Below, one piece after another: positions 1-64,000 of a stretch of DNA of 64,000 bases. Source of the stretch: Pseudoalteromonas rubra. GTDB lineage: Bacteria; Pseudomonadota; Gammaproteobacteria; Enterobacterales; Alteromonadaceae. Both the position numbers and the translations under genes were made by a program. The stretch is taken from positions 2,604,001 through 2,668,000 of the forward strand of contig NZ_CP013611.1 of assembly GCF_001482385.1 (NCBI RefSeq), read 5' to 3'. The notes below the pieces were generated by a model, which was not told the DNA's origin, searched no databases, and saw only the letters and a list, made by a program, of their open reading frames with translations. The stretch's first letter is position 1; each line of letters opens with the position of its first letter.

Positions 1-1695
1 CGTTACGGCGAAGTCGGCCTAGCAACTGAGCGCCTGTATCAAGGCACACAGGTCGCGCTACCCGGTGAAGCTGCTAATACATACGAAGCAGAGAACGCGA
101 AAAAATACCTGCAAATGGATGATGGTTCAACCGTCCAATACCCGGCAACAGTGCCATACCCAAGTACGACACTTGATGCCTACAATACCGTTCGGTTAGG
201 TGACACGGTAAGCAACCTGGAAGGTGTGATTACCTATAGCTTTAGTAAGTATCGACTGCACCCAACTCAGGCCCCGGCATTCATCAACAGTAATGAACGT
301 ACAGAACAGCCTGAGTTAAAAGGCGAAGGTGACCTGCGTATTGCCAGCTTTAACGTACTGAACTACTTCAATGGTGATGGTCAGGGTGCAGGTTTCCCAA
401 CAGAGCGCGGCGCAAAAACAGCTGAAGAGTTCGCGCGCCAGGAAGACAAACTGGTATCTGCAATTACAGCTCTGGATGCAGACGTAATCGGCCTGATGGA
501 AATTGAGAATGACGGCTATGGTGAGCACAGTGCTATTGCATCACTCGTCGCAGCTGTAAACGCCGAGTCGGCTAATACCTATGCATACGTGGACTTCAAA
601 GCACCAAAAGTGGGTGGCGATGTTATCGTAACAGGTATCATGTATCGCACTGATACAGTTGAAGAAGCGGGTGAGGCAGCCTTTACTACTGAAGCGCCAT
701 TTGATTACTATAACCGCCCTCCAATTGCGCAAAGCTTCCGCAAGCTAGACAATCACGAAGAGTTCACTGTTGCCGTCACTCACCTTAAATCAAAAGGCTG
801 CCGCAGCTCTAAAGACGACAATGCAGATCTGGGCGATGGCCAAGCCTGTTGGAATGCCGTTCGTACTCAAGGTGCCAATGCGTTCGCCGACTGGCTAGCA
901 ACCAACCCAACCGGTAACGACGATGCAGACGTTATTCTGGTCGGTGATATGAATGCCTATGCAATGGAAGATCCAATGCGCGCGCTTGAAGCCAAAGGCC
1001 TGAGCAATGTTATGACGCACCTGGATGGCAATACAGTTAGCTACTCTTATAACTTCTCAGGTCGTATGGGTAGCCTGGATCACGCAGTGGCTTCTGCGTC
1101 ACTGTTGGCTAAAGTCACCGATGCCACAGACTGGCACATCAACGCCGATGAACCACGATTACTGGACTACAATCTCTATCAGGATTACGACAGGAAGTAC
1201 GCCAAACCAGAAGGACTGTATGCCGACCACGCCTACCGTGCCTCTGACCACGATCCTGTGATTGTGGAGATTAAAACAGAAGCGGCGGAGCCGCCAGTTG
1301 ATCCACGTCCTGTGATTGAAGCAGGTCAAAGCTTTGATGTCGCAGAAAACACCCCGATCAACACTGCGATTGGCATGCTTAAATTCTCCGATGCCGATGC
1401 AGACGAGACGCCGGTTGAACGTTTTATTGTGACTGGTACAAGCGCCATTTCAGTCAATGAGGTTGGCCAAATTGTGGTTGCCGGCGAGCTGGATTATGAA
1501 TTCGATAACCGCATCGAGTTCATGGTACAGGCACAAGACAGTGCAGGTAACCTGTCAGAGCAAGTACAGGTTGTCGTTAACGTTATCGATGTCAAACAAG
1601 GTGATGACAATGACGATGATGATGACTCAGGCAGCCTGGGCTGGCTAGCCCTGTTTGCTGCACCAATGGCCTTGCTACGTCGCCGTACCAAGTAA
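1..1695 (+). CDS. ExeM/NucH-family extracellular endonuclease, 5'-truncated by window edge
   Basis: The reading frame is open from base 1, so the true start lies outside the window. The product is a secreted nuclease with an endonuclease/exonuclease/phosphatase (DNase I-like) fold. Visible motifs are RIASFNVLNYF at the domain start, the metal-binding glutamate in GLMEIEND, VTHLKSKG, the catalytic VGDMNAY and the terminal SDHDPV. A cadherin-like segment follows, then a low-complexity acidic stretch and a GlyGly-CTERM tail (SGSLGWLALF, one hydrophobic helix, RRRTK). That tail is known as a rhombosortase-processed surface sorting signal. The family degrades extracellular DNA for nutrition or biofilm remodelling; the function here is inferred from the domains. 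A strong hairpin terminator follows the stop. The missing N-terminus would hold the signal peptide and probably a lamin-tail or OB-fold region. Confidence 0.9.
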   Translation, partial: RYGEVGLATERLYQGTQVALPGEAANTYEAENAKKYLQMDDGSTVQYPATVPYPSTTLDAYNTVRLGDTVSNLEGVITYSFSKYRLHPTQAPAFINSNERTEQPELKGEGDLRIASFNVLNYFNGDGQGAGFPTERGAKTAEEFARQEDKLVSAITALDADVIGLMEIENDGYGEHSAIASLVAAVNAESANTYAYVDFKAPKVGGDVIVTGIMYRTDTVEEAGEAAFTTEAPFDYYNRPPIAQSFRKLDNHEEFTVAVTHLKSKGCRSSKDDNADLGDGQACWNAVRTQGANAFADWLATNPTGNDDADVILVGDMNAYAMEDPMRALEAKGLSNVMTHLDGNTVSYSYNFSGRMGSLDHAVASASLLAKVTDATDWHINADEPRLLDYNLYQDYDRKYAKPEGLYADHAYRASDHDPVIVEIKTEAAEPPVDPRPVIEAGQSFDVAENTPINTAIGMLKFSDADADETPVERFIVTGTSAISVNEVGQIVVAGELDYEFDNRIEFMVQAQDSAGNLSEQVQVVVNVIDVKQGDDNDDDDDSGSLGWLALFAAPMALLRRRTK

Positions 1696-1760
1696 GGTGC
1701 TGAGGTGATGGCCTGAGCATGCAACCTTGCTTAGGCCACACAGGCTAAAAAGAAGATAAA

Positions 1761-1790
1761 AAAATGCGCCTTACGGCGCATTTTTGTTTG
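1761..1790. terminator. Bidirectional Rho-independent terminator
   Basis: Perfect 10-bp stem AAAATGCGCC/GGCGCATTTT with loop TTAC, flanked by A and T runs on both sides. It lies between the convergent nuclease gene and the 140-residue membrane-protein gene, so it can serve both. Confidence 0.9.
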
Positions 1791-1832
1791 CTCTCAGTTT
1801 TTAATCAATTCACTTGGTGAATCAATAGGCAA

Positions 1833-2255
1833 TCAAGTGCTTACTTGATTGCCTTTACCCACTATGGGCACAGACAATACCTGAGCTGCTTTTTGCAATT
1901 CTGCATCATCTATGAACCAATAAGGAAAAGATACTCTTCGGTTGTTATGAAGGACAACCTTTAAGCATTGCAATGGACCCAGCTTTTGTAGCTCCAGTGA
2001 CGCTATTTCGTCTGCGTGCACATATCGTGTTTTCACCCATGTGCGATAACAAATTCCTGCTTTGTCGATATGTACAAAGCGCTTGTCGGTCAGTGTCATC
2101 AGCACAATTAAAGCGACACCCGACAATGATACAACCACCAGTGACGATGCTACGCCGTGAAGCGCCACCCAATTCATCATCACATAGCACAGCGAAATAC
2201 CACACACTGTGGCTAAAATGGCAAACCAGCTGATATCCAAATCTATAGTTCTCAT
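1833..2255 (-). CDS. Small membrane protein, unknown function
   Basis: A 140-residue protein with two hydrophobic helices close to the N-terminus (about residues 9-30 and 34-55). A soluble tail of mixed strand and helix character follows. The tail (KAGICYRTWVKTRYVHADEIASLEL onwards) resembles the bacterial PH-like domain of YdbT/YcxB-type membrane proteins; this is an impression from the pattern, not a search result. The start is supported by a strong Shine-Dalgarno (GGGGAGG, 5 nt before ATG). It stands alone between the nuclease and EF-G genes. Function not recognised. Confidence 0.7.
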   Translation of the reverse strand: MRTIDLDISWFAILATVCGISLCYVMMNWVALHGVASSLVVVSLSGVALIVLMTLTDKRFVHIDKAGICYRTWVKTRYVHADEIASLELQKLGPLQCLKVVLHNNRRVSFPYWFIDDAELQKAAQVLSVPIVGKGNQVST

Positions 2256-2481
2256 GAGTACCTCCCCACTTTACTCAATCACAAACAGAATCGACTGACT
2301 CTGGACCCTAATGATAAAGTTGCAAAGTCCCTAAATCAAGTCCGTTTATATGATTTTTAGCAATAGTTAAGAACACTAACTGGAGAGAAATGCTGGCATG
2401 AATTAATTTATACCCCCTCCTCCGGAAAAGAGCTTGCTTATTTTTAAGAGGTAAAACATAACTGAAATAACAAGGGCATTA
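2256..2481. other. Intergenic stretch with no gene found
   Basis: About 225 bases between the two minus-strand genes. It should hold the promoter of the small membrane-protein gene. I see no convincing small ORF or structured RNA here. Confidence 0.5.
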
Positions 2482-2508
2482 AAAAAGGCCGCGAATGCGG
2501 CCTTTTTC
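2481..2508 (-). terminator. Rho-independent terminator of the EF-G gene
   Basis: Hairpin AAAAAGGCCGC - GAAT - GCGGCCTTTTT, with a T run on the minus strand, placed just after the EF-G stop codon. Confidence 0.9.
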
Positions 2509-2525
2509 AGAAATCAGTCAACTAA

Positions 2526-4613
2526 TTACTTAGCTGCTTTTTTCTCTTTCTCAGCTGCGATTACTGCGTCAGCAACGTTTGCCGGGCAAGGTGCATAGTG
2601 AGAGAATTCCATTGAGAACTGACCACGACCAGACGTGATAGTACGCAGGTGACCGATGTATCCGAACATTTCAGATAGCGGTACTTCACCCTTGATACGT
2701 ACGCCAGTTGCGCCAGCTTCTTGGTCTTTGATCATACCACGACGACGGTTAAGGTCACCGATTACGTCACCTACGTTGTCTTCTGGTGTGAACACGTCAA
2801 CCTTCATCACAGGCTCAAGAAGTTGAGGACCCGCTTTAGGGATTGACTGACGGAATGCGCCTTTAGCTGCGATTTCGAAAGCGATAGCTGATGAGTCAAC
2901 TGCGTGGAAACCACCGTCGAACAGCTCAACTTCAACGTCTAGTACTGGGAAGCCAGCTAGAACACCTTCGTCCATCATCATCTTGAAGCCTTTCTCAACT
3001 GCTGGCCAGAATTCCTTAGGAACGTTACCACCAACAACTGAAGATGAGAAAGTGTAGCCAGAGTTAGGCTCACCAGGCTTGATGCGGTAGTCGATCTTAC
3101 CGAACTGACCAGAACCACCAGACTGTTTCTTGTGCGTGTAGCTATCTTCAACTTCTTGCGTGATAGTTTCACGGTAAGCAACCTGAGGCTGACCAACAAC
3201 AAGTTCAACACCGTAAGTACGCTTAAGGATGTCAACTTTGATGTCAAGGTGAAGTTCACCCATACCTTTAAGGATGGTTTCGCCTGAATCTTCGTCAGTT
3301 TCAACCTGGAATGAAGGATCTTCTGCAACCATCTTACCGATCGCGATACCCATCTTCTCGTTACCACCTTTATCTTTAGGTGCTACCGCGATAGAGATTA
3401 CCGGCTCAGGGAAGATCATCGCTTCAAGAGTACATTCGTGCTTAGGATCACATAGAGTGTGACCAGTCTGAACGTTCTTCATACCAACAACCGCGATGAT
3501 GTCACCCGCTTGTGCTTCAGTCAGTTCGTTACGCTCGTCTGCTTGCATCTCAACCATACGGCCGATACGCTCTGTTTTACCAGTTGCAGAGTTAAGTACT
3601 GTGTCACCTTTTTTCATGCGACCAGAGTAGATACGGATAAAGGTCAGGGCACCGAAGCGGTCATCCATGATCTTAAACGCAAGCGCTTTAAGCGGCTGCT
3701 CAGCATCAACAGTTGCAACTTCACCAGTAGGCTCACCAGTGTCTTTGTCTGTAAGCGGCTGAGGATCAACTTCTGTTGGTGCTGGTAGGTAATCTACAAC
3801 AGCATCTAGTACTAGTTGCATACCTTTGTTTTTGAATGCAGAACCACAGTAAGTTGGGAAGAACGCAAGATCACGTGTACCTTTACGGATACATGCTTTG
3901 ATCTGTTCAAGAGAAGGCATTTCACCTTCCATGTACGCTTCCATCAGGTCGTCGTCTTGCTCAACCGCAGTTTCGATCAGCATTTCATGGTATTCTTCAA
4001 CTTTGTCAACCATGTCTGCTGGTACGTCTTGGATCTCGTAGTTTTCAGGAAGACCAGTCTCATCCCAAACGTACGCTTTCTTCTCAAGTACGTCTACAAC
4101 ACCACAGAACTCGTCTTCGATACCGATAGGCAGCGTCATAACAAGTGGGTTAGCAGCAAGTACGTTCTGAACCTGATCTACTACGCGGTAGAAATCAGCA
4201 CCCATACGGTCAAGCTTGTTTACGAAGATACAACGTGCAACTTCTGATTCGTTCGCGTAACGCCAGTTAGTTTCTGACTGAGGCTCAACACCGCCAGATC
4301 CACAGAATACACCGATACCACCGTCAAGTACTTTCAGTGAACGATATACTTCAACTGTGAAGTCAACGTGTCCAGGAGTGTCGATAACGTTTAAGCGGTG
4401 GCCTTTCCACTCACAAGTTACCGCAGCTGACTGGATTGTAATACCACGCTCAGCTTCCTGCTCCATGAAGTCAGTTGTAGACTCACCGTCGTGTACTTCA
4501 CCGGTTTTATGAATTTTACCAGTAAGCTTTAGTATACGCTCAGTGGTGGTAGTTTTACCCGCATCAACGTGCGCGAAAATACCAATGTTTCTGTACTTTG
4601 ATAAATCTGCCAT
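2526..4613 (-). CDS. fusA2: Elongation factor G paralogue (EF-G2 type)
   Basis: A 695-residue translational GTPase that promotes ribosome translocation or recycling. GTPase motifs are G1 AHVDAGKT (residues 14-21), G2 RGITI (56-60), G3 DTPGH (78-82) and G4 NKLD (132-135), followed by the usual EF-G domains II-V to the C-terminus. The gene is alone, with no rpsL, rpsG or tuf beside it. Its G1 context ([12 protein letters not shown]) differs from the str-operon form I would expect (IGISAHIDAGKT). Many marine gammaproteobacteria carry such a second copy, so I read it as the paralogue rather than the str-operon fusA. Whether it works in elongation or recycling cannot be told from the sequence. A TATACT -10 candidate lies about 40 nt upstream of the start (4653-4658). 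Confidence 0.93.
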
Positions 4614-4945
4614 TGTTTTGCTCTATTTAAAGTAGAAAAATTATTCGGCCGGAGTATATCACCTCTTTAGGCGAACATCATCCTTCAAGTCGTCTAAAAT
4701 GCAATCAATTTGAGAAAAAAGTGGTTTCTACTGGAATGTATTTTGCTTATATGGCTTTTATGCGTTCGAAAACGCCGTCAGATAAAGGCTGTCCCCATTT
4801 TGTCTAATAACCAAAGTGTGATGAACGAGCCTAATCAGCGGCCATTTTAATCGCCTAAATAACCGCTGATTGCTGCCCGGGCTTACCTAAAACAGGGGCT
4901 TTGGCGATGATCTTGCTCCTGAGCATAATGCCTGCTTTGAGCGCG
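4614..4945. other. Intergenic region: EF-G promoter and GntP 3' flank
   Basis: About 330 bases without a gene. It contains the likely EF-G promoter (minus-strand -10 TATACT at 4653-4658) and a 9-bp inverted repeat AATCAGCGG (4833-4841) / CCGCTGATT (4863-4871). That repeat could be the end of the upstream permease transcript, but it lacks a T run. Confidence 0.45.
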
Positions 4946-6247
4946 CTAAAACCAGATAAACAAGCCCAGGATCAGCCCAACCCCCAGTAAAGGCACTAAG
5001 ACAGTCAACACCGCCAATGGCCAGTATGCATCCTGATGTTTTTCACCACAGATCGCCCGCACTGTGGTCACGACATAGCCATTGTGCGGCAAAGTGTCGA
5101 GTGCGCCTGAGCTGATCGCCACCACCCGGTGAAGCTGACTGGCATCCACGCCTAAGTCGAGATAATGTGGCGCAACCAAGGGTAGGGCAATGGCCTGTCC
5201 ACCCGATGCCGACCCTGTCAGTGCGGCGATCACGCTGACCGCAATCGCGGCACCGAGCAGTTCGTTGCCGGGAATACTGGTCATCAGGGCAACGGCCTCA
5301 TTAAAGGCCGGCGTGCCCTTGGCCACCGCACCAAACCCGACCACCGCAGCCGTGTTGCCGATCGCTACCAAAGCCCCTGTGGTACCTAAGTTCACCGCCT
5401 GAGATAAATTATGAAAATGCCTGAAGTTAATCGCTAATATCGTCAGCACTCCCCCCAGTAATGCGACGATCAGCGCGTTTTGCTGGAGTGTGCTATGCAG
5501 AGTAAACGACAAAATCAGCACAACCAGCAAGGGCAATAAACCCGTGATCGGGTGCGGTAAATTGCGCTGGATCTGCTCCGGGTCATTGTCCCTGGCCACA
5601 AAACATTCGCCATTGGCCACCGCCCGGCGGATCATCCAGCTTAAGAGTACATAACCTAATCCCGCCATGAAAATGGCCACCACCAGGCTTTCCTGCCAGG
5701 CAGCATAGGGCGAAGTCCCCAGGTATTTGATTGGGATCCAGTTCTGAATTTCGGGCGACCCCGCTGAGGTCATGGTAAAGGTCACGGAACCAAATGCCAG
5801 CACCGCGGGAATAAAGCGCCGGGGTAAATTAGCATCTTTAAACAGACTGAGCGCCATGGGGTATACAGAAAAGGCAACAATGAACACGCTAACGCCGCCA
5901 TAGGTCAGCAAAGCACAAGCCAATACCACAGCTAACACCGCGTATTTCATGCCGATTTTGCCAATCACATAATGGGCAATGGCATCCGCAGCCCCGCTGT
6001 CCTCCATAAACTTGCCAAACAAAGAGCCCAGCAGGAACATTAAAAACCAGGCTTGCAAAAATCCGGCAAATCCGGCCATATAGAGAGACACAAAGGGTTG
6101 ACCTGCGGTGGCATTAAAAATAGCAATGTCACTGGTCAGCGCCACGATTAATGCGCACAGAGGCGCAGCGATAAACAAGTTGACCCCTCGCAGGGTCAGG
6201 CCAATCAGTAACGCCAATGCACCGATTAAGCCAAGTAAACTCAGCAT
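4946..6247 (-). CDS. GntP-family permease
   Basis: A 433-residue, strongly hydrophobic inner-membrane protein with about 12 predicted helices, matching the gluconate:H+ symporter (GntP/IT) family in length and composition. It begins MLSLLGLIGALALLIGLTLRG. It contains the family-like SASGGQAIALPLVAP and the late DTLPHNGYVVTT segment. The start has AGGA 6 nt upstream. GntP members carry gluconate, D-serine or other small hydroxy acids. The DTLPHNGY version is common in members annotated only as GntP permeases, so the substrate is unknown. No sugar-acid kinase or catabolic gene is adjacent to give a clue. Confidence 0.85.
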   Translation of the reverse strand: MLSLLGLIGALALLIGLTLRGVNLFIAAPLCALIVALTSDIAIFNATAGQPFVSLYMAGFAGFLQAWFLMFLLGSLFGKFMEDSGAADAIAHYVIGKIGMKYAVLAVVLACALLTYGGVSVFIVAFSVYPMALSLFKDANLPRRFIPAVLAFGSVTFTMTSAGSPEIQNWIPIKYLGTSPYAAWQESLVVAIFMAGLGYVLLSWMIRRAVANGECFVARDNDPEQIQRNLPHPITGLLPLLVVLILSFTLHSTLQQNALIVALLGGVLTILAINFRHFHNLSQAVNLGTTGALVAIGNTAAVVGFGAVAKGTPAFNEAVALMTSIPGNELLGAAIAVSVIAALTGSASGGQAIALPLVAPHYLDLGVDASQLHRVVAISSGALDTLPHNGYVVTTVRAICGEKHQDAYWPLAVLTVLVPLLGVGLILGLFIWF

Positions 6248-6376
6248 ACATGTCCTGTTGATTTTTTGTTATTTAAGGTTAGTTATACGGCAATTTGGCA
6301 CCGGGATCGAGCACCCTGAGCAGATCCTTACTGAGGGGCGTTACCGACTATCGAACAACTACAAAGGGAACAAAGC

Positions 6377-7261
6377 ATGGCTATAAGCAACACTTCTCTG
6401 GGAACACTCTTTGCGCTGGCGCTGACCACCAATGCCTGTGCAGAAGCGACGGAACGCGCAACCTGGCTGTGGAAAAAAGGCGCAGATCCGCTGGGGGCAT
6501 CCGCCATGATCACCAGCCAGTCGACGCAGCATACGCTGATCGATTTGCTGCAACAGCAACATATCACGGCCGTCTATGGCTCCTACGGACAATATACACA
6601 AACGCAGTCACAGGCCGTCGCACAGTGGAATCAGACACTGGCTGCGCATGGTATTCAGTCACACTACCTGATGGCGCAAAATACCTGGGTTTTCGCGCAA
6701 AACCACAGCAAAATGCTCAACAAATTACAAACCCGCCTGATCGATTATCAGCGCAATGCTACGCCTGATGCTGGATTTACAGCACTGCATCTGGATATTG
6801 AGCCTCATGCACTGGCTGAATGGAAGCAAGGCACGCCCCAGTCTCGTCAGGCGTTGCTGTGGCAGCTCATAGATACATTCAAAGCCATCAGAGCTTTGCT
6901 AGATGATCAGGGTATGACGCAGTTAAAGCTGTACGCCGATATTCCCACCTGGTATGACAGCTCAGCTAAAATAGGCTGGGTCGACCAAGGGGCGGCCTTT
7001 TTTGCCGCACTGGAGGAGGTACTGGATGGGATTTCAATTATGGCTTACGAGCGGGATAACAGCGCCTCCATTTTGAATGCCACTACTGATGAACGGGCAC
7101 TCGCCTCCCCCACATTTTCGGTGAGACTGGGCGTAGATGTCAGCAATACCTGGCAGAGTCCTGCCCATTTATACCAGGTCATTGGTGAGCTGGAAGCCGC
7201 GCAACAGCGCGTCGATATTCACGATGCAACCGACTACTATTACTGGCTGCAAGCACACTAA
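6377..7261 (+). CDS. Secreted TIM-barrel-like protein, unknown function
   Basis: A 294-residue protein with a short signal peptide (cleavage near TNACA-EA, about residue 22) and a good ribosome site (AAAGGGAAC before ATG). The body shows alternating strand/helix segments with barrel-type motifs: ITAVYGSYG, FTALHLDIEPHAL, KLYADIPTWYD and DGISIMAYERDN. The acidic HLDIEP strand end and the late IMAYER segment recall GH18-like or related (beta/alpha)8 hydrolases. A clear DxxDxDxE chitinase signature is absent. I therefore call it a glycosidase-like exported protein and leave the substrate open. It stands alone, divergent from the GntP gene. Confidence 0.7.
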   Translation: MAISNTSLGTLFALALTTNACAEATERATWLWKKGADPLGASAMITSQSTQHTLIDLLQQQHITAVYGSYGQYTQTQSQAVAQWNQTLAAHGIQSHYLMAQNTWVFAQNHSKMLNKLQTRLIDYQRNATPDAGFTALHLDIEPHALAEWKQGTPQSRQALLWQLIDTFKAIRALLDDQGMTQLKLYADIPTWYDSSAKIGWVDQGAAFFAALEEVLDGISIMAYERDNSASILNATTDERALASPTFSVRLGVDVSNTWQSPAHLYQVIGELEAAQQRVDIHDATDYYYWLQAH

Positions 7262-7271
7262 GCCCACGCCT

Positions 7272-7460
7272 TTACTCACCCTGATGCTCGCATGTCAGTG
7301 TTACCTGCACGTGCGACGTCATAGTGTGTGCCTGCTCTTTGCAATGATAACCATACCTTTGAGTAAACCGGTGTAGCTCCTGCTCATCATCGCGCTGATC
7401 CGCATCATTCCAGTTCGCCTCATAGGTTACCGTATAAATACATCCCATACATAGATCCAT
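7272..7460 (-). CDS. Possible small Cys-rich protein next to a Fur box
   Basis: A 62-codon frame whose composition looks protein-like (IYTVTYEANWNDADQ, then RYGYHCKEQ and VQVTLTCEH). It is convergent with the preceding gene, 10 nt apart. The proposed ATG at 7460 lies just 20 bases from the first Fur box of the sRNA array (7481-7495), which faces both ways, so iron control from the same operator is possible. No strong Shine-Dalgarno is visible. Starts further upstream would run into the sRNA promoter. This may be real or chance; no family recognised. Confidence 0.35.
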   Translation of the reverse strand: MDLCMGCIYTVTYEANWNDADQRDDEQELHRFTQRYGYHCKEQAHTMTSHVQVTLTCEHQGE

Positions 7461-7480
7461 AAAGCAGCCACAAATATAAA

Positions 7481-7541
7481 TGAGAATTATTTTCAAAAGG
7501 CAATTGACAGGCACCAAGATCTAATTGATAATCAATCTCAA
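7481..7541 (+). promoter_or_regulatory. Promoter and two Fur boxes of sRNA copy 1
   Basis: Upstream Fur box TGAGAATTATTTTCA (7481-7495) and downstream box TGATAATCAATCTCA (7526-7540). Each has 2 mismatches to the 7-1-7 consensus TGATAATNATTATCA. Between and overlapping them is TTGACA (7504-7509), a 17-nt spacer and GATAAT (7527-7532). Fur bound here would cover the -35/-10 region, so transcription is expected only in iron limitation. Confidence 0.85.
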
Positions 7542-7747
7542 CAAAGTGACGTGACGGTTCATTTTGTTACTCTAATTGTTTCTCGACCCTGAAACGCGTG
7601 TCGCGCACGATAACAGCACTGGTTGTTAATGAGTTACATTGACGCCCCTTGGTGTAACTCAACAACCGCCTTATATTTTACTTGCTACATTGCTCATATC
7701 GGTGACGGTAGATATGATCCCAAAAAGCCCTCCTCAGGGCTTTTTTC
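7540..7747 (+). ncRNA. RyhB-like sRNA, copy 1
   Basis: Predicted transcript of about 208 nt, from 7 nt after the -10 box to the terminator hairpin GCCCT-CCTC-AGGGC plus T run (7722-7746). It contains a 5' hairpin AACAAA/TTTGTT and a long second hairpin (7621-7667) with loop CGCCCC at 7643-7648. The invariant core (7678-7717) begins TTACTTGCTACATTGCTC. The core shares ACATTGCTCA with the conserved pairing region of enterobacterial and Vibrio RyhB. The length fits the long (over 200 nt) Vibrio form better than the 90-nt E. coli form. This is the most diverged copy: its second stem is longer (GAGTTACA/TGTAACTC inside GGTTGTT/AACAACC). Expected role is Hfq-dependent repression of iron-using or iron-storing genes when iron is scarce (inference from family). 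Confidence 0.82.
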
Positions 7748-7882
7748 ATTTCTGAACGAAGACAGACTCCCTTTTGTATTCTCCCTGACAACTAAGCTCC
7801 AGCTACATCATCAAAAACGCCAATGTAATGCCCTGCACAACATCAACGGATACAACTGCAAGCAGTAAAGAGATAAACTAAA

Positions 7883-7942
7883 TGAGAATTATTTTCAAAA
7901 ATTGTTTGACAGGCATAAAGATCTAATTGATAATCACTCTCA
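7883..7942 (+). promoter_or_regulatory. Promoter and two Fur boxes of sRNA copy 2
   Basis: Fur box TGAGAATTATTTTCA (7883-7897, 2 mismatches) and TGATAATCACTCTCA (7928-7942, 2 mismatches), with TTGACA (7906-7911), 17 nt, GATAAT (7929-7934). Confidence 0.85.
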
Positions 7943-8159
7943 ACAAAGCGAGATTGACGGCTCACTTTGTCGAAGTACGTAATTTGTTTCTCGACCCTGA
8001 AACACGTGATGCGCACGTAAACAGCGCAGGTTGCAGGTGTTAAGTATTAACGCCCCTTAATGCAGGATGCTTGCAACCAACTTACTATTTTACTTGCTAC
8101 ATTGCTCATATCGGTGACGGTAGATATGAACATAAAAAGCCCTGCTCAGGGCTTTTTTT
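7942..8159 (+). ncRNA. RyhB-like sRNA, copy 2
   Basis: About 218 nt. 5' hairpin CAACAAAG/CTTTGTCG, second hairpin closed by GGTTGCA/TGCAACC (8029-8078) with inner stem GTATTAA/TTAATGC around loop CGCCCC (8051-8056). The 40-nt core (8090-8129) is identical to the other copies. Terminator GCCCTGCTCAGGGC plus seven T (8134-8157). The spacer before the next unit is short, so each unit appears to be transcribed and terminated on its own. Confidence 0.85.
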
Positions 8160-8204
8160 ATGCCTGAAATTTACTGCCTGATGATCCAATTACAAAAACG
8201 CAAA

Positions 8205-8264
8205 TGAGAATTAATTTCAAATAGATGTTGACACTCACAAAGATCTAACTGATAATCATTATCA
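8205..8264 (+). promoter_or_regulatory. Promoter and two Fur boxes of sRNA copy 3
   Basis: Upstream box TGAGAATTAATTTCA (8205-8219, 3 mismatches) and a perfect downstream box TGATAATCATTATCA (8250-8264). TTGACA 8228-8233, 17 nt, GATAAT 8251-8256. The -10 is embedded in the perfect Fur box. Confidence 0.88.
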
Positions 8265-8479
8265 ACAAAGCGAGGTTGACGGCTCAATTTGTTGATGTTT
8301 TAACTTGTTTTCGACCCAGAATAAGTACGTGTTGCTCACGCAAAAAAGCTTAGGTTGCAGGTGTAAAGCACTGACGCCCCTCGGTGCAGCTCACAGGCAA
8401 CCCACTATATTACTTGCTACATTGCTCATATCGGTGACGGTAGATATGAAATCGAAAAGCCCTGCTCAGGGCTTTTTTT
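8264..8479 (+). ncRNA. RyhB-like sRNA, copy 3
   Basis: About 216 nt. 5' hairpin CAACAAA/TTTGTTG, second hairpin GGTTGC/GCAACC (8353-8402) with inner stem GCACTGA/TCGGTGC and loop CGCCCC (8375-8380). Invariant core at 8410-8449, terminator 8455-8478. A reading frame crosses this unit, but it has no Shine-Dalgarno, is not kept in the sister copies and runs through the terminator, so I treat the unit as non-coding. Confidence 0.85.
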
Positions 8480-8523
8480 ATGCCTGAAATTTACGACCTG
8501 ATGATCCAACCATAAAACGCAAA

Positions 8524-8583
8524 TGAGAATTAATTTTAAATAGGTATTGACACCCGAACAAATCTAATTGATAATCATTATCA
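8524..8583 (+). promoter_or_regulatory. Promoter and two Fur boxes of sRNA copy 4
   Basis: Upstream box TGAGAATTAATTTTA (8524-8538, 4 mismatches) and a perfect downstream box TGATAATCATTATCA (8569-8583). TTGACA 8547-8552, 17 nt, GATAAT 8570-8575. Confidence 0.88.
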
Positions 8584-8799
8584 ACAAAGCGAGATTGACG
8601 GCTCACTTTGTTGTAGTACTCAGTTTGTTTCTCGACTCAGAAATACGTGTTGCTTACGCAAAAAGCTCTGGTTGCAGGTGAAAAACATTAACGCCCCTTG
8701 ATGTGGCTCACAGGCAACCAACTCACATTTTACTTGCTACATTGCTCATATCGGTGACGGTAGATATGAAATCAAAAAGCCCTGCCCCGGGCTTTTTTT
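8583..8799 (+). ncRNA. RyhB-like sRNA, copy 4
   Basis: About 217 nt. 5' hairpin CAACAAAG/CTTTGTTG (perfect 8 bp), second hairpin GGTTGC/GCAACC (8670-8719) with inner stem ACATTAA/TTGATGT and loop CGCCCC (8692-8697). Invariant core at 8730-8769, terminator GCCC-TGCCCC-GGGC plus T run (8774-8798). On the minus strand this hairpin is also followed by Ts, so it can end the convergent ylqF transcript, whose stop is 29 nt away. Confidence 0.86.
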
Positions 8800-8828
8800 A
8801 TGCCTGATTTTTACTCCAACCCCACAGA

Positions 8829-9782
8829 CTAACGGCGGTTTTTACGGGCACGCGCGCGGCGCTGGCGCTTTTCTTCTTCTTTGGCTGCTTTCTTGGCCTC
8901 CGCCGCCAGACGCAACTGAGCCACCATCTCTTCTTCCTCATCCCGCATTTGTGGTGTTTCCATGGTGATACGGCCAATGACGGCATCGCGCAGTTCGTTG
9001 ATCAGGATCTCCGACATTTTGTGCGTATCGACCTGATTACCACCGCGAATACAGCCGCGCTTACGTCCGGCCATTTCGATAAAGGTCCAGTCGCACTCAG
9101 GCAATTCATCAATTTTATAGCGCGCCTGTAACAGCTGAGGATAAGCCTGTAACAGATACTCTGCGGTATAACTGGCCACTTCCTCATAATTGATTGCAGT
9201 ATCACGAATGGCACCGGTGGCAGCCAGACGATATCCCGAGTTTTCGTTTTCTACTTTTGGCCATAACATGCCCGGCGTGTCATACAGCATAATGCCGTCT
9301 TCCAGCTTGATACGCTGTTGAGCCTTAGTGACCGCTGGCTCGTTGCCCGTTTTAGCAACTATTCGCCCGGCCAAAATGTTGATCAAGGTAGACTTGCCGA
9401 CATTGGGGATCCCCATAATCATGGCCTTTAGCTGCTTATCCTGGCCCACTTTTTGCGGTGCCAGCTTCTTACACAGCGCATTGATCCGCTGTACCTCGTT
9501 GCCCTTGTCATGGCCAAATGCGAGAGTTTTGACGCCATCTTCGCGCTCAAAGTAGTCCATCCAGGCCTGGGTCTGCTCAGGGTCGGCCAGGTCAGCCTTG
9601 TTCAGAATTTTGATGACCGGTTTGTCGCCGCGCAACTGCGCTACCATGGGGTTTTCGCTGCTGTAGGGTATACGGGCATCCAGCACTTCAATAATCACAT
9701 CCATCTGCGGCATGATCTCTTTGATCTCATTGCGCGCCTTGTTCATATGTCCCGGAAACCACTGGATACCTGTTCTGCTCAT
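8829..9782 (-). CDS. ylqF: Ribosome biogenesis GTPase YlqF/RbgA family
   Basis: A 317-residue circularly permuted GTPase. G4 NKAD (61-64) precedes G1 GIPNVGKST (125-133) and G3 DTPG (169-172), the order typical of the YlqF/RbgA family. It starts with the family motif IQWFPGHMNKA. The C-terminus is lysine/arginine rich (ends RRARARKNRR), as expected for rRNA contact. The known family member RbgA acts in late 50S assembly; that role is inferred here. The gene is monocistronic and convergent with the sRNA array. Confidence 0.92.
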   Translation of the reverse strand: MSRTGIQWFPGHMNKARNEIKEIMPQMDVIIEVLDARIPYSSENPMVAQLRGDKPVIKILNKADLADPEQTQAWMDYFEREDGVKTLAFGHDKGNEVQRINALCKKLAPQKVGQDKQLKAMIMGIPNVGKSTLINILAGRIVAKTGNEPAVTKAQQRIKLEDGIMLYDTPGMLWPKVENENSGYRLAATGAIRDTAINYEEVASYTAEYLLQAYPQLLQARYKIDELPECDWTFIEMAGRKRGCIRGGNQVDTHKMSEILINELRDAVIGRITMETPQMRDEEEEMVAQLRLAAEAKKAAKEEEKRQRRARARKNRR

Positions 9783-9950
9783 CGTTTTCTACCTTATTAA
9801 ATCTGGCTGTGTCAGACTGTAGACGCACAGAAAACATACTTTCTGCAACCCGACCACACGACACATGAATAACGCATAGTGTACTATAAACGTAGATATT
9901 GGGGGATCAAAGATGCAGCAACAGGTTACGCAGAACAGGGAGCATGTGTT

Positions 9951-10313
9951 TTGAAAGGAAACTGGGACAGTGCCGCAGTAAAAAGTGTCTTTTACACCGG
10001 CCTGCTGCTATTGCTGGGTATTACGGCCTTGATGTTTGATGACTTCCCCGGTCCAATGGAAACGGTGCGCCTGTTTACCACCATCGCGCTCCTCTCAGCA
10101 TTTTACCTCGCTTTCTCTGTGATAGGCTGGCTCGCCATTGGGTTGCCGGTTCACTGGCTGTGCGGTCGCTATACCAATGGCCATCTTGTTTTCTACGCAA
10201 CCCTGCCCGCCATACTGCTGATACTCACACTGACTTTTAACGGGCTCTGGTTACTGCCTGGCTGCGCACTTTTGCAGGCGTGTCTGTTCCGCTACTACCT
10301 GCATTTTGACTAA
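9951..10313 (+). CDS. Small multi-spanning membrane protein, unknown
   Basis: A hydrophobic protein of about 120 residues with three to four predicted helices (for example SVFYTGLLLLLGITALMF, then TTIALLSAFYLAFSVIGWLA). I place the start at the TTG at 9951, because AGGGAG lies 8 nt before it. A GTG at 9879 in the same frame has no ribosome site and overlaps a likely -10 (TACTAT). The family is not recognised. It lies upstream of yaeQ with about 77 nt between. Confidence 0.6.
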   Translation: MKGNWDSAAVKSVFYTGLLLLLGITALMFDDFPGPMETVRLFTTIALLSAFYLAFSVIGWLAIGLPVHWLCGRYTNGHLVFYATLPAILLILTLTFNGLWLLPGCALLQACLFRYYLHFD

Positions 10314-10390
10314 CGTAGATCAGCCTGATTTTCCCCGCACAAAATGTGTATTTACCGATATAATGGCGTTTTTGCTAAATTGGACAGCCA

Positions 10391-10930
10391 ATGGCACTCA
10401 AATCAACTATTTTAAAGGCCAACCTCTCGCTCAGCGATATGGACCGTCATGTGTACCAGGACATCAGTGTCACGCTGGCACAACATCCATCAGAAAACGC
10501 CCAACGCGTGATGGTCAGGCTACTGGCATTTGCACTGGAATATCAGGATGGACTCAGTTTCAGTAAAGGCTTATGTGTCGAAGATGAGCCGGATATCTGG
10601 TTAAAAAACTACAGTGACGAAATCGAGCTGTGGCTCAGTGTTGGCTTACCGGAAGAAAAATGGCTGAAAAAAGCCAGCAATCGAGCCAAACAAGTGGTAC
10701 TTTATACGTATGGTGAGAACAACCAAGGCCCATGGTGGCAAAAGAACCAAAACACCCTGCGCCAGTATAGCAACCTAAAAATCATCAGCCTGCCTTATAG
10801 CGCCACCAGCGTGATGGCTGAAATGCTAACGCGTACAATGGCGTTAACCGTCACAGTGCAGGATGGCGAGATTTGGTTCAGTGATGAGCAACACAGCGTG
10901 CACCTGATCCCCGAAACACTACAAGGATAA
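10391..10930 (+). CDS. yaeQ: YaeQ family protein
   Basis: A 179-residue protein with the YaeQ pattern throughout: it begins MALKSTILKANLSLSDMDR, contains RVMVRLLAFAL and DEPDIWLKNY, and has a late LPYSATSVMAEML segment. The family adopts a compact PD-(D/E)XK nuclease-like fold. It was once linked to RfaH suppression, but its cellular role is unsettled. The start has GGAC upstream. It sits 30 nt before the hydrolase gene and may be co-transcribed with it. Confidence 0.9.
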   Translation: MALKSTILKANLSLSDMDRHVYQDISVTLAQHPSENAQRVMVRLLAFALEYQDGLSFSKGLCVEDEPDIWLKNYSDEIELWLSVGLPEEKWLKKASNRAKQVVLYTYGENNQGPWWQKNQNTLRQYSNLKIISLPYSATSVMAEMLTRTMALTVTVQDGEIWFSDEQHSVHLIPETLQG

Positions 10931-10960
10931 GCTCACCCGGATGCAAAAGAGGTAAAAACA

Positions 10961-11566
10961 ATGGCAGTAACCAAAGTGGTCGTCTTACATGGATTGTATA
11001 TGTCTGGATTTGTCATGCGCCCGCTGTGCGAGCGCCTGGAAAAACTTGGCTTTGACATCCTCAATCTCAGCTACAACACGCTGACACCCGACAGACACGC
11101 TATCTTTGAACAAATCGATGCCTTTGTTGCGGGCCATGATGCCGCGTTGGTCTGCCACTCCATGGGTGGCCTGGTGGCCCGGGATTACCTCACTGACAAT
11201 TCAGCCGCCAGTGCAGCCATCAGCAAAGTGATCACCCTGGGAACACCACACAAAGGCAGCTATATCGCCAAACACATGCATGATCATGGCTTCGATATGC
11301 TGCTCAAAAACAGTGTCGAATACCTGCTCAGCCAACAGCAAAACTGGCCGTTTAAAGCCAAGCTCTATAGTATCGCCGGAGACTTGCCAATTGGTCTGAT
11401 GCCGCTGCTGAAAAAAGGCAGCCGTTCCGATGGCACCGTGCTGCTGGACGAAACCAAATTGCAGGGTATGGCCGAGCATAAAGTATTTCGTCTCAGCCAT
11501 ACCACCTTAATTTATTCCCGGACGGTGCTCGATTACATCGTCGACATACTCGAACGTAATCAATGA
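10961..11566 (+). CDS. Alpha/beta hydrolase, lipase-like
   Basis: A 201-residue cytoplasmic hydrolase. VVVLHGLYMSG forms the first strand and oxyanion region. The nucleophile elbow is CHSMGG (residues 65-70, Ser67), with a cysteine in place of the usual first glycine. An acid candidate is in SRSDGTV, and the catalytic histidine is likely in LSHTTLI. The pattern matches the PGAP1/class-2 lipase-like esterases; the substrate is unknown. AGAGG lies before the ATG. The 3' end overlaps the convergent small gene by 7 bases. Confidence 0.85.
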   Translation: MAVTKVVVLHGLYMSGFVMRPLCERLEKLGFDILNLSYNTLTPDRHAIFEQIDAFVAGHDAALVCHSMGGLVARDYLTDNSAASAAISKVITLGTPHKGSYIAKHMHDHGFDMLLKNSVEYLLSQQQNWPFKAKLYSIAGDLPIGLMPLLKKGSRSDGTVLLDETKLQGMAEHKVFRLSHTTLIYSRTVLDYIVDILERNQ

Positions 11567-11769
11567 TCGCCGTTGGCTGCAATTTTGTACGCCACCAATG
11601 CGATGATCCCCACAATCAGTGGAATGGGCGCGGCGATATAGCCGAACGCATCTGAATTTGCATAGCTGGCACCTGCCAGGTGACCAACCAGGCCCACGAC
11701 AAAGGTCAACAGTGCTATCACCACGACAGCGATTTCGGATTTATGTTGAGAAGGGGTTTTACCTTGCAT
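11560..11769 (-). CDS. Small two-helix membrane protein
   Basis: 69 residues starting MQGKTPSQHKSEIAVVV, with two transmembrane helices (about 12-34 and 43-64). The ATG at 11769 is preceded by AAGGAG at 7 nt, which is why I prefer it over a longer frame beginning at 11811. No family recognised. The helix content suits a DUF-type inner-membrane protein. Confidence 0.65.
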   Translation of the reverse strand: MQGKTPSQHKSEIAVVVIALLTFVVGLVGHLAGASYANSDAFGYIAAPIPLIVGIIALVAYKIAANGDH

Positions 11770-11811
11770 GATATGCTCCTTGGGTGCTGCACAGTATTTG
11801 TGCTCTGGCAC

Positions 11812-12238
11812 ACCGAAATAACAACCTAATGGGATGGCTCAGATGCGCACTTACACTACCCTGAAAAAGTTCACGCTCTGTGCCTGTTAAGTTCATTATG
11901 CGCCCCTGAATCGTGGGAATTTTGACCTGAATCAAAGCGCTGCTGTGGCGAAAAGACAACCCATTTTACGTTTGAGATAGATCAAATTAACAGTCGTTGT
12001 TGGGGCACGGCGTCGCAAACTGGCAAACTTTAAGCATTCTTAACATCCGTGCTAAGTTGCTGCTATAGCTTATTTTTCCCAACCATGAGACGCCTGCATG
12101 GCGGCACTGTCTTCAAAAATCTCGATACCGGCAATCGACTTTTCCCATTTGGCATCTGCCGCCTTTTTAGTCACACTAAGTATCAATCAGACGCACCATG
12201 TCGCGTCCTCTTTTTTAACCACAGTACAGGAGTAAACA
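11812..12238. other. Intergenic region upstream of dps
   Basis: About 430 bases with no convincing gene. It should contain the dps promoter and the promoter of the small membrane protein gene. An open frame crossing this stretch has no ribosome site and shows no protein-like pattern. I see no clear Fur box here. Confidence 0.5.
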
Positions 12239-12706
12239 ATGAGCAACAGCATTGGATTAGACAGTCAGAAAAGTCAGGCATTAGTAGGCAACCTCAATAC
12301 CCTGTTAAGTAGTTACCAGATCCAATATATGAATGCCCGCAGCGTTCACTGGAACATCAAAGGCCGTAACTTCTTCGAGTTACACGTTAAGTTTGAAGAA
12401 ATTTATAACCAGTTACTGCTTCAGGTCGATGAAATCGCAGAACGTATCCTGACCATTGAAGGCACCCCTTTGCACGCCTTCAGCGATTACCTGGAGCACA
12501 GTCAAATCAGTGAAGTGAAAGGGATCAGTGATGGTCAGGAAGCGGTAAAACGCTTGCTGGATGGCTTTACCACCTTGATTAAAATGCAGCGCGATATTCT
12601 GGAGCAGGCAGGTGATGCCAGCGATGAAGGCACCGCAGCAATGATGAGTGATTACATCAAAGAGCAGGAAAAGCTGGTGTGGATGCTTAAAGCGTATCTT
12701 GCCTAA
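12239..12706 (+). CDS. dps: Dps family ferritin-like DNA-protection protein
   Basis: A 155-residue Dps/miniferritin that oxidises Fe2+ with peroxide and stores iron in a dodecameric shell. Inter-subunit ferroxidase ligands are visible: His37 in SVHWNIKG, His49 in FFELHVKFEE, with Glu53, Asp64 and Glu68 in the DEIAERI helix. It lacks the lysine-rich N-terminal tail used by E. coli Dps for DNA binding. CAGGAG lies 8 nt before the ATG. The start codon and following codons (ATGAGCAA) are complementary to the RyhB-like sRNA core nearby. Confidence 0.92.
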   Translation: MSNSIGLDSQKSQALVGNLNTLLSSYQIQYMNARSVHWNIKGRNFFELHVKFEEIYNQLLLQVDEIAERILTIEGTPLHAFSDYLEHSQISEVKGISDGQEAVKRLLDGFTTLIKMQRDILEQAGDASDEGTAAMMSDYIKEQEKLVWMLKAYLA

Positions 12707-12720
12707 CAGCCAATGATGAG

Positions 12721-12738
12721 TGGAGGGTGCGCCCTCCA
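12721..12738. terminator. Hairpin between dps and the STAS-like gene
   Basis: Perfect stem TGGAGGG-TGCG-CCCTCCA between two convergent genes. It has no good T run, so termination is likely but not certain. Confidence 0.45.
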
Positions 12739-12740
12739 CC

Positions 12741-13151
12741 TCAAACAAGACGGCTCAGCCAGGACGTCGCATCACGATAATGCGGGTGTTGGACCAGGTA
12801 AGCATCCGCATCCAGGTAAAATAACACTTTCACCGGGTGTGTCTGCCACAGTTGTGTCAGCAACTGACGCGACAACGCGTTCACTCCGATAAAATCAATT
12901 TCCTGATAACCACGCTGGGCCACATCTGCAAAATACACCTGTAATGCAGCCAGACTGTCTGCGGTTGCCAGTTCACACTGGGTCAGATTAATCACCACAC
13001 GCTGAAGCGCACCTGCTGTATAAGGCGCGATCTCAGTCAGCGCTTGCTGCTCAAATGCCCGCACTCCTTCACGATTAAATGCGCCAATCAGATTTACAAA
13101 TATCACTGGCGGCACAATGTCGATTTGCCATTTTCCATGTGTTGCAAACAT
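12741..13151 (-). CDS. STAS-domain-like protein
   Basis: A 136-residue soluble protein starting MFATHGKWQIDIVPPVIFV. Strand/helix alternation and the segments VVINLTQCELATADSLAAL and FIGVNALSRQLL resemble a STAS (anti-sigma-factor antagonist type) fold. The usual phosphorylatable serine context is not clear. I chose the ATG at 13151 (GGAG 8 nt upstream) over a TTG 14 codons earlier. It is downstream of the oligopeptidase gene on the same strand. Function unknown. Confidence 0.6.
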   Translation of the reverse strand: MFATHGKWQIDIVPPVIFVNLIGAFNREGVRAFEQQALTEIAPYTAGALQRVVINLTQCELATADSLAALQVYFADVAQRGYQEIDFIGVNALSRQLLTQLWQTHPVKVLFYLDADAYLVQHPHYRDATSWLSRLV

Positions 13152-13228
13152 ACCTTGCTCTCCAAACGTTTTTTGTGTCACGTTTTCTGGCAAACCGGCT
13201 GACAGATACCAACCGGCGGTTGCACCTG

Positions 13229-15286
13229 TTAGTGTTCTAACAAGCCAATAAAGAAGGCCATTTCCAGGGCTTTTTCATGCAGGCTCTTAAAGCGACCTGA
13301 AGCGCCTCCGTGTCCGGCATCCATATCGGTTTTAAACAACAGTTGATTGTTATCGGTTTTTAACTCTCGCAGCTTCGCCACCCACTTCATCGGCTCCCAA
13401 TACTGCACCTGAGAATCATGCAGGCCAGTTGTTACCAGAATATTAGGATAGTCCCCTGCGTGCAGGTTGTCATAGGGTGAGTAGGCCAAAATGGTGCGGT
13501 AATCCGCCTCATCATTAGGGTTCCCCCACTCGTCATATTCATTGGTGGTCAGCGGGATACTTTCGTCCAGCATAGTTGTGAGCACATCTAAAAACGGCAC
13601 ATGACAACCGATACCACGATATAGCGCAGGCGCCTGATTCACCACAGCCCCCATCAGCAGACCACCGGCACTGCCGCCAGAAGCAAATACTTTGTCCGCA
13701 GCGCCGTACCCTTGTTCAACCAAAGCCCGGGTTACATCTTCAAAATCGTTAAAGCTATTTTGCTTATGCGCTTTTTTACCTTGCTCATACCAGTGACGAC
13801 CCAGCATTTCTGAACCACGAATATGCGCAATGGCATACACAAAGCCACGGTCCAGCAGGCTCAGCGTGTTACTGGAGAAGTTCGGATCTATGGTGATCCC
13901 ATAGGCACCATAGCCATATTGCAGCAAGGGGTTGGTGCCATCTTTATTGAACTTATCTTTACGATAAACCAGTGACACCGGCACTTCGACACCGTCACGC
14001 ACAGGGATATGTAATCGCTCAGACGCATAGTGCTCCGGATTAAACTCACCCAGGACTTTCTGTTGCTTCTTCAGGGTCTTTTTGCCCCCGTCCAGTGCAA
14101 AATCATAAATACTGCTTGGGGTAGTCAGGCTTGAATAATAGATCCGAACCACCTGAGCGTCGGGTTCAGGGTTATAGCCCAGGCCTGCGTAGAAGCAGGC
14201 ATCATCAAATTTCAGCTGATAACTGTGCCCGGCATAGTCGTGCACCACAAAGCGGATCTGGCCGCGCTCACGCTCTGTCACAACATAGTGGCTATGGAAC
14301 AATTCCATGCCTTCAAGCAGCACGTGTTCACGGTGTGCAATGAGCTCTTCCCACTGTTCAGGCTCTGCCAGCGTATCTTTGGTGGCACGCAACAGGCGGA
14401 AGTTTTTCGCTGCCCGGTTCGACACCAGATAGTAATACTCGCCCAGCTTGTCCAGCCCATATTCATGACCCGGCGTGCGTGCCAGCAAAGGCTCAAACTT
14501 ACCCAGAGGCTCATCAGCCGACAACGCCAGGATATCTGTGGTTTCTGTCGCCGCCAGATGAATGTAAATTTCGCTTTCATCTCGGCTCTTGCCCAGGCCC
14601 ATATAGAACTGACGATCCTGCTCTTCATAAACCAGCTGGTCGTCACTTTGCGGCGTCCCCAAAACGTGGCGATAGACCTGATACCCCAGCAGGGTTTGCA
14701 AGTCTTTACGAACATAAAACACAGTTTTGCTGTCGTTGGCCCAGACCACTTCCCCTTCGGTTTCGGTCAGTACGTCACTCAGCATCTCGCCGCTTTGTAA
14801 GTCTTTAAAGCGCACAGTATAAATGCGCCTTCCGTCCGTATCTTCACTGTAGGCCAGCAAATTGTCATTGGGGCTGACGGCAATGTCACCCAGTTCAAAA
14901 AACTCGTAAGCCTGCGCCAGCTGATTGACATCCAGCAGTAATTGCTTGTCCGTCATGGCTTCATCGCCGCCACGGTAGTGACGAGAATATTCATCGTCGC
15001 CGCTGACTTCGCTCATATACCAAAAACGCCCGTCCTTAACCGGCACCGTGCTGTCATCTTTGACAATGCGACCTTTCATTTCTTCAAATAACTGGTCCTG
15101 TAGCCCTTTATGCGCTGCCATCATCGCCTCACAATAGGCGTTCTCAGCACGCAAATGGTCTAGTATCTCAGCGTCCTGACGTTTATCGTCACGCATCCAG
15201 TAGTAGTTGTCTGTCCTTTGATGTTGGTGATGTGTCATGGTGTGTGGCACTTTTTTAGCCACTGGCGGGGTCAGGGTTTTGGTCAC
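13229..15286 (-). CDS. ptrB: Oligopeptidase B, S9A prolyl-oligopeptidase family
   Basis: A 685-residue serine peptidase that cleaves short peptides after basic residues (family knowledge). The N-terminal beta-propeller (about residues 70-400) carries repeats such as ELGDIAVSPNDNLLAYSEDT. The C-terminal alpha/beta-hydrolase domain has the nucleophile in ASGGSAGGLLMG, a late TGLHDSQVQYWEP segment and the catalytic histidine in DAGHGGASGR. The start is GTG with AGGA 8 nt upstream. There is no signal peptide, which fits a cytoplasmic enzyme. It stands alone on the minus strand with the STAS-like gene behind it. Confidence 0.93.
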   Translation of the reverse strand: MTKTLTPPVAKKVPHTMTHHQHQRTDNYYWMRDDKRQDAEILDHLRAENAYCEAMMAAHKGLQDQLFEEMKGRIVKDDSTVPVKDGRFWYMSEVSGDDEYSRHYRGGDEAMTDKQLLLDVNQLAQAYEFFELGDIAVSPNDNLLAYSEDTDGRRIYTVRFKDLQSGEMLSDVLTETEGEVVWANDSKTVFYVRKDLQTLLGYQVYRHVLGTPQSDDQLVYEEQDRQFYMGLGKSRDESEIYIHLAATETTDILALSADEPLGKFEPLLARTPGHEYGLDKLGEYYYLVSNRAAKNFRLLRATKDTLAEPEQWEELIAHREHVLLEGMELFHSHYVVTERERGQIRFVVHDYAGHSYQLKFDDACFYAGLGYNPEPDAQVVRIYYSSLTTPSSIYDFALDGGKKTLKKQQKVLGEFNPEHYASERLHIPVRDGVEVPVSLVYRKDKFNKDGTNPLLQYGYGAYGITIDPNFSSNTLSLLDRGFVYAIAHIRGSEMLGRHWYEQGKKAHKQNSFNDFEDVTRALVEQGYGAADKVFASGGSAGGLLMGAVVNQAPALYRGIGCHVPFLDVLTTMLDESIPLTTNEYDEWGNPNDEADYRTILAYSPYDNLHAGDYPNILVTTGLHDSQVQYWEPMKWVAKLRELKTDNNQLLFKTDMDAGHGGASGRFKSLHEKALEMAFFIGLLEH

Positions 15287-15390
15287 TCACTTGTTCCTAA
15301 TTTGTTAAAAATCATTGTGATCCTAACATAGCAAATAAACGCCTGAGATGTCATTTAATTCACTGTGAGCCGCAGGGATTCTATCTGCAA

Positions 15391-15416
15391 AAGAAAAAGG
15401 CCAGCGAATGCTGGCC
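15391..15416 (-). terminator. Terminator of the RND efflux operon
   Basis: Stem GGCCAGC-ATTC-GCTGGCC followed on the minus strand by TTTTTCTTTT, located 28 nt past the RND pump stop codon. Confidence 0.9.
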
Positions 15417-15443
15417 TCTAAAGGTTGTAACTTTGGCAGATAG

Positions 15444-18400
15444 TTAGCTTTGTGGCTGACTTGCCCTGCGATTCATAACATGACGTGCGGCTTTACCAAA
15501 CACACCGAATACCGCGCCAAATACCTTGCTGATATCAATTAGAATGATATACAGGCACGGTACCAGCACCAGGGTGATCAAGGTCGCAAACAGCACCGCA
15601 AAGCCCAGTGATACCGCCATGGGGATCACAAACTTAGCCTGTAAGCTGGTCTCAAAGATGATGGGCATAACACCGGCAAAGGTGGTGATAGACGTCAGGG
15701 TAATTGCCCTGAAACGCGCACACCCGGCTTCAACCACGGCATCTTTCAGCTTCACGCCTTCTTTTCTGACCTGGTTCACATAATCGGTCATGACCAGCGA
15801 GTCATTGATCACAACCCCCGCCGCCGCAATCAGACCATAAGTCGACATCATGCTCATATCCAGACCAAAGAACCAATGGCCCCAGATGGCACCGACCAGG
15901 CTGAACGGGATCACCGACATAATGATTAACGGCTGACCATAACTCTTCAGCGGCACCGCCAGTAAGATATAGACAATGAACATACCGGCAATGAAGAACA
16001 TCATTTGCTCGTTGGCCTGCGCCTGATCTTCTTCGATATCACCGCCCAGTTCGGTCTTCACCTCAGGGAACTGTTCAAACAGCTTAGGCAACAGGTTATT
16101 TTTGATATTCTCAACCACCTGATTAGGTTCAATCACCTGCTCATCAATGTTGCCGTAGATATACACAGTGCGGTAGCCATTTTCACGACGAATATAGCTC
16201 ACACCCGGGCGCTCCACGAACTCAACCACATCGCCCAGCATCACATCTTTGCCCTCAGGCGTTGTGATGACCGTATGCTTCAGTGATGAGAAGGCTTCCC
16301 TGTCCAGGCGCGGATAACGCACCATCACTTTGATTTCTTCACCATCGCGGATCACGCGCTGCGCTTCCCCACCATAGAAACTCATGCCGACCTGGTTAGC
16401 AATGTCTGACAGGCTCAGGTTCAAATCGTACGCCACCTGCTTGAGCACCAGCTGCACTTCTTTGCTTTCCGGGTCAATGCTTGAACTCACATCAAACAGA
16501 CCCTTTTCCTGTTGCAGCATAGAAATAAACTGGCGACCCGCAGCATTGAGCATATCGATGTCCGGACCATACAGCAGATAGCCAAACTCGCCCTGCCCCT
16601 GGCCTTCATCGTTAACGTCATCAATCACCAGCAAAGACTTCACACCGGCAATGTCCGGCATGTTTTCACGCCAGCGACGCGACAGCTCAAAGGCATCAAA
16701 CGGACGGTCGTCTTCTTCTACCAATACTGCCAGCACGTTGCCTTCTGTACGGCCCTCATTCCAGACCATGATGTCTTTGATCATGCCCTGTCCATACTCC
16801 TGCTCTATCTCGTCTTCCACCTTCAACATCATGTTTTCGATGGTGGTCAGCGCTTCCAGCGTTTGCGAGTCGGAGGCATTGTCGTTCAGAGTCAGTTTCA
16901 CCATAGGATAATCGTGCGGCACTTTAGGCATCGCCACAAACCTGACCTGATTCGAGGTGATCAGTGATACGCTCAGTATGAGCATACCAACAAAGCCACA
17001 CAGCACCGTCCAGCGCCACTGTACACAGGTTTCAATGAGGTTGCGGTAAGGCCCATTCACAAAGGCAAAGAAACGCTTATTGAACTTGGCGCGCCAGCTG
17101 CCCTCACGCATTGGTGAAAACTTGGTATGGCCAATGTGTGCTGGCAGGATCCACTTAGACTCAATCAGACTGAAGGCCAGACACAGCATCACCACAACCG
17201 CTATCGATTTGAAGAACGCAGCTTCCGGGCCACTCGACAACACCATAGGGGCAAACACCGCCATGGTCGTCAATACCCCGAATGTGGCCGGTGTGGCGAC
17301 CCGTTTCGCGCCAACCACCACGTTATTCACGCCAGGTCCTTTACGCTCAATTTCGGTATAGGCGGCTTCGCCTATGACAATGGCGTCATCCACCACGATC
17401 CCCAGCACCATGATAAAGGCAAACAGAGACACAATGTTCATACTGATGCCAAATACCGGCATCATCATAATGGCGCCCAGGAAACACACAGGCAGGCCCA
17501 CCATGACCCAGAACGCGAGCTTAAAGCGTAAGAAAATGCTCAGCATAATGGCGACCAAAATCGCCCCCTGGAACATGTTCTTTTTCATCATAGCCAGACG
17601 CGCTTCAAGGTAATACGTCATGTCCACAAAGGCCGTTAACTCAACCCCTTCCGGTAGCGTTTTATTCTTCGCTTCAATATAAGAGTGGATCGTATTGGCG
17701 ATGGGCACCATGTTTTGATCATTGGTCGCTTTCACCGACAGGTAAGCCGCATTCACGCCGTTAAGTTGAAAGTAGAATTCACCTTCAATGAAAGCGTCTT
17801 TGATTTCTGCAATATCCTGCAGCAGCACTTTAGCGCCGTTTTCGCCCACTTTGACCGGGATACGGCGGAACTCGTTACCACGATATTTCTGATTTTCGAC
17901 CCGTACTGAGATCAGGCCCGAATTGGTGCGGATCTGACCGGCTGAGACATTGGTCGAGTAGCGGCTAATCGCCATGGACACTTCTTCCATCGACATGTTG
18001 TAACGGCGCAGCGCATCCGGGTCAACTTCAATGGCAATTTCATATTCCGGCATATTACGATCGACCAAAGAAATATTAGACAGCTGCAACAACTCGTCTT
18101 CGACTTCTTTCGCCAAAGGCTTCAATTGTGTCAAAGGCAGATCAGCCACCAGGGCCATCTGTACAACATCTTGAGTAAACTCTATTTGTTGCACACGGAT
18201 CGGCTCCATTGAGGCCGGGAAGGTTGCGATACCATCGACCCGGGAGCGTACTTTGTCAGCGACATCGGCCAGCTCTGCACTGGTGTCAATCTCCAACTGC
18301 ACGCTACCGCCGTTACGATAGGCACGATAAACCGCCTTGTCTATTTCCGTCACATCCTTCAGTGCTTCTTCTACCTTTATCAGGATACTTTCTTCAATTT

Positions 18401-18599
18401 CCTGTGGCGAAGCGCCCGGATAGGTCGCATTAACCGAGATGAGATTGAGCTCAATACTCGGAAACATCTGGCGCTGGATCGTAAAGTAACTGATGATCCC
18501 CATGATCAGGATAAAGAACATCATTAGATTCGCAGCGACCGAGTTATGCGCAAAGTAGGCTATCAGCCCCGTTTGCTTTGGTGTTGGTTGTTCACTCAT
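15444..18599 (-). CDS. RND efflux pump inner-membrane transporter
   Basis: A 1051-residue HAE/AcrB-type proton-driven transporter. Helix 1 is near residues 22-42, followed by the large periplasmic loop starting with the QRQMFPSIE and YPGASPQEIEESI motifs. A cluster of six helices contains the proton-relay region GIVVDDAIVIGEA. The second half repeats this (AAAGVVINDSLVMTDYVN). The length is standard. The substrate is not predictable; this subgroup pairs with a single adaptor and usually uses a TolC encoded elsewhere, and no tolC is seen here. The gene begins 15 nt after the adaptor gene and shares its operon and terminator. Confidence 0.93.
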   Translation of the reverse strand: MSEQPTPKQTGLIAYFAHNSVAANLMMFFILIMGIISYFTIQRQMFPSIELNLISVNATYPGASPQEIEESILIKVEEALKDVTEIDKAVYRAYRNGGSVQLEIDTSAELADVADKVRSRVDGIATFPASMEPIRVQQIEFTQDVVQMALVADLPLTQLKPLAKEVEDELLQLSNISLVDRNMPEYEIAIEVDPDALRRYNMSMEEVSMAISRYSTNVSAGQIRTNSGLISVRVENQKYRGNEFRRIPVKVGENGAKVLLQDIAEIKDAFIEGEFYFQLNGVNAAYLSVKATNDQNMVPIANTIHSYIEAKNKTLPEGVELTAFVDMTYYLEARLAMMKKNMFQGAILVAIMLSIFLRFKLAFWVMVGLPVCFLGAIMMMPVFGISMNIVSLFAFIMVLGIVVDDAIVIGEAAYTEIERKGPGVNNVVVGAKRVATPATFGVLTTMAVFAPMVLSSGPEAAFFKSIAVVVMLCLAFSLIESKWILPAHIGHTKFSPMREGSWRAKFNKRFFAFVNGPYRNLIETCVQWRWTVLCGFVGMLILSVSLITSNQVRFVAMPKVPHDYPMVKLTLNDNASDSQTLEALTTIENMMLKVEDEIEQEYGQGMIKDIMVWNEGRTEGNVLAVLVEEDDRPFDAFELSRRWRENMPDIAGVKSLLVIDDVNDEGQGQGEFGYLLYGPDIDMLNAAGRQFISMLQQEKGLFDVSSSIDPESKEVQLVLKQVAYDLNLSLSDIANQVGMSFYGGEAQRVIRDGEEIKVMVRYPRLDREAFSSLKHTVITTPEGKDVMLGDVVEFVERPGVSYIRRENGYRTVYIYGNIDEQVIEPNQVVENIKNNLLPKLFEQFPEVKTELGGDIEEDQAQANEQMMFFIAGMFIVYILLAVPLKSYGQPLIIMSVIPFSLVGAIWGHWFFGLDMSMMSTYGLIAAAGVVINDSLVMTDYVNQVRKEGVKLKDAVVEAGCARFRAITLTSITTFAGVMPIIFETSLQAKFVIPMAVSLGFAVLFATLITLVLVPCLYIILIDISKVFGAVFGVFGKAARHVMNRRASQPQS

Positions 18600-18614
18600 T
18601 ATCCGTCCCTGCCG

Positions 18615-19781
18615 TTATAGCTTTTCCAGGCCAGAGCCCTGCGCATTGGTCTCATCTGCATCCGCAACTTTCACCGCCATACCACGCTGTGGGTATTCCG
18701 GCAAGGTGACAACCACCTTGTCACTGTTGTTCAGTCCGGCACCCACCAGGAAGTATTCCCCTTCCTCACGGACCACCTGTACCTCACGAGGCTCAAGCTC
18801 AGCATTGTCATTGATCAACCAGACCGTCTGGTTATTGACCAGCTCTTGTGGCAAACGATAGATTTGTTTAAGCGTTTTACCTAAAAAGCTCACCTGTACA
18901 TAAGTACCAAACTTCACTTTAGGCTTGTCACTGTTCAGACCGTATGGATCTTCAATACGTACGACCAGGTTGCTCATACGTGTTTGGGTATCAACGGTGC
19001 CCAGGTCGCGATGGATCTGTGCTTCGCGGGTAAAGCTATTCACGCCTTTGTTAAATACAGTCGCTTTGGTACCACCCACGGTTTCAGGTAAAAACACCGA
19101 ATCGAAACCCGCAATGGGGATCACCACTTCGGCCTGCTCAATGTTATTAAGCTGGGCAACCACACTGCCCGTTGACACAAACTGACCCAGACCCACGTCA
19201 CGAGACACAATCAAACCATTGAAAGGCGCAACCACATCACAATTGTCCAGATCACGCTGAGCGCGCATTAATGCGGCCTTCGCAGATTTAACCGCCGCTT
19301 TGGCACTCATCACCTGAGGTTTACGCAAAAACAGATCGGTGTGTTTTTTGTTAGGGAAACGTTTGGCTTCATCTGCTGCCACGTCTGCCTGTGCCTGCTC
19401 TTCAATCAATGCCGCTTCAGCACTGGCCAGCTGAGCTTCGGCCTGTAATACCGCCGCTTCGTAGTTGTCTTTTTCAATGCTGAGCAGAATATCACCCTTC
19501 GCAACCACGCCGCCGGCCAAAAAGCTGGGATGCCAGTAAACGACTTCGCCGGCTACCTGAACAGACAGCTGGGTTGTTTCAAGTGGTGTGACTTCACCAT
19601 AGCTTTGAATAAGAACCTGATGATCCTGTGCCTGAACGGATTCGACCTGTACTACAGGGCGTGTATCTACAACCTGTTTATCTTCCTCACCCTTTGCGAC
19701 CGCGTTGATGGCTGAAAAGCCTGCCACCCCAAGGCCCAACGCCACAACGGGAAAGATCCATTTTAGTGCTTGTGCTTTCAT
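18615..19781 (-). CDS. RND periplasmic adaptor (membrane fusion protein)
   Basis: 388 residues. An N-terminal hydrophobic anchor (about 8-27) is followed by a barrel-sandwich half, an alpha-hairpin coiled coil rich in Ala and Gln (about 105-165), the second half-lipoyl segment (CDVVAPFNGLIVSRDVGLGQ) and a beta-barrel. This is the HlyD/AcrA arrangement. AGGT lies before the ATG. First gene of a two-gene operon with the RND pump. Confidence 0.92.
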   Translation of the reverse strand: MKAQALKWIFPVVALGLGVAGFSAINAVAKGEEDKQVVDTRPVVQVESVQAQDHQVLIQSYGEVTPLETTQLSVQVAGEVVYWHPSFLAGGVVAKGDILLSIEKDNYEAAVLQAEAQLASAEAALIEEQAQADVAADEAKRFPNKKHTDLFLRKPQVMSAKAAVKSAKAALMRAQRDLDNCDVVAPFNGLIVSRDVGLGQFVSTGSVVAQLNNIEQAEVVIPIAGFDSVFLPETVGGTKATVFNKGVNSFTREAQIHRDLGTVDTQTRMSNLVVRIEDPYGLNSDKPKVKFGTYVQVSFLGKTLKQIYRLPQELVNNQTVWLINDNAELEPREVQVVREEGEYFLVGAGLNNSDKVVVTLPEYPQRGMAVKVADADETNAQGSGLEKL

Positions 19782-19869
19782 GACTTTACCTATTGATATT
19801 TTCCTACCGACTATCTTACCAATATAGAGACGTTCAATAACGTGACATTTGTAAGAATCTGTTACTGAT

Positions 19870-22263
19870 TTAGCAAAAATCTCTCAGTTGGCTTTTAGTA
19901 TGGTAATAGTCCAGCAATAAAACCATTAAAAACATGAAAGTAACAGCCATCAAAAAGCTGGTTATCAGACCCATCAACGCCGCTTTAAACACCCAGCACA
20001 GCAGAGTAAGTAACAACAATGCCACAAAAGAAACTGGTAAGACCTGACAAAGCCGCCCGATCAATTGCTCTTTTAGCAACGTGCCCGCCTTGGCACCCAC
20101 CTGCCACTTGATGTGCCACACAGGTGCAGATAACAGCGCCAGGTAGCCCAACACCCCATATAAGCCCACACCGACCAGCAGCAGCATCAACAAACTCAGG
20201 GCGATCCCCGTATAGGCACTGAGCCGGGCCGATTTACTCAGTGCAGCGGCACGCGCCGTCATATTGGTTAACTGAAATACACTTTGCGTAGGATCTTGTA
20301 CGCGCAGCAGGGCATTCAGATCAGATTTTGCGAGCGACTGCCCTGGCTTCAGCCGGATAATCAGATTACTGACAAAAAAGTTATGTGGCAGATACACTAT
20401 GTCCGGCGTCCCCAGAGTCGGCGAATAAATATCTTCTACAATGGCTTGTAATCTGACCGGGCGCTGATCGCGAGAATACAAAGTGGTGCCGACATCTTGC
20501 AGCGTCAGGCCTAACTTACCAGCCAGGCTTTGGTTAATGATCACCACCTCTGCCGGGGCATCCAGCGTCAGTTGCTCCGCACTGAACGCCTGACCTGCCA
20601 GCACGCGTTGGCCAACGGTTTCAAAGTAGCCCACGCCACTCCATTGCCCAAAAGCGGTCAGCTGCCGGGCACTGTCTGGCACCGTACTGATGGGTTCGAC
20701 CCACGACATTTCCAGTGGATCATTGGCAGCCATGCTGGCCGCGGCTATCTGGGGCTGAGCCAGCAAGGTTGCAATATTGGCTTCACTGAGCTGACGTCGT
20801 GCCCGGGCTTTTTGTTCGCCGCGCTCAAAGTCCAGCTGCTGCATCTGCACCTGGATTAAGCCCGTGTCATCAAACCCCTGCGCTTTGCCAATCTGCGCAC
20901 CGTAATGGCTTAACAGCCAGATGCTAAAACACAACACCACCATGCCTGTCGTCAACTGTGTATTGATCAGCAATCGACTGAGCCAGCCTGGTAATTGCTT
21001 TACCTGACCTTTACCAGAGCCACTGAGTTGCTGCCTGAGCCCACGTAAGTCCACAAAGGTAAAGACACTGCGAGCAAACCCCCAGGCCAACCATAACGCC
21101 ACACACCACATCCCCAGATAAGCAGGCCAGGACAACTGCAACCAGGTGATGCTGCCCAGAATATCCTCTCCCCAATATTGCATCAGTGCCATTAAGCCCG
21201 GTGCCAGCGCCGTTGCCACCAGGGCCGCCAGTGCAAACAGTGCAACCGCATGGCACAACACCTGACGGAACAACCTGGACTGACGCGCCCCCAGTGCCAG
21301 ATGCAATGCCAACTGCGACTGGCGACTTTTAAAATCCAATAAATAAAGCGCAAACAAATTACACAGGGTCACCACTACCACGCCCAGAGCTGCGCCAACC
21401 AGCCACTGTCCCATATCCTGTAGCGCCCCTTTGAGTTTGGTATCGAGCGGGCGCAGCGTCAGATGGAGGGTTGTTTCACCAAACCCATACTGCTGTGTCA
21501 GCGCATTGATGCGGGCACTCAGCTGCATGGCTTCTGAATGTAGTACCTTACTGGCCTGAGGTAAGGTCCTGCCGACCAGCAACACATTATTACGGATCGC
21601 TATATCGGCAAACGGGGTCATGTCGGTCGCGGTATGACTAAAAAAAGGTAAAAAGACATCACTATATTGTGCAGCCCGCAACAGCTCCGGCTCCCGGCTG
21701 TCCTCGGCGAGAATGCCCACCACCTGAAAACGCCGGTCATCGAGCTGGATCACCTGCCCGGTCGCCTCCTGGCCCGACAAATAACGGCGGGCAAAACGCG
21801 CACTGACAACCGCCTGCGCAGCACTTTGCGCTTGCTGCCCCTGTAAAGACGACGCAGCAAAATAGTCGCCACTTTGCAGTGACAGATTAAACAAGGAAAA
21901 ATAACCCGGCTCGACCAGTGCCGCCGCAATTTTTGGCTGCTCAGGATGATCCACATACAGCATATCTGTATAGTAAAGTGGCGTGGCCAGCTCGAATAAC
22001 CCGGGCGTCTGATGCAACTGCCAGGCAGCAGGTACAGACAACGATTCGCTGAGCGTCACTTCGCCTTGTTCATTGCGCAACTCACCATCCACCCAGGCAA
22101 GCCGCTCTGGTGCGTCATAAGGCAATGGACCATGTGCCTGCCAGGCAATCACGCCGGCGACCAGCAAGGCCGCCATTGCACTGGACAACAACACAACAAA
22201 AAACACCGTCATACGCCAACGGGTATGCAACGCCTTCAGCGCGTCCTGAATATCTAGCCCCAT
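19870..22263 (-). CDS. ABC transporter permease, MacB/FtsX-like
   Basis: A 797-residue permease with the FtsX architecture in duplicate: helix near residue 18-40, periplasmic MacB-type domain (about 45-265), three helices around 285-410, a second helix/periplasmic domain pair (about 440-650) and three C-terminal helices. Such proteins act as mechanotransmitters exporting peptides or lipophilic compounds from the periplasm, rather than as classical channels (family knowledge). It is the last gene of a three-gene operon; its start is 14 nt after the ATPase stop. Confidence 0.88.
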   Translation of the reverse strand: MGLDIQDALKALHTRWRMTVFFVVLLSSAMAALLVAGVIAWQAHGPLPYDAPERLAWVDGELRNEQGEVTLSESLSVPAAWQLHQTPGLFELATPLYYTDMLYVDHPEQPKIAAALVEPGYFSLFNLSLQSGDYFAASSLQGQQAQSAAQAVVSARFARRYLSGQEATGQVIQLDDRRFQVVGILAEDSREPELLRAAQYSDVFLPFFSHTATDMTPFADIAIRNNVLLVGRTLPQASKVLHSEAMQLSARINALTQQYGFGETTLHLTLRPLDTKLKGALQDMGQWLVGAALGVVVVTLCNLFALYLLDFKSRQSQLALHLALGARQSRLFRQVLCHAVALFALAALVATALAPGLMALMQYWGEDILGSITWLQLSWPAYLGMWCVALWLAWGFARSVFTFVDLRGLRQQLSGSGKGQVKQLPGWLSRLLINTQLTTGMVVLCFSIWLLSHYGAQIGKAQGFDDTGLIQVQMQQLDFERGEQKARARRQLSEANIATLLAQPQIAAASMAANDPLEMSWVEPISTVPDSARQLTAFGQWSGVGYFETVGQRVLAGQAFSAEQLTLDAPAEVVIINQSLAGKLGLTLQDVGTTLYSRDQRPVRLQAIVEDIYSPTLGTPDIVYLPHNFFVSNLIIRLKPGQSLAKSDLNALLRVQDPTQSVFQLTNMTARAAALSKSARLSAYTGIALSLLMLLLVGVGLYGVLGYLALLSAPVWHIKWQVGAKAGTLLKEQLIGRLCQVLPVSFVALLLLTLLCWVFKAALMGLITSFLMAVTFMFLMVLLLDYYHTKSQLRDFC

Positions 22264-22277
22264 GTCACAGCATTCCT

Positions 22278-22994
22278 TCAGACAATCGCACTGCGTGCAG
22301 TGCGATGAGTGTGACTGCCACCGACGATTTCACCATCGAGAAGACGGATCTGCCTCGGTGCCATATCAGCATACCTGGGATCATGCGTCACCATACAAAT
22401 GGTCGTCCCTTGCTGATGTAGCTGCGCGATCAGTTGCATCACCGCGTCACCACTTTTGGAGTCAAGGTTACCTGTGGGTTCATCCACCAGTAAAATGCTA
22501 GGGTGCGCAACCAGTGCCCGGGCAATGGCAACCCGCTGCTGCTGTCCACCAGAGAGCTGATCTGGCTTATGCCCGGCACGATGCGATAACCCCACCTTGT
22601 CGAGACAGCTTTGTACGCGATTGTGCACCTCCTCACGCGACAGTCGAGTCTGGCTATAACGCAGCGGCAATGCCACATTATTAAACACCGACAACTCATC
22701 GATCAGATTAAAAGACTGGAAAATAAACCCGATGTGGCGGTTTCTTAATTCTGCTCGCTGATCGGCGGTCAAGGTGCCAACCTCAACCCCCTGAATAAAG
22801 TATTGCCCACTGCTGGCTTCATCCAGCAAGCCCATAATAGACAGCAAAGTGGATTTACCACACCCGGACGGGCCGGAGATGGAAACAAACTCGCCTTGCT
22901 CTATGGTCAAGCTCACCTGACGCAAAGCATGTGTTTGCAGTGCTTCGGTTTCGAACACTTTGCTGATGTGCTGCATTGCTATTATCTGTGTCAT
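22278..22994 (-). CDS. ABC transporter ATP-binding protein, MacB/LolD class
   Basis: 238 residues from the ATG at 22994 (GGGG 5 nt upstream). An ATG ten codons earlier has no ribosome site. Walker A GPSGCGKS (41-48), Q-loop FQSFN, signature LSGGQQQR (147-154), Walker B LLVDEP (168-173) and switch His in MVTHDPRYA are all intact, so it should be an active ATPase. It energises the FtsX-like permease encoded next. Confidence 0.93.
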
Positions 22995-23049
22995 ACTATC
23001 CCCGCTGACAAACCGACACCCCATTGTGCCATAGTTGTCCTTTAAACCT

Positions 23050-24294
23050 TTAATTCAGTGCAACCTGCACGCCCTGTTGTGCCAGGTTACTCAAATCAGA
23101 AATAATCCAGCGCTGGTTTTGTTCGGCGCCCTGCTCTATCACCACATAACGACCCGCCAGCGCGCCAAATTGCACCGTTTTCAGCTCAGTGTTGCCGTCT
23201 TCATGCACACGATATAACTGCGCGGTCTGTTGCTCACGTACATTGGCCGGACGACGAATATATAAAGCCTGATCCAGCTCAGCCACAGTGATGCTGGCAT
23301 CAATACTGAGCATAGGTCGGGCCGCTTTAGGGAGCGTCTGAGGGAGCGCGACTTCCACTTTCACGCTGTTTTCTGCCACCACAGGATCAATCCGTCCCAC
23401 GGTGCCTGTTACCTGCTGATCACGGATCCTTACGATCACCGCCTGCCCCGGCAGCACTTTTTGCACCTGCGACTGTGGCACGCGCAGCTCAGCCAGCAGC
23501 TGCGTCTGACTGCCAATCAATGCCGTTTCGTCGCCCACTGTCAGGCGCTGACCCACCGCCAGGGGCATACGCTCCAAAATACCCGCAACGGGTGCCGTGA
23601 TAGTCAATGCAGCTAACCTAGCACGGCTGCGCGCCAGCTCCTGGCGCCGGATAACAATGCGCTGTGCTGCCAGCTGCTGCGCACTGGCATGAAGCTTTTT
23701 TAGCTGGTCCAGACGCTGTTGTGCGCTCTGCATTTGACGGGCCAGGTTGGCGACACGGGACTGAGTCTGCGCAAATGCCAGGTGCGAAATGATCCCTTTC
23801 TCAGCGAGCCCCTGCTCGGCCCGCAGCCGTAACCGGGCAGTTGCCAGATCGCCGGTTAATTTATCCAGTGCCGTTTGCTCACTGAGAAACTCTCGCTGCT
23901 GATTCAGTGTAAGCTGTTGCAATGCCATATCACTGCTCTGCAAAGCCTGTTGTGCCTGCGCAACCGCCAGTGACAGATCCGGATTATCGAGCGTCGCAAT
24001 CACCTCCCCCACAGCAACGGGTGCCCCCGCTTTGAGGTGGATCTGTTTCACTACCGCATCACTGTCGGCAGTGATTAAATGCTGCTCCGCACTGCGCAGC
24101 ACGCCAAAACTGTCCACACCAATCGACAGTGGCCCATATTCCACCGTGGCAATCAGGACTTCATGCCGCCCCAGCCGGGTGATCTGCTCGCTGGGACCTA
24201 TCAGCCAGACACTCCCCCCAAAAACTAAAGCGACCAGCCCCCACATCCAGCGACGCCAGCGCTTGGTGGGTTCAGGCGGTTTAATTACATCCAT
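23050..24294 (-). CDS. HlyD/MacA-family periplasmic adaptor of ABC exporter
   Basis: 414 residues from the ATG at 24294 (GGAG 6 nt upstream; an earlier in-frame GTG lacks a site). One N-terminal membrane helix (about 17-35), a lipoyl half (GSPVAVGE-like GAPVAVGEVIATLDNPD), a long Gln/Ala-rich coiled coil (about 90-200), the second half (APVAGILERMPLAVGQ) and a barrel domain. First gene of the adaptor-ATPase-permease operon. Confidence 0.9.
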   Translation of the reverse strand: MDVIKPPEPTKRWRRWMWGLVALVFGGSVWLIGPSEQITRLGRHEVLIATVEYGPLSIGVDSFGVLRSAEQHLITADSDAVVKQIHLKAGAPVAVGEVIATLDNPDLSLAVAQAQQALQSSDMALQQLTLNQQREFLSEQTALDKLTGDLATARLRLRAEQGLAEKGIISHLAFAQTQSRVANLARQMQSAQQRLDQLKKLHASAQQLAAQRIVIRRQELARSRARLAALTITAPVAGILERMPLAVGQRLTVGDETALIGSQTQLLAELRVPQSQVQKVLPGQAVIVRIRDQQVTGTVGRIDPVVAENSVKVEVALPQTLPKAARPMLSIDASITVAELDQALYIRRPANVREQQTAQLYRVHEDGNTELKTVQFGALAGRYVVIEQGAEQNQRWIISDLSNLAQQGVQVALN

Positions 24295-24330
24295 TTTCAG
24301 CTCCGTAAAGATTGTCTCTGTCACGCTAGG

Positions 24331-24347
24331 AGCCAGTTTCGTGCCAA
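24331..24347 (-). promoter_or_regulatory. Candidate sigma54 promoter of the ABC operon
   Basis: Reading the minus strand: TTGGCACG-AAAC-TGGCT, that is a perfect -24 element TGGCACG, the right 4-nt gap and a -12 element with one mismatch (TGGCT for TTGCT) keeping the essential GC. It lies about 37 nt upstream of the adaptor ATG. Two dyads sit upstream at 24390-24400 and 24407-24421 as possible activator sites. Confidence 0.65.
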
Positions 24348-24389
24348 ACTTTTATAGCTTTAAAATCATGACGTTAAATAAATCACATC

Positions 24390-24421
24390 CCGAATTTCGG
24401 CGAAAGCGGACGCGTTGTCCG
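24390..24421. promoter_or_regulatory. Two dyads, possible enhancer-binding sites
   Basis: CCGAA-T-TTCGG (24390-24400) and CGGAC-GCGTT-GTCCG (24407-24421) lie 45-75 nt upstream of the -24 box. That is a normal place for a sigma54 activator to bind. Binding partner is inferred only. Confidence 0.4.
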
Positions 24422-24497
24422 GAATTGGAACGGGGGCAAAGAGGGCCATGACAGACAGTAAAATCGGTTGTTTATTTTCGCAGTCACAGTCGGACAA

Positions 24498-24530
24498 GAA
24501 AGAAAAAGGGGGAAGTCACAGACTTCCCCC
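24498..24530 (-). terminator. Strong terminator after the RTX pseudogene
   Basis: Minus-strand stem GGGGGAAGTC-TGT-GACTTCCCCC followed by TTTTTCTTTC. Confidence 0.88.
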
Positions 24531-24633
24531 TTACTCGGGACGGATCCTATTACGGACCTCAAGTAATTCATATGTGCTTTGTGCAAGCACAGTCAGTATT
24601 ATTGCAAATCGTACACGCTCTTACTGCGGTTGT

Positions 24634-25201
24634 TCAGCCAGGCTTCATAGGTGTTTCATCAACCAGATCCGCAATACGACCTTTAAACTCACTGTAGCCT
24701 TTCTCTTTGTAGAATTGCTTCAGTCTCAGTACTTCTTCGTGACGTGATGACAGACCACTACTCGCTTTACGGACTGCGCGGTCAAAGTAGCCCGATCTAT
24801 GCCTCGCGCTGCTTATGTAGCTACTCATATTGCTGTCACTCCACTCGTTATAGATAAAGTCGTTACCACTGCCACCCCAGGATTTAGCACGGTTGCCCCA
24901 CGAGCCACCACCGGAATCAACAAGGATGTCGGCACCTGAGCTTCCGGACAAACGGTCTTTATTCCCGTCGTTACCAAAGATGATGTCTTCCCGACACGGT
25001 CAACGCGGTGTCCGCCAGTTAGGGGCTCAGTGCCAGATAAACCATATATTGATTTTCAACATGCTCATCGATGTCTATCTGGGTCCGATCCAGGCCATTA
25101 CAGTAAGTGCCTGGTGCAGCCAGCCGCGTGGCAAGCGCGTTGTTGGGCAGCAAGGTCAGCGAAAGCGCCGCTGCCAGGAGTGCCTTTTGATAAACCACCA
25201 T
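24634..25201 (-). pseudogene. Broken RTX-type secreted protein gene
   Basis: The 5' part starts at 25201 (GGAG 6 nt upstream) and encodes a signal peptide (MVVYQKALLAAALSLTLLP..ALA), then stops at a TAA after YLALSP. The 3' part, in another frame, continues with RTX-like calcium-binding repeats: EDIIFGNDGN, DRLSGSSGADILVDSGG, GGSGNDFIYNEW. It ends in a basic helical tail. Conceptually, EDIIFG joins the first part (LTVSG) if one base is restored near 24993, so at least one stop and one frameshift break the gene. The intact terminator behind it suggests recent loss. It could alternatively be two short expressed pieces. Confidence 0.65.
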
Positions 25202-25213
25202 GTTAGTCTCCAT

Positions 25214-25782
25214 GAGTTAAGTAAAGATTTGCGCAAAGAAATCTTGGTCGTGGAATTTATAAACCACAATTGTGCAATCACTATGGGCTCAGACTGGGTA
25301 AAAAGGATGAGTTTCTCGAACCGTAAAACTAGTCAGAGCACGGAAACACCTGGCTTTTTTATCTCAACAAGGCTGCGCTGCTCTCCTCCGGGGTGAATAT
25401 AGCGCTGGCCGGCCTGCAAAAAAATGCGTCATTTACTACCCATTTGGTCTGCAAAATGCGCTGTTGAAAAAACGTCATAAAAAAAATCATAACGCCTTGG
25501 GTAACACTTGTTTACATATTCACGGTTACTGGTTATGAATCCATTCATAAAGTGCATCAGACAAGGCGCGTGCCCTCCTCAATTAGAAACCCCTTACAAC
25601 TCATGATTTTTACCTAAATCAATGTAAGTAAAACAAACTTTTAGAGCGTAACTTAATCAGTATTCGGGTACAAAATAACAGATTGATACTTTACATTTTT
25701 TAAACAGCTGTTAAATTACCCCGTATAATAATAAGAAACAAAATGTAACTTCACTGTTTTAATATTCATATACGGATGTACA
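25214..25782. other. AT-rich intergenic region
   Basis: About 570 bases between the divergent RTX remnant and XRE regulator gene. Rich in A/T runs, especially after 25600. It must hold the regulator promoter. I see no gene or convincing RNA structure. Confidence 0.5.
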
Positions 25783-26115
25783 ATGAATTCACGTCAACGA
25801 TTGAACTGGCTAAACAGCGCCCGAAGGGACATTCAGGCGTCACTGCGCAGTTTGCGAATACAACAAAAAATGTCGCAAGCCGAGCTGGCCAAGAAAATGT
25901 CCGTCCCGGTAGATCAGTCCACCATTTCCAATTGGGAAAGTGGTAAGACCATTATGGATCTGGAGCAATTGCTTGATATCCTGATGATCTTTGGTAAAGA
26001 CTGGAAAAGCTTTTTTGGCTTTTTGGCCGATAACGCAGAAAAAAGAACAATTAAAAAGCCCCAACAGAAAGAACCACCTATGGAACCAGAGACAGAAGAC
26101 AAGGGAGAAGACTGA
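25783..26115 (+). CDS. XRE-family transcriptional regulator
   Basis: 110 residues. A Cro/C1-type helix-turn-helix spans about 20-75: LRSLRIQQKMSQAELAKKMS, then DQSTISNWESGK and LEQLLDILMIFG. A charged Pro/Glu/Lys tail follows. Its stop codon overlaps the start of the next gene by one base (TGATG), so the two are translationally coupled. It is likely the regulator of this small operon. Confidence 0.85.
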   Translation: MNSRQRLNWLNSARRDIQASLRSLRIQQKMSQAELAKKMSVPVDQSTISNWESGKTIMDLEQLLDILMIFGKDWKSFFGFLADNAEKRTIKKPQQKEPPMEPETEDKGED

Positions 26116-26636
26116 TGCATATTGTTGAGGTATTGATCTCTTCCGTAACACTGATTGGACTAGTCATGACATGGCAGCACTATAACGCCAGGTGGCTATT
26201 TTTTATTCTTATTTTAGTACAGTCAATTGAAGCCACAGTAAAGCCAATTGCCATTCAATGGACCCAGCATTATTACTTATGGCTGTTATTCGCCAACATT
26301 TTATACTTGTTGCTTCTTTTGACTCGCAGCGTACTTGCTCGCAGACTGTACAAAGCTTCTGGCTTGAATTTCTTCAAACTTGCAGGCGACAACTATTCAT
26401 TGACTGTACCTGAGTGCGCATATTATGTTTTAGCTCTTGTAGCTATGATACTTTGCGGTGCTCAGTGGATTGAAATTCAACTCTATTATTATAAAATTCT
26501 TGATTATCCATTCATTTATCACCATGTTTGGGTGCCCGTTATGTATGCACTTCATGTATTGCAATCTCTATCACTCATTACATACATTTTTGTGACTAAA
26601 AGAACGCAAGGAACTTTACAATATGAAAATAATTAA
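26115..26636 (+). CDS. Membrane protein coupled to XRE regulator
   Basis: 173 residues with four to five predicted helices (about 5-20, 27-45, 50-70, 100-118, 140-162) and unusually many aromatic residues. The base composition is AT-richer than the neighbouring efflux genes, suggesting acquired DNA. The start overlaps the XRE stop, and the stop lies 14 bases inside the next small gene. No family recognised. A role in sensing, exporting or giving immunity to the small peptide is possible but unproven. Confidence 0.75.
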   Translation: MHIVEVLISSVTLIGLVMTWQHYNARWLFFILILVQSIEATVKPIAIQWTQHYYLWLLFANILYLLLLLTRSVLARRLYKASGLNFFKLAGDNYSLTVPECAYYVLALVAMILCGAQWIEIQLYYYKILDYPFIYHHVWVPVMYALHVLQSLSLITYIFVTKRTQGTLQYENN

Positions 26637-26760
26637 ACGTGTTTTACTGACTCAGGTTGCAGGTGGAGTCAGTGGAGACCCTGATAGATCAACATTACCT
26701 AGAATGGCGCCGATCGACCCCCCTTTTGAGAAAAAGAAAAAAGCGCCTTATACAGGTTAA
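26623..26760 (+). CDS. 45-residue peptide with double-glycine-like motif
   Basis: Starts MKIIKRVLLTQVAGGVSGDP and ends in a proline- and lysine-rich tail (PPFEKKKKAPYTG). AAGGA lies 10 nt before the ATG. The gene overlaps the preceding membrane-protein gene by 14 bases. A short basic/hydrophobic leader running into VAGG resembles double-glycine leader peptides: hydrophobic residues fall at -4 and -7, but the usual acidic residue at -8 is missing. The mature part would be about 30 residues without cysteine. No C39 peptidase-type exporter is in the window. It could be a signalling peptide, a bacteriocin precursor or a small regulatory protein. Confidence 0.6.
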   Translation: MKIIKRVLLTQVAGGVSGDPDRSTLPRMAPIDPPFEKKKKAPYTG

Positions 26761-27209
26761 ATTTATTAATCTATTCATAAATTGAAAGTTTATTAATCTA
26801 ACTAAACCTCAACTCATACGTGACCTAATAACTCAGGAAAGAGAGTTTTTAAGTTGCTCAAAATTATGAATAGATTAATGACCAGCAACATATAAATGGA
26901 AGCCTTAACGCCCTCGTTGTACATATCCCGTATTAAATACGGGATAAATGCCTGACACAGTCAAAATATCTCACTCAAAGCACATAAGTCATACTGACCG
27001 CTTACGATTCCTCCCAACCCAGATAAACAGAGCAAGGTTAAAGGGGCCTAAATATCCCTACCAAAACTGATTTCCCCGTACATCCACAGTAACCACCAAA
27101 CCACAAACCCATTGGCAGATCATTAGGATAGGTGTAGAGTCAAAGCGCAATAATTACAAAAACCGCGACCAAGCGGATACGCACAATGCGTGTCTTAAGG
27201 AGTATGACT
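26761..27209. other. Intergenic region with long inverted repeats
   Basis: About 450 bases without a gene. Contains a perfect 16-bp inverted repeat, ATTAATCTATTCATAA (26765-26780) and its complement (26864-26879), enclosing 83 bases. It also has a compact 11-bp palindrome TATCCCGTATT-A-AATACGGGATA (26924-26946). Confidence 0.6.
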
Positions 27210-28373
27210 ATGCCTGCTCGCCTCTGGCTAGTGAGCCTGTTCACTGTGCTGCTGAGCGCCTGTGCCAGCCCACAAAAACACCCTACAACACCGCCACCAC
27301 GACCGGACATGCCATTTAACCATGCCCTGTTTAACCCGGTTGCGGTACTCGATGAGCAGTCCATTTTTACCCTGCCGGAACAAGAGCAACAAGCCTTTCT
27401 GCGCTACTATCAAAAACATATTTTAGCGGGCATGCGCGGCGACCGGATCATTTTTGAATACCTGCACGATCAGCTGAACGAGTTCCACTATCGGGGCGAA
27501 ACTTACAGCGCCACCGAATCGTTACAATACGGTGGTGGCAACTGTATTTCACTCGCTGTACTGACTCAGGCCTACGCCTTTGTGGCAGGTATAGACACCC
27601 GATATCACAAAGTGGCTTCGGCCCCCGTGTATCAGCAAGTCGCCGATACCATACTGATCTCGTCACACTTTAAAACTAAGCTGCTGGCACCTGAGGAGCA
27701 GGAAGAGGAAGACTGGATCACACTGGTCCGCCCGGGCACCATCATCGACTACTTCCCGGCGCAGGATGCCATATTTGTCGCGTCAGCCCGGTACAAAGAT
27801 CTGGTCGCCAAGTTTTACGCTAACCTGGCCGTAAAAGCCATGCTGGCTGATGAGTTTGACCTCAGTGCCGCCAGAATTCTGCGCGCCCGCAGCTATGCCC
27901 CAGACGACCCGGAGCTGATCAATATCGCTGCCGTATTGCACCGTCGGGCCGGCGATCTGAAAGGCGCTGAAACCATTTATCAGTATGCCGACCAGCATCG
28001 TCTGACCAGTCATAACCTGCTGTCAAATTACCTGGTCTTAGCGAAAGCGCAGCAGGCAACGGCGCTGGCTGCACGCCTTGAGCAACAGCTCGAAGAGGAT
28101 GCCAAAACCCCGTTCGACTTTCTGATGAATGCGCGCAGTGCCATTGCCAAAGGCCAGCTGAAAAAAGCCTCCCGCATGCTGGTTAACGTGCTAAAAGAAA
28201 CCCCTTACCTGCCTGAGCCGTATTTTGAGCTGGCCAAGATCAGTTACCTGCAGGGCGACCATGATACAGCCCGTCAGCAGCTTGAGCTGGCAATTGAGAA
28301 AACCTCCGATCCGGAAAAAAGCCGGGTGTTCACCGCTAAACACAGCATGTTGCAGTCACTCACCGAGCAGTAA
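27210..28373 (+). CDS. Lipoprotein with transglutaminase-like and TPR regions
   Basis: 387 residues from the ATG at 27210, chosen because AAGGAG lies 7 nt before it. Two earlier in-frame ATGs are worse. Lipobox LLSAC (Cys18). The region 75-125 includes QYGGGNCISLAVLTQAYA, whose Cys112 matches the active-site cysteine region of transglutaminase-like proteins. From about 200 on, TPR-type helices follow (ANLAVKAMLADEFDLSAA, PEPYFELAKISYLQGDHD). Envelope-located; function unknown. It stands alone. Confidence 0.78.
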   Translation: MPARLWLVSLFTVLLSACASPQKHPTTPPPRPDMPFNHALFNPVAVLDEQSIFTLPEQEQQAFLRYYQKHILAGMRGDRIIFEYLHDQLNEFHYRGETYSATESLQYGGGNCISLAVLTQAYAFVAGIDTRYHKVASAPVYQQVADTILISSHFKTKLLAPEEQEEEDWITLVRPGTIIDYFPAQDAIFVASARYKDLVAKFYANLAVKAMLADEFDLSAARILRARSYAPDDPELINIAAVLHRRAGDLKGAETIYQYADQHRLTSHNLLSNYLVLAKAQQATALAARLEQQLEEDAKTPFDFLMNARSAIAKGQLKKASRMLVNVLKETPYLPEPYFELAKISYLQGDHDTARQQLELAIEKTSDPEKSRVFTAKHSMLQSLTEQ

Positions 28374-28874
28374 CAACAGCTGCGAGCTGGCTGCCTAGTT
28401 ACGTACGCAGCCACTCAGTGTCTTAGCCCGCTACGTGATGCCCAACCCTGAATGATGGCTCTGCCCGCGCTCAATTATTACCCCGTCATTACAGCCGCTT
28501 GGCCATGCAACAATGAACATGTAAAGCCCCCGTTAACAAAAATATCAAGCATGCTAAACCCAAGCCGGTGACACGTAATCGCTTCTAAAATAAAGGAAGA
28601 TCCTGGATATTTGCTGATTTTCTCTGAAAATCACACCTTTAGTCCACAAAACAGGAATAAATTACAGAGCGCAAACGGTAAAAATAAAAATTTTTTACCC
28701 AAAACACGCATAAATACAGCACTTAAATGAGGAGTGATGATTTACTTTATTAATTTTTTGTTATCACTTTCTTTACAAAAACTGATTTTGTGATTACCTT
28801 TGTACCTGTGCGAAATTTATTCAATAACTTTTTAATCTAAAAAATCATTCAACAACAAGTGAAAAGGAACAGCA
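28374..28874. other. Intergenic region upstream of the protease
   Basis: 500 bases without a gene. A 7-bp hairpin (28388-28413) follows the lipoprotein stop. The rest is AT-rich and must contain the protease promoter and a long leader. AAAAGGAACAGC precedes the protease ATG. Confidence 0.5.
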
Positions 28875-30707
28875 ATGAAACTAACCTATCTTGTCTCTGC
28901 GCTCGGCTTACTCTCAACCGCAGCACTGGCTCAAAACACTGCGCCACTGACAGAAGCACAAATGATGCAATACACCAGTAAGGCCAGCAAAGCCATCATT
29001 GGTGCCCGTGCCGATGCCAACATTTCGCTCGGTCAGGAGTTTGCGACACTCAGCAGCACAGGCAGCACAGTGATCACACGCACCATCACCCACCCTGATG
29101 CCAGCTACATCAAACTACACTTTAAAAATGTGAACCTGGCCAATGGCGGCAAGCTGGTTGTACGCTCAGCAGATGGCAGCGAACGCTACGAGTACACTGA
29201 AGCGAATATGCATGCAGCAACTGTTAACAGCAAACTGGGAGACGACGGCGTAACGAGCTTCTCAGCCATGTCTATCTCTGCTGAAACGGCAATCGTTGAA
29301 TATACACCGGGTAGCGCGTCTGACTCAGGCCAAATTTCAACTCAGGCAATCACACCAGCAGTGATTGATTTCTACGACCACGGCACAGAAAACACGCCGA
29401 TGATGGAAGCCATGAACGCATCAACCGACGTGGGTATTGAGTCAACGTGTGGCGTTAATGAGCGTCGTGACGTACAGTGCTGGGCAAATTCAAACTCCAC
29501 TGAATTTGAGCGTTCACGCCCGGTTGCTCGCCTGCTGATGAACGGTAGCGGCCTGTGTACTGGTTGGCGTGTTGGCCCGGACAACCGTATGTTCACCAAC
29601 GAGCACTGTGTGGGTTCTGCGTCTGAGTTGGCCAACACAGAAGTATGGTTCAACTACCAGCACACCAGCTGTAATGGCTCAAACCTTGAAACTGTGGTGA
29701 AAGTCACAGGTAAAGACTTCCTGTCTTCTGACTACACACTGGACTACACCCTGTTCACCATCAACGAGTTCAACAAAGCGGCGCCATTTGGCTACTTTGG
29801 TCTGGATGTTCGCGATGCGACACAAGGCGAGCGCATCTATATTCCACAGCACGGTTCAGGTAACCCGAAAGAGCTGGCCATTGAGTCAGATCAGAACAGC
29901 AGCGGCAACTGTGAAGCTGACGTCGTAACAGCCAATGGCCGTGGAACTGGCACAGACATGGGCTACTACTGTGACACCATTGGCGGTTCTTCTGGCTCAC
30001 CGGTTCTGGCGGCATCAAGCAACAAGGTTATTGCACTGCACCACTTTGGTGGCTGTACCAACCAGGGTGTGAAGATCAGCAAGATCTGGCCTGAAGTATC
30101 GAGCCACTTCAATGGTATTCCGGATGGCGACAACAACAGCGATCCAATGCCAACAGCCGACTTTACTGCCAACTGTACAGAACTGGCATGTAGCTTTGAC
30201 GGCAGCGCGTCTAGCTCACCGAATGGCGCTATCTCTCAGTACGAGTGGAACTATGGTGACAACGCAACAGGCTTTGGTGCATCTGTAAGCCACACTTATG
30301 CCGCTGGCGGTAACTACACAGTGTCACTGACTGTGACAGACAGCACAGGTGCAACTGCGACAACTTCGAAGCAAGTGCCTGTTTATGGCCCAGGTGGTGA
30401 AGATCAGCTGCAAAAAGGCGTAGCAAGAACTGGCCTGTCAGCTGCACGTGGCGAGATGACTTACTTCTACTTTGATGTGCCAGCGGGCGCGACCAACATC
30501 ACCTTTGATATCTCAGGTGGCAGCGGTGATGCTGACTTGTACGTACGTAAAGATGCACAACCCACTACCAGCATTTATGATTGTCGTCCGTACCGTTGGG
30601 GTAACACCGAAAACTGTACACGCAACGATGGTGCCGGTCGTTACTGGGTCGGTATTCGTGCCTACAACGCATACTCAGGTCTGAGCCTGGTTGCGGATTA
30701 CCAGTAA
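28875..30707 (+). CDS. Secreted trypsin-like serine protease with PKD and PPC domains
   Basis: 610 residues. Signal peptide with AALA-Q cleavage after residue 19. A propeptide-like region leads to the catalytic domain (about 190-410), which resembles lysyl endopeptidase-type S1 proteases: His244 in NEHCVGS, Asp290 in LDYTLF and Ser375 in GGSSGSPV, with several cysteine pairs. A PKD domain (about 425-505, NYGDNATGFGASVSHTY) follows, then a bacterial pre-peptidase C-terminal (PPC) domain (515-610, SGGSGDADLYVR) that is often removed after secretion. Expected to be exported by type II secretion (inference). It has its own terminator. Confidence 0.92.
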   Translation: MKLTYLVSALGLLSTAALAQNTAPLTEAQMMQYTSKASKAIIGARADANISLGQEFATLSSTGSTVITRTITHPDASYIKLHFKNVNLANGGKLVVRSADGSERYEYTEANMHAATVNSKLGDDGVTSFSAMSISAETAIVEYTPGSASDSGQISTQAITPAVIDFYDHGTENTPMMEAMNASTDVGIESTCGVNERRDVQCWANSNSTEFERSRPVARLLMNGSGLCTGWRVGPDNRMFTNEHCVGSASELANTEVWFNYQHTSCNGSNLETVVKVTGKDFLSSDYTLDYTLFTINEFNKAAPFGYFGLDVRDATQGERIYIPQHGSGNPKELAIESDQNSSGNCEADVVTANGRGTGTDMGYYCDTIGGSSGSPVLAASSNKVIALHHFGGCTNQGVKISKIWPEVSSHFNGIPDGDNNSDPMPTADFTANCTELACSFDGSASSSPNGAISQYEWNYGDNATGFGASVSHTYAAGGNYTVSLTVTDSTGATATTSKQVPVYGPGGEDQLQKGVARTGLSAARGEMTYFYFDVPAGATNITFDISGGSGDADLYVRKDAQPTTSIYDCRPYRWGNTENCTRNDGAGRYWVGIRAYNAYSGLSLVADYQ

Positions 30708-30730
30708 TACTGAATTAAATTTTTCTCCCT

Positions 30731-30757
30731 AAAAAGGCAGCACTCGCTGCCTTTTTA
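30731..30757. terminator. Bidirectional terminator
   Basis: AAAAAGGCAGC-ACTC-GCTGCCTTTTT between the convergent protease and surface-protein genes. Confidence 0.88.
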
Positions 30758-30769
30758 TTTATCTGCCCC

Positions 30770-33628
30770 TTACAGCGCATACCACAGCCCCAGCCAGGCC
30801 CGCAGTGAATCCTCCGCCAGATCACTTTCCACCCGGGCAACACCCAGATCAAAATGCAGATCAGTCATCCCGGCAGGCGCAAACCAGTTTGCCCATCCAA
30901 GCACTTGCTGGCTCAGGTCAACTTGCCACTTCACCCCATAGCTTTTCGCGATCCGCAGGCCATCAAGGTGGTGATGTTTAATAAAGAGTCTGGGCTGGCC
31001 CAGTGACCAGCTGGATGCCAGTTCATAGCCGTAATAATGCCGGCCGGTAGCAAACTGAAAAGGCAGCTCGGGGCTGAGCACCAGATCGCTGCGGGTGCGG
31101 CCACTGAGGATATTGTTATCAAACCCGCCCAGACGCAGCAATTGAGCGTCGCGATACTGAGACTGCACACCCGCAAACCAGGGCCAGTCCCACACCTTGC
31201 CATATCCCTGCCAGTCATAACCGTGTCCCTGGCTGTCACCTCTCAATATGGCTGCTTTAAGACGATAGCCCAGGGCAGAATCCTGTTGGTAGTATTGCCA
31301 GCCATGCTCCAGCCCGGTCCACTGCGTGGTCATGGCCTCATCGCCTTCATCATCATAGTGGGTAACCGCAGCAAAAGGCGCAACAGACAAAGTATCAAAA
31401 CGCCACTCATAACTCACACTGGTGCTCAGTCCTGTACCATGCAACCTGACCGGCTGTGCCTCAGCATGCTGGTGACGGCTGTCTAAGCGGTAGTTGCTCA
31501 GGTGGGCATCAAAACGCCAGTCTCCCCAGCGGTAGCGCAGCGCGGCAAAACTGCCATCCAGTACATTGTCGCTGCTCTGTGTCAGTCCCAGTTGCCAAGA
31601 TAATTGCTGCAGCAGATCACTGCCTTTGACGCCCACGCTCAGCAATTCGCTGGCAGCAGTGCTGGCCTGCGCCGATAATGCCACGGACGCATTTTGCTTC
31701 AGCCACTGGTAATCACTGTGGGTAATAGTCTGCTCCTCAGCGTCATAAATCTGAGCTTCAGGCAATACTACGGTATCGGTTTTACCCAGTGGTACCGCGA
31801 AATCCTCACTGAGGGCCGTGACGGGTTGTTCCGCGATCTGGCTATCCAGCGCATGCAATCGCGTGCCCTGTGGCGTGGTTTGAGCATATAACAGCGGCTG
31901 ATCCGCCCGAGGCACCAGTTGTTCAAAAACCGCTTGTCCGGTGGTGATCAGATACAGGCTGTTTTGCTTGATATCGTAACGATACACACCCAGCTGGCCA
32001 TTCAGACCCGCAATAAAATAAAGCCCTTGCCCGTCTGCTTGCCAGCTGGGTGCTGTCAGGTATTGATATCCCTGCGGCATAGGGACACCGCGCACTGTGC
32101 CGGATTGCAAGTCTTGTATATACAATTTCCAGTTGCCGTTCAGCGCGGTTTTCAGGTAGGCCAGCTGACGTTTATCAGAGGCAAGCTGCGGGTAATCGTA
32201 TACCGTGCCGAGGTTGCGCGCCGACAGTGGCGTGACCGTGTTGCTGCTGATCTCGACCCGCACCAATTCTGAAAATCCACTACGTACCTGCTCTGCAAAT
32301 AGCGTATCTGCGTCCAGCAAGGTGAAACGGCGGATCCCCAGCGACTGAGTTAATCGTGTCACCTCACCGCTGGGAATATGCCAGCGATACAGATCGTTGA
32401 CCCGGTTGCCCCGCGTCTCATCAACGCGCGCGCGGGCAACAAAATACAGCGTTTCCTGATCCAGCCACTGCGGATATTGTATGCCTGCAAAATCACTCGC
32501 TGCCAGCTCAGCCACCTGCTCACGCTTAAACACGGCCGGGGACTTATCTGCAATGTCTGTGGGGTCCGCAGCCAGAATAGCCTGCTGTGCTTTGTCGAAG
32601 GCTTGTTTGGCCTCAATATTGTCTTCGGTTTTATACACTCTAAGCCAGCGCTCTCCGTCACGGCTGCGCTCAGTCAGCGCAATTTGCAAGCCATCCGGGG
32701 ACAACACAGGATCGCTCGCCGCATAGTCAAACTCCTGCCATAATGGGCTGTTCAGCGTATCCAGGTCACGCTCTTGAGTCATCGCAAAGTAGGTGTATTC
32801 CGCGATAAAGCGACGATACAGCTGTGGCGCGCTCTGTCCGAATGCCCCTTCAAAGGCGCTGGCAAAGCTGCGTTTGTGTACGCCATGAACGCGCGTCCAG
32901 ACAGCATCCAGCGTCTCTTTCCCATGCTTGTCCTCGAGCCAGGCCAAAAATCTCACCCCCAGCAAATACGCCATCGCACTGGAGCGGTAACTGCCATCGC
33001 CATTGCTCAACGCCCCGTAAGACAATAAAGCCCCCTGGCGGGCAAACGCACGTAGCAAGGCTTCGCTGTAATTATCGTAAAGGCGGCCACGGCCCGTCAT
33101 CCGTGACTCCAGCAAGGTGGCATACCCTTCTGAAACCCAGCGGGGTAATACCGCACTGGAAAGATCATAAATATCAAACCAATCACGCAGATGCTGACGC
33201 CACACACTGCGGCTGGGTTGAGATAAATGGACCAGGTGAATGTATTCATGCAGGATCAATAATTGCTGCCAGCCCGGGCTATTGGCAATCACAGAGTCTG
33301 ACTGTGGCGGCGTGGTAAACAGCGCCATCAGCGGGGTGCCGGTGCTGGGTAATGCAAAGCCATTTGCGCCATTGATGGGATCAAACACCACCACATCGGC
33401 AATGCTATCCAGAGCCCGACCCTGTTGCTGTAACACCAGATCCCTGACCAGCTCCAGCTCAACGGCTGCGGATCGCGCCCAGGCCTGCTGGGTCGGTGTG
33501 TAGTGTACTCTGAAGTGCTCGGTATGAAGGGTCTGCCAGTCATTGGCGCGAGCCTGAGTGCTCACAATAAATAGCAGGCATGCAGCGCACACCGCTGCAA
33601 AAGAAGTTCTCATCAATTGCACAACCAT
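30770..33628 (-). CDS. Exported HExxH metallopeptidase-like / beta-propeller / barrel protein
   Basis: 952 residues from the ATG at 33628 (GAGG 6 nt upstream). Signal peptide ends near STQARA. An N-terminal peptidase-MA-like domain has ILHEYIHLVH (zinc-binding HExxH about 127-131) and the downstream glutamate in RWVSEGYATLLES (about 167), the gluzincin arrangement. The middle (about 300-640) has TolB/PD40-type propeller repeats, for example YAASDPVLSPDGLQIALTE and PQLASDKRQLAYLKT. The last 270 residues alternate aromatic beta-strands and look like an outer-membrane barrel. I infer a surface-exposed peptidase or peptide-binding protein. No partner gene adjoins. Confidence 0.8.
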   Translation of the reverse strand: MVVQLMRTSFAAVCAACLLFIVSTQARANDWQTLHTEHFRVHYTPTQQAWARSAAVELELVRDLVLQQQGRALDSIADVVVFDPINGANGFALPSTGTPLMALFTTPPQSDSVIANSPGWQQLLILHEYIHLVHLSQPSRSVWRQHLRDWFDIYDLSSAVLPRWVSEGYATLLESRMTGRGRLYDNYSEALLRAFARQGALLSYGALSNGDGSYRSSAMAYLLGVRFLAWLEDKHGKETLDAVWTRVHGVHKRSFASAFEGAFGQSAPQLYRRFIAEYTYFAMTQERDLDTLNSPLWQEFDYAASDPVLSPDGLQIALTERSRDGERWLRVYKTEDNIEAKQAFDKAQQAILAADPTDIADKSPAVFKREQVAELAASDFAGIQYPQWLDQETLYFVARARVDETRGNRVNDLYRWHIPSGEVTRLTQSLGIRRFTLLDADTLFAEQVRSGFSELVRVEISSNTVTPLSARNLGTVYDYPQLASDKRQLAYLKTALNGNWKLYIQDLQSGTVRGVPMPQGYQYLTAPSWQADGQGLYFIAGLNGQLGVYRYDIKQNSLYLITTGQAVFEQLVPRADQPLLYAQTTPQGTRLHALDSQIAEQPVTALSEDFAVPLGKTDTVVLPEAQIYDAEEQTITHSDYQWLKQNASVALSAQASTAASELLSVGVKGSDLLQQLSWQLGLTQSSDNVLDGSFAALRYRWGDWRFDAHLSNYRLDSRHQHAEAQPVRLHGTGLSTSVSYEWRFDTLSVAPFAAVTHYDDEGDEAMTTQWTGLEHGWQYYQQDSALGYRLKAAILRGDSQGHGYDWQGYGKVWDWPWFAGVQSQYRDAQLLRLGGFDNNILSGRTRSDLVLSPELPFQFATGRHYYGYELASSWSLGQPRLFIKHHHLDGLRIAKSYGVKWQVDLSQQVLGWANWFAPAGMTDLHFDLGVARVESDLAEDSLRAWLGLWYAL

Positions 33629-33732
33629 GCTCATCCTCGATGATGTGATCCAAAGTTGCGCTTAGTATGGCAAAAAATGTGCTTAAGAATCAGTAGGTAT
33701 TTATCTTTTGAAACACTTTAACCCAGCGCAGC

Positions 33733-34047
33733 TCAGGCATCGCTGTGCTGATCAAGTGAACTGACCATATGCAAAATGCCACCGGCGACGATAAACACCG
33801 CAAAGGCTGCGGCAAAACTCAGCCCGGCGTACACTTTTGCCAGTGCCAGAATGCCTGCACTACTCCAGGCAAGCAATCCTCTGAGTCTGGCCGTCATTAA
33901 ACGCGCTAACCTGAGTTGGCTGACGCACGCAGCCGCGACAATAAATACGATTAAAGGGGTTAAAACCAACATAGACCACTCCCGGATCAGGGTTTGCTGG
34001 CATGATAATACGACGGCAGCATAGGTTAAGATCAGTATGAGGGTCAT
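33733..34047 (-). CDS. Small membrane protein behind a perfect Fur box
   Basis: 104 residues from the ATG at 34047 (an upstream in-frame TTG is less likely). Three hydrophobic segments: MTLILILTYAAVVLS, LVLTPLIVFIVAAACV and AGLSFAAAFAVFIVAGGIL. The perfect Fur box at 34058-34072 lies only 11 nt upstream. No family recognised; a role in iron physiology is inferred from the operator alone. Confidence 0.6.
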   Translation of the reverse strand: MTLILILTYAAVVLSCQQTLIREWSMLVLTPLIVFIVAAACVSQLRLARLMTARLRGLLAWSSAGILALAKVYAGLSFAAAFAVFIVAGGILHMVSSLDQHSDA

Positions 34048-34057
34048 TATACGCAAA

Positions 34058-34072
34058 TGATAATTATTATCA
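34058..34072. promoter_or_regulatory. Perfect Fur box
   Basis: TGATAATTATTATCA matches the 7-1-7 consensus at all 14 defined positions. It lies just before the small membrane protein gene and contains the stop codon of the histidine kinase gene. Confidence 0.8.
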
Positions 34073-35365
34073 ACTGGGGAGTGTTATCTTAATGACCGCA
34101 CCTACTCGCTCACCTCGCTGCTCGTTGTTAACCTCAAACTGGCCCTCATGACATTCAATCACGTGCTGACTGAAGGTCAGCCCAATGCCCTGCCCCTCGG
34201 TCTTGGTGGAATAAAACGGCGTCAGGACATTGTCGAGATTGGCAAATCCGCCCCCTTCATCTGCCACCTCTATCACCACGGCTGGGCTGAGGTAATAGCT
34301 ACGTATCAGCACCTGGTGGCCAGCTGGTGTGGCAGTTTGATTGGCTTCGATGGCATTTTTAACCAGGTTGATCAGGACCTGCTCAAGTAACTGCGGATCG
34401 CAATGACACTGATGCGCCTGGCAATCCAGTGCTATACGCTGTGTCGGGTGCTGTGATGCAAATAAGTCCTGTACTGACGCAAACAACGGGTGGAGCTGTA
34501 CCTGCTGAAGCTGGGGCTCAATGACTTTACTGATCTCACCATAACGGGCCACAAAGTGCTGCAAATGCTGACAACGCTGCTCAATGACCGACAGTGCCTG
34601 CTGCTCTCTGGCTGAGGTTGCACGCTCCGCAAGGCTTTGCGCCAATGAACTCACCGGGGTCAGCGAGTTACGTATTTCATGACTGATCACCCGGATCAAT
34701 TGCTGCCAGGCAGCCAGCTCTTTTTGCCTCAGCGCTTTGGTAATATCCAGCGCGACCAGTAAACTGTGGCGCTTGCCTTGCTCATAGAAATAGCTGCTGT
34801 GCAGCTGCCAGCGAGCCCCCTGGGTGTGACTGACAAATTGCCAGCCCTGCTGCGCCTCTTCCAGCCCCAGAGACAAGGCCGTTGCCCCTTTATAATGCTG
34901 CCAGGGTTGTCTATACAAGGATTCAAAAGCTTGATTTGCATAGCTTAATCGTGATTCTTCGGTAAAAACCAAGATCGGGGCATTGAGCTTGTCAATCAGC
35001 TGATAAATAACAAAGATCTGTGAGTTATAACGCGATTTTTGATGATGTAACTGCTCGCCCAGCGCTATCAACTGCTGTTCAAATGCCGCCACGTGGCCAG
35101 AGCGAAAATGGGGCCGGATCTGTTGACTGAAGTCCGCCTGTTGCATGGCCTCAAGCTGCCAGTGTGCACGTGAAAAAATACCCTCCAGCTGTGCCAGACG
35201 ATGCGTGTGCAGACGCCACAACCCTCCGCTGACGCCACCCGCTATGAGCACAACCTGCCACCATGGCAACGCCTGCTGCCATAATAAGTATGACAACAGA
35301 GCCACCACGACGAGTCCCAGTAAAGCCAGATGCGCATGCAGAGCGCGCTCGAAGTTAGCTTTCAC
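34070..35365 (-). CDS. Sensor histidine kinase, NtrB-like class
   Basis: 431 residues. Two membrane helices (about 12-30 and 36-50), a juxtamembrane helix, a PAS-like domain (about 120-210, ITKALRQKELAAWQQL linker), the H-box VISHEIRNSLTP with His229, and an ATPase domain with N-box LVKNAIEANQ, ADEGGGF and GQGIGLTFSQH. It starts inside the end of the response-regulator gene (11-base overlap), so the pair is co-expressed. No large periplasmic sensor domain, which suggests it senses a membrane or cytoplasmic cue. Confidence 0.9.
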   Translation of the reverse strand: MKANFERALHAHLALLGLVVVALLSYLLWQQALPWWQVVLIAGGVSGGLWRLHTHRLAQLEGIFSRAHWQLEAMQQADFSQQIRPHFRSGHVAAFEQQLIALGEQLHHQKSRYNSQIFVIYQLIDKLNAPILVFTEESRLSYANQAFESLYRQPWQHYKGATALSLGLEEAQQGWQFVSHTQGARWQLHSSYFYEQGKRHSLLVALDITKALRQKELAAWQQLIRVISHEIRNSLTPVSSLAQSLAERATSAREQQALSVIEQRCQHLQHFVARYGEISKVIEPQLQQVQLHPLFASVQDLFASQHPTQRIALDCQAHQCHCDPQLLEQVLINLVKNAIEANQTATPAGHQVLIRSYYLSPAVVIEVADEGGGFANLDNVLTPFYSTKTEGQGIGLTFSQHVIECHEGQFEVNNEQRGERVGAVIKITLPS

Positions 35366-36719
35366 TGCGCAACCCGTATTTATCCAGTCGGCGATATAAA
35401 GAGGACTTTGTCAGCCCAAGCGCCTGGGCTGCTTTACTGACCTGCCCCTGATGCAGTGCCAGGGTCTGTTCTATCAGGGTTTTCTCGACCTCCGCCAACG
35501 TCCTGCCCGACGATTGTGCCACATCAGTATGCAGCGGCTCTGGTTCAGGACTGGACAAGCGCAGCTGACAGTCCACAGCACCGATCTGCGCCCCTTCACT
35601 AAGTAGTAAGGCCCGCTCCATCACATGGCTGAGCTCACGAATATTACCGGGCCAGCGGTAGGCCAGTAATGCAGCCTGTGCCTCGCTATCCAGTGCTTTA
35701 GTGTCGAGGTTGTAACGTGCCGCATGGCGCGCAAGTAGGTAATTGGCCAGTGGCACTATGTCATCCAGCCGTGCACGCAGCGGCGGAAGCTCAAAGGTAA
35801 AGGTATTGATGCGATACAACAGATCGCTGCGAAAATGCCCGGCTACCACGTCTTTTTCCAGATCACTATTGGTGGCGCAGATCAGACGAATGTCAGCACG
35901 CTCTGTGCGACTGCTACCGACCCGCTCATATTCTCCACTTTCCAGCACCCGAAGTAACTTGGCTTGTTGAGTCAGCGGAATAGTCGCAACCTCATCAAGG
36001 AACAGGGTCCCGCCATCAGCCAGTTCAAAACGCCCGCTACGCTGTGATTTAGCATCAGTGAATGCCCCTTTGGTGTGCCCGAACATTTCACTTTCAAACA
36101 GACTCTCGGGAATGGCGCCCATATTCACACTGATCAAAGGGCCACCACGGCGTGCCGACTGACTGTGCAGCGCGTCAACCAGGTAACTTTTGCCACACCC
36201 ACTTTCTCCACACAGCAATACACTGGCATCAGTGGCTGCGATCCGCGCCAATTTCCTGAACAAGGTTTTCATGGCCTCTGAGCGCCACGTATAAGCGGGT
36301 AATGTCACCTCAGTATCTGCCGTCACACTTTGCTGTGTTTGTAGCGCGCTGAGCTTACTTTGCTTACGGATGGCATCCAGCAATTGCAGGTTTTGCCAGG
36401 GCTTTTCGATAAAGTCTGCGGCGCCCAGGCGCATCGCCTCCACGGCCAGTGCCACACTGCCCCAGCCGGTCAAACAGATCACCGCAGGTGCACCATCCAA
36501 CGACTTTAACCACCTCAAAAATGCCAGTCCTTCCTGTCCGGATGTGGTATCGCGGGTAAAATTCATATCGAGCAGGATCAGCTCTATCTGCTTACAACTC
36601 AAAAACTGCTTGGCCACTTCCGGATGTTCTGCTTCAAACACCTCAAAACCATGATCTTCAAGCAAAAATGCCGCGCTTAAGCGCACCTCCGGATTATCAT
36701 CCACAATGAGTACTGCCAT
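35355..36719 (-). CDS. Sigma54-dependent response regulator (NtrC family)
   Basis: 454 residues from the ATG at 36719 (AGGGA upstream; an extra 28 codons of open frame upstream are not credible). Receiver domain 1-120 with Asp51 in LLDMNF. AAA+ domain with Walker A GESGCGKS (171-178) and the sigma54-contact loop GAFTDA (219-224). C-terminal Fis-type HTH ([20 protein letters not shown]). All motifs are intact, so it should activate sigma54 promoters when phosphorylated by the coupled kinase. The one good sigma54 promoter found in this window is that of the ABC efflux operon at 24331-24347. Confidence 0.93.
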
Positions 36720-37099
36720 TGTATTCCCTGTCCGATTATAATTGCGTTCAGAATACGGGAAATTGACTGAGACGAAAAGCGTCCGACAGGCGGTTGTGTC
36801 CATGCCGCAGGCACAGCATTATGAGAAGTGACCTGCTCACAGGCTAAGTAGCCTAGTAGTTCCCGTGTCGAGCACGGGATGACGGGGTGTAAAACAGTGA
36901 ACAGTGCAGCGCGCTAAAGTGGTACCCAAGCAAACATGGCTTGGTGTACAGCTACAAGTGGGCACACTTCCATATGGAAGGCACCCAGTTACTAAAGTGA
37001 ATAGTGCCTGGATCTTTAAAACGGCTCATTTCACCTTGCGCAAAGGCCGCGCTAAAGCACGACTATGCACGATAGCTGCGAAGCGTTGCTTCGGTCTTA
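36720..37099. other. Intergenic region rich in palindromes
   Basis: About 380 bases. Small dyads: AGGCT-AAGT-AGCCT (36841-36854), TCCCGTG-TCGAG-CACGGGA (36861-36879), CCAAGC-AAACATG-GCTTGG (36926-36944), the 14-bp palindrome CTTCCATATGGAAG (36967-36980) and GAAGC-GTT-GCTTC (37080-37092). The CCCGTG..CACGGGATGAC unit resembles dispersed REP-like repeats of other bacteria. No gene seen; an open frame here lacks a ribosome site. Confidence 0.5.
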
Positions 37100-37951
37100 C
37101 TAAATCCAACTGATTTTGGTGGTGAGGGTGTGGGATTCGCCCGGAGCCAGTGTCACTGCGTCGTCCATTACGTTAGCTGCTTCCAGACACAGCATAGTGT
37201 GGTATTCATCGTCGCGGAAGTTGCTCAGACGTTTGGATTTTTCTATCCAGGGATTCCATAACACACAAGAGCTTGAGTGTTCGCGGCCAACTGCAATTTT
37301 ACCCTCTGGCGTTTCAATGATTTGTACTTCAGGTGCTTGGGTGTAAACCATGTCAGTTTCGCGGGCAAACGTGACCACTTCGTTCTGAACAAATGGCCCC
37401 TCACCAAACTCAATAAAGTTTGCCCCTTGTAGCCCATCCACGCGGGTTTGTGCTATTGCAGGCGTTGGGAAATAGGTATGCAGCGCCTGAGTCAGGGTAA
37501 ACGTTTCACTGCCGGTATTGGTGTTGCAGAGTCTGACTTCAAGTTGCTCACTGAGTATAAACTCAACGGTCAAACTGGACTCATAAGACCAGAAAGTACG
37601 ATCAACAGAAGCCATTGGCAAAGACAACACAATACGAATTGCAGTATCGTCTTCTTCTACGCGCTCTGCACGCCAGACCTGCTTACGCGCAAACCCATGT
37701 GCCGGCCAGTCTGGTTCGGCATGTACACCAAACCAAGGCCAGCAAATAGGAATACCACCACGGATAGACTGGCCTTCCAGGTAAGTTTCATCCTGGGATA
37801 CCCACAACAGGTTTTTCTGACCTGTTGGAATGAACTCGGTGATCTGTGCACCTTGAAGATAAATTTTAGCCTGACAATGTGGTCCATTAACGTCAAAATA
37901 CTCCAGGCCGGACTCGGTACGTGCCAATTTTACTGAGTCAGAAAGTTCCAT
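37100..37951 (-). CDS. yeaD: D-hexose-6-phosphate mutarotase (YeaD family)
   Basis: 283 residues of the aldose-1-epimerase superfamily that interconvert alpha and beta anomers of hexose-6-phosphates (family role). Motifs: GGIPICWPWFG, HGFARKQVWR and a C-terminal acidic segment with WNPWIEKSKRLSNF and the final YHTMLCLEAANV. Cytoplasmic, no signal peptide. It stands alone. Confidence 0.9.
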   Translation of the reverse strand: MELSDSVKLARTESGLEYFDVNGPHCQAKIYLQGAQITEFIPTGQKNLLWVSQDETYLEGQSIRGGIPICWPWFGVHAEPDWPAHGFARKQVWRAERVEEDDTAIRIVLSLPMASVDRTFWSYESSLTVEFILSEQLEVRLCNTNTGSETFTLTQALHTYFPTPAIAQTRVDGLQGANFIEFGEGPFVQNEVVTFARETDMVYTQAPEVQIIETPEGKIAVGREHSSSCVLWNPWIEKSKRLSNFRDDEYHTMLCLEAANVMDDAVTLAPGESHTLTTKISWI

Positions 37952-38057
37952 ATAACACCTATTTTTAAACTAAACTGGCACTACCTTACCTAAAATGCCC
38001 GAGCGGTGTAAGAGGTACCTATCGAATATGAGTGATCTTCATCACATCCCATGTTCA

Positions 38058-40016
38058 TTACACCTTAAACTGGCCAACCAGCCGGGTCAGCTGTTCAGAT
38101 AATCGCTGCATTTTATCGCCATTTTCGCTGGTGTTATTGGCTACATCGCTGACACTATCCGCCGCATTTTTTATTTCAATCACATTACGGTTAATGTCTT
38201 CTGCAACGTGCTGCTGCTCCTCAGCTGCGGTGGCAATTTGCGTATTCAGGTCACTGATAGTTTGAATAGACTGAGTGATTTCGCTGAACTGGCTTTGCGC
38301 AGAGTCGGTCAGCTCCACCGTTTTATCTGTGCGGGTCAAACTGCTGCGCATATCCAGCGATACCCCTTCTGTCATTTTTCTCAACTTGTCGAGCTGTGAG
38401 GCTATTTCTTCGGTTGACTCTGAAGTACGCTGAGACAAGGCCCGGACTTCGTCGGCAACCACTGCAAACCCCCGCCCATGCTCCCCAGCCCGGGCAGCTT
38501 CAATGGCAGCATTCAGTGCCAGCAAATTCGTTTGCTCAGCAATACCACGGATCACACTGAGAATGGACATGATATTTTCACTCTCACTGTCCAGCTGATT
38601 GATGTCTGACGTTGCCCGCTTGATCACGTCTGACAAGGCGACCACACTGTCTACCGCTTCTGACATCACCGACTGACCCAGCTCTGAGGCCTGCTGAGTT
38701 TGGGTGGCCAGCTCTGCGGCATTTGCACAGCTGGATGCCACCTCGTTGGCCGTTGCCGCCATCTGATTAATGGCCGTTGCCGCCATTTCCAGGGCTTGCT
38801 GTTGCTGCGCAGTTGAACTGGTTAATTCCTCCGACTCCGTGGCCGTAGCGCCGGCCGTTTGATTGAGCTGCTGAGCGCACGTATTTATGTCTGTTACCAG
38901 CTGCGCGATCAGATTAAGAAAGCTGTTGAAGCTATCCGCCAATTTGCCCGTTTCATCTTTGCTATCGACCTCTAAACGCTGAGTCAGATCGCCACCTCCC
39001 TGGGAGATGATAGTCAGACCATCACTGACCTCCACAATCGGGCCAGACAACACATTTGCGATATAGTTAGCCAGTACCACAAACAAAGCCACCAGCACCA
39101 CACTTAGGATCACCAGTGTCCAGGTCATGGCATTGGCCGCCGCCATCACTTCACTTTGTTCCACAAAGGCAATGAACTTCCAGCCCAGCTTCTTCGACGT
39201 GTAGATACTGGCGAAGTAGTCAGCCCCATCAATCTGAATTTCATACAGCCCGGACTGATTACTGGCCAGGGTTTGATACAGACCGTTTTCGACCTGTTTA
39301 ACATCTTTAAACCGATAATCGCTGTGTTTGGCATCGACCAGAATTTTATCCGTGTCTTCCACCAGCATCAGATAGCCCGTTTCACCCAGTTTGACTTCCC
39401 GAATGATCTTAGTCAGGCCCTGTAACGAGACATCCATGCCCGTGACACCAATTTCTCGACCATTGGATCTGACAGAACGCACAGTTGAAACAATCGCCAT
39501 GTCATCCGGTGCCCAATAGTAGGCATCGGTCATTGCGGTTTGGCCATTGGCCGCTTGTCCGCTGCGATACCAGGGCCTGGGGCGAGGGTCATAGTTTGCA
39601 CTCACTTCACCCTGAGGCCATTGAATATAACCACCTTCAGTATTACCGAAGTAAATGTAGGCAATCCCCGGGTGGGTATCTCCAAAGCGTTCAAACAGAT
39701 CATAGACGGCTTGCTCTGTCTCGCTGCCAGCACGCGAGTTAAGCGCTGTCGCGGTACTATTACCGGTATAAACCTGCACGTTGCTTTGTGCCCGGGTGAG
39801 CTTAGGGTTGGTCGCCAGGAACTCAACATTCTTCGCAATTTCATCGAAGAACATACCTATTCCATTATCGACCTGAAGGGCTTCCCGACCACTCATCTCC
39901 ACAAATTTATCGAGCGCAAATTGCCGTGTCTGGGACACAATCAGCACAGCGATAATTAAAATAGGCGAGACGATGGCAACGATAAAAGCCAGTCTGAGCT
40001 TTTGTGAAATAGTCAT
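38058..40016 (-). CDS. Methyl-accepting chemotaxis protein with dCache-type sensor
   Basis: 652 residues. Helix 1 about 8-30, a periplasmic dCache-like sensor domain (about 35-275, with [21 protein letters not shown] and [15 protein letters not shown] typical of dCache ligand pockets), helix 2 about 285-310, HAMP (about 310-365), then the signalling coiled coil. Its tip [24 protein letters not shown] is the conserved CheA/CheW contact. The ligand is probably a small organic compound such as an amino acid; not provable here. GAGG lies before the ATG. Confidence 0.93.
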
Positions 40017-40254
40017 AGAGTGGATTCCTCACGGGATGGGCTGGCAGTACCAACACACTAAAACGCATATACCTAGCGTTGCTGATCACATTCACGTTAT
40101 TACTCAAAAATATAGTTTATAGTTACGCAACTATCCAAAGGATCAGGGAAAATTCCTGGTGTTCATAGCGGGTTTCTTGGAACATAAGAGTGAATGGTCT
40201 AGGCTATTGAGAGATAATTTATTCTCACTAACTCAACCATACGGGTATTCTCCC

Positions 40255-41526
40255 ATGCTAAAACGCTCTCGACTCATGACGGCTCTTTGCGGCGCTATGA
40301 TGTTGTCTTCTGGTCCCACCATTGCCAGCGAAGATGAACTGGCACAGTTAAAGAAGCAACTTGAACTGCTTCAGCAAAAAGTGCATAAAATGGAACGCGA
40401 ACAGGCTCGCGAAAAAGCTCAGGCCAAAGCCGATAAAAAAGCGCGCCAGGCCGACCCCGCCAAGCCCAGTATCAAAGTGGGCGGTGCTGTACGGACTAAC
40501 CTCAGCCACACGTCGTATGATGACGACAACAAAAATCGCGGCGGCGATTTTGACTTCGATATTTTTCGGCTTAACTTTTCCGGCAATGTGGGCGGTTTCG
40601 GGCTCAATGCCGAGATCCGCTTTTTCGACTACATGACCGCCGTTAAGTATGCCTATTTACATTATGACTTTGCCAAAGACTGGCAGGCACAGCTGGGCAT
40701 GACCAAAGTGCCCTTTGGTAACTGGCCTTATAATTCTCACAATTACTTTTTTAACACCACTTATTATATTGGGTTGGAAGACGACCACGATATGGGTGTG
40801 TTGTTTAAACGCAAAATTGCCGACAACTGGCAGCTGGATCTGGGCTTTTTCAAAAATGATGAACTAGGCGGTGTCGATGGTTATGTAGAAGACCGCAGCG
40901 ATCGCTACTCATACGACATAGTTGGCTTTCGCAAAACCGGCGATGGCATCTATGATGACCCAACCCAGCCGCTGGGCGAATACAACACCTTTGCCGGCCG
41001 CTATGCCTATCACTTCAAGCATAAAGGCGGTACCACCGAGCTGGGCGTATCTGGTTTGAGTGGTGGCCTGCACGACGGAACCGAAAGCGCCGGTGACTAC
41101 ATGGCCTGGGCAATCCACTTCAACGGCAACTATGGCCCCTGGAACCTGCAATTACAGCACGGTGAATACGAATACGATGTCGATACACCTGCCACACGTA
41201 TGGCCGTCGGCGCCTATGCATTTTTTGATTCCATTGCTGCCAAGGCGACGATGAGCAATGCCAATATCGCATACAGCTTACCGGTACAATTTGGCCCAAT
41301 CACAGGCCTGCAATTCTACAATGACTACGGCATTATCTACGATAAATCGGACGACAGCGAAGACACCTGGATGAACGTCACCGGTGTTTCTCTCTCTGCG
41401 GGTGCGTTCTTTAGCTACATAGATTATGTGCTCGCCAAAAACCAGCCGTTCGTGGGCGGATCCGTTGCGGGTAATAGCGACGAGACTGAGCGCCGCTTTA
41501 ATATTAACATTGGCTACTACTTCTAA
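40255..41526 (+). CDS. Outer-membrane porin, OprO/OprP-like
   Basis: 423 residues from the ATG at 40255, which starts the signal peptide (MLKRSRLMTALCGAMMLSS..IAS). A longer frame upstream lacks signal-peptide character. A periplasmic coiled coil follows (ELAQLKKQLELLQQKVHKME). Then come alternating beta strands with aromatic girdles, ending in FNINIGYYF with the C-terminal Phe that BAM recognises. The pattern matches phosphate-selective porin-like proteins, but the specificity is not readable. It is divergent from the chemoreceptor gene. Confidence 0.85.
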   Translation: MLKRSRLMTALCGAMMLSSGPTIASEDELAQLKKQLELLQQKVHKMEREQAREKAQAKADKKARQADPAKPSIKVGGAVRTNLSHTSYDDDNKNRGGDFDFDIFRLNFSGNVGGFGLNAEIRFFDYMTAVKYAYLHYDFAKDWQAQLGMTKVPFGNWPYNSHNYFFNTTYYIGLEDDHDMGVLFKRKIADNWQLDLGFFKNDELGGVDGYVEDRSDRYSYDIVGFRKTGDGIYDDPTQPLGEYNTFAGRYAYHFKHKGGTTELGVSGLSGGLHDGTESAGDYMAWAIHFNGNYGPWNLQLQHGEYEYDVDTPATRMAVGAYAFFDSIAAKATMSNANIAYSLPVQFGPITGLQFYNDYGIIYDKSDDSEDTWMNVTGVSLSAGAFFSYIDYVLAKNQPFVGGSVAGNSDETERRFNINIGYYF

Positions 41527-41534
41527 GCGCCACC

Positions 41535-41558
41535 AGCAGCGGCGTTTCGGCCGCTGCT
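41535..41558 (+). terminator. Hairpin after the porin gene
   Basis: AGCAGCGGC-GTTTCG-GCCGCTGCT, 9 bp, 8 nt past the stop. No long T run, so efficiency is uncertain. Confidence 0.55.
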
Positions 41559-41729
41559 TAACGCTTCATAGTGCTAGATATCACACACCATCACATCTCC
41601 AATTTGGGCAAATATTACACACAGCGCGAAAATATTACAGCGACTATTCGTCTGTTTGTTTTTAGCTATAATGAACAGAGTAAGTCACACCGATGATCAA
41701 CACACGGGATAATACCGGGAAGGACTGCG

Positions 41730-42125
41730 ATGAAAAAACACGCACAAAAACTATTTAACCGTTGCTTCTGGTTACACCTTGCCGGGATCTTATGTGTGGC
41801 ACTGGGTTTTATTGGCATGGCGCTGCCCGTGATGCCAACCACCATTTTTTTTATTTTGGCACTGGCTTGCTTTACCCGCTCTAACCCCAAATTAGCCAAC
41901 TGGCTGCTGGCTCATCCCAAATTTGGTCCCACGCTGGCTGCCTGGCAATCCCATCAAGTTGTGCCAGTCAAAGGCAAATGGGGCGCGGGTTTAGGGATGC
42001 TATTTGGCTTTGTGATCTTGTGTATGACCACCGCGCCCTGGTTTGTACTGGTCGGCGTCGCGTTAACCGAGCTGATGGTCATGGCCTATTTACTCAGCAA
42101 ACCCTCCGAGCTGCCTGCCAGCTAA
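41730..42125 (+). CDS. ybaN: YbaN/DUF454 family inner-membrane protein
   Basis: 131 residues with the family hallmark ALGFIGMALPVMPTTIFFILAL and a following PKLANWLLAHPKFGP segment. Two helices are near 15-50 and a further pair is near 90-125. GGGAAGGA precedes the ATG. Conserved function unknown. Convergent with the lspA-like gene. Confidence 0.88.
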   Translation: MKKHAQKLFNRCFWLHLAGILCVALGFIGMALPVMPTTIFFILALACFTRSNPKLANWLLAHPKFGPTLAAWQSHQVVPVKGKWGAGLGMLFGFVILCMTTAPWFVLVGVALTELMVMAYLLSKPSELPAS

Positions 42126-42156
42126 ATTAAACGGCTCCTGGCAGCGTAACTTTTAC

Positions 42157-42660
42157 TCAGTTTTTTTGCACAGCAACGTTTTGATTGTGTGTCGTACAGA
42201 GTATCAACATCACCGCACCGCACATAATCGCCACGTCAGCAATATTAAACACCCCCGTTCGCAGCTCACCAATACCCAAATTGAGAAAATCGATTACGGC
42301 ACCATTGTTCAGCACCCGATCAATCAGGTTACTCACACCACCAGACAACACCAAAGACAAGCCAATGATCTGGTTGCGATTTAAGTCCTCACTTTTCAAT
42401 GTATATAGCAATATCGCCACCAACAGCAGTCCAACCACCCCAATAAACAACACACTGCGCAGTGGCGCTGGTAATTCGCTGCCTAAACTCAAAAACACAC
42501 CGCTGTTTTCCCGGTAACCAAGGCGCACCAGGTCATGCCAATAGCTGGCCATCTGCCAGCCATTTAAGTAGTAACTTGCAAACCACTTACTGAGCTGATC
42601 CAGACACAAACCTGCACCCGCTATTACAGATATCCAGTATACACGTTGTTTAGTTGTCAT
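42157..42660 (-). CDS. lspA: Signal peptidase II (LspA) family protein
   Basis: 167 residues with four helices and the conserved catalytic boxes: GGVSNLIDR (Asp114) and FNIADVAI (Asp142), the aspartate dyad that cleaves lipoprotein signal peptides. The first conserved box reads ENSGVFLSLG. The usual neighbours ileS, ribF and fkpB are absent, so this may be a second, stand-alone copy. Several lipoproteins in this window could be its substrates, as could those of the whole cell. Confidence 0.85.
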   Translation of the reverse strand: MTTKQRVYWISVIAGAGLCLDQLSKWFASYYLNGWQMASYWHDLVRLGYRENSGVFLSLGSELPAPLRSVLFIGVVGLLLVAILLYTLKSEDLNRNQIIGLSLVLSGGVSNLIDRVLNNGAVIDFLNLGIGELRTGVFNIADVAIMCGAVMLILCTTHNQNVAVQKN

Positions 42661-42858
42661 ACGTTGTTGTCTTTATTTGTTGGCAGTAAGCCACTATAAA
42701 ACGCGCATTGTGACACCGGCATGACAGGTTGGATGAAATATACATTGTTTAGCACATACCAAACAGAAGATTACAATTACTCCACAGCATTCGCTCCATA
42801 CTGCCAATTGAGGCGATTTAAACTACACTCAAAACAGTGAGAAAATAAGGGGGCTGGT

Positions 42859-43617
42859 GTGCGCAATTTCGTGCTAATGGCGTTTGTCTGGTGCCTGATA
42901 TGTGCTTTTCCTTTGCTCGCGAAGCCCATTCTGCTAGGCAGTCATAGCGTGTGGCCACCTTACGTACAGGACGATGACCGCGGCCTCAGCTATGATATTG
43001 TTGCCGCAGCCTTTGCCCGCAGAGGCGAAACCTTTGCGCTTGAAGTCGCGCCATTTAGTCGGGCAATGCGCCTGGCACAAAACGGAGAAGTTGATGTGAT
43101 CCCGGCACTGTGGCATACGCAGGCACGTGCACAGCAGTTCTTCTTTAGCACCGCCTATTTGCACAATGAGCTCATTTTTATTTCCCTCTCTGCAAACGCC
43201 TTGTCTTTTTCTGGATTAAGCTCTCTGAACGGTAAACGCGTATGCATGATCCGGGGCTTTGCTTATCAAAACCTGGTAAGCGGATATCCCAATATCAGCG
43301 TCATCAGCCAGTTACATTTGAGCGAATGCCTGCGACAGCTGGCACGGGGTCGGGTCGACGGCGTAGTGGCAGATCGGTTTGCCGCAGCCTATGCAATCAC
43401 CCATCATTTTCAGCGTGACATATTCACCTTACACGCTCAGGTCATCGCATCATGGCCACTCCATATTGGAATCAGCAAAACACACCCCAGGTCCCGCAAG
43501 CTTATCGACCTGTTCAATCAGGGCCTCAGCGACATCATCCAGGATGGCACCTATCAGCATTTACTTTCACAATACCCTCAGATCGAGCAGGACCAAGGCA
43601 TCAATCCCATCCCCTAA
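42859..43617 (+). CDS. Periplasmic solute-binding protein, family 3 type
   Basis: 252 residues with a signal peptide (MRNFVLMAFVWCLICAFPLLAK). SBP_bac_3-like pattern: WPPYVQDDDRGLSYDIVAAAF, NGEVDVIPALW, NGKRVCMIRGFAYQNLV and GRVDGVVADR. GTG start with AAGGGGG upstream. No permease or ATPase is nearby, so it may be a lone sensor-type binding protein rather than part of an uptake system. Confidence 0.82.
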   Translation: MRNFVLMAFVWCLICAFPLLAKPILLGSHSVWPPYVQDDDRGLSYDIVAAAFARRGETFALEVAPFSRAMRLAQNGEVDVIPALWHTQARAQQFFFSTAYLHNELIFISLSANALSFSGLSSLNGKRVCMIRGFAYQNLVSGYPNISVISQLHLSECLRQLARGRVDGVVADRFAAAYAITHHFQRDIFTLHAQVIASWPLHIGISKTHPRSRKLIDLFNQGLSDIIQDGTYQHLLSQYPQIEQDQGINPIP

Positions 43618-43897
43618 TAACCCGCTTCATGAATCAAACATACCTTGTACCCGTAACTCAGAGTGAATTATTGAAAGCACTGTCTATAATTTAATCACAC
43701 TCTCTTGGTCCGTTGACTTAAAACTGATAGAGATTAACCTGTTAGGTCGTTATCAGTGACACCCTGGCGTGTTGGCGGTGTATGCATCAGTTCGCCGTTT
43801 AATACGCACCGGCACACCATGCCTGGGTATGAAATAATGCTTACAAACAAAGTTGACTGGCAGTACCAGAGAATAATCGAACCTTGGGTGATCTGTT
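43618..43897. other. Intergenic region before the surface-protein cluster
   Basis: 280 bases holding the presumed promoter of the six-gene cluster. No gene seen; frames here lack ribosome sites. Confidence 0.45.
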
Positions 43898-45211
43898 ATG
43901 CAGCTATTACTTCATCGCGCGTTTATTCCGGTCGTTTTGCTGGTTGGACTGCACACGAGTGCAGCGCTGGCCGCAACCACACCGCTCAAAAAACTCCAAT
44001 CAACACTCGAGCAGGGACAATATGAACAGGCTTATGCATTAGCGCAAGCACAGTTCGACACTGCCGCAGGCGAGCCCGCCTTTGATTTTCTCTACGCCAG
44101 GGCCGCACTCGAAACAGGCCATTACAACGAGGCTGTGTTTGCCCTTGAGCGTGTGCTTGCAGCCAAACCCAACCACCAGCCCAGCCTGTACCTGCTTGGC
44201 CTGACTTACAACAAGCAAAAGAACTACTCGCAAGCCGCCACGACACTCAATTCGCTCCTGAACACGCCCCTCAGTGATGAATTCAGACAACGGGTAACGC
44301 GCGCGCTGGCGGCCATTGAAGGCAATCTCGCCAGCCTGATACAGGAGCTGAAACACCGGGTTTCATTGGCGCTGGGCCACGACAGCAACGTGAACAGTGG
44401 CACCACAGATGACCGCATAGTAATTGGTGGCCTGCCCATTTTGCTCGATGAAACTAGCCGCGAAGCGTCGGATTCCTTCGCCCGCGCCAGTTATCGCTTT
44501 GATGGCCGCTGGCAACAAACCCAGCACCAGACATGGCGAGCCAATCTACAGATATCAGATCAACGCCATCAGGACAGTGATGAATTTGACCGAACTCAGC
44601 TCAGCGCGAACCTCAGCTACATTCAGGACATTGCGGCCTTTCAGCTTCACATGGGCACCCAGCTGGGCGTAATGTCACTGGACTCTGCAACCTATCAGCA
44701 AGATGCTGGCGTCTTTAGTGCACTGAGATATGCCATCAATGAACACTGGGCAGCGACCATCAACATGAGCGCGTTTAATCTGAATAATGTCCGGGACAGC
44801 GCACTCGACAGTCGCTTGTATACCTCAGGGCTGGCCCTCAGCCGGGCAGCCCGCAACTGGCTGTTGCGCCTGAGCGCCGGTTACACCTGGCAACCGGCAA
44901 GAACCCCTGAAGGTGAGCATTTTGCACGCGACTACAGCCATTTTAGCGCCTCTTTGGTGTATCGACTCAACGATGCCCACCGCCTTAATGCCAAAGTGCA
45001 ATACCGGGATATTGAACACCGTGCCGCGCACCCTTTCTTTTTACAAGTACGGGACGAAACACTCCACATCGCACATCTGGGCTGGCACTACCAGATAACC
45101 CCGGCCTGGAGTCTGGAAACCAAGCTGGCTTACTACGACAAAGACAGCTCACTGCAACTGTACAGTTATGATCGTACTGAATGGTCCTTAGGAGTACATT
45201 ATGATTTCTAA
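43898..45211 (+). CDS. TPR plus outer-membrane barrel protein, Slam/DUF560-like
   Basis: 437 residues. Signal peptide ends near SAALA. TPR helices follow (about 30-150, ARAALETGHYNEAVFALERVL, YLLGLTYNKQKNYSQAA), then a strand-rich C-terminus of about 280 residues starting VSLALGHDSNVNSG and ending WSLGVHYDF with a terminal Phe. This layout matches Slam-type (surface lipoprotein assembly modulator) proteins, whose barrel moves lipoproteins to the cell surface. The large lipoprotein two genes on would be a natural client (inference). Its stop overlaps the FecR gene by 11 bases. Confidence 0.78.
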   Translation: MQLLLHRAFIPVVLLVGLHTSAALAATTPLKKLQSTLEQGQYEQAYALAQAQFDTAAGEPAFDFLYARAALETGHYNEAVFALERVLAAKPNHQPSLYLLGLTYNKQKNYSQAATTLNSLLNTPLSDEFRQRVTRALAAIEGNLASLIQELKHRVSLALGHDSNVNSGTTDDRIVIGGLPILLDETSREASDSFARASYRFDGRWQQTQHQTWRANLQISDQRHQDSDEFDRTQLSANLSYIQDIAAFQLHMGTQLGVMSLDSATYQQDAGVFSALRYAINEHWAATINMSAFNLNNVRDSALDSRLYTSGLALSRAARNWLLRLSAGYTWQPARTPEGEHFARDYSHFSASLVYRLNDAHRLNAKVQYRDIEHRAAHPFFLQVRDETLHIAHLGWHYQITPAWSLETKLAYYDKDSSLQLYSYDRTEWSLGVHYDF

Positions 45212-46466
45212 TTCTCGCATCCGCTGGCAGCCACTCAGACACAGCACTCATCTGACCCTCTTATTATCCGGGTTGCTCTTTGTTCCCATTAGCCAGGCTG
45301 CGCCGGCAGGCAAAACACTGATGTCTCGCGGTCAGGTCGTGGCGACAGCCAGTGACAGCGCCGAGCAACGCGCACTGAAACGTCGCAGTCCGGTCTTTGA
45401 TGTAGACGTGGTGAATACCGGACAGCAAAGCAATGCTCAGCTGCGTATGCAGGATGGGGCTTTAATCGCCTTAAAAGAAAACACCCAACTGATCATCAAT
45501 GAATATAGCGGGTCTTCGGAAGAAGATGGCTCCGTTGTGATGGAATTAGTAACTGGCGGGCTGCGCACCATTACGGGCAAAATCAAAGGCAACAAAGACA
45601 ATTATCAGCTCCGCACCCCGGTAGGCAGTATCGGGATCCGGGGTACGCACTACGAAGTTGAATGGCAAGGAGATACACTGCTGCTGGCCGTGTGGGACGG
45701 CACCATTGAGGTCAGTGTCAACGAGGAGCCGCTGCTGCTTGGGCAGGAAGGTAACTTTTCCTTTGCCAGTGTCAGCCAAAGTGGTGAAGTAACGCCCTTA
45801 CTCGCCCCACCGCAACAACTTACCCGGCTCACACCAACCAGCCAGGACGCTGCCAGCGGTACCAACTCAGATGAGCAAAGCGACGACGGCAACACTGAGA
45901 ATACCAATGCGGAACTAGATGACGCTCCAGCTGAGGCGACAACACTGACCATAGCGCAAGCCCCGGTCGCCACCCCGCCTGCGGCTCAGGAAGCTTTTGA
46001 AGCCGCCTTGCCAGATGTTGGTCGGGACATCTCAGAAAACAGCTTTATTACCGAAGAGAACCTCGACACAGTGGGGATCGATCCCCTTGAAGATTTACTT
46101 GCTGAGCGTACAGGAACAGCGCTTTACACTGCGCTAGAGCGCGCCGAGTTTAGCTCGACTGGCGGCGCAATCAGCAACATCCAAATGCAGATCAGCGTCG
46201 ATTTCGACAGCGGCACAGTGCCACAAGGCGTCTTGTCGTTTAACGATCAGCAGGGTGAATGGTTTGCCGCCTTTAACGGCCTGATCGACGCCAGTGGCAT
46301 GACGCTGGGTGTCAATTTCGCCTCGCACGGGCAAAACCTGGCTGAAGGCACTATCGAGACCCAATTCAGCGATGAGCTGAACAAGCTACGTGGCAATTTT
46401 AATTTGAACGAAATTGATGAGCCGAGTGTCACCGCTTCTGGCTTGTTTATTTTGAGTCAACCTTAA
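45201..46466 (+). CDS. FecR-domain protein
   Basis: 421 residues, AGGAG 6 nt before the ATG. Signal peptide ends near PISQAA. The FecR domain (about 45-165) shows NTGQQSNAQLRMQDGALIAL, VTGGLRTITGKI and TPVGSIGIRGTHYEV. A long acidic, Thr/Ala-rich linker follows, then a C-terminal strand domain (ISVDFDSGTVPQGVLSF). Unlike classical FecR it has no nearby FecI sigma factor or TonB receptor. FecR domains without those partners are often periplasmic or surface structural modules. Confidence 0.82.
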   Translation: MISNSRIRWQPLRHSTHLTLLLSGLLFVPISQAAPAGKTLMSRGQVVATASDSAEQRALKRRSPVFDVDVVNTGQQSNAQLRMQDGALIALKENTQLIINEYSGSSEEDGSVVMELVTGGLRTITGKIKGNKDNYQLRTPVGSIGIRGTHYEVEWQGDTLLLAVWDGTIEVSVNEEPLLLGQEGNFSFASVSQSGEVTPLLAPPQQLTRLTPTSQDAASGTNSDEQSDDGNTENTNAELDDAPAEATTLTIAQAPVATPPAAQEAFEAALPDVGRDISENSFITEENLDTVGIDPLEDLLAERTGTALYTALERAEFSSTGGAISNIQMQISVDFDSGTVPQGVLSFNDQQGEWFAAFNGLIDASGMTLGVNFASHGQNLAEGTIETQFSDELNKLRGNFNLNEIDEPSVTASGLFILSQP

Positions 46467-46478
46467 GGGGGATGGGGG

Positions 46479-49400
46479 ATGAAGCGCTCGCAATTACACC
46501 AAATGGGCATTCTGACACTGTTTTGTACCGGGCTTTTAACGGGTTGCTCAGGCGATGGTGACGACACCACAAGCACAACACCTAAGCAAAATACGACCAC
46601 TGAACCACCAGCCCAGGATAACAGCGCCGATCAGCCAGATGCACCATCAGGCCAGGCCAGTTTGATCCCTTTTGACTATCAGCCCAGATTCGCGAACCGT
46701 AACCTCGCAGCGCGTCAGGTGGTCAATACACAATTCGTAAACGGAACGGGTAACGTCCTGTTCCCCGTTACACAACGTACCTACCGGGGTAATCTTACCG
46801 TTTCTCTGGATGCCATCACCGATCCGGAAGGCGTCAGCCGTGTGCTGCTGGGCTTTGACAATGCAGAGCAAGCACAGGTTTTATGCGATGGTAATTGCAG
46901 CGACCCATTCGCGTTTACCGAAACAGGCATTAACCCGGCTAATTTTGCGCAGCAGCCCGGCAGCCTGCAATTACAAGTCTGGGTAGAAGACAATGGTGGC
47001 AACCTGACCACAGTAGCCACCCAACAAATTAGCTGGTTGCCACGCAGTATCGCGTTTAACAGCACGCCACGCAGTGAAGGAAGCGCGGCACTGGATTGGC
47101 AACCGCTGCCCAGTTTCTTGCGTTATAACGCGTATCTGGCCGAATCACCCATTGATGATGTGCGCAACATTACCACCTTACCAGGTGGCCAGCGGGTCAT
47201 TGCCTTAACTGACTCAACACACACCTTCAGCGGCTTAGATCCACAAAAACACTATTACACCCGTATCACCGGCATTGATGGCAGTGGAGAAAGTGCCTTC
47301 AGCGAATCGCGTATGCTGGCGGCCTCCAACCTGATCACACCCGTCGCCGTTGCAGACAGCTTTAGTGGCGTTCAGTTTGAATCACTCTCGGGCAACCTGC
47401 TGAACAACGACAATGCCAATGGCCTGGAACCACTGACCTTAGTCACCACAGCAGTACGCGATCCACAAAACGGTACACTGACTCTATTTGCCGATGGGCG
47501 TTTTACTTATAACCCCCGGGAGAGCTTTTTTGGCACCGATGGTTTCCGCTATCGTATCGTAAATAGCCAGGGCGTCACCGCCGAGGCCGAAGTCACTTTA
47601 GTCATTGAGCGTGTTAATCAGGACCCGATCGCCTTTGACAATCACTATGCGCTGGAACAAAACAGCGAACTCACCGTCAGTGGCGCCGGGCTGCTCGTAA
47701 ATGACATAGACTTCGATGGCGATGCACTCACGGTGAACACCACGCCTGTCACCGATGTACAAAATGGTACCCTGACACTCAATGCCGATGGGAGTTTTAA
47801 CTACCAACCCAACTCTGACTTTATCGGCACAGACAGCTTTGAATATCGGGTAGAAGATGGCAATGGGGGCTCAAACACGGCCACTATCACACTGCTTATA
47901 GAAACCGAAGTCAGCAATTTTCCGCCTGTCGCAGTCAATGACAGTTATCAGACAAATGAGGATGAACAGCTGTTTGTCGACCTCCCTGGAGTACTGGAAA
48001 ATGACAGTGATGCAGATGAAGATACACTGACATTATCGATCATTGAGCAACCTCTGATGGGCACACTGGAGCTCAGTGACACAGGGAGTTTCCGCTATAC
48101 CCCGCAACAAAACAGTTATGGGCAAGACTATTTCGTCTATCAGATTGATGATGGTGCAGCCAATGTGCAGGCTTTTGTGCTGATTGAGGTCAGCGAAGTC
48201 AATGACGCGCCTTTGGCTAACGACGACAGCGTTGAAGTCGCACAAGGGCAACCCATCAGTATTTTAGTGGCAGCCAATGACCAGGATATTGATGGCAGTC
48301 TGAACCCAACCAGCCTGACGCTGCTCGAAGGGCCCAGTCATGGCGACGTGAGCCTGAGTAATGACCGCACCCATTTCGTTTATCAGAGCGAACCGGACTA
48401 CCGGGGTAGCGACAGTTTTACCTACCAAATTCAAGACGACAGGGGGGCAGCGTCCAATGTAGCCAGTGTCTTTATTGAGGTCACAGGAGACAACCAGCTA
48501 CCGGTTGCAGTGAATGACAGCGCCACAACGACTCAGGAGGTAGCGGTTGCCATAGACGTACTGGCTAATGACAGCGACAGTGACGGCAGCCTGAACTACA
48601 ACAGCCTCACTGTGGTCACCGCCCCGACCAACGGCAGCGTGACACTGGATACCGTAGAGCTGAGTGGCTTTATCTATACGCCGCAAAGCGGCTTCTCAGG
48701 CAGTGACTCTTTTACTTATCAGGTACAAGACAATGAAAGCGGCCTTTCTAACACCGCGACGGTCACCATTACGGTTGAACCACTTAATCAGCCACCGGTT
48801 GCCGTGAGTGACAGCGCCACAACGACTCAGGAGGTAGCGGTTGCCATAGACGTATTGGCCAATGACAGCGACAATGATGGCAGTCTGAACTACAACAGCC
48901 TCACTGTGGTCACCGCACCCACTAACGGCAGCGTGACGTTGGATACCGTGGAACTAAGCGGCTTTATCTATACGCCGCAAAGCGGCTTCTCAGGCAGTGA
49001 TTCATTTACGTATCAAGTGCAAGACAATGAAGGCAGTCTTTCCAATACTGCAACCGTCACCATTACGGTTGAACCACTGAATCAGCCACCAGTTGCGGTG
49101 AATGACAGCGCCTCTGTCGAAGTCGCCCAGTCTGTCACTATCACAGTGTTGGACAATGACAGTGATGCCGATGGCACACTGCAAGCCGGCACCGTCGAGA
49201 TAGTACAAAGTGCGCAAATGGGCACCACACAAGTCAGCAGCAGCGGGGAGATCATCTATTTTCATACCGGCACCTCAGAGGGAGAAGACAGCTTCACCTA
49301 TCGAGTGCAAGACAACCAGGGAGCAGCCTCCAACACTGCCACCGTGACCGTTACTATCACAGCGCCGGATACCACCCCGGTGGCCGTCAATGACAGTGCA

Positions 49401-52400
49401 CAAACCGATAAAAATGAGAGTGTGGGCATCGCCATCCTGAACAATGATCAGGCCAAAGGACGCGATCTGCTGATCAATAGCATTATGGTTGTTACTGAAC
49501 CGTCCCATGGCAGTGTCTCAATAGATTCAGCCAATGGCACAGCCCTGTACGTCCCCCAGTTTAACTTCGTCGGCAGTGATAGTTTTGGTTACGTGGTGAG
49601 CAACGACCTGGCCGAAACTTCCAACGTTGCGACGGTCACCATCACCGTAAACGACAAAAACTACGCCCCCACTGTAGAGCCCGGTTCAACAGAAATCGAG
49701 ACGGATATCAGCAGTGGAACGCTTGTGTTGCAGATCAGCGCCTCTGATCCAGATGGCGACTCCCTCACTTATCAGCTGTCGGGTAACAATGCGACAATTT
49801 TCTCGGTCGATACAGATGGTAAAGTCACTGTTGCCGATGCCGAGCTGCTGGCCAGCAATGGAGAGCAAACCTATACCCTGACCGTGACAGTCTGTGACTC
49901 TGGTACACCTCAGCTTTGTGCACAAAGCGAGATCACTATATCCGTCACACAAGCTGCGCCGAGCTATATTGCCTCCAAGCGCAGCGAGTTTGGTGATGAT
50001 GGTAGCCTGATGGTCGTGCTTAATGCCAGCCAGGAATTTCATACACCCGGACAAACTCTGCTGCAGGCCGACGGCAAAATCATTAGTGTCGGATCGGTGG
50101 GTCATCTCAATGACCTTGCCGGGCGCAATATTCACCGTGCTTATGTCAGCAGACAGCTCAGCGACGGTCGCCCGGATCGTACTTTTGCGGCTTATGGCAA
50201 CTTCCAGAGTAATTTTAATATCGAAGTCGAGTCTGTCCCACAGGATGTCTGGGCAAAAATAGCAGCAGTTGATGAACAGGGACGTATTTATGTGGCAGGT
50301 TACGTCAATTTCTTAAGCTCACAGCAATTACTCGTATTCCGTTTGCTCGGCGATGGGTCACTGGATACCAGCTATGCCAATGGCAATGGGTATATGACCT
50401 TACCTTTGGGCAGCAATGTTTTTGTTACCCCCGTTGCCATTGCGCTGGAAGACAATGAAACCCTCACTGTCTTGAGTAATATCAGAGCCACCAGCACCGC
50501 CACAACAGGCACAGTGACACTATCTAGGATCACAGCTCAGGGCGAGGTCACCACCACCCAAACGCTGGCTGAAACGCCCACCAAGAATGCACGGGGCATG
50601 GTCACTTTGCCTTCTGGAGACTATCTGGTGTACGGCGAGATCACTTCGACCGAAACGGGTGAGGATGTAATGTTAATGCGCCTCACACAAAGCACGCTGG
50701 CTCCGGATAGCAGCTTTCAGAACAATGGGCTGCTACAGCTCAACATCACCCCTGTTGATGGTGAGCTACCGGGCACGTTATACAATGATACGGCCCGACA
50801 GGTGATTCTGAAAGACAGTAACACGTTACTGGTGACCGGTCTGACTACGTACGACCCATTCGAGGATCTGCGATCTGTTTATCTATTACAATTAACAACA
50901 GACGGCGTGCTCGACACAGCCTTTGCAGGCAGTGGTTTGCGCACCTACCCGGTTAACGAGCTACCATCAGACTCGTCTTTGGATCTGACTTTCCATAGCG
51001 CTTCTGGTTTATCTCTGCTCACCGAAGGCGATAACTATTATATCGCGCTGAACCGGACTGATGGACCGGACGAACAAGTGGTGCAAATCATCAAAGTAGG
51101 TCTGAGCGGCGCGGTTGACACCAGCTGGTTGCCAGGCAGTAATGGATTTAGTATCTACCATGCTAACGGGCTAAAACTTTCGAATATGCTACAGACTCAA
51201 AGCGGGTTATTACTTAGCGGACAAAAGAGCACTCAATTGAATGCTGACACTGTAGCCCACCAATGGCTTGCTGAAGTCACAACAAGCGCCGAGTTTAACC
51301 AAAGCTTTGCATCATTTGGGCAAGGCTTGGTTAATGTTGGTCGTCGAGACGAAACCTTTGCCGTCGGGCAAATATCCACCTTTAGTGCGTCACTGGGGCA
51401 CCTACTGCTTGGGGGCCAGGCAGCAACCTGGCAAAGTACACCACAAGCCGTGCCCTACGTACTCAAACTGGATGCCTCAGGCCAGCGAACCAACACATTT
51501 GGTAATTTGGGTCTGACATCCACACTGCCCTCAACCAGTATGGGGGCCATGTCCAGTGCCACAGTTGGCGCGATTAATGAAGACAGTACAGGTGCTGTCA
51601 TGCTGAGTGCATCCGGCAATGTGTCTGTTTCTATCGGCGACGAACAAGCTATTGCGACGGTAAACAAGTTCAGTAACCTGGGCGCATTGGATAGTAGTTT
51701 TGCCAATAATGGTGTGCTGAGCCTGATTGCCAGCGAGTATCAAGCAGAGTCTACTGCACTAGAGCTAACTCAGCTAACAACGCTGCCGAGTGGGAATATT
51801 CTGGCCCTTGGCCAGGCAACCACCAGTTGTTATGTGCACAGTATGGCCTTTGTCATCCCCAGCTCTGGAAGCTTGCCTGATCACTTTAATTACCCCATTC
51901 CTAGTGGTTACAGTTGCAGCCCCAATGCACATAAAGTGTCTATGATCCATACTGTAGGAAGTAGCCTGGTCGGCGTTGGCCAAAGTCAACCGGGGCCGAC
52001 GGCACCTCAACTGCTACTCGCCAAAGCCAATGAAGCAGGCGTCCCAGATACCAGCTTCGGCACAGACGGCCTGGCGTTACTCGATATCGGTCTGAGTGTG
52101 GGTGACGACATCACCATGAGGGGCTCAGTGGTGGATGCCAGCCAGGGCTTTATTGTCTTTGGCCATGCAGGCACAAAGAACTTTATCGTTCGGGTGACTA
52201 GTGCAGGCGCACTGGATACCAGCTTTGCGGATGGTGGTGTACTGATGTTTGAACAAATATCCGGTGAAGCTGTGCTGATCAACCAGGCCTGGATCGAAAG
52301 CAACGGTAAATTATTGTTGTTCGCCCAGGCAAGCAGCTCTAAATCCCTGTATGTCGGTCAGCTATTACTGAGTGAATCACCGGGAAGCTGGGATACCAGT

Positions 52401-52556
52401 TTCGATGAAGATGGCACACAGCTATTCAATAGCGCAGTCAGCGGTGAGCTGAAAACCGTCATACAGCACAACAGCAGTACAGAGTTTACCTTTGTGTTGC
52501 AACAGTCCTCGCCCGCCAGGGTGAGTTTACAAGCCGGCCAGGTCGTTCAACAGTGA
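46479..52556 (+). CDS. Giant lipoprotein: cadherin-like repeats plus delta-60 propeller
   Basis: 2025 residues. Lipobox LLTGC (Cys23) after a signal peptide, then a low-complexity Thr/Gln/Asp stretch and a fibronectin-like segment (about 195-285). Eight bacterial cadherin/VCBS-like Ig modules of about 95 residues follow (about 290-1060), each with a VNDS...LANDSDxDG start and a SDSFTYQVQDN end. One more cadherin domain (about 1065-1150) is next. The last 850 residues carry repeated xDTSFxxxG motifs (LDTSYANGNG, LDTAFAGSG, PDTSFGTDG, LDTSFADGG), typical of delta-60 repeats forming a propeller. Modules five and six are near-identical at DNA level. I infer a surface adhesin exported with help of the Slam-like protein. 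GGGGGATGGGGG precedes the ATG. Confidence 0.85.
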   Translation: MKRSQLHQMGILTLFCTGLLTGCSGDGDDTTSTTPKQNTTTEPPAQDNSADQPDAPSGQASLIPFDYQPRFANRNLAARQVVNTQFVNGTGNVLFPVTQRTYRGNLTVSLDAITDPEGVSRVLLGFDNAEQAQVLCDGNCSDPFAFTETGINPANFAQQPGSLQLQVWVEDNGGNLTTVATQQISWLPRSIAFNSTPRSEGSAALDWQPLPSFLRYNAYLAESPIDDVRNITTLPGGQRVIALTDSTHTFSGLDPQKHYYTRITGIDGSGESAFSESRMLAASNLITPVAVADSFSGVQFESLSGNLLNNDNANGLEPLTLVTTAVRDPQNGTLTLFADGRFTYNPRESFFGTDGFRYRIVNSQGVTAEAEVTLVIERVNQDPIAFDNHYALEQNSELTVSGAGLLVNDIDFDGDALTVNTTPVTDVQNGTLTLNADGSFNYQPNSDFIGTDSFEYRVEDGNGGSNTATITLLIETEVSNFPPVAVNDSYQTNEDEQLFVDLPGVLENDSDADEDTLTLSIIEQPLMGTLELSDTGSFRYTPQQNSYGQDYFVYQIDDGAANVQAFVLIEVSEVNDAPLANDDSVEVAQGQPISILVAANDQDIDGSLNPTSLTLLEGPSHGDVSLSNDRTHFVYQSEPDYRGSDSFTYQIQDDRGAASNVASVFIEVTGDNQLPVAVNDSATTTQEVAVAIDVLANDSDSDGSLNYNSLTVVTAPTNGSVTLDTVELSGFIYTPQSGFSGSDSFTYQVQDNESGLSNTATVTITVEPLNQPPVAVSDSATTTQEVAVAIDVLANDSDNDGSLNYNSLTVVTAPTNGSVTLDTVELSGFIYTPQSGFSGSDSFTYQVQDNEGSLSNTATVTITVEPLNQPPVAVNDSASVEVAQSVTITVLDNDSDADGTLQAGTVEIVQSAQMGTTQVSSSGEIIYFHTGTSEGEDSFTYRVQDNQGAASNTATVTVTITAPDTTPVAVNDSAQTDKNESVGIAILNNDQAKGRDLLINSIMVVTEPSHGSVSIDSANGTALYVPQFNFVGSDSFGYVVSNDLAETSNVATVTITVNDKNYAPTVEPGSTEIETDISSGTLVLQISASDPDGDSLTYQLSGNNATIFSVDTDGKVTVADAELLASNGEQTYTLTVTVCDSGTPQLCAQSEITISVTQAAPSYIASKRSEFGDDGSLMVVLNASQEFHTPGQTLLQADGKIISVGSVGHLNDLAGRNIHRAYVSRQLSDGRPDRTFAAYGNFQSNFNIEVESVPQDVWAKIAAVDEQGRIYVAGYVNFLSSQQLLVFRLLGDGSLDTSYANGNGYMTLPLGSNVFVTPVAIALEDNETLTVLSNIRATSTATTGTVTLSRITAQGEVTTTQTLAETPTKNARGMVTLPSGDYLVYGEITSTETGEDVMLMRLTQSTLAPDSSFQNNGLLQLNITPVDGELPGTLYNDTARQVILKDSNTLLVTGLTTYDPFEDLRSVYLLQLTTDGVLDTAFAGSGLRTYPVNELPSDSSLDLTFHSASGLSLLTEGDNYYIALNRTDGPDEQVVQIIKVGLSGAVDTSWLPGSNGFSIYHANGLKLSNMLQTQSGLLLSGQKSTQLNADTVAHQWLAEVTTSAEFNQSFASFGQGLVNVGRRDETFAVGQISTFSASLGHLLLGGQAATWQSTPQAVPYVLKLDASGQRTNTFGNLGLTSTLPSTSMGAMSSATVGAINEDSTGAVMLSASGNVSVSIGDEQAIATVNKFSNLGALDSSFANNGVLSLIASEYQAESTALELTQLTTLPSGNILALGQATTSCYVHSMAFVIPSSGSLPDHFNYPIPSGYSCSPNAHKVSMIHTVGSSLVGVGQSQPGPTAPQLLLAKANEAGVPDTSFGTDGLALLDIGLSVGDDITMRGSVVDASQGFIVFGHAGTKNFIVRVTSAGALDTSFADGGVLMFEQISGEAVLINQAWIESNGKLLLFAQASSSKSLYVGQLLLSESPGSWDTSFDEDGTQLFNSAVSGELKTVIQHNSSTEFTFVLQQSSPARVSLQAGQVVQQ
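48503..49090 (+). repeat. Recent 294-bp tandem duplication within the adhesin gene
   Basis: Two adjacent units, offset exactly 294 nt (98 codons), share long identical stretches. For example the block beginning ACAGCGCCACAACGACTCAG occurs at 48517 and 48811. They differ at scattered, mostly third-position bases. Confidence 0.85.
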
Positions 52557-52589
52557 CGAAGTAAGTTAGCAGTCACCAAAGGGTTAGGT

Positions 52590-53408
52590 ATGAAAATAAA
52601 GTTTTATGGTGTGCGGGGGTCCACCCCCACACCGGGGCCAACAACCGTCCATTATGGCGGTAACACTGTGTGTGTAACCCTTGAAAGCGATGCTGGTAAA
52701 CGTATGATCCTGGATGCGGGGACCGGGCTCAGAATACTGGGCCAGGAGTTGATGCATACCCGTCAGCCTTTTTACATCTTACTAAGCCACAACCATTGGG
52801 ATCATATTCAGGGCTTTCCGTTTTTCATTCCCGCCTACATTACCAAACGCCAGATCACCATTGTACCTGGTGTCACAGAAGAGCATGCCCCTGATGCCAT
52901 TTTAAAGCAAATGCAGGGGAGTTATTTTCCTGTACCACACAACACCTTAGCGGCTGATATTCAGATAACCCCACAAGTACAGGACCAGTGGCAATATGAG
53001 GACTTCAACATTCGCCGCTGCGCGATGAACCATCCAGGTGGTGGCAGTGCTTACCGCATTGCGGCTGACGGTATCGACGTGGTATACGCCACGGACAATG
53101 AGCTGAACCCGCCTGGCCTGCCCGTTACGTCATTTCAGCAGTGGGTTGATTTTGTTAAAGACGCAGACTATTTGATCCACGATGGCCAGTTTGTACCGGA
53201 TGATTACCCGCTCAAACACGGCTGGGGACATTCACTGATCAAAGATGCGCTGCTTCTTGCCGAACAAGGGGCCGTAAAGCATCTTGTGCTGATCAGCCAT
53301 GATCCGGACCGCAGCGATGCAGCACTGGATCAGATAGCCGCTGACATTCAGCGCCAGAACCGGCCTTTCAAAACCATTCTGGCTCGCGAGGGATTAACAC
53401 TGCCATGA
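52590..53408 (+). CDS. MBL-fold hydrolase, possible cyclic-nucleotide phosphodiesterase
   Basis: 272 residues. Zinc site LLSHNHWDHIQG (His67, His69, Asp71, His72), plus NHPGGG, a DGQF metal-ligand segment and a late GWGHS. The start MKIKFYGVRGSTPTPGP matches PhnP/cyclic phosphodiesterase-like MBL proteins. Since its stop overlaps the start of a nucleotide cyclase by 4 bases, a role in degrading the cyclase product is attractive, but unproven. Confidence 0.83.
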   Translation: MKIKFYGVRGSTPTPGPTTVHYGGNTVCVTLESDAGKRMILDAGTGLRILGQELMHTRQPFYILLSHNHWDHIQGFPFFIPAYITKRQITIVPGVTEEHAPDAILKQMQGSYFPVPHNTLAADIQITPQVQDQWQYEDFNIRRCAMNHPGGGSAYRIAADGIDVVYATDNELNPPGLPVTSFQQWVDFVKDADYLIHDGQFVPDDYPLKHGWGHSLIKDALLLAEQGAVKHLVLISHDPDRSDAALDQIAADIQRQNRPFKTILAREGLTLP

Positions 53409-55633
53409 GCCTTCCGCGATTATGGCGTAAATATTATCAGCAATGGCTATGCGGCCTCTTTCTTATCGCTCTGTTTATCGCCTTGCAATTGCTCACATTA
53501 TCCCCGGCCTCGCCCTATGGCGACGCTTTAAAACGCCTGGAAGGCCTGGGCTACGACTTGCGTTTGAAGTCGACTCTGTCTCTGCAATCGCGCTCTTTTT
53601 TACCCATTGTGATTGTCGATATCGATGAACCCAGTCTCAAACAAGTCGGCCGCTTCCCCTGGAGCCGCCATGTGATGGCACGTTTACAATCTCAGCTGGC
53701 AGATGCGGGCGTAGCCGTCATTGCCTACGACATCTTATTTTCAGAACCGGAACTGAACCCGGCCCGGCAAGTGCTCAGCCATCTTGATACGCAAACCTCA
53801 GCCAATGTCTCCCACACGTTACACGCTCTGGCCCCAACCATAGATGCCGACAAAGCATTTGCCAGCCGCTTACAGGAAACCGACACTGTACTTGGCCTGC
53901 TGTTCGAACATCAGCCTGATATTCTCGTCGGCACGTTACCAGAGACCATTTTTTTCAGTGCCATTCCTGCTACCGTGTTGCCCGTCCCGGCCTTTGCCGG
54001 ACATGTTGCCAATGTCTCAGCATTACAACAAAACAGCCCGGGCAGTGGCTTTATAAACAGCGCCCCGGATAGCGATGGTTTCATTCGTAACTCGATGCTA
54101 TTGGCCAAGCACCAGGGACAGCTTTATCCTGCATTGGCGCTGGAAGCAGCGCGACTCTATACCATGGCTGAACAAGTCGAGGTGGTCACTAAACCCTTTG
54201 GCACCGGGCACAGCGTTGAGGGAATACGCCTGGGTACAGCGCTTATTCCAACAGATGACTACGGCCGCGTCAACGTCCCTTATCGGGGCCCAGCCTTCAG
54301 CTTTCCATATGTCTCTGCAGCTGACGTTCTGAACGGCCAGATAGACCCGGAGCTGTTTGATCAGGCCATTATCTTTGTCGGTACGTCCGCGGTTGGTCAT
54401 GCCGATCTACGAACGACGCCTGTGGGTGTCCAATATCCCGGTGTTGAGGTGCACGCTAACGTGCTAGAGGGCCTGGTTTTTCCAGAGTTGTTACCGAGCA
54501 GACCCAACTGGATGGATGGGGCTGTGATTATGCTATTGCTGTTACTGGGCCTCCTGTGCGTATTTATTTTGCCGCGCCTCGAAGTATTAGGTATTGCAGT
54601 CTTTACCCTCTGTGTGAGCGGGTTGTTTATCGCACTGAGTGCGTATTTATGGGTCAAACTCAGGCTGGATTTACCTCAAGTTGCGGTACTGACCATGTTG
54701 ATTAGCCAAGCCATGATCCTGGGCAGCCTGGGGTTTGTCAGGGAGCACAAAGAGCGACTCCAGATAAAATCGATTTTCGATCAATATGTCCCGCCTGCCC
54801 ATATTCAGGCGATGTTAGACAACCCGGACAGTGTGTCTATGGAAGGGGAAAAACGTGATATCACCGTGCTGTTTGCTGATATTCGCTCCTTTACCACTAT
54901 CTCTGAATCCCTGGATGCAGGTCGGCTCAAGTCTTATCTCAATCAGTATTTCTCGCCCATAACACGGATCATCTTCGAGCATCAGGGCACCATAGACAAA
55001 TATGTGGGCGACATGGTGATGGCATTTTGGAATGCCCCCCTGCCAGTTCAGAAGCACCCCGAACTGGCGGTACGCTGTGCCATGGCGATGCAAGAGCAGG
55101 TAGATGCTCTGCAAGAACCCATGCGTCAGCAATCATTGCCTCCGTTTAAAATTGGGATTGGGCTCAATACCGGTGATATGAATGTGGGAGACATGGGTTC
55201 TGAATATCGTCGCGCCTATACCGTACTCGGCGACGCCGTGAATTTGGGCTCCCGGCTTGAAGGTCTGACTAAATACTATGGGGTGGGCATTCTCATCAAT
55301 GAAACGACGCATGCGCAATGCCCAGACCTGGTATGTCGCCCCATTGACAAGGTCAAGGTCAAAGGCAAAAACCAGGCCGTCACGGTATATGAACCGATTT
55401 GCAGTCACGAGGCATTAACCCCAGATATACGTGAAGAACTGGACGCCCATGAACAAGCCTGGTCACTTTATTTATCACAACAATGGCAGCAGGCTCAGGC
55501 AGCTTTTACTAAACTTAAAGAACGCTCACCAGAGCGAAAAATCTATACGCTACTTAGTGAGCGGATCTTGGTCTTACAGGCTAACCCGCCCGGTGAGCAG
55601 TGGGATGGCAGCTACACCCATACATCGAAATAG
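53405..55633 (+). CDS. CHASE2-domain class III nucleotide cyclase
   Basis: 742 residues. One N-terminal helix (about 15-33), a large extracytoplasmic CHASE2 domain (about 40-365, PIVIVDIDEPSLKQVGRFPWSR), three helices (about 372-450) and a cytoplasmic class III cyclase domain (about 475-640). Metal aspartates are in LFADIRSF and DKYVGDMV, with the lysine before YVGD and transition-state residues in DAVNLGSRLE, so it is predicted active. Lys plus a Thr in the purine-recognition positions (YTVLGD) points to cAMP more than cGMP. It is coupled to the MBL gene upstream and followed by the HD-GYP gene after 10 nt. Confidence 0.9.
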   Translation: MSLPRLWRKYYQQWLCGLFLIALFIALQLLTLSPASPYGDALKRLEGLGYDLRLKSTLSLQSRSFLPIVIVDIDEPSLKQVGRFPWSRHVMARLQSQLADAGVAVIAYDILFSEPELNPARQVLSHLDTQTSANVSHTLHALAPTIDADKAFASRLQETDTVLGLLFEHQPDILVGTLPETIFFSAIPATVLPVPAFAGHVANVSALQQNSPGSGFINSAPDSDGFIRNSMLLAKHQGQLYPALALEAARLYTMAEQVEVVTKPFGTGHSVEGIRLGTALIPTDDYGRVNVPYRGPAFSFPYVSAADVLNGQIDPELFDQAIIFVGTSAVGHADLRTTPVGVQYPGVEVHANVLEGLVFPELLPSRPNWMDGAVIMLLLLLGLLCVFILPRLEVLGIAVFTLCVSGLFIALSAYLWVKLRLDLPQVAVLTMLISQAMILGSLGFVREHKERLQIKSIFDQYVPPAHIQAMLDNPDSVSMEGEKRDITVLFADIRSFTTISESLDAGRLKSYLNQYFSPITRIIFEHQGTIDKYVGDMVMAFWNAPLPVQKHPELAVRCAMAMQEQVDALQEPMRQQSLPPFKIGIGLNTGDMNVGDMGSEYRRAYTVLGDAVNLGSRLEGLTKYYGVGILINETTHAQCPDLVCRPIDKVKVKGKNQAVTVYEPICSHEALTPDIREELDAHEQAWSLYLSQQWQQAQAAFTKLKERSPERKIYTLLSERILVLQANPPGEQWDGSYTHTSK

Positions 55634-55643
55634 CAGGTGAGTT

Positions 55644-57302
55644 ATGGAACAGCATATTCGAAACATCGCAAATAAGTTTGAGCAGGCAGGCTCACAGGTC
55701 GCGCTGCAACACCTGCTCAAATTGGCCATTGAGCTGGCATCAGAGCACGATACAAGTCGACTTCTGGAGAACATCCTGCTTTCGGCTATGGAGCTTAGCG
55801 CAACCGACGGGGGGACCATCTATTCCGTCACTGAGGACATGCAGCTGCAGTTTGCCACACTGATAAATGGGCCATTGGACCTGCACATGGGCGGCACCTC
55901 CAATCAACCAATTCCTTTTCCTCCGATCCCTATCTACTTGGACAATGGACAATGCAACGAAAGCGCTTTAGTCGCACTGGCTGCGGCAAAGCGGGAAATG
56001 ATCAAGATAGACGACGTATACGAATGTGAAGAATACGACCTGTCTGCAGCACGAGCGATGGATGCTAAAACGGGTTATCACACGCAGTCTGTGCTTACCA
56101 TTCCTTTGCTCAATCATGAACAAGAACTCAATGGGGTGCTACAACTGATCAACCCACACAGTAAGGGCGAAATAGTCCCTTTTTCCAGACAGCAAACCGA
56201 TATGATTTGCTCCATTGGCGCCCTGGCCGCTGTGGCACTGACAAACCGGCAGCTTATCGATAGTATGGAGACCCTCTTTCAAGCCTTTACCCGTCTGATT
56301 GCAAAGGCCATTGACGAAAAATCGCCTTATACCGGTGGTCACTGTAGACGCGTGCCTGAACTCACTATGATGATTGCGGAAGCGGTGCATGACGCCACGT
56401 CAGGCCCTATGGCTGACTTCTCCATGACGCAAGCCGATCGGGCCGAGCTGTCATTAGCGGGCTGGCTGCATGATTGCGGAAAAATCGCCATTCCTGAATA
56501 TGTCATGGATAAGGCCACCAAACTTGAATCGGTAAACGACAGAATCGCGTTAGTCGATGCCAAAATTGAGCTGGCAAAACGTGACCTTGAACTCGACTAT
56601 ACGAAACGTATTTTTCGTTTTGAACGGGATGATGACCAAGCCCAGGTCAATCATCTTAGAGTTGAATTGGAGGAAAAACTCACTCAACTAGAGCAAGATC
56701 GCCAATTTTTACGACATGCTAATATCGGCGGCGAATTCATGCGCGACGAAGACCAGCAACGCGTTAAACACATCGCCGAACAAACATCCGTGCGGATCGG
56801 CACTGAGATACAACCCTTATTAACTGAAAACGAAGTCTATAATCTGAATATTGCGCGCGGCACGTTAACTGCAGAGGAGCGCAGGATCATCAATCGCCAT
56901 ATGGATATCACACTGGAAATGCTCGAAGCACTGCCCTTCCCCAAACATTTGCGTCGCGTACCCGAATTTGCAGGCGGTCATCATGAAAAGATGGACGGCA
57001 CGGGATACCCAAGAGGGTTAACACGCGAGCAAATGTCGATCCCCGCCAGGATTATGGCCATTGCCGATATTTTTGAAGCGCTCACAGCAGCAGATCGTCC
57101 CTATAAAGATGCGAAAAAGCTGAGCGAATGCTTGTTCATTATGGGGAAAATGAAACTAGGCGACCACATTGACCCAGACTTGTTTGACGTCTTTGTCGAT
57201 TCGAAAGTGTATTTGAAATATGCACACCAGTTCCTCAAGCCTGAACAAATTGATGAAGTGGCGCACGAGCAGATCCCGGGCTATGTAAAAAAACAGGGCT
57301 GA
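55644..57302 (+). CDS. GAF and HD-GYP domain protein
   Basis: 552 residues. GAF domain about 25-200 (SATDGGTIYSV, VLTIPLLNHEQELNGVLQLIN), then an HD-GYP domain with HDCGKIAIP (His276-Asp277) and HHEKMDGTGYP, both intact. A coiled segment of about 90 residues is inserted between them (DLELDYTKRIFRFERDDDQ), longer than usual. HD-GYP enzymes hydrolyse c-di-GMP (or cGAMP in some). It suggests the cluster links cyclic-nucleotide input (cyclase, and GAF as a possible cNMP sensor) to c-di-GMP output; this link is inferred. AGGTGAG precedes the ATG. Confidence 0.9.
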   Translation: MEQHIRNIANKFEQAGSQVALQHLLKLAIELASEHDTSRLLENILLSAMELSATDGGTIYSVTEDMQLQFATLINGPLDLHMGGTSNQPIPFPPIPIYLDNGQCNESALVALAAAKREMIKIDDVYECEEYDLSAARAMDAKTGYHTQSVLTIPLLNHEQELNGVLQLINPHSKGEIVPFSRQQTDMICSIGALAAVALTNRQLIDSMETLFQAFTRLIAKAIDEKSPYTGGHCRRVPELTMMIAEAVHDATSGPMADFSMTQADRAELSLAGWLHDCGKIAIPEYVMDKATKLESVNDRIALVDAKIELAKRDLELDYTKRIFRFERDDDQAQVNHLRVELEEKLTQLEQDRQFLRHANIGGEFMRDEDQQRVKHIAEQTSVRIGTEIQPLLTENEVYNLNIARGTLTAEERRIINRHMDITLEMLEALPFPKHLRRVPEFAGGHHEKMDGTGYPRGLTREQMSIPARIMAIADIFEALTAADRPYKDAKKLSECLFIMGKMKLGDHIDPDLFDVFVDSKVYLKYAHQFLKPEQIDEVAHEQIPGYVKKQG

Positions 57303-57967
57303 AAAACAAAGGCCAATATTGGTGGGTATTGACCGCTAGCTGTGACGACTTGTTGTTTAACAGCCCCATATTTAATGGTGACATTATTATTGTTGTTATT
57401 TTTTAATTTGGAATACGATCTTCCTTTTACAGCAAGCAACACCTGTTAATGCTATTGATGAATCTAACCAGCGATACAGCGGCAGTAGGTCCGCTGCATC
57501 GCCGGCAATCACTCCTTGATTCTCATCGACCTATCCTTGTAACAATCCAGAACACTGACAATACGAGTGGCAGGCAGTCACTCTGTGCTTCCAACACTAT
57601 TCCTGTTGCTCTCCCTGTGTTGGCCCGGATCTCTATTATTATTATTATTTCACCTGCTTGTTGCATAAGGTGCAACATATACACTCAGAAAGACTACATA
57701 ACAATCTGAGGTACATCCTGAGCTAACACCAAACTCTTTACTTTCATTCCTTCAGAGCCCGGCACTGACTTATTCCTTTCCTTGCAAGAAGTGCGTTGTC
57801 TGCATGTCACTTGCCTTCCTTGATAGTGCTGGCAAACCACACCAGGTTGCAGACTAAGTTACAACTTTTCATCAGTCCCTGTCCGGTTGTTGCTAACTCG
57901 GATCAAACTATAGAAATTTATCTCAATTTTCTAAACAACTGTTACATCTCTTTTTTATAACCAAAAA
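57303..57967. other. Intergenic region, nothing clear
   Basis: About 660 bases after the HD-GYP gene. Contains ATT-repeat runs (near 57385 and 57635) but no ribosome-site-supported gene. A frame across 57449-57709 shows no protein-like pattern. Confidence 0.45.
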
Positions 57968-57998
57968 AAAATAAGCCATTATATCAATGGCTTATTTT
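57968..57998 (-). terminator. Terminator of the small secreted-peptide gene
   Basis: Stem AAAATAAGCCATT - ATATC - AATGGCTTATTTT (13 bp) with a run of eight T on the minus strand, 31 nt past the peptide stop. Confidence 0.88.
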
Positions 57999-58029
57999 AA
58001 ATTTATTGCTGAATTAATTGAATTTTGAG

Positions 58030-58179
58030 TTAACGCAAAATTTTGTCATGCGGTTTTTCGCAGTCTAAAATTCCACAAACCCAGATAGGGTTTCGTGGGC
58101 CTGTTTCGTCTGCGTACGTAGAAAATGACCCAGCAACAGAGAAAAGAGAGATAATGGTGATACTGATTATTTTTTTCAC
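58030..58179 (-). CDS. 49-residue exported peptide with two cysteines
   Basis: A small gene easily missed because it is short and starts with GTG. AAGGA lies 8 nt before the start, and a perfect terminator follows the stop. The peptide begins MKKIISITIISLFSVAGSFS with a clear signal peptide (cleavage TYA-DE after residue 23). The 26-residue mature part, starting DETGPRNPIWVCG, has Cys35 and Cys40 in a C-x4-C spacing able to form a disulfide loop. It lies 97 nt downstream of the winged-helix regulator on the same strand. No family recognised. It may be a secreted signal, a pigment or biofilm factor, or a target of that regulator. Confidence 0.65.
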   Translation of the reverse strand: MKKIISITIISLFSVAGSFSTYADETGPRNPIWVCGILDCEKPHDKILR

Positions 58180-58275
58180 ACTAATGATCCTTTTGTTTTT
58201 TGTTAAGTAGAGCGAGCAAGGAGAATAGAGCTAGGGTGGGCGACCCAAACACTCGGCCCCCTTTCAGGTATAATC

Positions 58276-60468
58276 TTAGTGATCTATTTTAATTGTTGCA
58301 ATAGAGGTGTCATTTAATTGCACCGACAGTGAAAGGACTTTATCTCCACCTATATTTGTCGCTATGGTAGGGTAAAGAGCAAAAAAGCGCTCTTCATAAA
58401 CGAGATGCAAGTCCGTCTGCCAGTTTAGTTTGTGCAGATAAGTGTTACGTTCATCAAACGCCGTCCAGATAATATGCTCACCCCGGACGTACCAACGGCT
58501 AATATATCTAAAGTCAATTGGATGATTCAATGCTCTTGCCGGGCCGGTAAGAGTAGGTAGATAGAAAAGCTGTGCATCAATTGGCTCAGCGGCGATAAAA
58601 CCAGTGCCTGCCGGGCGGATAGAGCGATACCCGGATAACAGCAGACTACTGATTTTAGAAGCTATATTATAGCTTTGTATTTCCCACTCACCCGCAACAT
58701 TTACCCCGTAGTAGATAGCGCTGCCGTCTGTACTAAACGCAGCATCGCTGCTGGTCTCCATAGATGAGGTAATATAACTAACCTGACTGTGTTCAAACGA
58801 GTAAAATGCCAGCTTGGGACCTTCCTTAAACAAAATCCCACCGGCCTGATACGATACATCCAGTAATTCGACATTCTCATCAGAGCTGTAATAAGAGTCA
58901 ATCTCTCTGTTGCTCATCGCCATCCTGCCAATGGTTGTGATCCCATTTCTTAAGTGCATCACCCATCGATGCTCAGCTGACCGTTCGTCATATAGCATAG
59001 CGACAACCTGAGGCGCGGTATTGATAATCTGCTGAACTTCTAATTGCGGGACGAGTTGATGTTCTATATACAAACGCTTCGCCCGGCTGAACTCTTTTTG
59101 CAGCAACACAATATCTGCGCCATCATGGGTATCAAAGCTGCGCAGCAACATATCGCCATCTTCGATCAATCTGATTTGCTCCCCTGTCAGACTGTCAACC
59201 TGGAAAAGCGCGCCTGTGGCCATAACCAGCAAAGACGTATTGTTTTTCCATTCAACGCCGTACAACTTGTGTTTAGTGCTGTGAATCAAGGTTTCTTCTT
59301 TTGTTTTTAAATCAAACAACAAGATGTGGAACTGACCTTTGATCTTTTTTATCAATGCCAGTTTCTGTTTATCCGGTGACAAGCTAACATCAAACAATAT
59401 TTCACTTGCATCACTTGGGGCCAGCATGCGCAAGTATTCTCGTGTATGCAGATCAAGCGCGTACAGTGTCATTTCACTTTCCAGATCCACTAACATAGGT
59501 AATAGCAGCTCTGATGCATGGCGACCACGGGAAGGATCCCCTACCGCAACCACACCTTCTATCAGGGTAATCCTCCCTGACTCAGGTTCAGACAAGGTCA
59601 ATGGCAACAACTGAACAGACGTTTTTCCACCACTTAAATCGCTGTATATTATAACTTTATCATTCTGGGCAAACTGCACAAGCGCAGCATTATTAGCATG
59701 ATAGGTAAGTTGTCTGATCTTGTTATTTTGCCTGTCAAGCAAATATACCTGTCGGTCTTCCTCAATAGACGTACGGCCAGAAAAGGCGATATATCGACCA
59801 TCCAATGACACCGATAAGTCATATTTTTCGCCATTAAACTCCGTCAGTTGGTCAAGATCGCTAACATTAGCCAACTGACTATCTAAAACATACTTCACAA
59901 TGGTGTCATACTTAGTCCAACCAATCGTCGCAGAAAGAAATATAACCATTACTATCAGAAGTTTATAAGTGAAGCTCGATGATTTATCTGGGGTAGAGGG
60001 CTGGCCTTCAGCAGGGTTTACAGGCGCTTCAGATACACTGTTTGATGCCTCCACAGGCCCACAGTCAACCTCCTCAGCAGGCGATTTAGCAACCTTCATT
60101 TCTTTTACAGGAATGGCCGGGGTCTCTAACGCGTCAACAGGTTCAATATCGCAAACTAACTTGTAACCGCGCTTTGATACTGATTTCACATAACGCGCAT
60201 TCGCAATATCAGTGTCATCAAGGATCAATCTGAGCTTTTTAACGGCGCTGCGTACCGCCGTATCCGATACCACGCGATCTGACCATACTTGCTGGTGCAA
60301 TTCTTCTATGCTCACATATCTGTCTTTGTTTTCATACAGATATAGCAACAACGCCATTACCTTAGGTTCAATAGCAACCTCGTTGGCATCGCGATATAAA
60401 ACCTGATCGCTCAGATCCAGAACAAACGCTCCGAGTTTTGTCAGTTTAATATCCAGTATCGAAGACAT
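58276..60468 (-). CDS. Membrane-anchored winged-helix regulator with periplasmic propeller
   Basis: About 730 residues. An N-terminal OmpR/CadC-type winged helix (about 10-105: PKVMALLLYLYENKDRYVSIEELHQQVW, SDTAVRSAVKKLRLIL, KSVSKRGYKLV), a Pro/Glu linker, one membrane helix (about 165-187) and a C-terminal PD40/TolB-like propeller of about 500 residues (YDLSVSLDGRYIAFSG, VSLSPDKQKLALIKK). This is a one-component ToxR-like regulator: the propeller senses outside while the wing binds DNA. The ATG at 60468 is preferred over a TTG three codons upstream; neither has a strong ribosome site. Confidence 0.87.
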   Translation of the reverse strand: MSSILDIKLTKLGAFVLDLSDQVLYRDANEVAIEPKVMALLLYLYENKDRYVSIEELHQQVWSDRVVSDTAVRSAVKKLRLILDDTDIANARYVKSVSKRGYKLVCDIEPVDALETPAIPVKEMKVAKSPAEEVDCGPVEASNSVSEAPVNPAEGQPSTPDKSSSFTYKLLIVMVIFLSATIGWTKYDTIVKYVLDSQLANVSDLDQLTEFNGEKYDLSVSLDGRYIAFSGRTSIEEDRQVYLLDRQNNKIRQLTYHANNAALVQFAQNDKVIIYSDLSGGKTSVQLLPLTLSEPESGRITLIEGVVAVGDPSRGRHASELLLPMLVDLESEMTLYALDLHTREYLRMLAPSDASEILFDVSLSPDKQKLALIKKIKGQFHILLFDLKTKEETLIHSTKHKLYGVEWKNNTSLLVMATGALFQVDSLTGEQIRLIEDGDMLLRSFDTHDGADIVLLQKEFSRAKRLYIEHQLVPQLEVQQIINTAPQVVAMLYDERSAEHRWVMHLRNGITTIGRMAMSNREIDSYYSSDENVELLDVSYQAGGILFKEGPKLAFYSFEHSQVSYITSSMETSSDAAFSTDGSAIYYGVNVAGEWEIQSYNIASKISSLLLSGYRSIRPAGTGFIAAEPIDAQLFYLPTLTGPARALNHPIDFRYISRWYVRGEHIIWTAFDERNTYLHKLNWQTDLHLVYEERFFALYPTIATNIGGDKVLSLSVQLNDTSIATIKIDH

Positions 60469-60865
60469 GGCATCCAATCAAAGTGGTCAAAATTTCCAGT
60501 TCTTGATGGACGATTAGACAGCCGAGTCCGGCGCACAAGTACTACGCTTCAGGCCCTCTCGGATACCTCAGGCAAGGCATTATCCCAATAAATGAGAGTA
60601 TTCTAAATTTTCAAATCGTCACAACGCATTAGACTAACAGGGAAAAGAAATGAAGTTCAACTAAAACCTGACAAACACATAGCAACTCAGGTTAAAACTT
60701 ATTACAAATATGACTAATCATTTCCATTTTCGCAATTCAATGCACTAAAGGTCACTTGTTCGCATAAATGATTCACACTTGCACTTATTCCACAAGCTGA
60801 CCACTTTGCTTTCAAGAGACCTTTTATCACTGACTTAAATGCGTCTGCGGACACGGTTCATCGAC
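60469..60865. other. Intergenic region upstream of the regulator
   Basis: About 400 AT-rich bases between two minus-strand genes, probably holding the regulator promoter. No gene or strong hairpin seen. Confidence 0.45.
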
Positions 60866-62062
60866 TCACTGGCCACATACATTCGCATAGATATAGATTG
60901 CGTCGCTCCTGGCAAAACTGATTGCTACCTTGTCCTGAGAGATAAACGCCGCAGAGGTCGGTGCCTGGGCGCCACCTACATCAAGTTGTGACAAATACTG
61001 CCAATGGGTACCACTTTTACGTTTAAAAATATAAACCTGATCCGCAGACTCAGATAACGCCAACATGCAATGTCCTGCAGGGCCAAATGCCAAACGTGAC
61101 ACAGCAGTCAGCTTTTGGTTATCTGACACCTTCAGCTCTGTAGAGGGTATATAATGACCCTGTGGATCAGGAGAATAGATAAATACACTGCGCTTATCCG
61201 CCACGAACAAGCGCTCAGTTCCTGGCGAAAAAGTCACAAATACAGGCTCAATCAACGCTTTTGGGTACCCAACAGGCAAGGTTTGTTGCAACTTAAGCGG
61301 CTGTGTATCTGAGACCTCAAACAGCGCAATTTGATTTGCCTGCATGCCCGCCACGGCGACTTTCAGGCCGTTATCAGATTGCGCGACCGACACAGCGCCA
61401 CCCAGCGCATTGACCTGCTCAACCCGAATTGTCTGACGTGTGCTCAGCTGCCCCTGTGAAGACGTCAATTGCACCAACGCCTGCGACACATTTGCCGCCA
61501 CATAACTGATACCAGCGGCATCACCAACAATAGCATATGGCCCTAACAGAGCCAGCTTATCCTCTTGTGTTGAAATGGGCTTACCTTGTTTGAACACGCG
61601 CTGGATATCAATTTGGTCAGATAAATCAGACTGCAAAATCAATTTATCACTACGATCCAACCGAAACTGAGCAACCGCACCACTGTAAAAGCTAACAACC
61701 TGAATATCCCTGTCAGCCCCCGAAAACGTCATATCCGATGCACCTATAAGCGTACCGCGAGCGCGCTCACCTGATATCATATCCAGCATAGTCAAAGCGT
61801 TATCATCGGCAACACGATATGCAGTCAATGCATCATCATCCGCACTGACCGCATACAGTATCCTGTCTGTGTCATCAAATAACAGTCGCCGAACATTATC
61901 CAGCCCATCGATGCCATTTTGGTTATCTACATAACGATGCAGCAAAGCAGTGTCTTCAACTGGCTCATCAGACGTTGCGCATCCAGCTATCAAGCTGCTC
62001 ATACCAAATGCGACAAAAAGCCCCACCAGACAGGGCTTTCGTTTTCTATTTGCCAATAACAT
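60866..62062 (-). CDS. Beta-propeller lipoprotein, lactonase-like fold
   Basis: 398 residues. Lipobox LIAGC (Cys28), AAGGAG 4 nt before the ATG. The body is a chain of four-stranded repeats such as VRRLLFDDTDRILYAVSADDDALTAYRV and EPVFVTFSPGTERLFVADKRSVFIY, resembling the 6-phosphogluconolactonase/YVTN propeller family. No catalytic set is evident. Lies upstream of the winged-helix regulator on the same strand but 400 nt apart. Function unknown. Confidence 0.8.
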   Translation of the reverse strand: MLLANRKRKPCLVGLFVAFGMSSLIAGCATSDEPVEDTALLHRYVDNQNGIDGLDNVRRLLFDDTDRILYAVSADDDALTAYRVADDNALTMLDMISGERARGTLIGASDMTFSGADRDIQVVSFYSGAVAQFRLDRSDKLILQSDLSDQIDIQRVFKQGKPISTQEDKLALLGPYAIVGDAAGISYVAANVSQALVQLTSSQGQLSTRQTIRVEQVNALGGAVSVAQSDNGLKVAVAGMQANQIALFEVSDTQPLKLQQTLPVGYPKALIEPVFVTFSPGTERLFVADKRSVFIYSPDPQGHYIPSTELKVSDNQKLTAVSRLAFGPAGHCMLALSESADQVYIFKRKSGTHWQYLSQLDVGGAQAPTSAAFISQDKVAISFARSDAIYIYANVCGQ

Positions 62063-62147
62063 AGTACTCCTTTGGGATAGGTATTTAAGTGGCTGTATTA
62101 AATTAAAAAACGTCAGGCTATGCGCTAGGCATGGCCTGACGCACGTA

Positions 62148-63188
62148 CTAAGACGCTTTAAATCGCTCCCTGTCTTTCACTATCTGCTTAACCAGTTTGC
62201 CAAACGATTTTTCTTTGGCACGCCTTTGCGCCATGGTGGAAGTATTAAAGGCATTTTCTCGGTTCAACTTAAGGTAGTTATTCAACCGCCTTTGACTCAG
62301 CTCGCCGGATTCAATCGCGCGATGTACTGCACATCCGGGCTCCTGATCGTGCTGACAATCGTTAAACCGGCATAGCTCACTAAGCAGTTCTATATCAGCA
62401 AATGCCGAGCTGATCCCCGTATCGCAACCACCCAGTTGCAACTCCCGCATCCCCGGCGTATCGAGCAACAAAGCACCTGATGGCAAGGTAACCAACTCCC
62501 GGTGCGTGGTTGTGTGTCGTCCTTTACCATCGTCCTCACGGATCCTGCCAGTTTGCTGATGGTGTGCCTTCATCAACGTATTTGTCAACGTTGACTTACC
62601 GACGCCCGATGACCCCAGCAATACGACTGTCTGGCCTTTGGTGAGCCAGGGAGACAAACGTTCAGCACAGTCGGACGCTTGCGTGTTTAGTGCCAGCACA
62701 TCCAGGCTGGGGTCAAGCTCGCGCACCATAGTGAGTGCCTGATCCGTATGGTCAACCTGATCGGCCTTAGTCAGCAGAATGACGGCTTGTACGTCCGAAC
62801 TGTGCACCAGTGCCAGGTAGCGTTCCAGTCGGTTCAGATTAAAACCTTCATTTAGTGAACACAAAATAAAGGCAGTATCGACATTTGCCGAGATTAACTG
62901 CCACTCCCGCTGTGTCCCTGGCGCCTTACGTTTGAAACAACTTTGCCGCTCCAGCAAGCGGATATATCGTTGCTGATTGTCCAGCAGTATCCAGTCGCCA
63001 GCGGCGAGTGTATCCATGGCAGGTGTTACTGGCAGAGAAAAGCTCCCTGTGTCGCTTTGCACTGAAATACAGCTTCGATGTACCGAGGCTACACGCACAG
63101 GACAGACATTACTCCACTCTTCAAGTGAAAGCTGTTGTTGAAAAAAGGGTGTCCAGCCTAAGCTGGAGAGTAACTGAAAGTTGGTCAT
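62148..63188 (-). CDS. rsgA: Ribosome small-subunit-dependent GTPase A
   Basis: 346 residues, circularly permuted: N-terminal OB-fold (about 25-80), G4 TKAD (140-143), G1 GSSGVGKST (192-200), HTTTHRELV switch, G3 DTPG (243-246). The C-terminal zinc knuckle has Cys273, Cys278, His280 and Cys286. Known role: late 30S maturation and RbfA release. The usual neighbours orn and psd are absent. A tiny ORF with a strong ribosome site and two overlapping hairpins lie in its leader. Confidence 0.92.
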   Translation of the reverse strand: MTNFQLLSSLGWTPFFQQQLSLEEWSNVCPVRVASVHRSCISVQSDTGSFSLPVTPAMDTLAAGDWILLDNQQRYIRLLERQSCFKRKAPGTQREWQLISANVDTAFILCSLNEGFNLNRLERYLALVHSSDVQAVILLTKADQVDHTDQALTMVRELDPSLDVLALNTQASDCAERLSPWLTKGQTVVLLGSSGVGKSTLTNTLMKAHHQQTGRIREDDGKGRHTTTHRELVTLPSGALLLDTPGMRELQLGGCDTGISSAFADIELLSELCRFNDCQHDQEPGCAVHRAIESGELSQRRLNNYLKLNRENAFNTSTMAQRRAKEKSFGKLVKQIVKDRERFKAS

Positions 63189-63224
63189 GACGACCCCTTA
63201 ACAATGATGTTAATACTTGAGAAA

Positions 63225-63252
63225 GGGGCTGAGTGCCCCGGTAGATACCGGG
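63225..63252 (-). promoter_or_regulatory. Mutually exclusive hairpins in the rsgA leader
   Basis: CCCGGTA-TACCGGG (63237-63252) and GGGGC-ACTCA-GCCCC (63225-63239) share three bases, so both cannot form fully. The latter is followed by TTTCTC on the minus strand, a weak terminator-like end. Confidence 0.4.
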
Positions 63253-63283
63253 CGAAAAGAAGTGCTGGCTAGACTAAATTTAG

Positions 63284-63328
63284 TTAGTTGAGGTCAGTCT
63301 GCCCGGTCGGTTTGGTTACTATCATCAT
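63284..63328 (-). CDS. Tiny leader ORF upstream of rsgA (13-14 residues)
   Basis: MMIVTKPTGQTDLN, with the very strong Shine-Dalgarno AGGAGG 3 nt before the first ATG and 6 nt before the second. It ends 95 nt before the rsgA start. Could be a regulatory leader peptide; there is no obvious run of one amino acid. Confidence 0.4.
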   Translation of the reverse strand: MMIVTKPTGQTDLN

Positions 63329-63420
63329 TGTCCTCCTGGGTGTTTTTCCGTCAATTCCGACTTCATCATATCGGATCGACACACAGAGTCAATGTCTCCC
63401 TGAGGGGCGTTGAAAGGGTA

Positions 63421-64000
63421 TCATACCCCAACAATCAATATCTTACCTTGCGCCATCCCCTCTCGCTCACAGCTTAAATCAATTCGACTATCGAGTGGAT
63501 ACTGGTATAAGCGCTCCAGTTTGGGGTGGGTTTTAGTGAGGAAAGAGCAGCTTCTGACAAACAAACTCATTTTGCTTTGTTTATCGACGAATGCATACGC
63601 CGTTTTGGCCAACGCCTCTTTGCACGCCGCCATAATTTGGGGATTCACTTGATTTAAATGAATGGCTTTGTGTGCCTCTTCTTGTGGGATCACTTGCAGG
63701 CTGCTGGCCAACACACACGCCGCATAGATATCTAACACCCCAATCACCCGAGGTTTCTGACTGCCCCGCTCAGCATAGACCACCATCATACACGGCACTT
63801 TGCTTTCATCCAGTTGCTGCGCTTTGATGGGTTTTAACACAAGTGAGTTACTGATGTTTTTTTGCATCAACCGCTCAAGTAAATCGGTTTTCGGCAAAGC
63901 CAGCTCCTCTCTGAGGGGAACAGCTTCATCCTCCACAATCACTTCATTGGCTTCCTGCTCCAGCACCAGAGGCATAATGGCGCTACGCAGGGCATCATCA
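63421..64000 (-). CDS. Unrecognised protein, 5' end beyond the window
   Basis: The frame is open to the window edge (DDALRSAIMPLVLEQEANEV at the visible start), so at least 193 residues are the C-terminal part of a longer protein. Mostly soluble, with segments CMMVVYAERGSQKPRVIGVLDIYAACVLASSLQVIPQ and ACKEALAKTAYAFVDKQSKM. I do not recognise the family. It lies upstream of the rsgA leader on the same strand. Confidence 0.65.
   Translation of the reverse strand, partial: DDALRSAIMPLVLEQEANEVIVEDEAVPLREELALPKTDLLERLMQKNISNSLVLKPIKAQQLDESKVPCMMVVYAERGSQKPRVIGVLDIYAACVLASSLQVIPQEEAHKAIHLNQVNPQIMAACKEALAKTAYAFVDKQSKMSLFVRSCSFLTKTHPKLERLYQYPLDSRIDLSCEREGMAQGKILIVGV

Follow-up and report, generated by a model that had tools for sequence, protein, structure and literature searches.

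A Pseudoalteromonas family of predicted Fur-controlled, RyhB-like small RNAs with a four-copy tandem array in Pseudoalteromonas rubra

The closest described systems to the locus studied here are RyhB (RF00057), whose gene occurs as a tandem pair in Shewanella amazonensis (described in passages of PMC2964681), and PrrF1/PrrF2 of Pseudomonas aeruginosa, two tandem copies of iron-regulated, iron-sparing small RNA (sRNA) genes that also give the longer PrrH (outlined in part of PMC4211561). Multiple related copies per genome are likewise described there for the sibling sRNAs Qrr (4 to 5) and csRNA (2 to 6), which serve other processes (same part of PMC4211561). Searching 290 genomes of the order with RF00057 at E ≤ 0.05 gave matches in 136, neither Pseudoalteromonas of the sample among them, and these included tandem sets of three matches 364 nt apart (G170) or 378 nt apart (G069). 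Two-copy ryhB arrays are present in G118, G001, G103, G152 and G111 as well as, by core string, in G213. The tandem ryhB-type arrays L140 to L147 and L152 (2 to 3 copies; families f2, f16 and f6) all lie below the Rfam cut-off, so that such arrays may be under-annotated, and a loose pattern finds a Fur-like site before 9 of the 12 units of f2 arrays. Tandem ryhB in other lineages, together with the published pair, makes arrays of Fur-controlled iron RNA genes a recurring arrangement. Pseudoalteromonas is a widespread marine genus. Among the matches listed in a literature search by title and abstract, none dealt with an iron-regulated sRNA in Pseudoalteromonas, and the RNA papers found for this genus concern Csr RNAs (PMC9927453 and PMC11882849, to judge by the parts consulted).

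The window, by which we mean the whole 64-kb stretch of DNA that was analysed, lies on the largest contig of the 5.9-Mb genome of Pseudoalteromonas rubra. Four consecutive sRNA units occupy positions 7481 to 8799 of its plus strand (Table 1), flanked by a hypothetical gene, whose end is at 7261, and by ylqF (8829 to 9782), which converges on them from the opposite strand. Their starts are spaced by about 412, 320 and 320 nt, the four whole units align with a mean column identity of 87%, and a 40-nt block, TTACTTGCTACATTGCTCATATCGGTGACGGTAGATATGA, is the same in all four and is referred to below as the invariant core. Each unit has the promoter TTGACA-17-GATAAT (11 of 12 matches) at the same position; promoter-like sites in the region are near the shuffled level (5 versus 3.5), so it is their register and not their number that constitutes the evidence. 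In every unit, one Fur box overlaps the −10 element and a weaker one precedes the −35 element. When the window was scanned with the 7-1-7 consensus TGATAATNATTATCA at up to 2 mismatches, 7 boxes were found where 0.18 were expected, 6 of them inside the array, and none of 100 shuffles of the window equalled this count. The box over the −10 element is perfect (14/14) in units 3 and 4, and their upstream boxes differ from the consensus at more than 2 positions. Elsewhere in the window, a perfect lone Fur box, TGATAATTATTATCA, is found at 34058-34072, and a small membrane-protein frame starts on the minus strand just below it (by eye).

By sequence, all four units end in a GCCC..GGGC hairpin followed by T6-T7. 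An automatic terminator scan of the plus strand flagged unit 1 alone, probably because it counted the T run of units 2 to 4 as stem. With the transcript start placed by inference 8 nt past the −10 element and the end likewise at the T run, the predicted RNAs measure 207 to 218 nt, in agreement with the 210 to 220 nt anticipated by an earlier sequence-only reading of this DNA. The further elements of that reading—four tandem units, each with a Fur-box promoter, an invariant 40-nt core and its own terminator—are all seen in the sequence.

Table 1. Positions of the array features and of a candidate target gene in the window.
Feature	Position	Strand	Basis
Unit 1 upstream Fur box TGAGAATTATTTTCA	7481..7495	+	2 mismatches to 7-1-7 consensus
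Unit 1 promoter TTGACA-N17-GATAAT	7504-7532; with Fur box 7504..7540	+	promoter and Fur scans
Unit 1 Fur box overlapping promoter	7526-7540	+	Fur scan
Unit 1 sRNA, predicted 207 nt	7540..7746	+	start and end inferred
Unit 1 invariant core	7678..7717	+	alignment
Unit 2 upstream Fur box	7883..7897	+	Fur scan
Unit 2 promoter	7906-7934; with Fur box 7906..7942	+	promoter and Fur scans
Unit 2 Fur box overlapping promoter	7928-7942	+	Fur scan
Unit 2 sRNA, predicted 218 nt	7942..8159	+	start and end inferred
Unit 2 invariant core	8090..8129	+	alignment
Unit 3 upstream Fur-like box TGAGAATTAATTTCA, >2 mismatches	8205..8219	+	alignment; below scan threshold
Unit 3 promoter	8228-8256; with Fur box 8228..8264	+	promoter and Fur scans
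Unit 3 perfect Fur box overlapping promoter	8250-8264	+	Fur scan
Unit 3 sRNA, predicted 216 nt	8264..8479	+	start and end inferred
Unit 3 invariant core	8410..8449	+	alignment
Unit 4 upstream Fur-like box	8524..8538	+	alignment; below scan threshold
Unit 4 promoter	8547-8575; with Fur box 8547..8583	+	promoter and Fur scans
Unit 4 perfect Fur box overlapping promoter	8569-8583	+	Fur scan
Unit 4 sRNA, predicted 217 nt	8583..8799	+	start and end inferred
Unit 4 invariant core: 5' module TTTACTTGCTACATTGCTCA, hairpin TCATATC-GGTGACGGTA-GATATGA	8730..8769	+	alignment, pairing scan
dps-type ferritin gene, candidate target, start carries ATGAGCAA	12239..12706	+	pairing prediction

We consider it very probable that the four units of the array are sibling genes for one trans-acting sRNA under Fur repression, with the iron-sparing role of RyhB. 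In iron-replete cells, Fe-Fur bound to the box overlapping each −10 element would keep all copies silent, and when iron is low, each unit would fire its own promoter, with transcription ending at the unit's terminator. Presumably with the help of Hfq, the invariant core would then base-pair at the ribosome-binding site or within the first codons of mRNAs whose products use or store iron, superoxide dismutase and succinate dehydrogenase among them: its 5' module UUUACUUGCUACAUUGCUCA with sdhC, leuC and dps, and its loop module GGUGACGGUAG with codons 5 to 7 of sodB as well as with leaders of some acnA genes and of one or more leuC genes. Such pairing should block translation and in this way lower the demand for iron.

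A covariance model of core and terminator scores the four array copies at 92 to 96 bits and retrieves a fifth, unlinked copy on another contig (C2:538160-538231, L092; 76.4 bits), after which the next match in the genome drops to 23 bits. The array adjoins ylqF. The fifth copy has Fur-like boxes of its own and is flanked by a Sel1-repeat gene and a ppc-like gene, and a one-letter seed change turns its ACATTGCTCA part into ACATTGTTCA. Strains S2676, S2599 and S2471 (L024, L031 and L045) have YlqF proteins 98-99% identical to the one encoded here. A tree was built from 18 units, those of the window together with those of five sister strains; several of its inner forks are weak. In this tree, units 1 and 4 have counterparts in all five sister strains and unit 2 in four of them, whereas unit 3 falls within the unit 4 set and lacks a separate counterpart, which points to it as probably the youngest copy.

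Across the genus, 107 of 108 genomes carry 1 to 5 copies (one copy in 11 genomes, two in 38, three in 33, four in 22 and five in 3). The sole genome with zero detected copies (G389) is an assembly of about 180 contigs and may have a gap at the relevant place. The exact core was found in 87 stretches, every one of them from Pseudoalteromonas, and has a ylqF homolog within 3 kb in 58 of these, many of which end early; the Sel1-gene family adjoins the core in 15 of 24 loci among the matches listed. The family is a feature of the whole genus. Out of 154 genus units, 142 were examined (12 were left out as too near an end): a Fur 7-1-7 box with up to 3 mismatches precedes 141 of them, versus 83 of 1420 simple shuffles, and the promoter is present in 129. 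Strong model matches in 295 sampled genomes of the order are found in the two Pseudoalteromonas alone. Eight weak matches outside the genus (28-34 bits) were judged not to be real after a check for a core-like string only, which L097, L101 and L104 contain and the other five do not. Within the genomes searched, the predicted sRNA family is confined to Pseudoalteromonas.

Upstream of the core, the RNA is predicted to form two hairpins: a GUUUC/GAAAC stem capped by the loop CGACCC, and a long one whose loop is ACGCCCCUU. We aligned 14 well-aligning segments, picked from 25 diverse ones out of 73 distinct segments with fitting length, and found that 92% of cells pair and that 12 of the 27 pairs show double changes. 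Double-change cells number 43 versus 13.5 in shuffled alignments, a level reached by 0 of 500 shuffles, and each of five structure measures is reached by only 0 to 2 of 500. The invariance of the CGACCC loop cannot be read from this alignment because the motif belonged to the selection pattern, and unit 4 has CGACUC in its place. In the array units, CGACCC and ACGCCCCUU stand out as two further conserved C-rich loops. The core hairpin UCAUAUC/GAUAUGA hardly varies and hence contributes no covariation evidence, and the predicted fold leaves the core no more accessible than do folds in which the sequence upstream of it has been shuffled.

The core consists of two modules, the 5' half (UUUACUUGCUACAUUGCUCA) and the hairpin loop (GGUGACGGUAG), each with its own candidate targets. 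When windows were moved along two units, the best pairing partner of the sodB-type gene—the putative iron superoxide dismutase gene by resemblance to E. coli SodB, the other sod type being the putative manganese one—proved to be the hairpin loop. This contact was found after the fact, the first sodB test with the core's 5' half alone having been negative, and was then checked by shuffles and codon conservation. With the loop module, the sodB-type gene reaches a mean of −20.8, and 0 of 300 shuffles are as good. All 15 genes contain CTACCGTCA, the predicted partner of UGACGGUAG in the loop; their codons 5 to 7 (CTA CCG TCA), complementary to the loop GGUGACGGUAG, are identical in 15/15, and the tenth base of the site, a C, is kept in 14. 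For 14 equal-length genes (one of the 15 differs in length and was dropped), 14 of 136 degenerate codons with an invariant amino acid are themselves invariant, as are 7 of 76 four- or six-fold codons, and codons 5, 6 and 7 are three of these seven. Viewed over the 15 genomes (L196 to L210), codons 4 to 7 (GAA CTA CCG TCA) are frozen at the nucleotide level while the rest of the gene varies freely. Codons 5 to 7 of the other sod type are variable, and its pairing with the loop shows a weak excess (10 of 300 shuffles as good). The corresponding counts are 1 of 300 for acnA, 6 of 300 for leuC and 24 to 293 of 300 for the remaining genes. The acnA value comes from 6 of 10 loci, since the start pattern missed the other four; a loop site ACCGTCAC is present in three of these six starts and a shorter one in a fourth, and the site is absent in the own genome.

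For the 5' module, the sdhC start regions of all 15 genomes are predicted to pair with UUUACUUGC..UUGCUCA at −19.4 to −25.5 kcal/mol (−24.5 kcal/mol in the own genome). Directly before the probable GUG start of sdhC, 15/15 genomes have GCAAGUAA, whose predicted complement in the sRNA is UUACUUGC, and G(A/G)GCAA precedes it in 13 of these leaders. Between species, the spacer length shifts by one nucleotide and either GAGCAA or GGGCAA is found, so that the pairing appears to be maintained despite sequence drift. Of 10 leuC genes, 8 have AGCAAGUG over their GUG start, with UAGCAAGUG in 7 and AUGUAGCAAGU in 3, the own genome being one of these 3; the two genomes without a 5'-module site have a 12-nt loop-module match (L322) or a weak site (L329). 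The dps gene was noticed as a candidate target post hoc: its copy in the window pairs with the core at −14.7 kcal/mol, which is not unusual alone, the mean over 14 distinct genus starts is −17.1 kcal/mol, and several species have GAGCAA and GCAAGUAAA-type sites, sometimes just one of them. Shuffled cores beat the family mean in 2 of 400 cases for sdhC, 2 of 400 for leuC and 0 of 400 for dps, compared with 81-330 of 400 for the controls ylqF, fusA, a hydrolase, a permease and sel1. The 5' module gave no significant result for acnB (28 of 400), bfr (115), acnA (127), the sodB type (126) or the other sod type (105). These comparisons support conserved complementarity, as predicted from sequence, at the starts of sdhC, leuC and dps.

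As a background we used 325 crudely predicted own-genome starts, drawn from the 64-kb window and from a further 400 kb sampled at regular intervals. Their longest exact core complement averages 5.7 nt, with 22 starts reaching 8 nt, 5 reaching 9 and 1 reaching 10; the own-genome values are 11 nt for leuC, 10 for the sodB type, 8 for sdhC, 7 each for acnA and acnB, and 5 for the other sod type. Fisher's test of these six genes against the 325 starts gives p = 0.0066 at ≥8 nt and p = 0.0008 at ≥10 nt (2 of 6 genes), the latter threshold having been picked afterwards. The lowest 5'-module energies among the 325 starts (−24.1, −20.6 and −19.7) belong to genes without an evident iron link, and three pattern-selected starts, also without such a link, reach −22 to −24. 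The sdhC energy alone is therefore not decisive, being extreme though not unique, and it is the conservation over 15 genomes that carries the weight.

Antisense scans of the own genome returned 57 and 13 non-self matches versus 42 and 4 control matches, and two of the 13 lie at sense-strand gene starts, those of sdhC and bfr. The bfr start of the own genome (L318; G000 C2:263124) has AGCAAGCAAGTA complementary to the core, and sites of this type occur in two other genomes (L354 and L355) without wider presence in the genus. We rejected bfr because its pairing in the own genome (−17.2) is accompanied by an ordinary genus mean over 20 starts; neither acnB nor bfr is supported as a target by these comparisons. 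A further aconitase-type family (L330 to L333) has no site (−7.6 to −12.1), and a site upstream of iscS (L263; −16.6) and one at nqrD (L277) were set aside as each is found in one genome only.

Strong Fur boxes in such repetition might also be Fur-site decoys, or the units repeats without RNA function, but this is very improbable in light of a core and RNA helix conserved well past the boxes, with compensatory changes, and a loop that complements frozen sodB codons. It would be similarly surprising if the units (also) encoded small peptides or served as leaders of a downstream gene. Every unit does contain short frames of 12-29 codons: one that ends in ...YLLHCSYR within the core and stops at a TGA in the core loop has an upstream start in three of the four window units (units 2 to 4), and near the 5' end of the same units a frame of 25-29 codons begins with TTG. 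Across the genus, however, an in-frame start for the core frame exists in just 56 of 141 units (an ATG in 10 of them), most units lack the 5' frame or have a very short version of it, and the core is identical at synonymous sites too, while a leader function is at odds with ylqF, the next gene, being convergent on the opposite strand.

More weight has to be given to the question of descent. The sequence-only reading had called these genes Fur-controlled and RyhB-like, and the Fur boxes and predicted complementarity at sdhC, sodB, leuC and dps agree with that, but the covariance search that it proposed came out negative in locus, genome and window: RF00057 has no match at E ≤ 10 in 6500-9600 and none in the genome (E. 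coli control positive), and no Rfam family passes its gathering cut-off in the whole window. Weak Rfam matches around the array (E 0.1-10) fall on terminators. The sRNA does not reach the 55 bits with the RF00057 covariance model that we used as cut-off for RyhB membership, although the conserved complement in iron genes, whose lack was to have counted against the idea alongside failure of the model, is present. Similarly, the claimed sharing of the RyhB pairing region holds for ACATTGCTCA, which is just part of the pairing surface; the conserved RyhB core ACATTGCTCACATTGCTTCC is absent, the 40-nt core is otherwise different, and the predicted sodB contact is the loop. We conclude that the RNA probably works like RyhB, though outside RF00057 as modelled. 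It could be a true RyhB, that is, a diverged descendant that kept ACATTGCTCA alone and gained the loop module, and we rate this at slightly below an even chance: ten identical nucleotides in the functional core have an arithmetic chance probability of about 31 × 12 / 4^10 (4 in 10,000), the regulator site is of the same kind, the targets sdhC and sodB overlap, and neither BLAST nor the then-current Rfam model had detected the RyhB of S. oneidensis (as stated in passages of PMC2964681). Against descent speak the confinement to one genus, the different sodB contact and the lack of RF00057 matches also in the 2 sampled Pseudoalteromonas, given that this model does detect weak RyhB from other families, at 31-45 bits; moreover, no core-like sRNA lies beside the Sel1-type gene, the neighbour of the fifth copy, in three other genomes (L107 to L109). 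That a Fur-controlled RNA arose independently in Pseudoalteromonas and came by convergence to act on the regulon of RyhB is a reading that we would accept nearly half of the time. It would account for strong matches in only the two Pseudoalteromonas of 295 order genomes and for a predicted sodB contact through a loop module not seen in any RyhB core displayed, but it leaves the shared 10-mer ACATTGCTCA to be explained, and fast sRNA turnover can erase homology.

The preferred interpretation of the array as copies of an iron-sparing sRNA can be extended, somewhat doubtfully, to a genus-specific RNA lineage with two pairing modules, one of them a hairpin loop, that would reach sodB, sdhC, leuC, dps and some acnA by sequences mostly unrelated to those of RyhB. 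The regulon would have been kept and the pairing code rewritten, with sodB codons frozen and the copies (4 + 1) perhaps serving RNA dose. This would be a possible case of the same iron regulon being reached by a different pairing code, a matter of interest for the evolution of sRNA regulons. With its defined predicted target sites and its natural series of genomes with 1 to 5 copies, the family lends itself to asking why sRNA genes are amplified.

Like RyhB (RF00057), the units have a Fur-box promoter by sequence, their own terminator, ACATTGCTCA in the core and predicted complementarity near the starts of sodB and sdhC. Unlike RyhB, they are predicted to contact sodB outside the ACATTGCTCA module via the core loop GGUGACGGUAG and in the coding sequence, they form a hairpin that covaries and has a C-rich loop, and they are found in Pseudoalteromonas only, with up to four tandem copies plus one unlinked. 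Tandem units are shared with ryhB of S. amazonensis and other genomes of the order, so the contrast between a fourfold array and a usually single RyhB gene stands as to the four copies here but must be softened given the published pair (PMC2964681, in part) and the 2-3 copies elsewhere; the f2 arrays differ in their RyhB-type core GACATTGCTCACATTGCTTCC and in the fewer copies seen. PrrF1/PrrF2 resemble the array by description; each array unit has its own terminator-like hairpin, past which PrrH-type read-through may still occur. Qrr and csRNA share with it, again by description, the presence of several related copies per genome. Four in a row extends the known tandem arrangement, and what looks new is the sRNA family, its two-module core and a different route to the classic RyhB targets.
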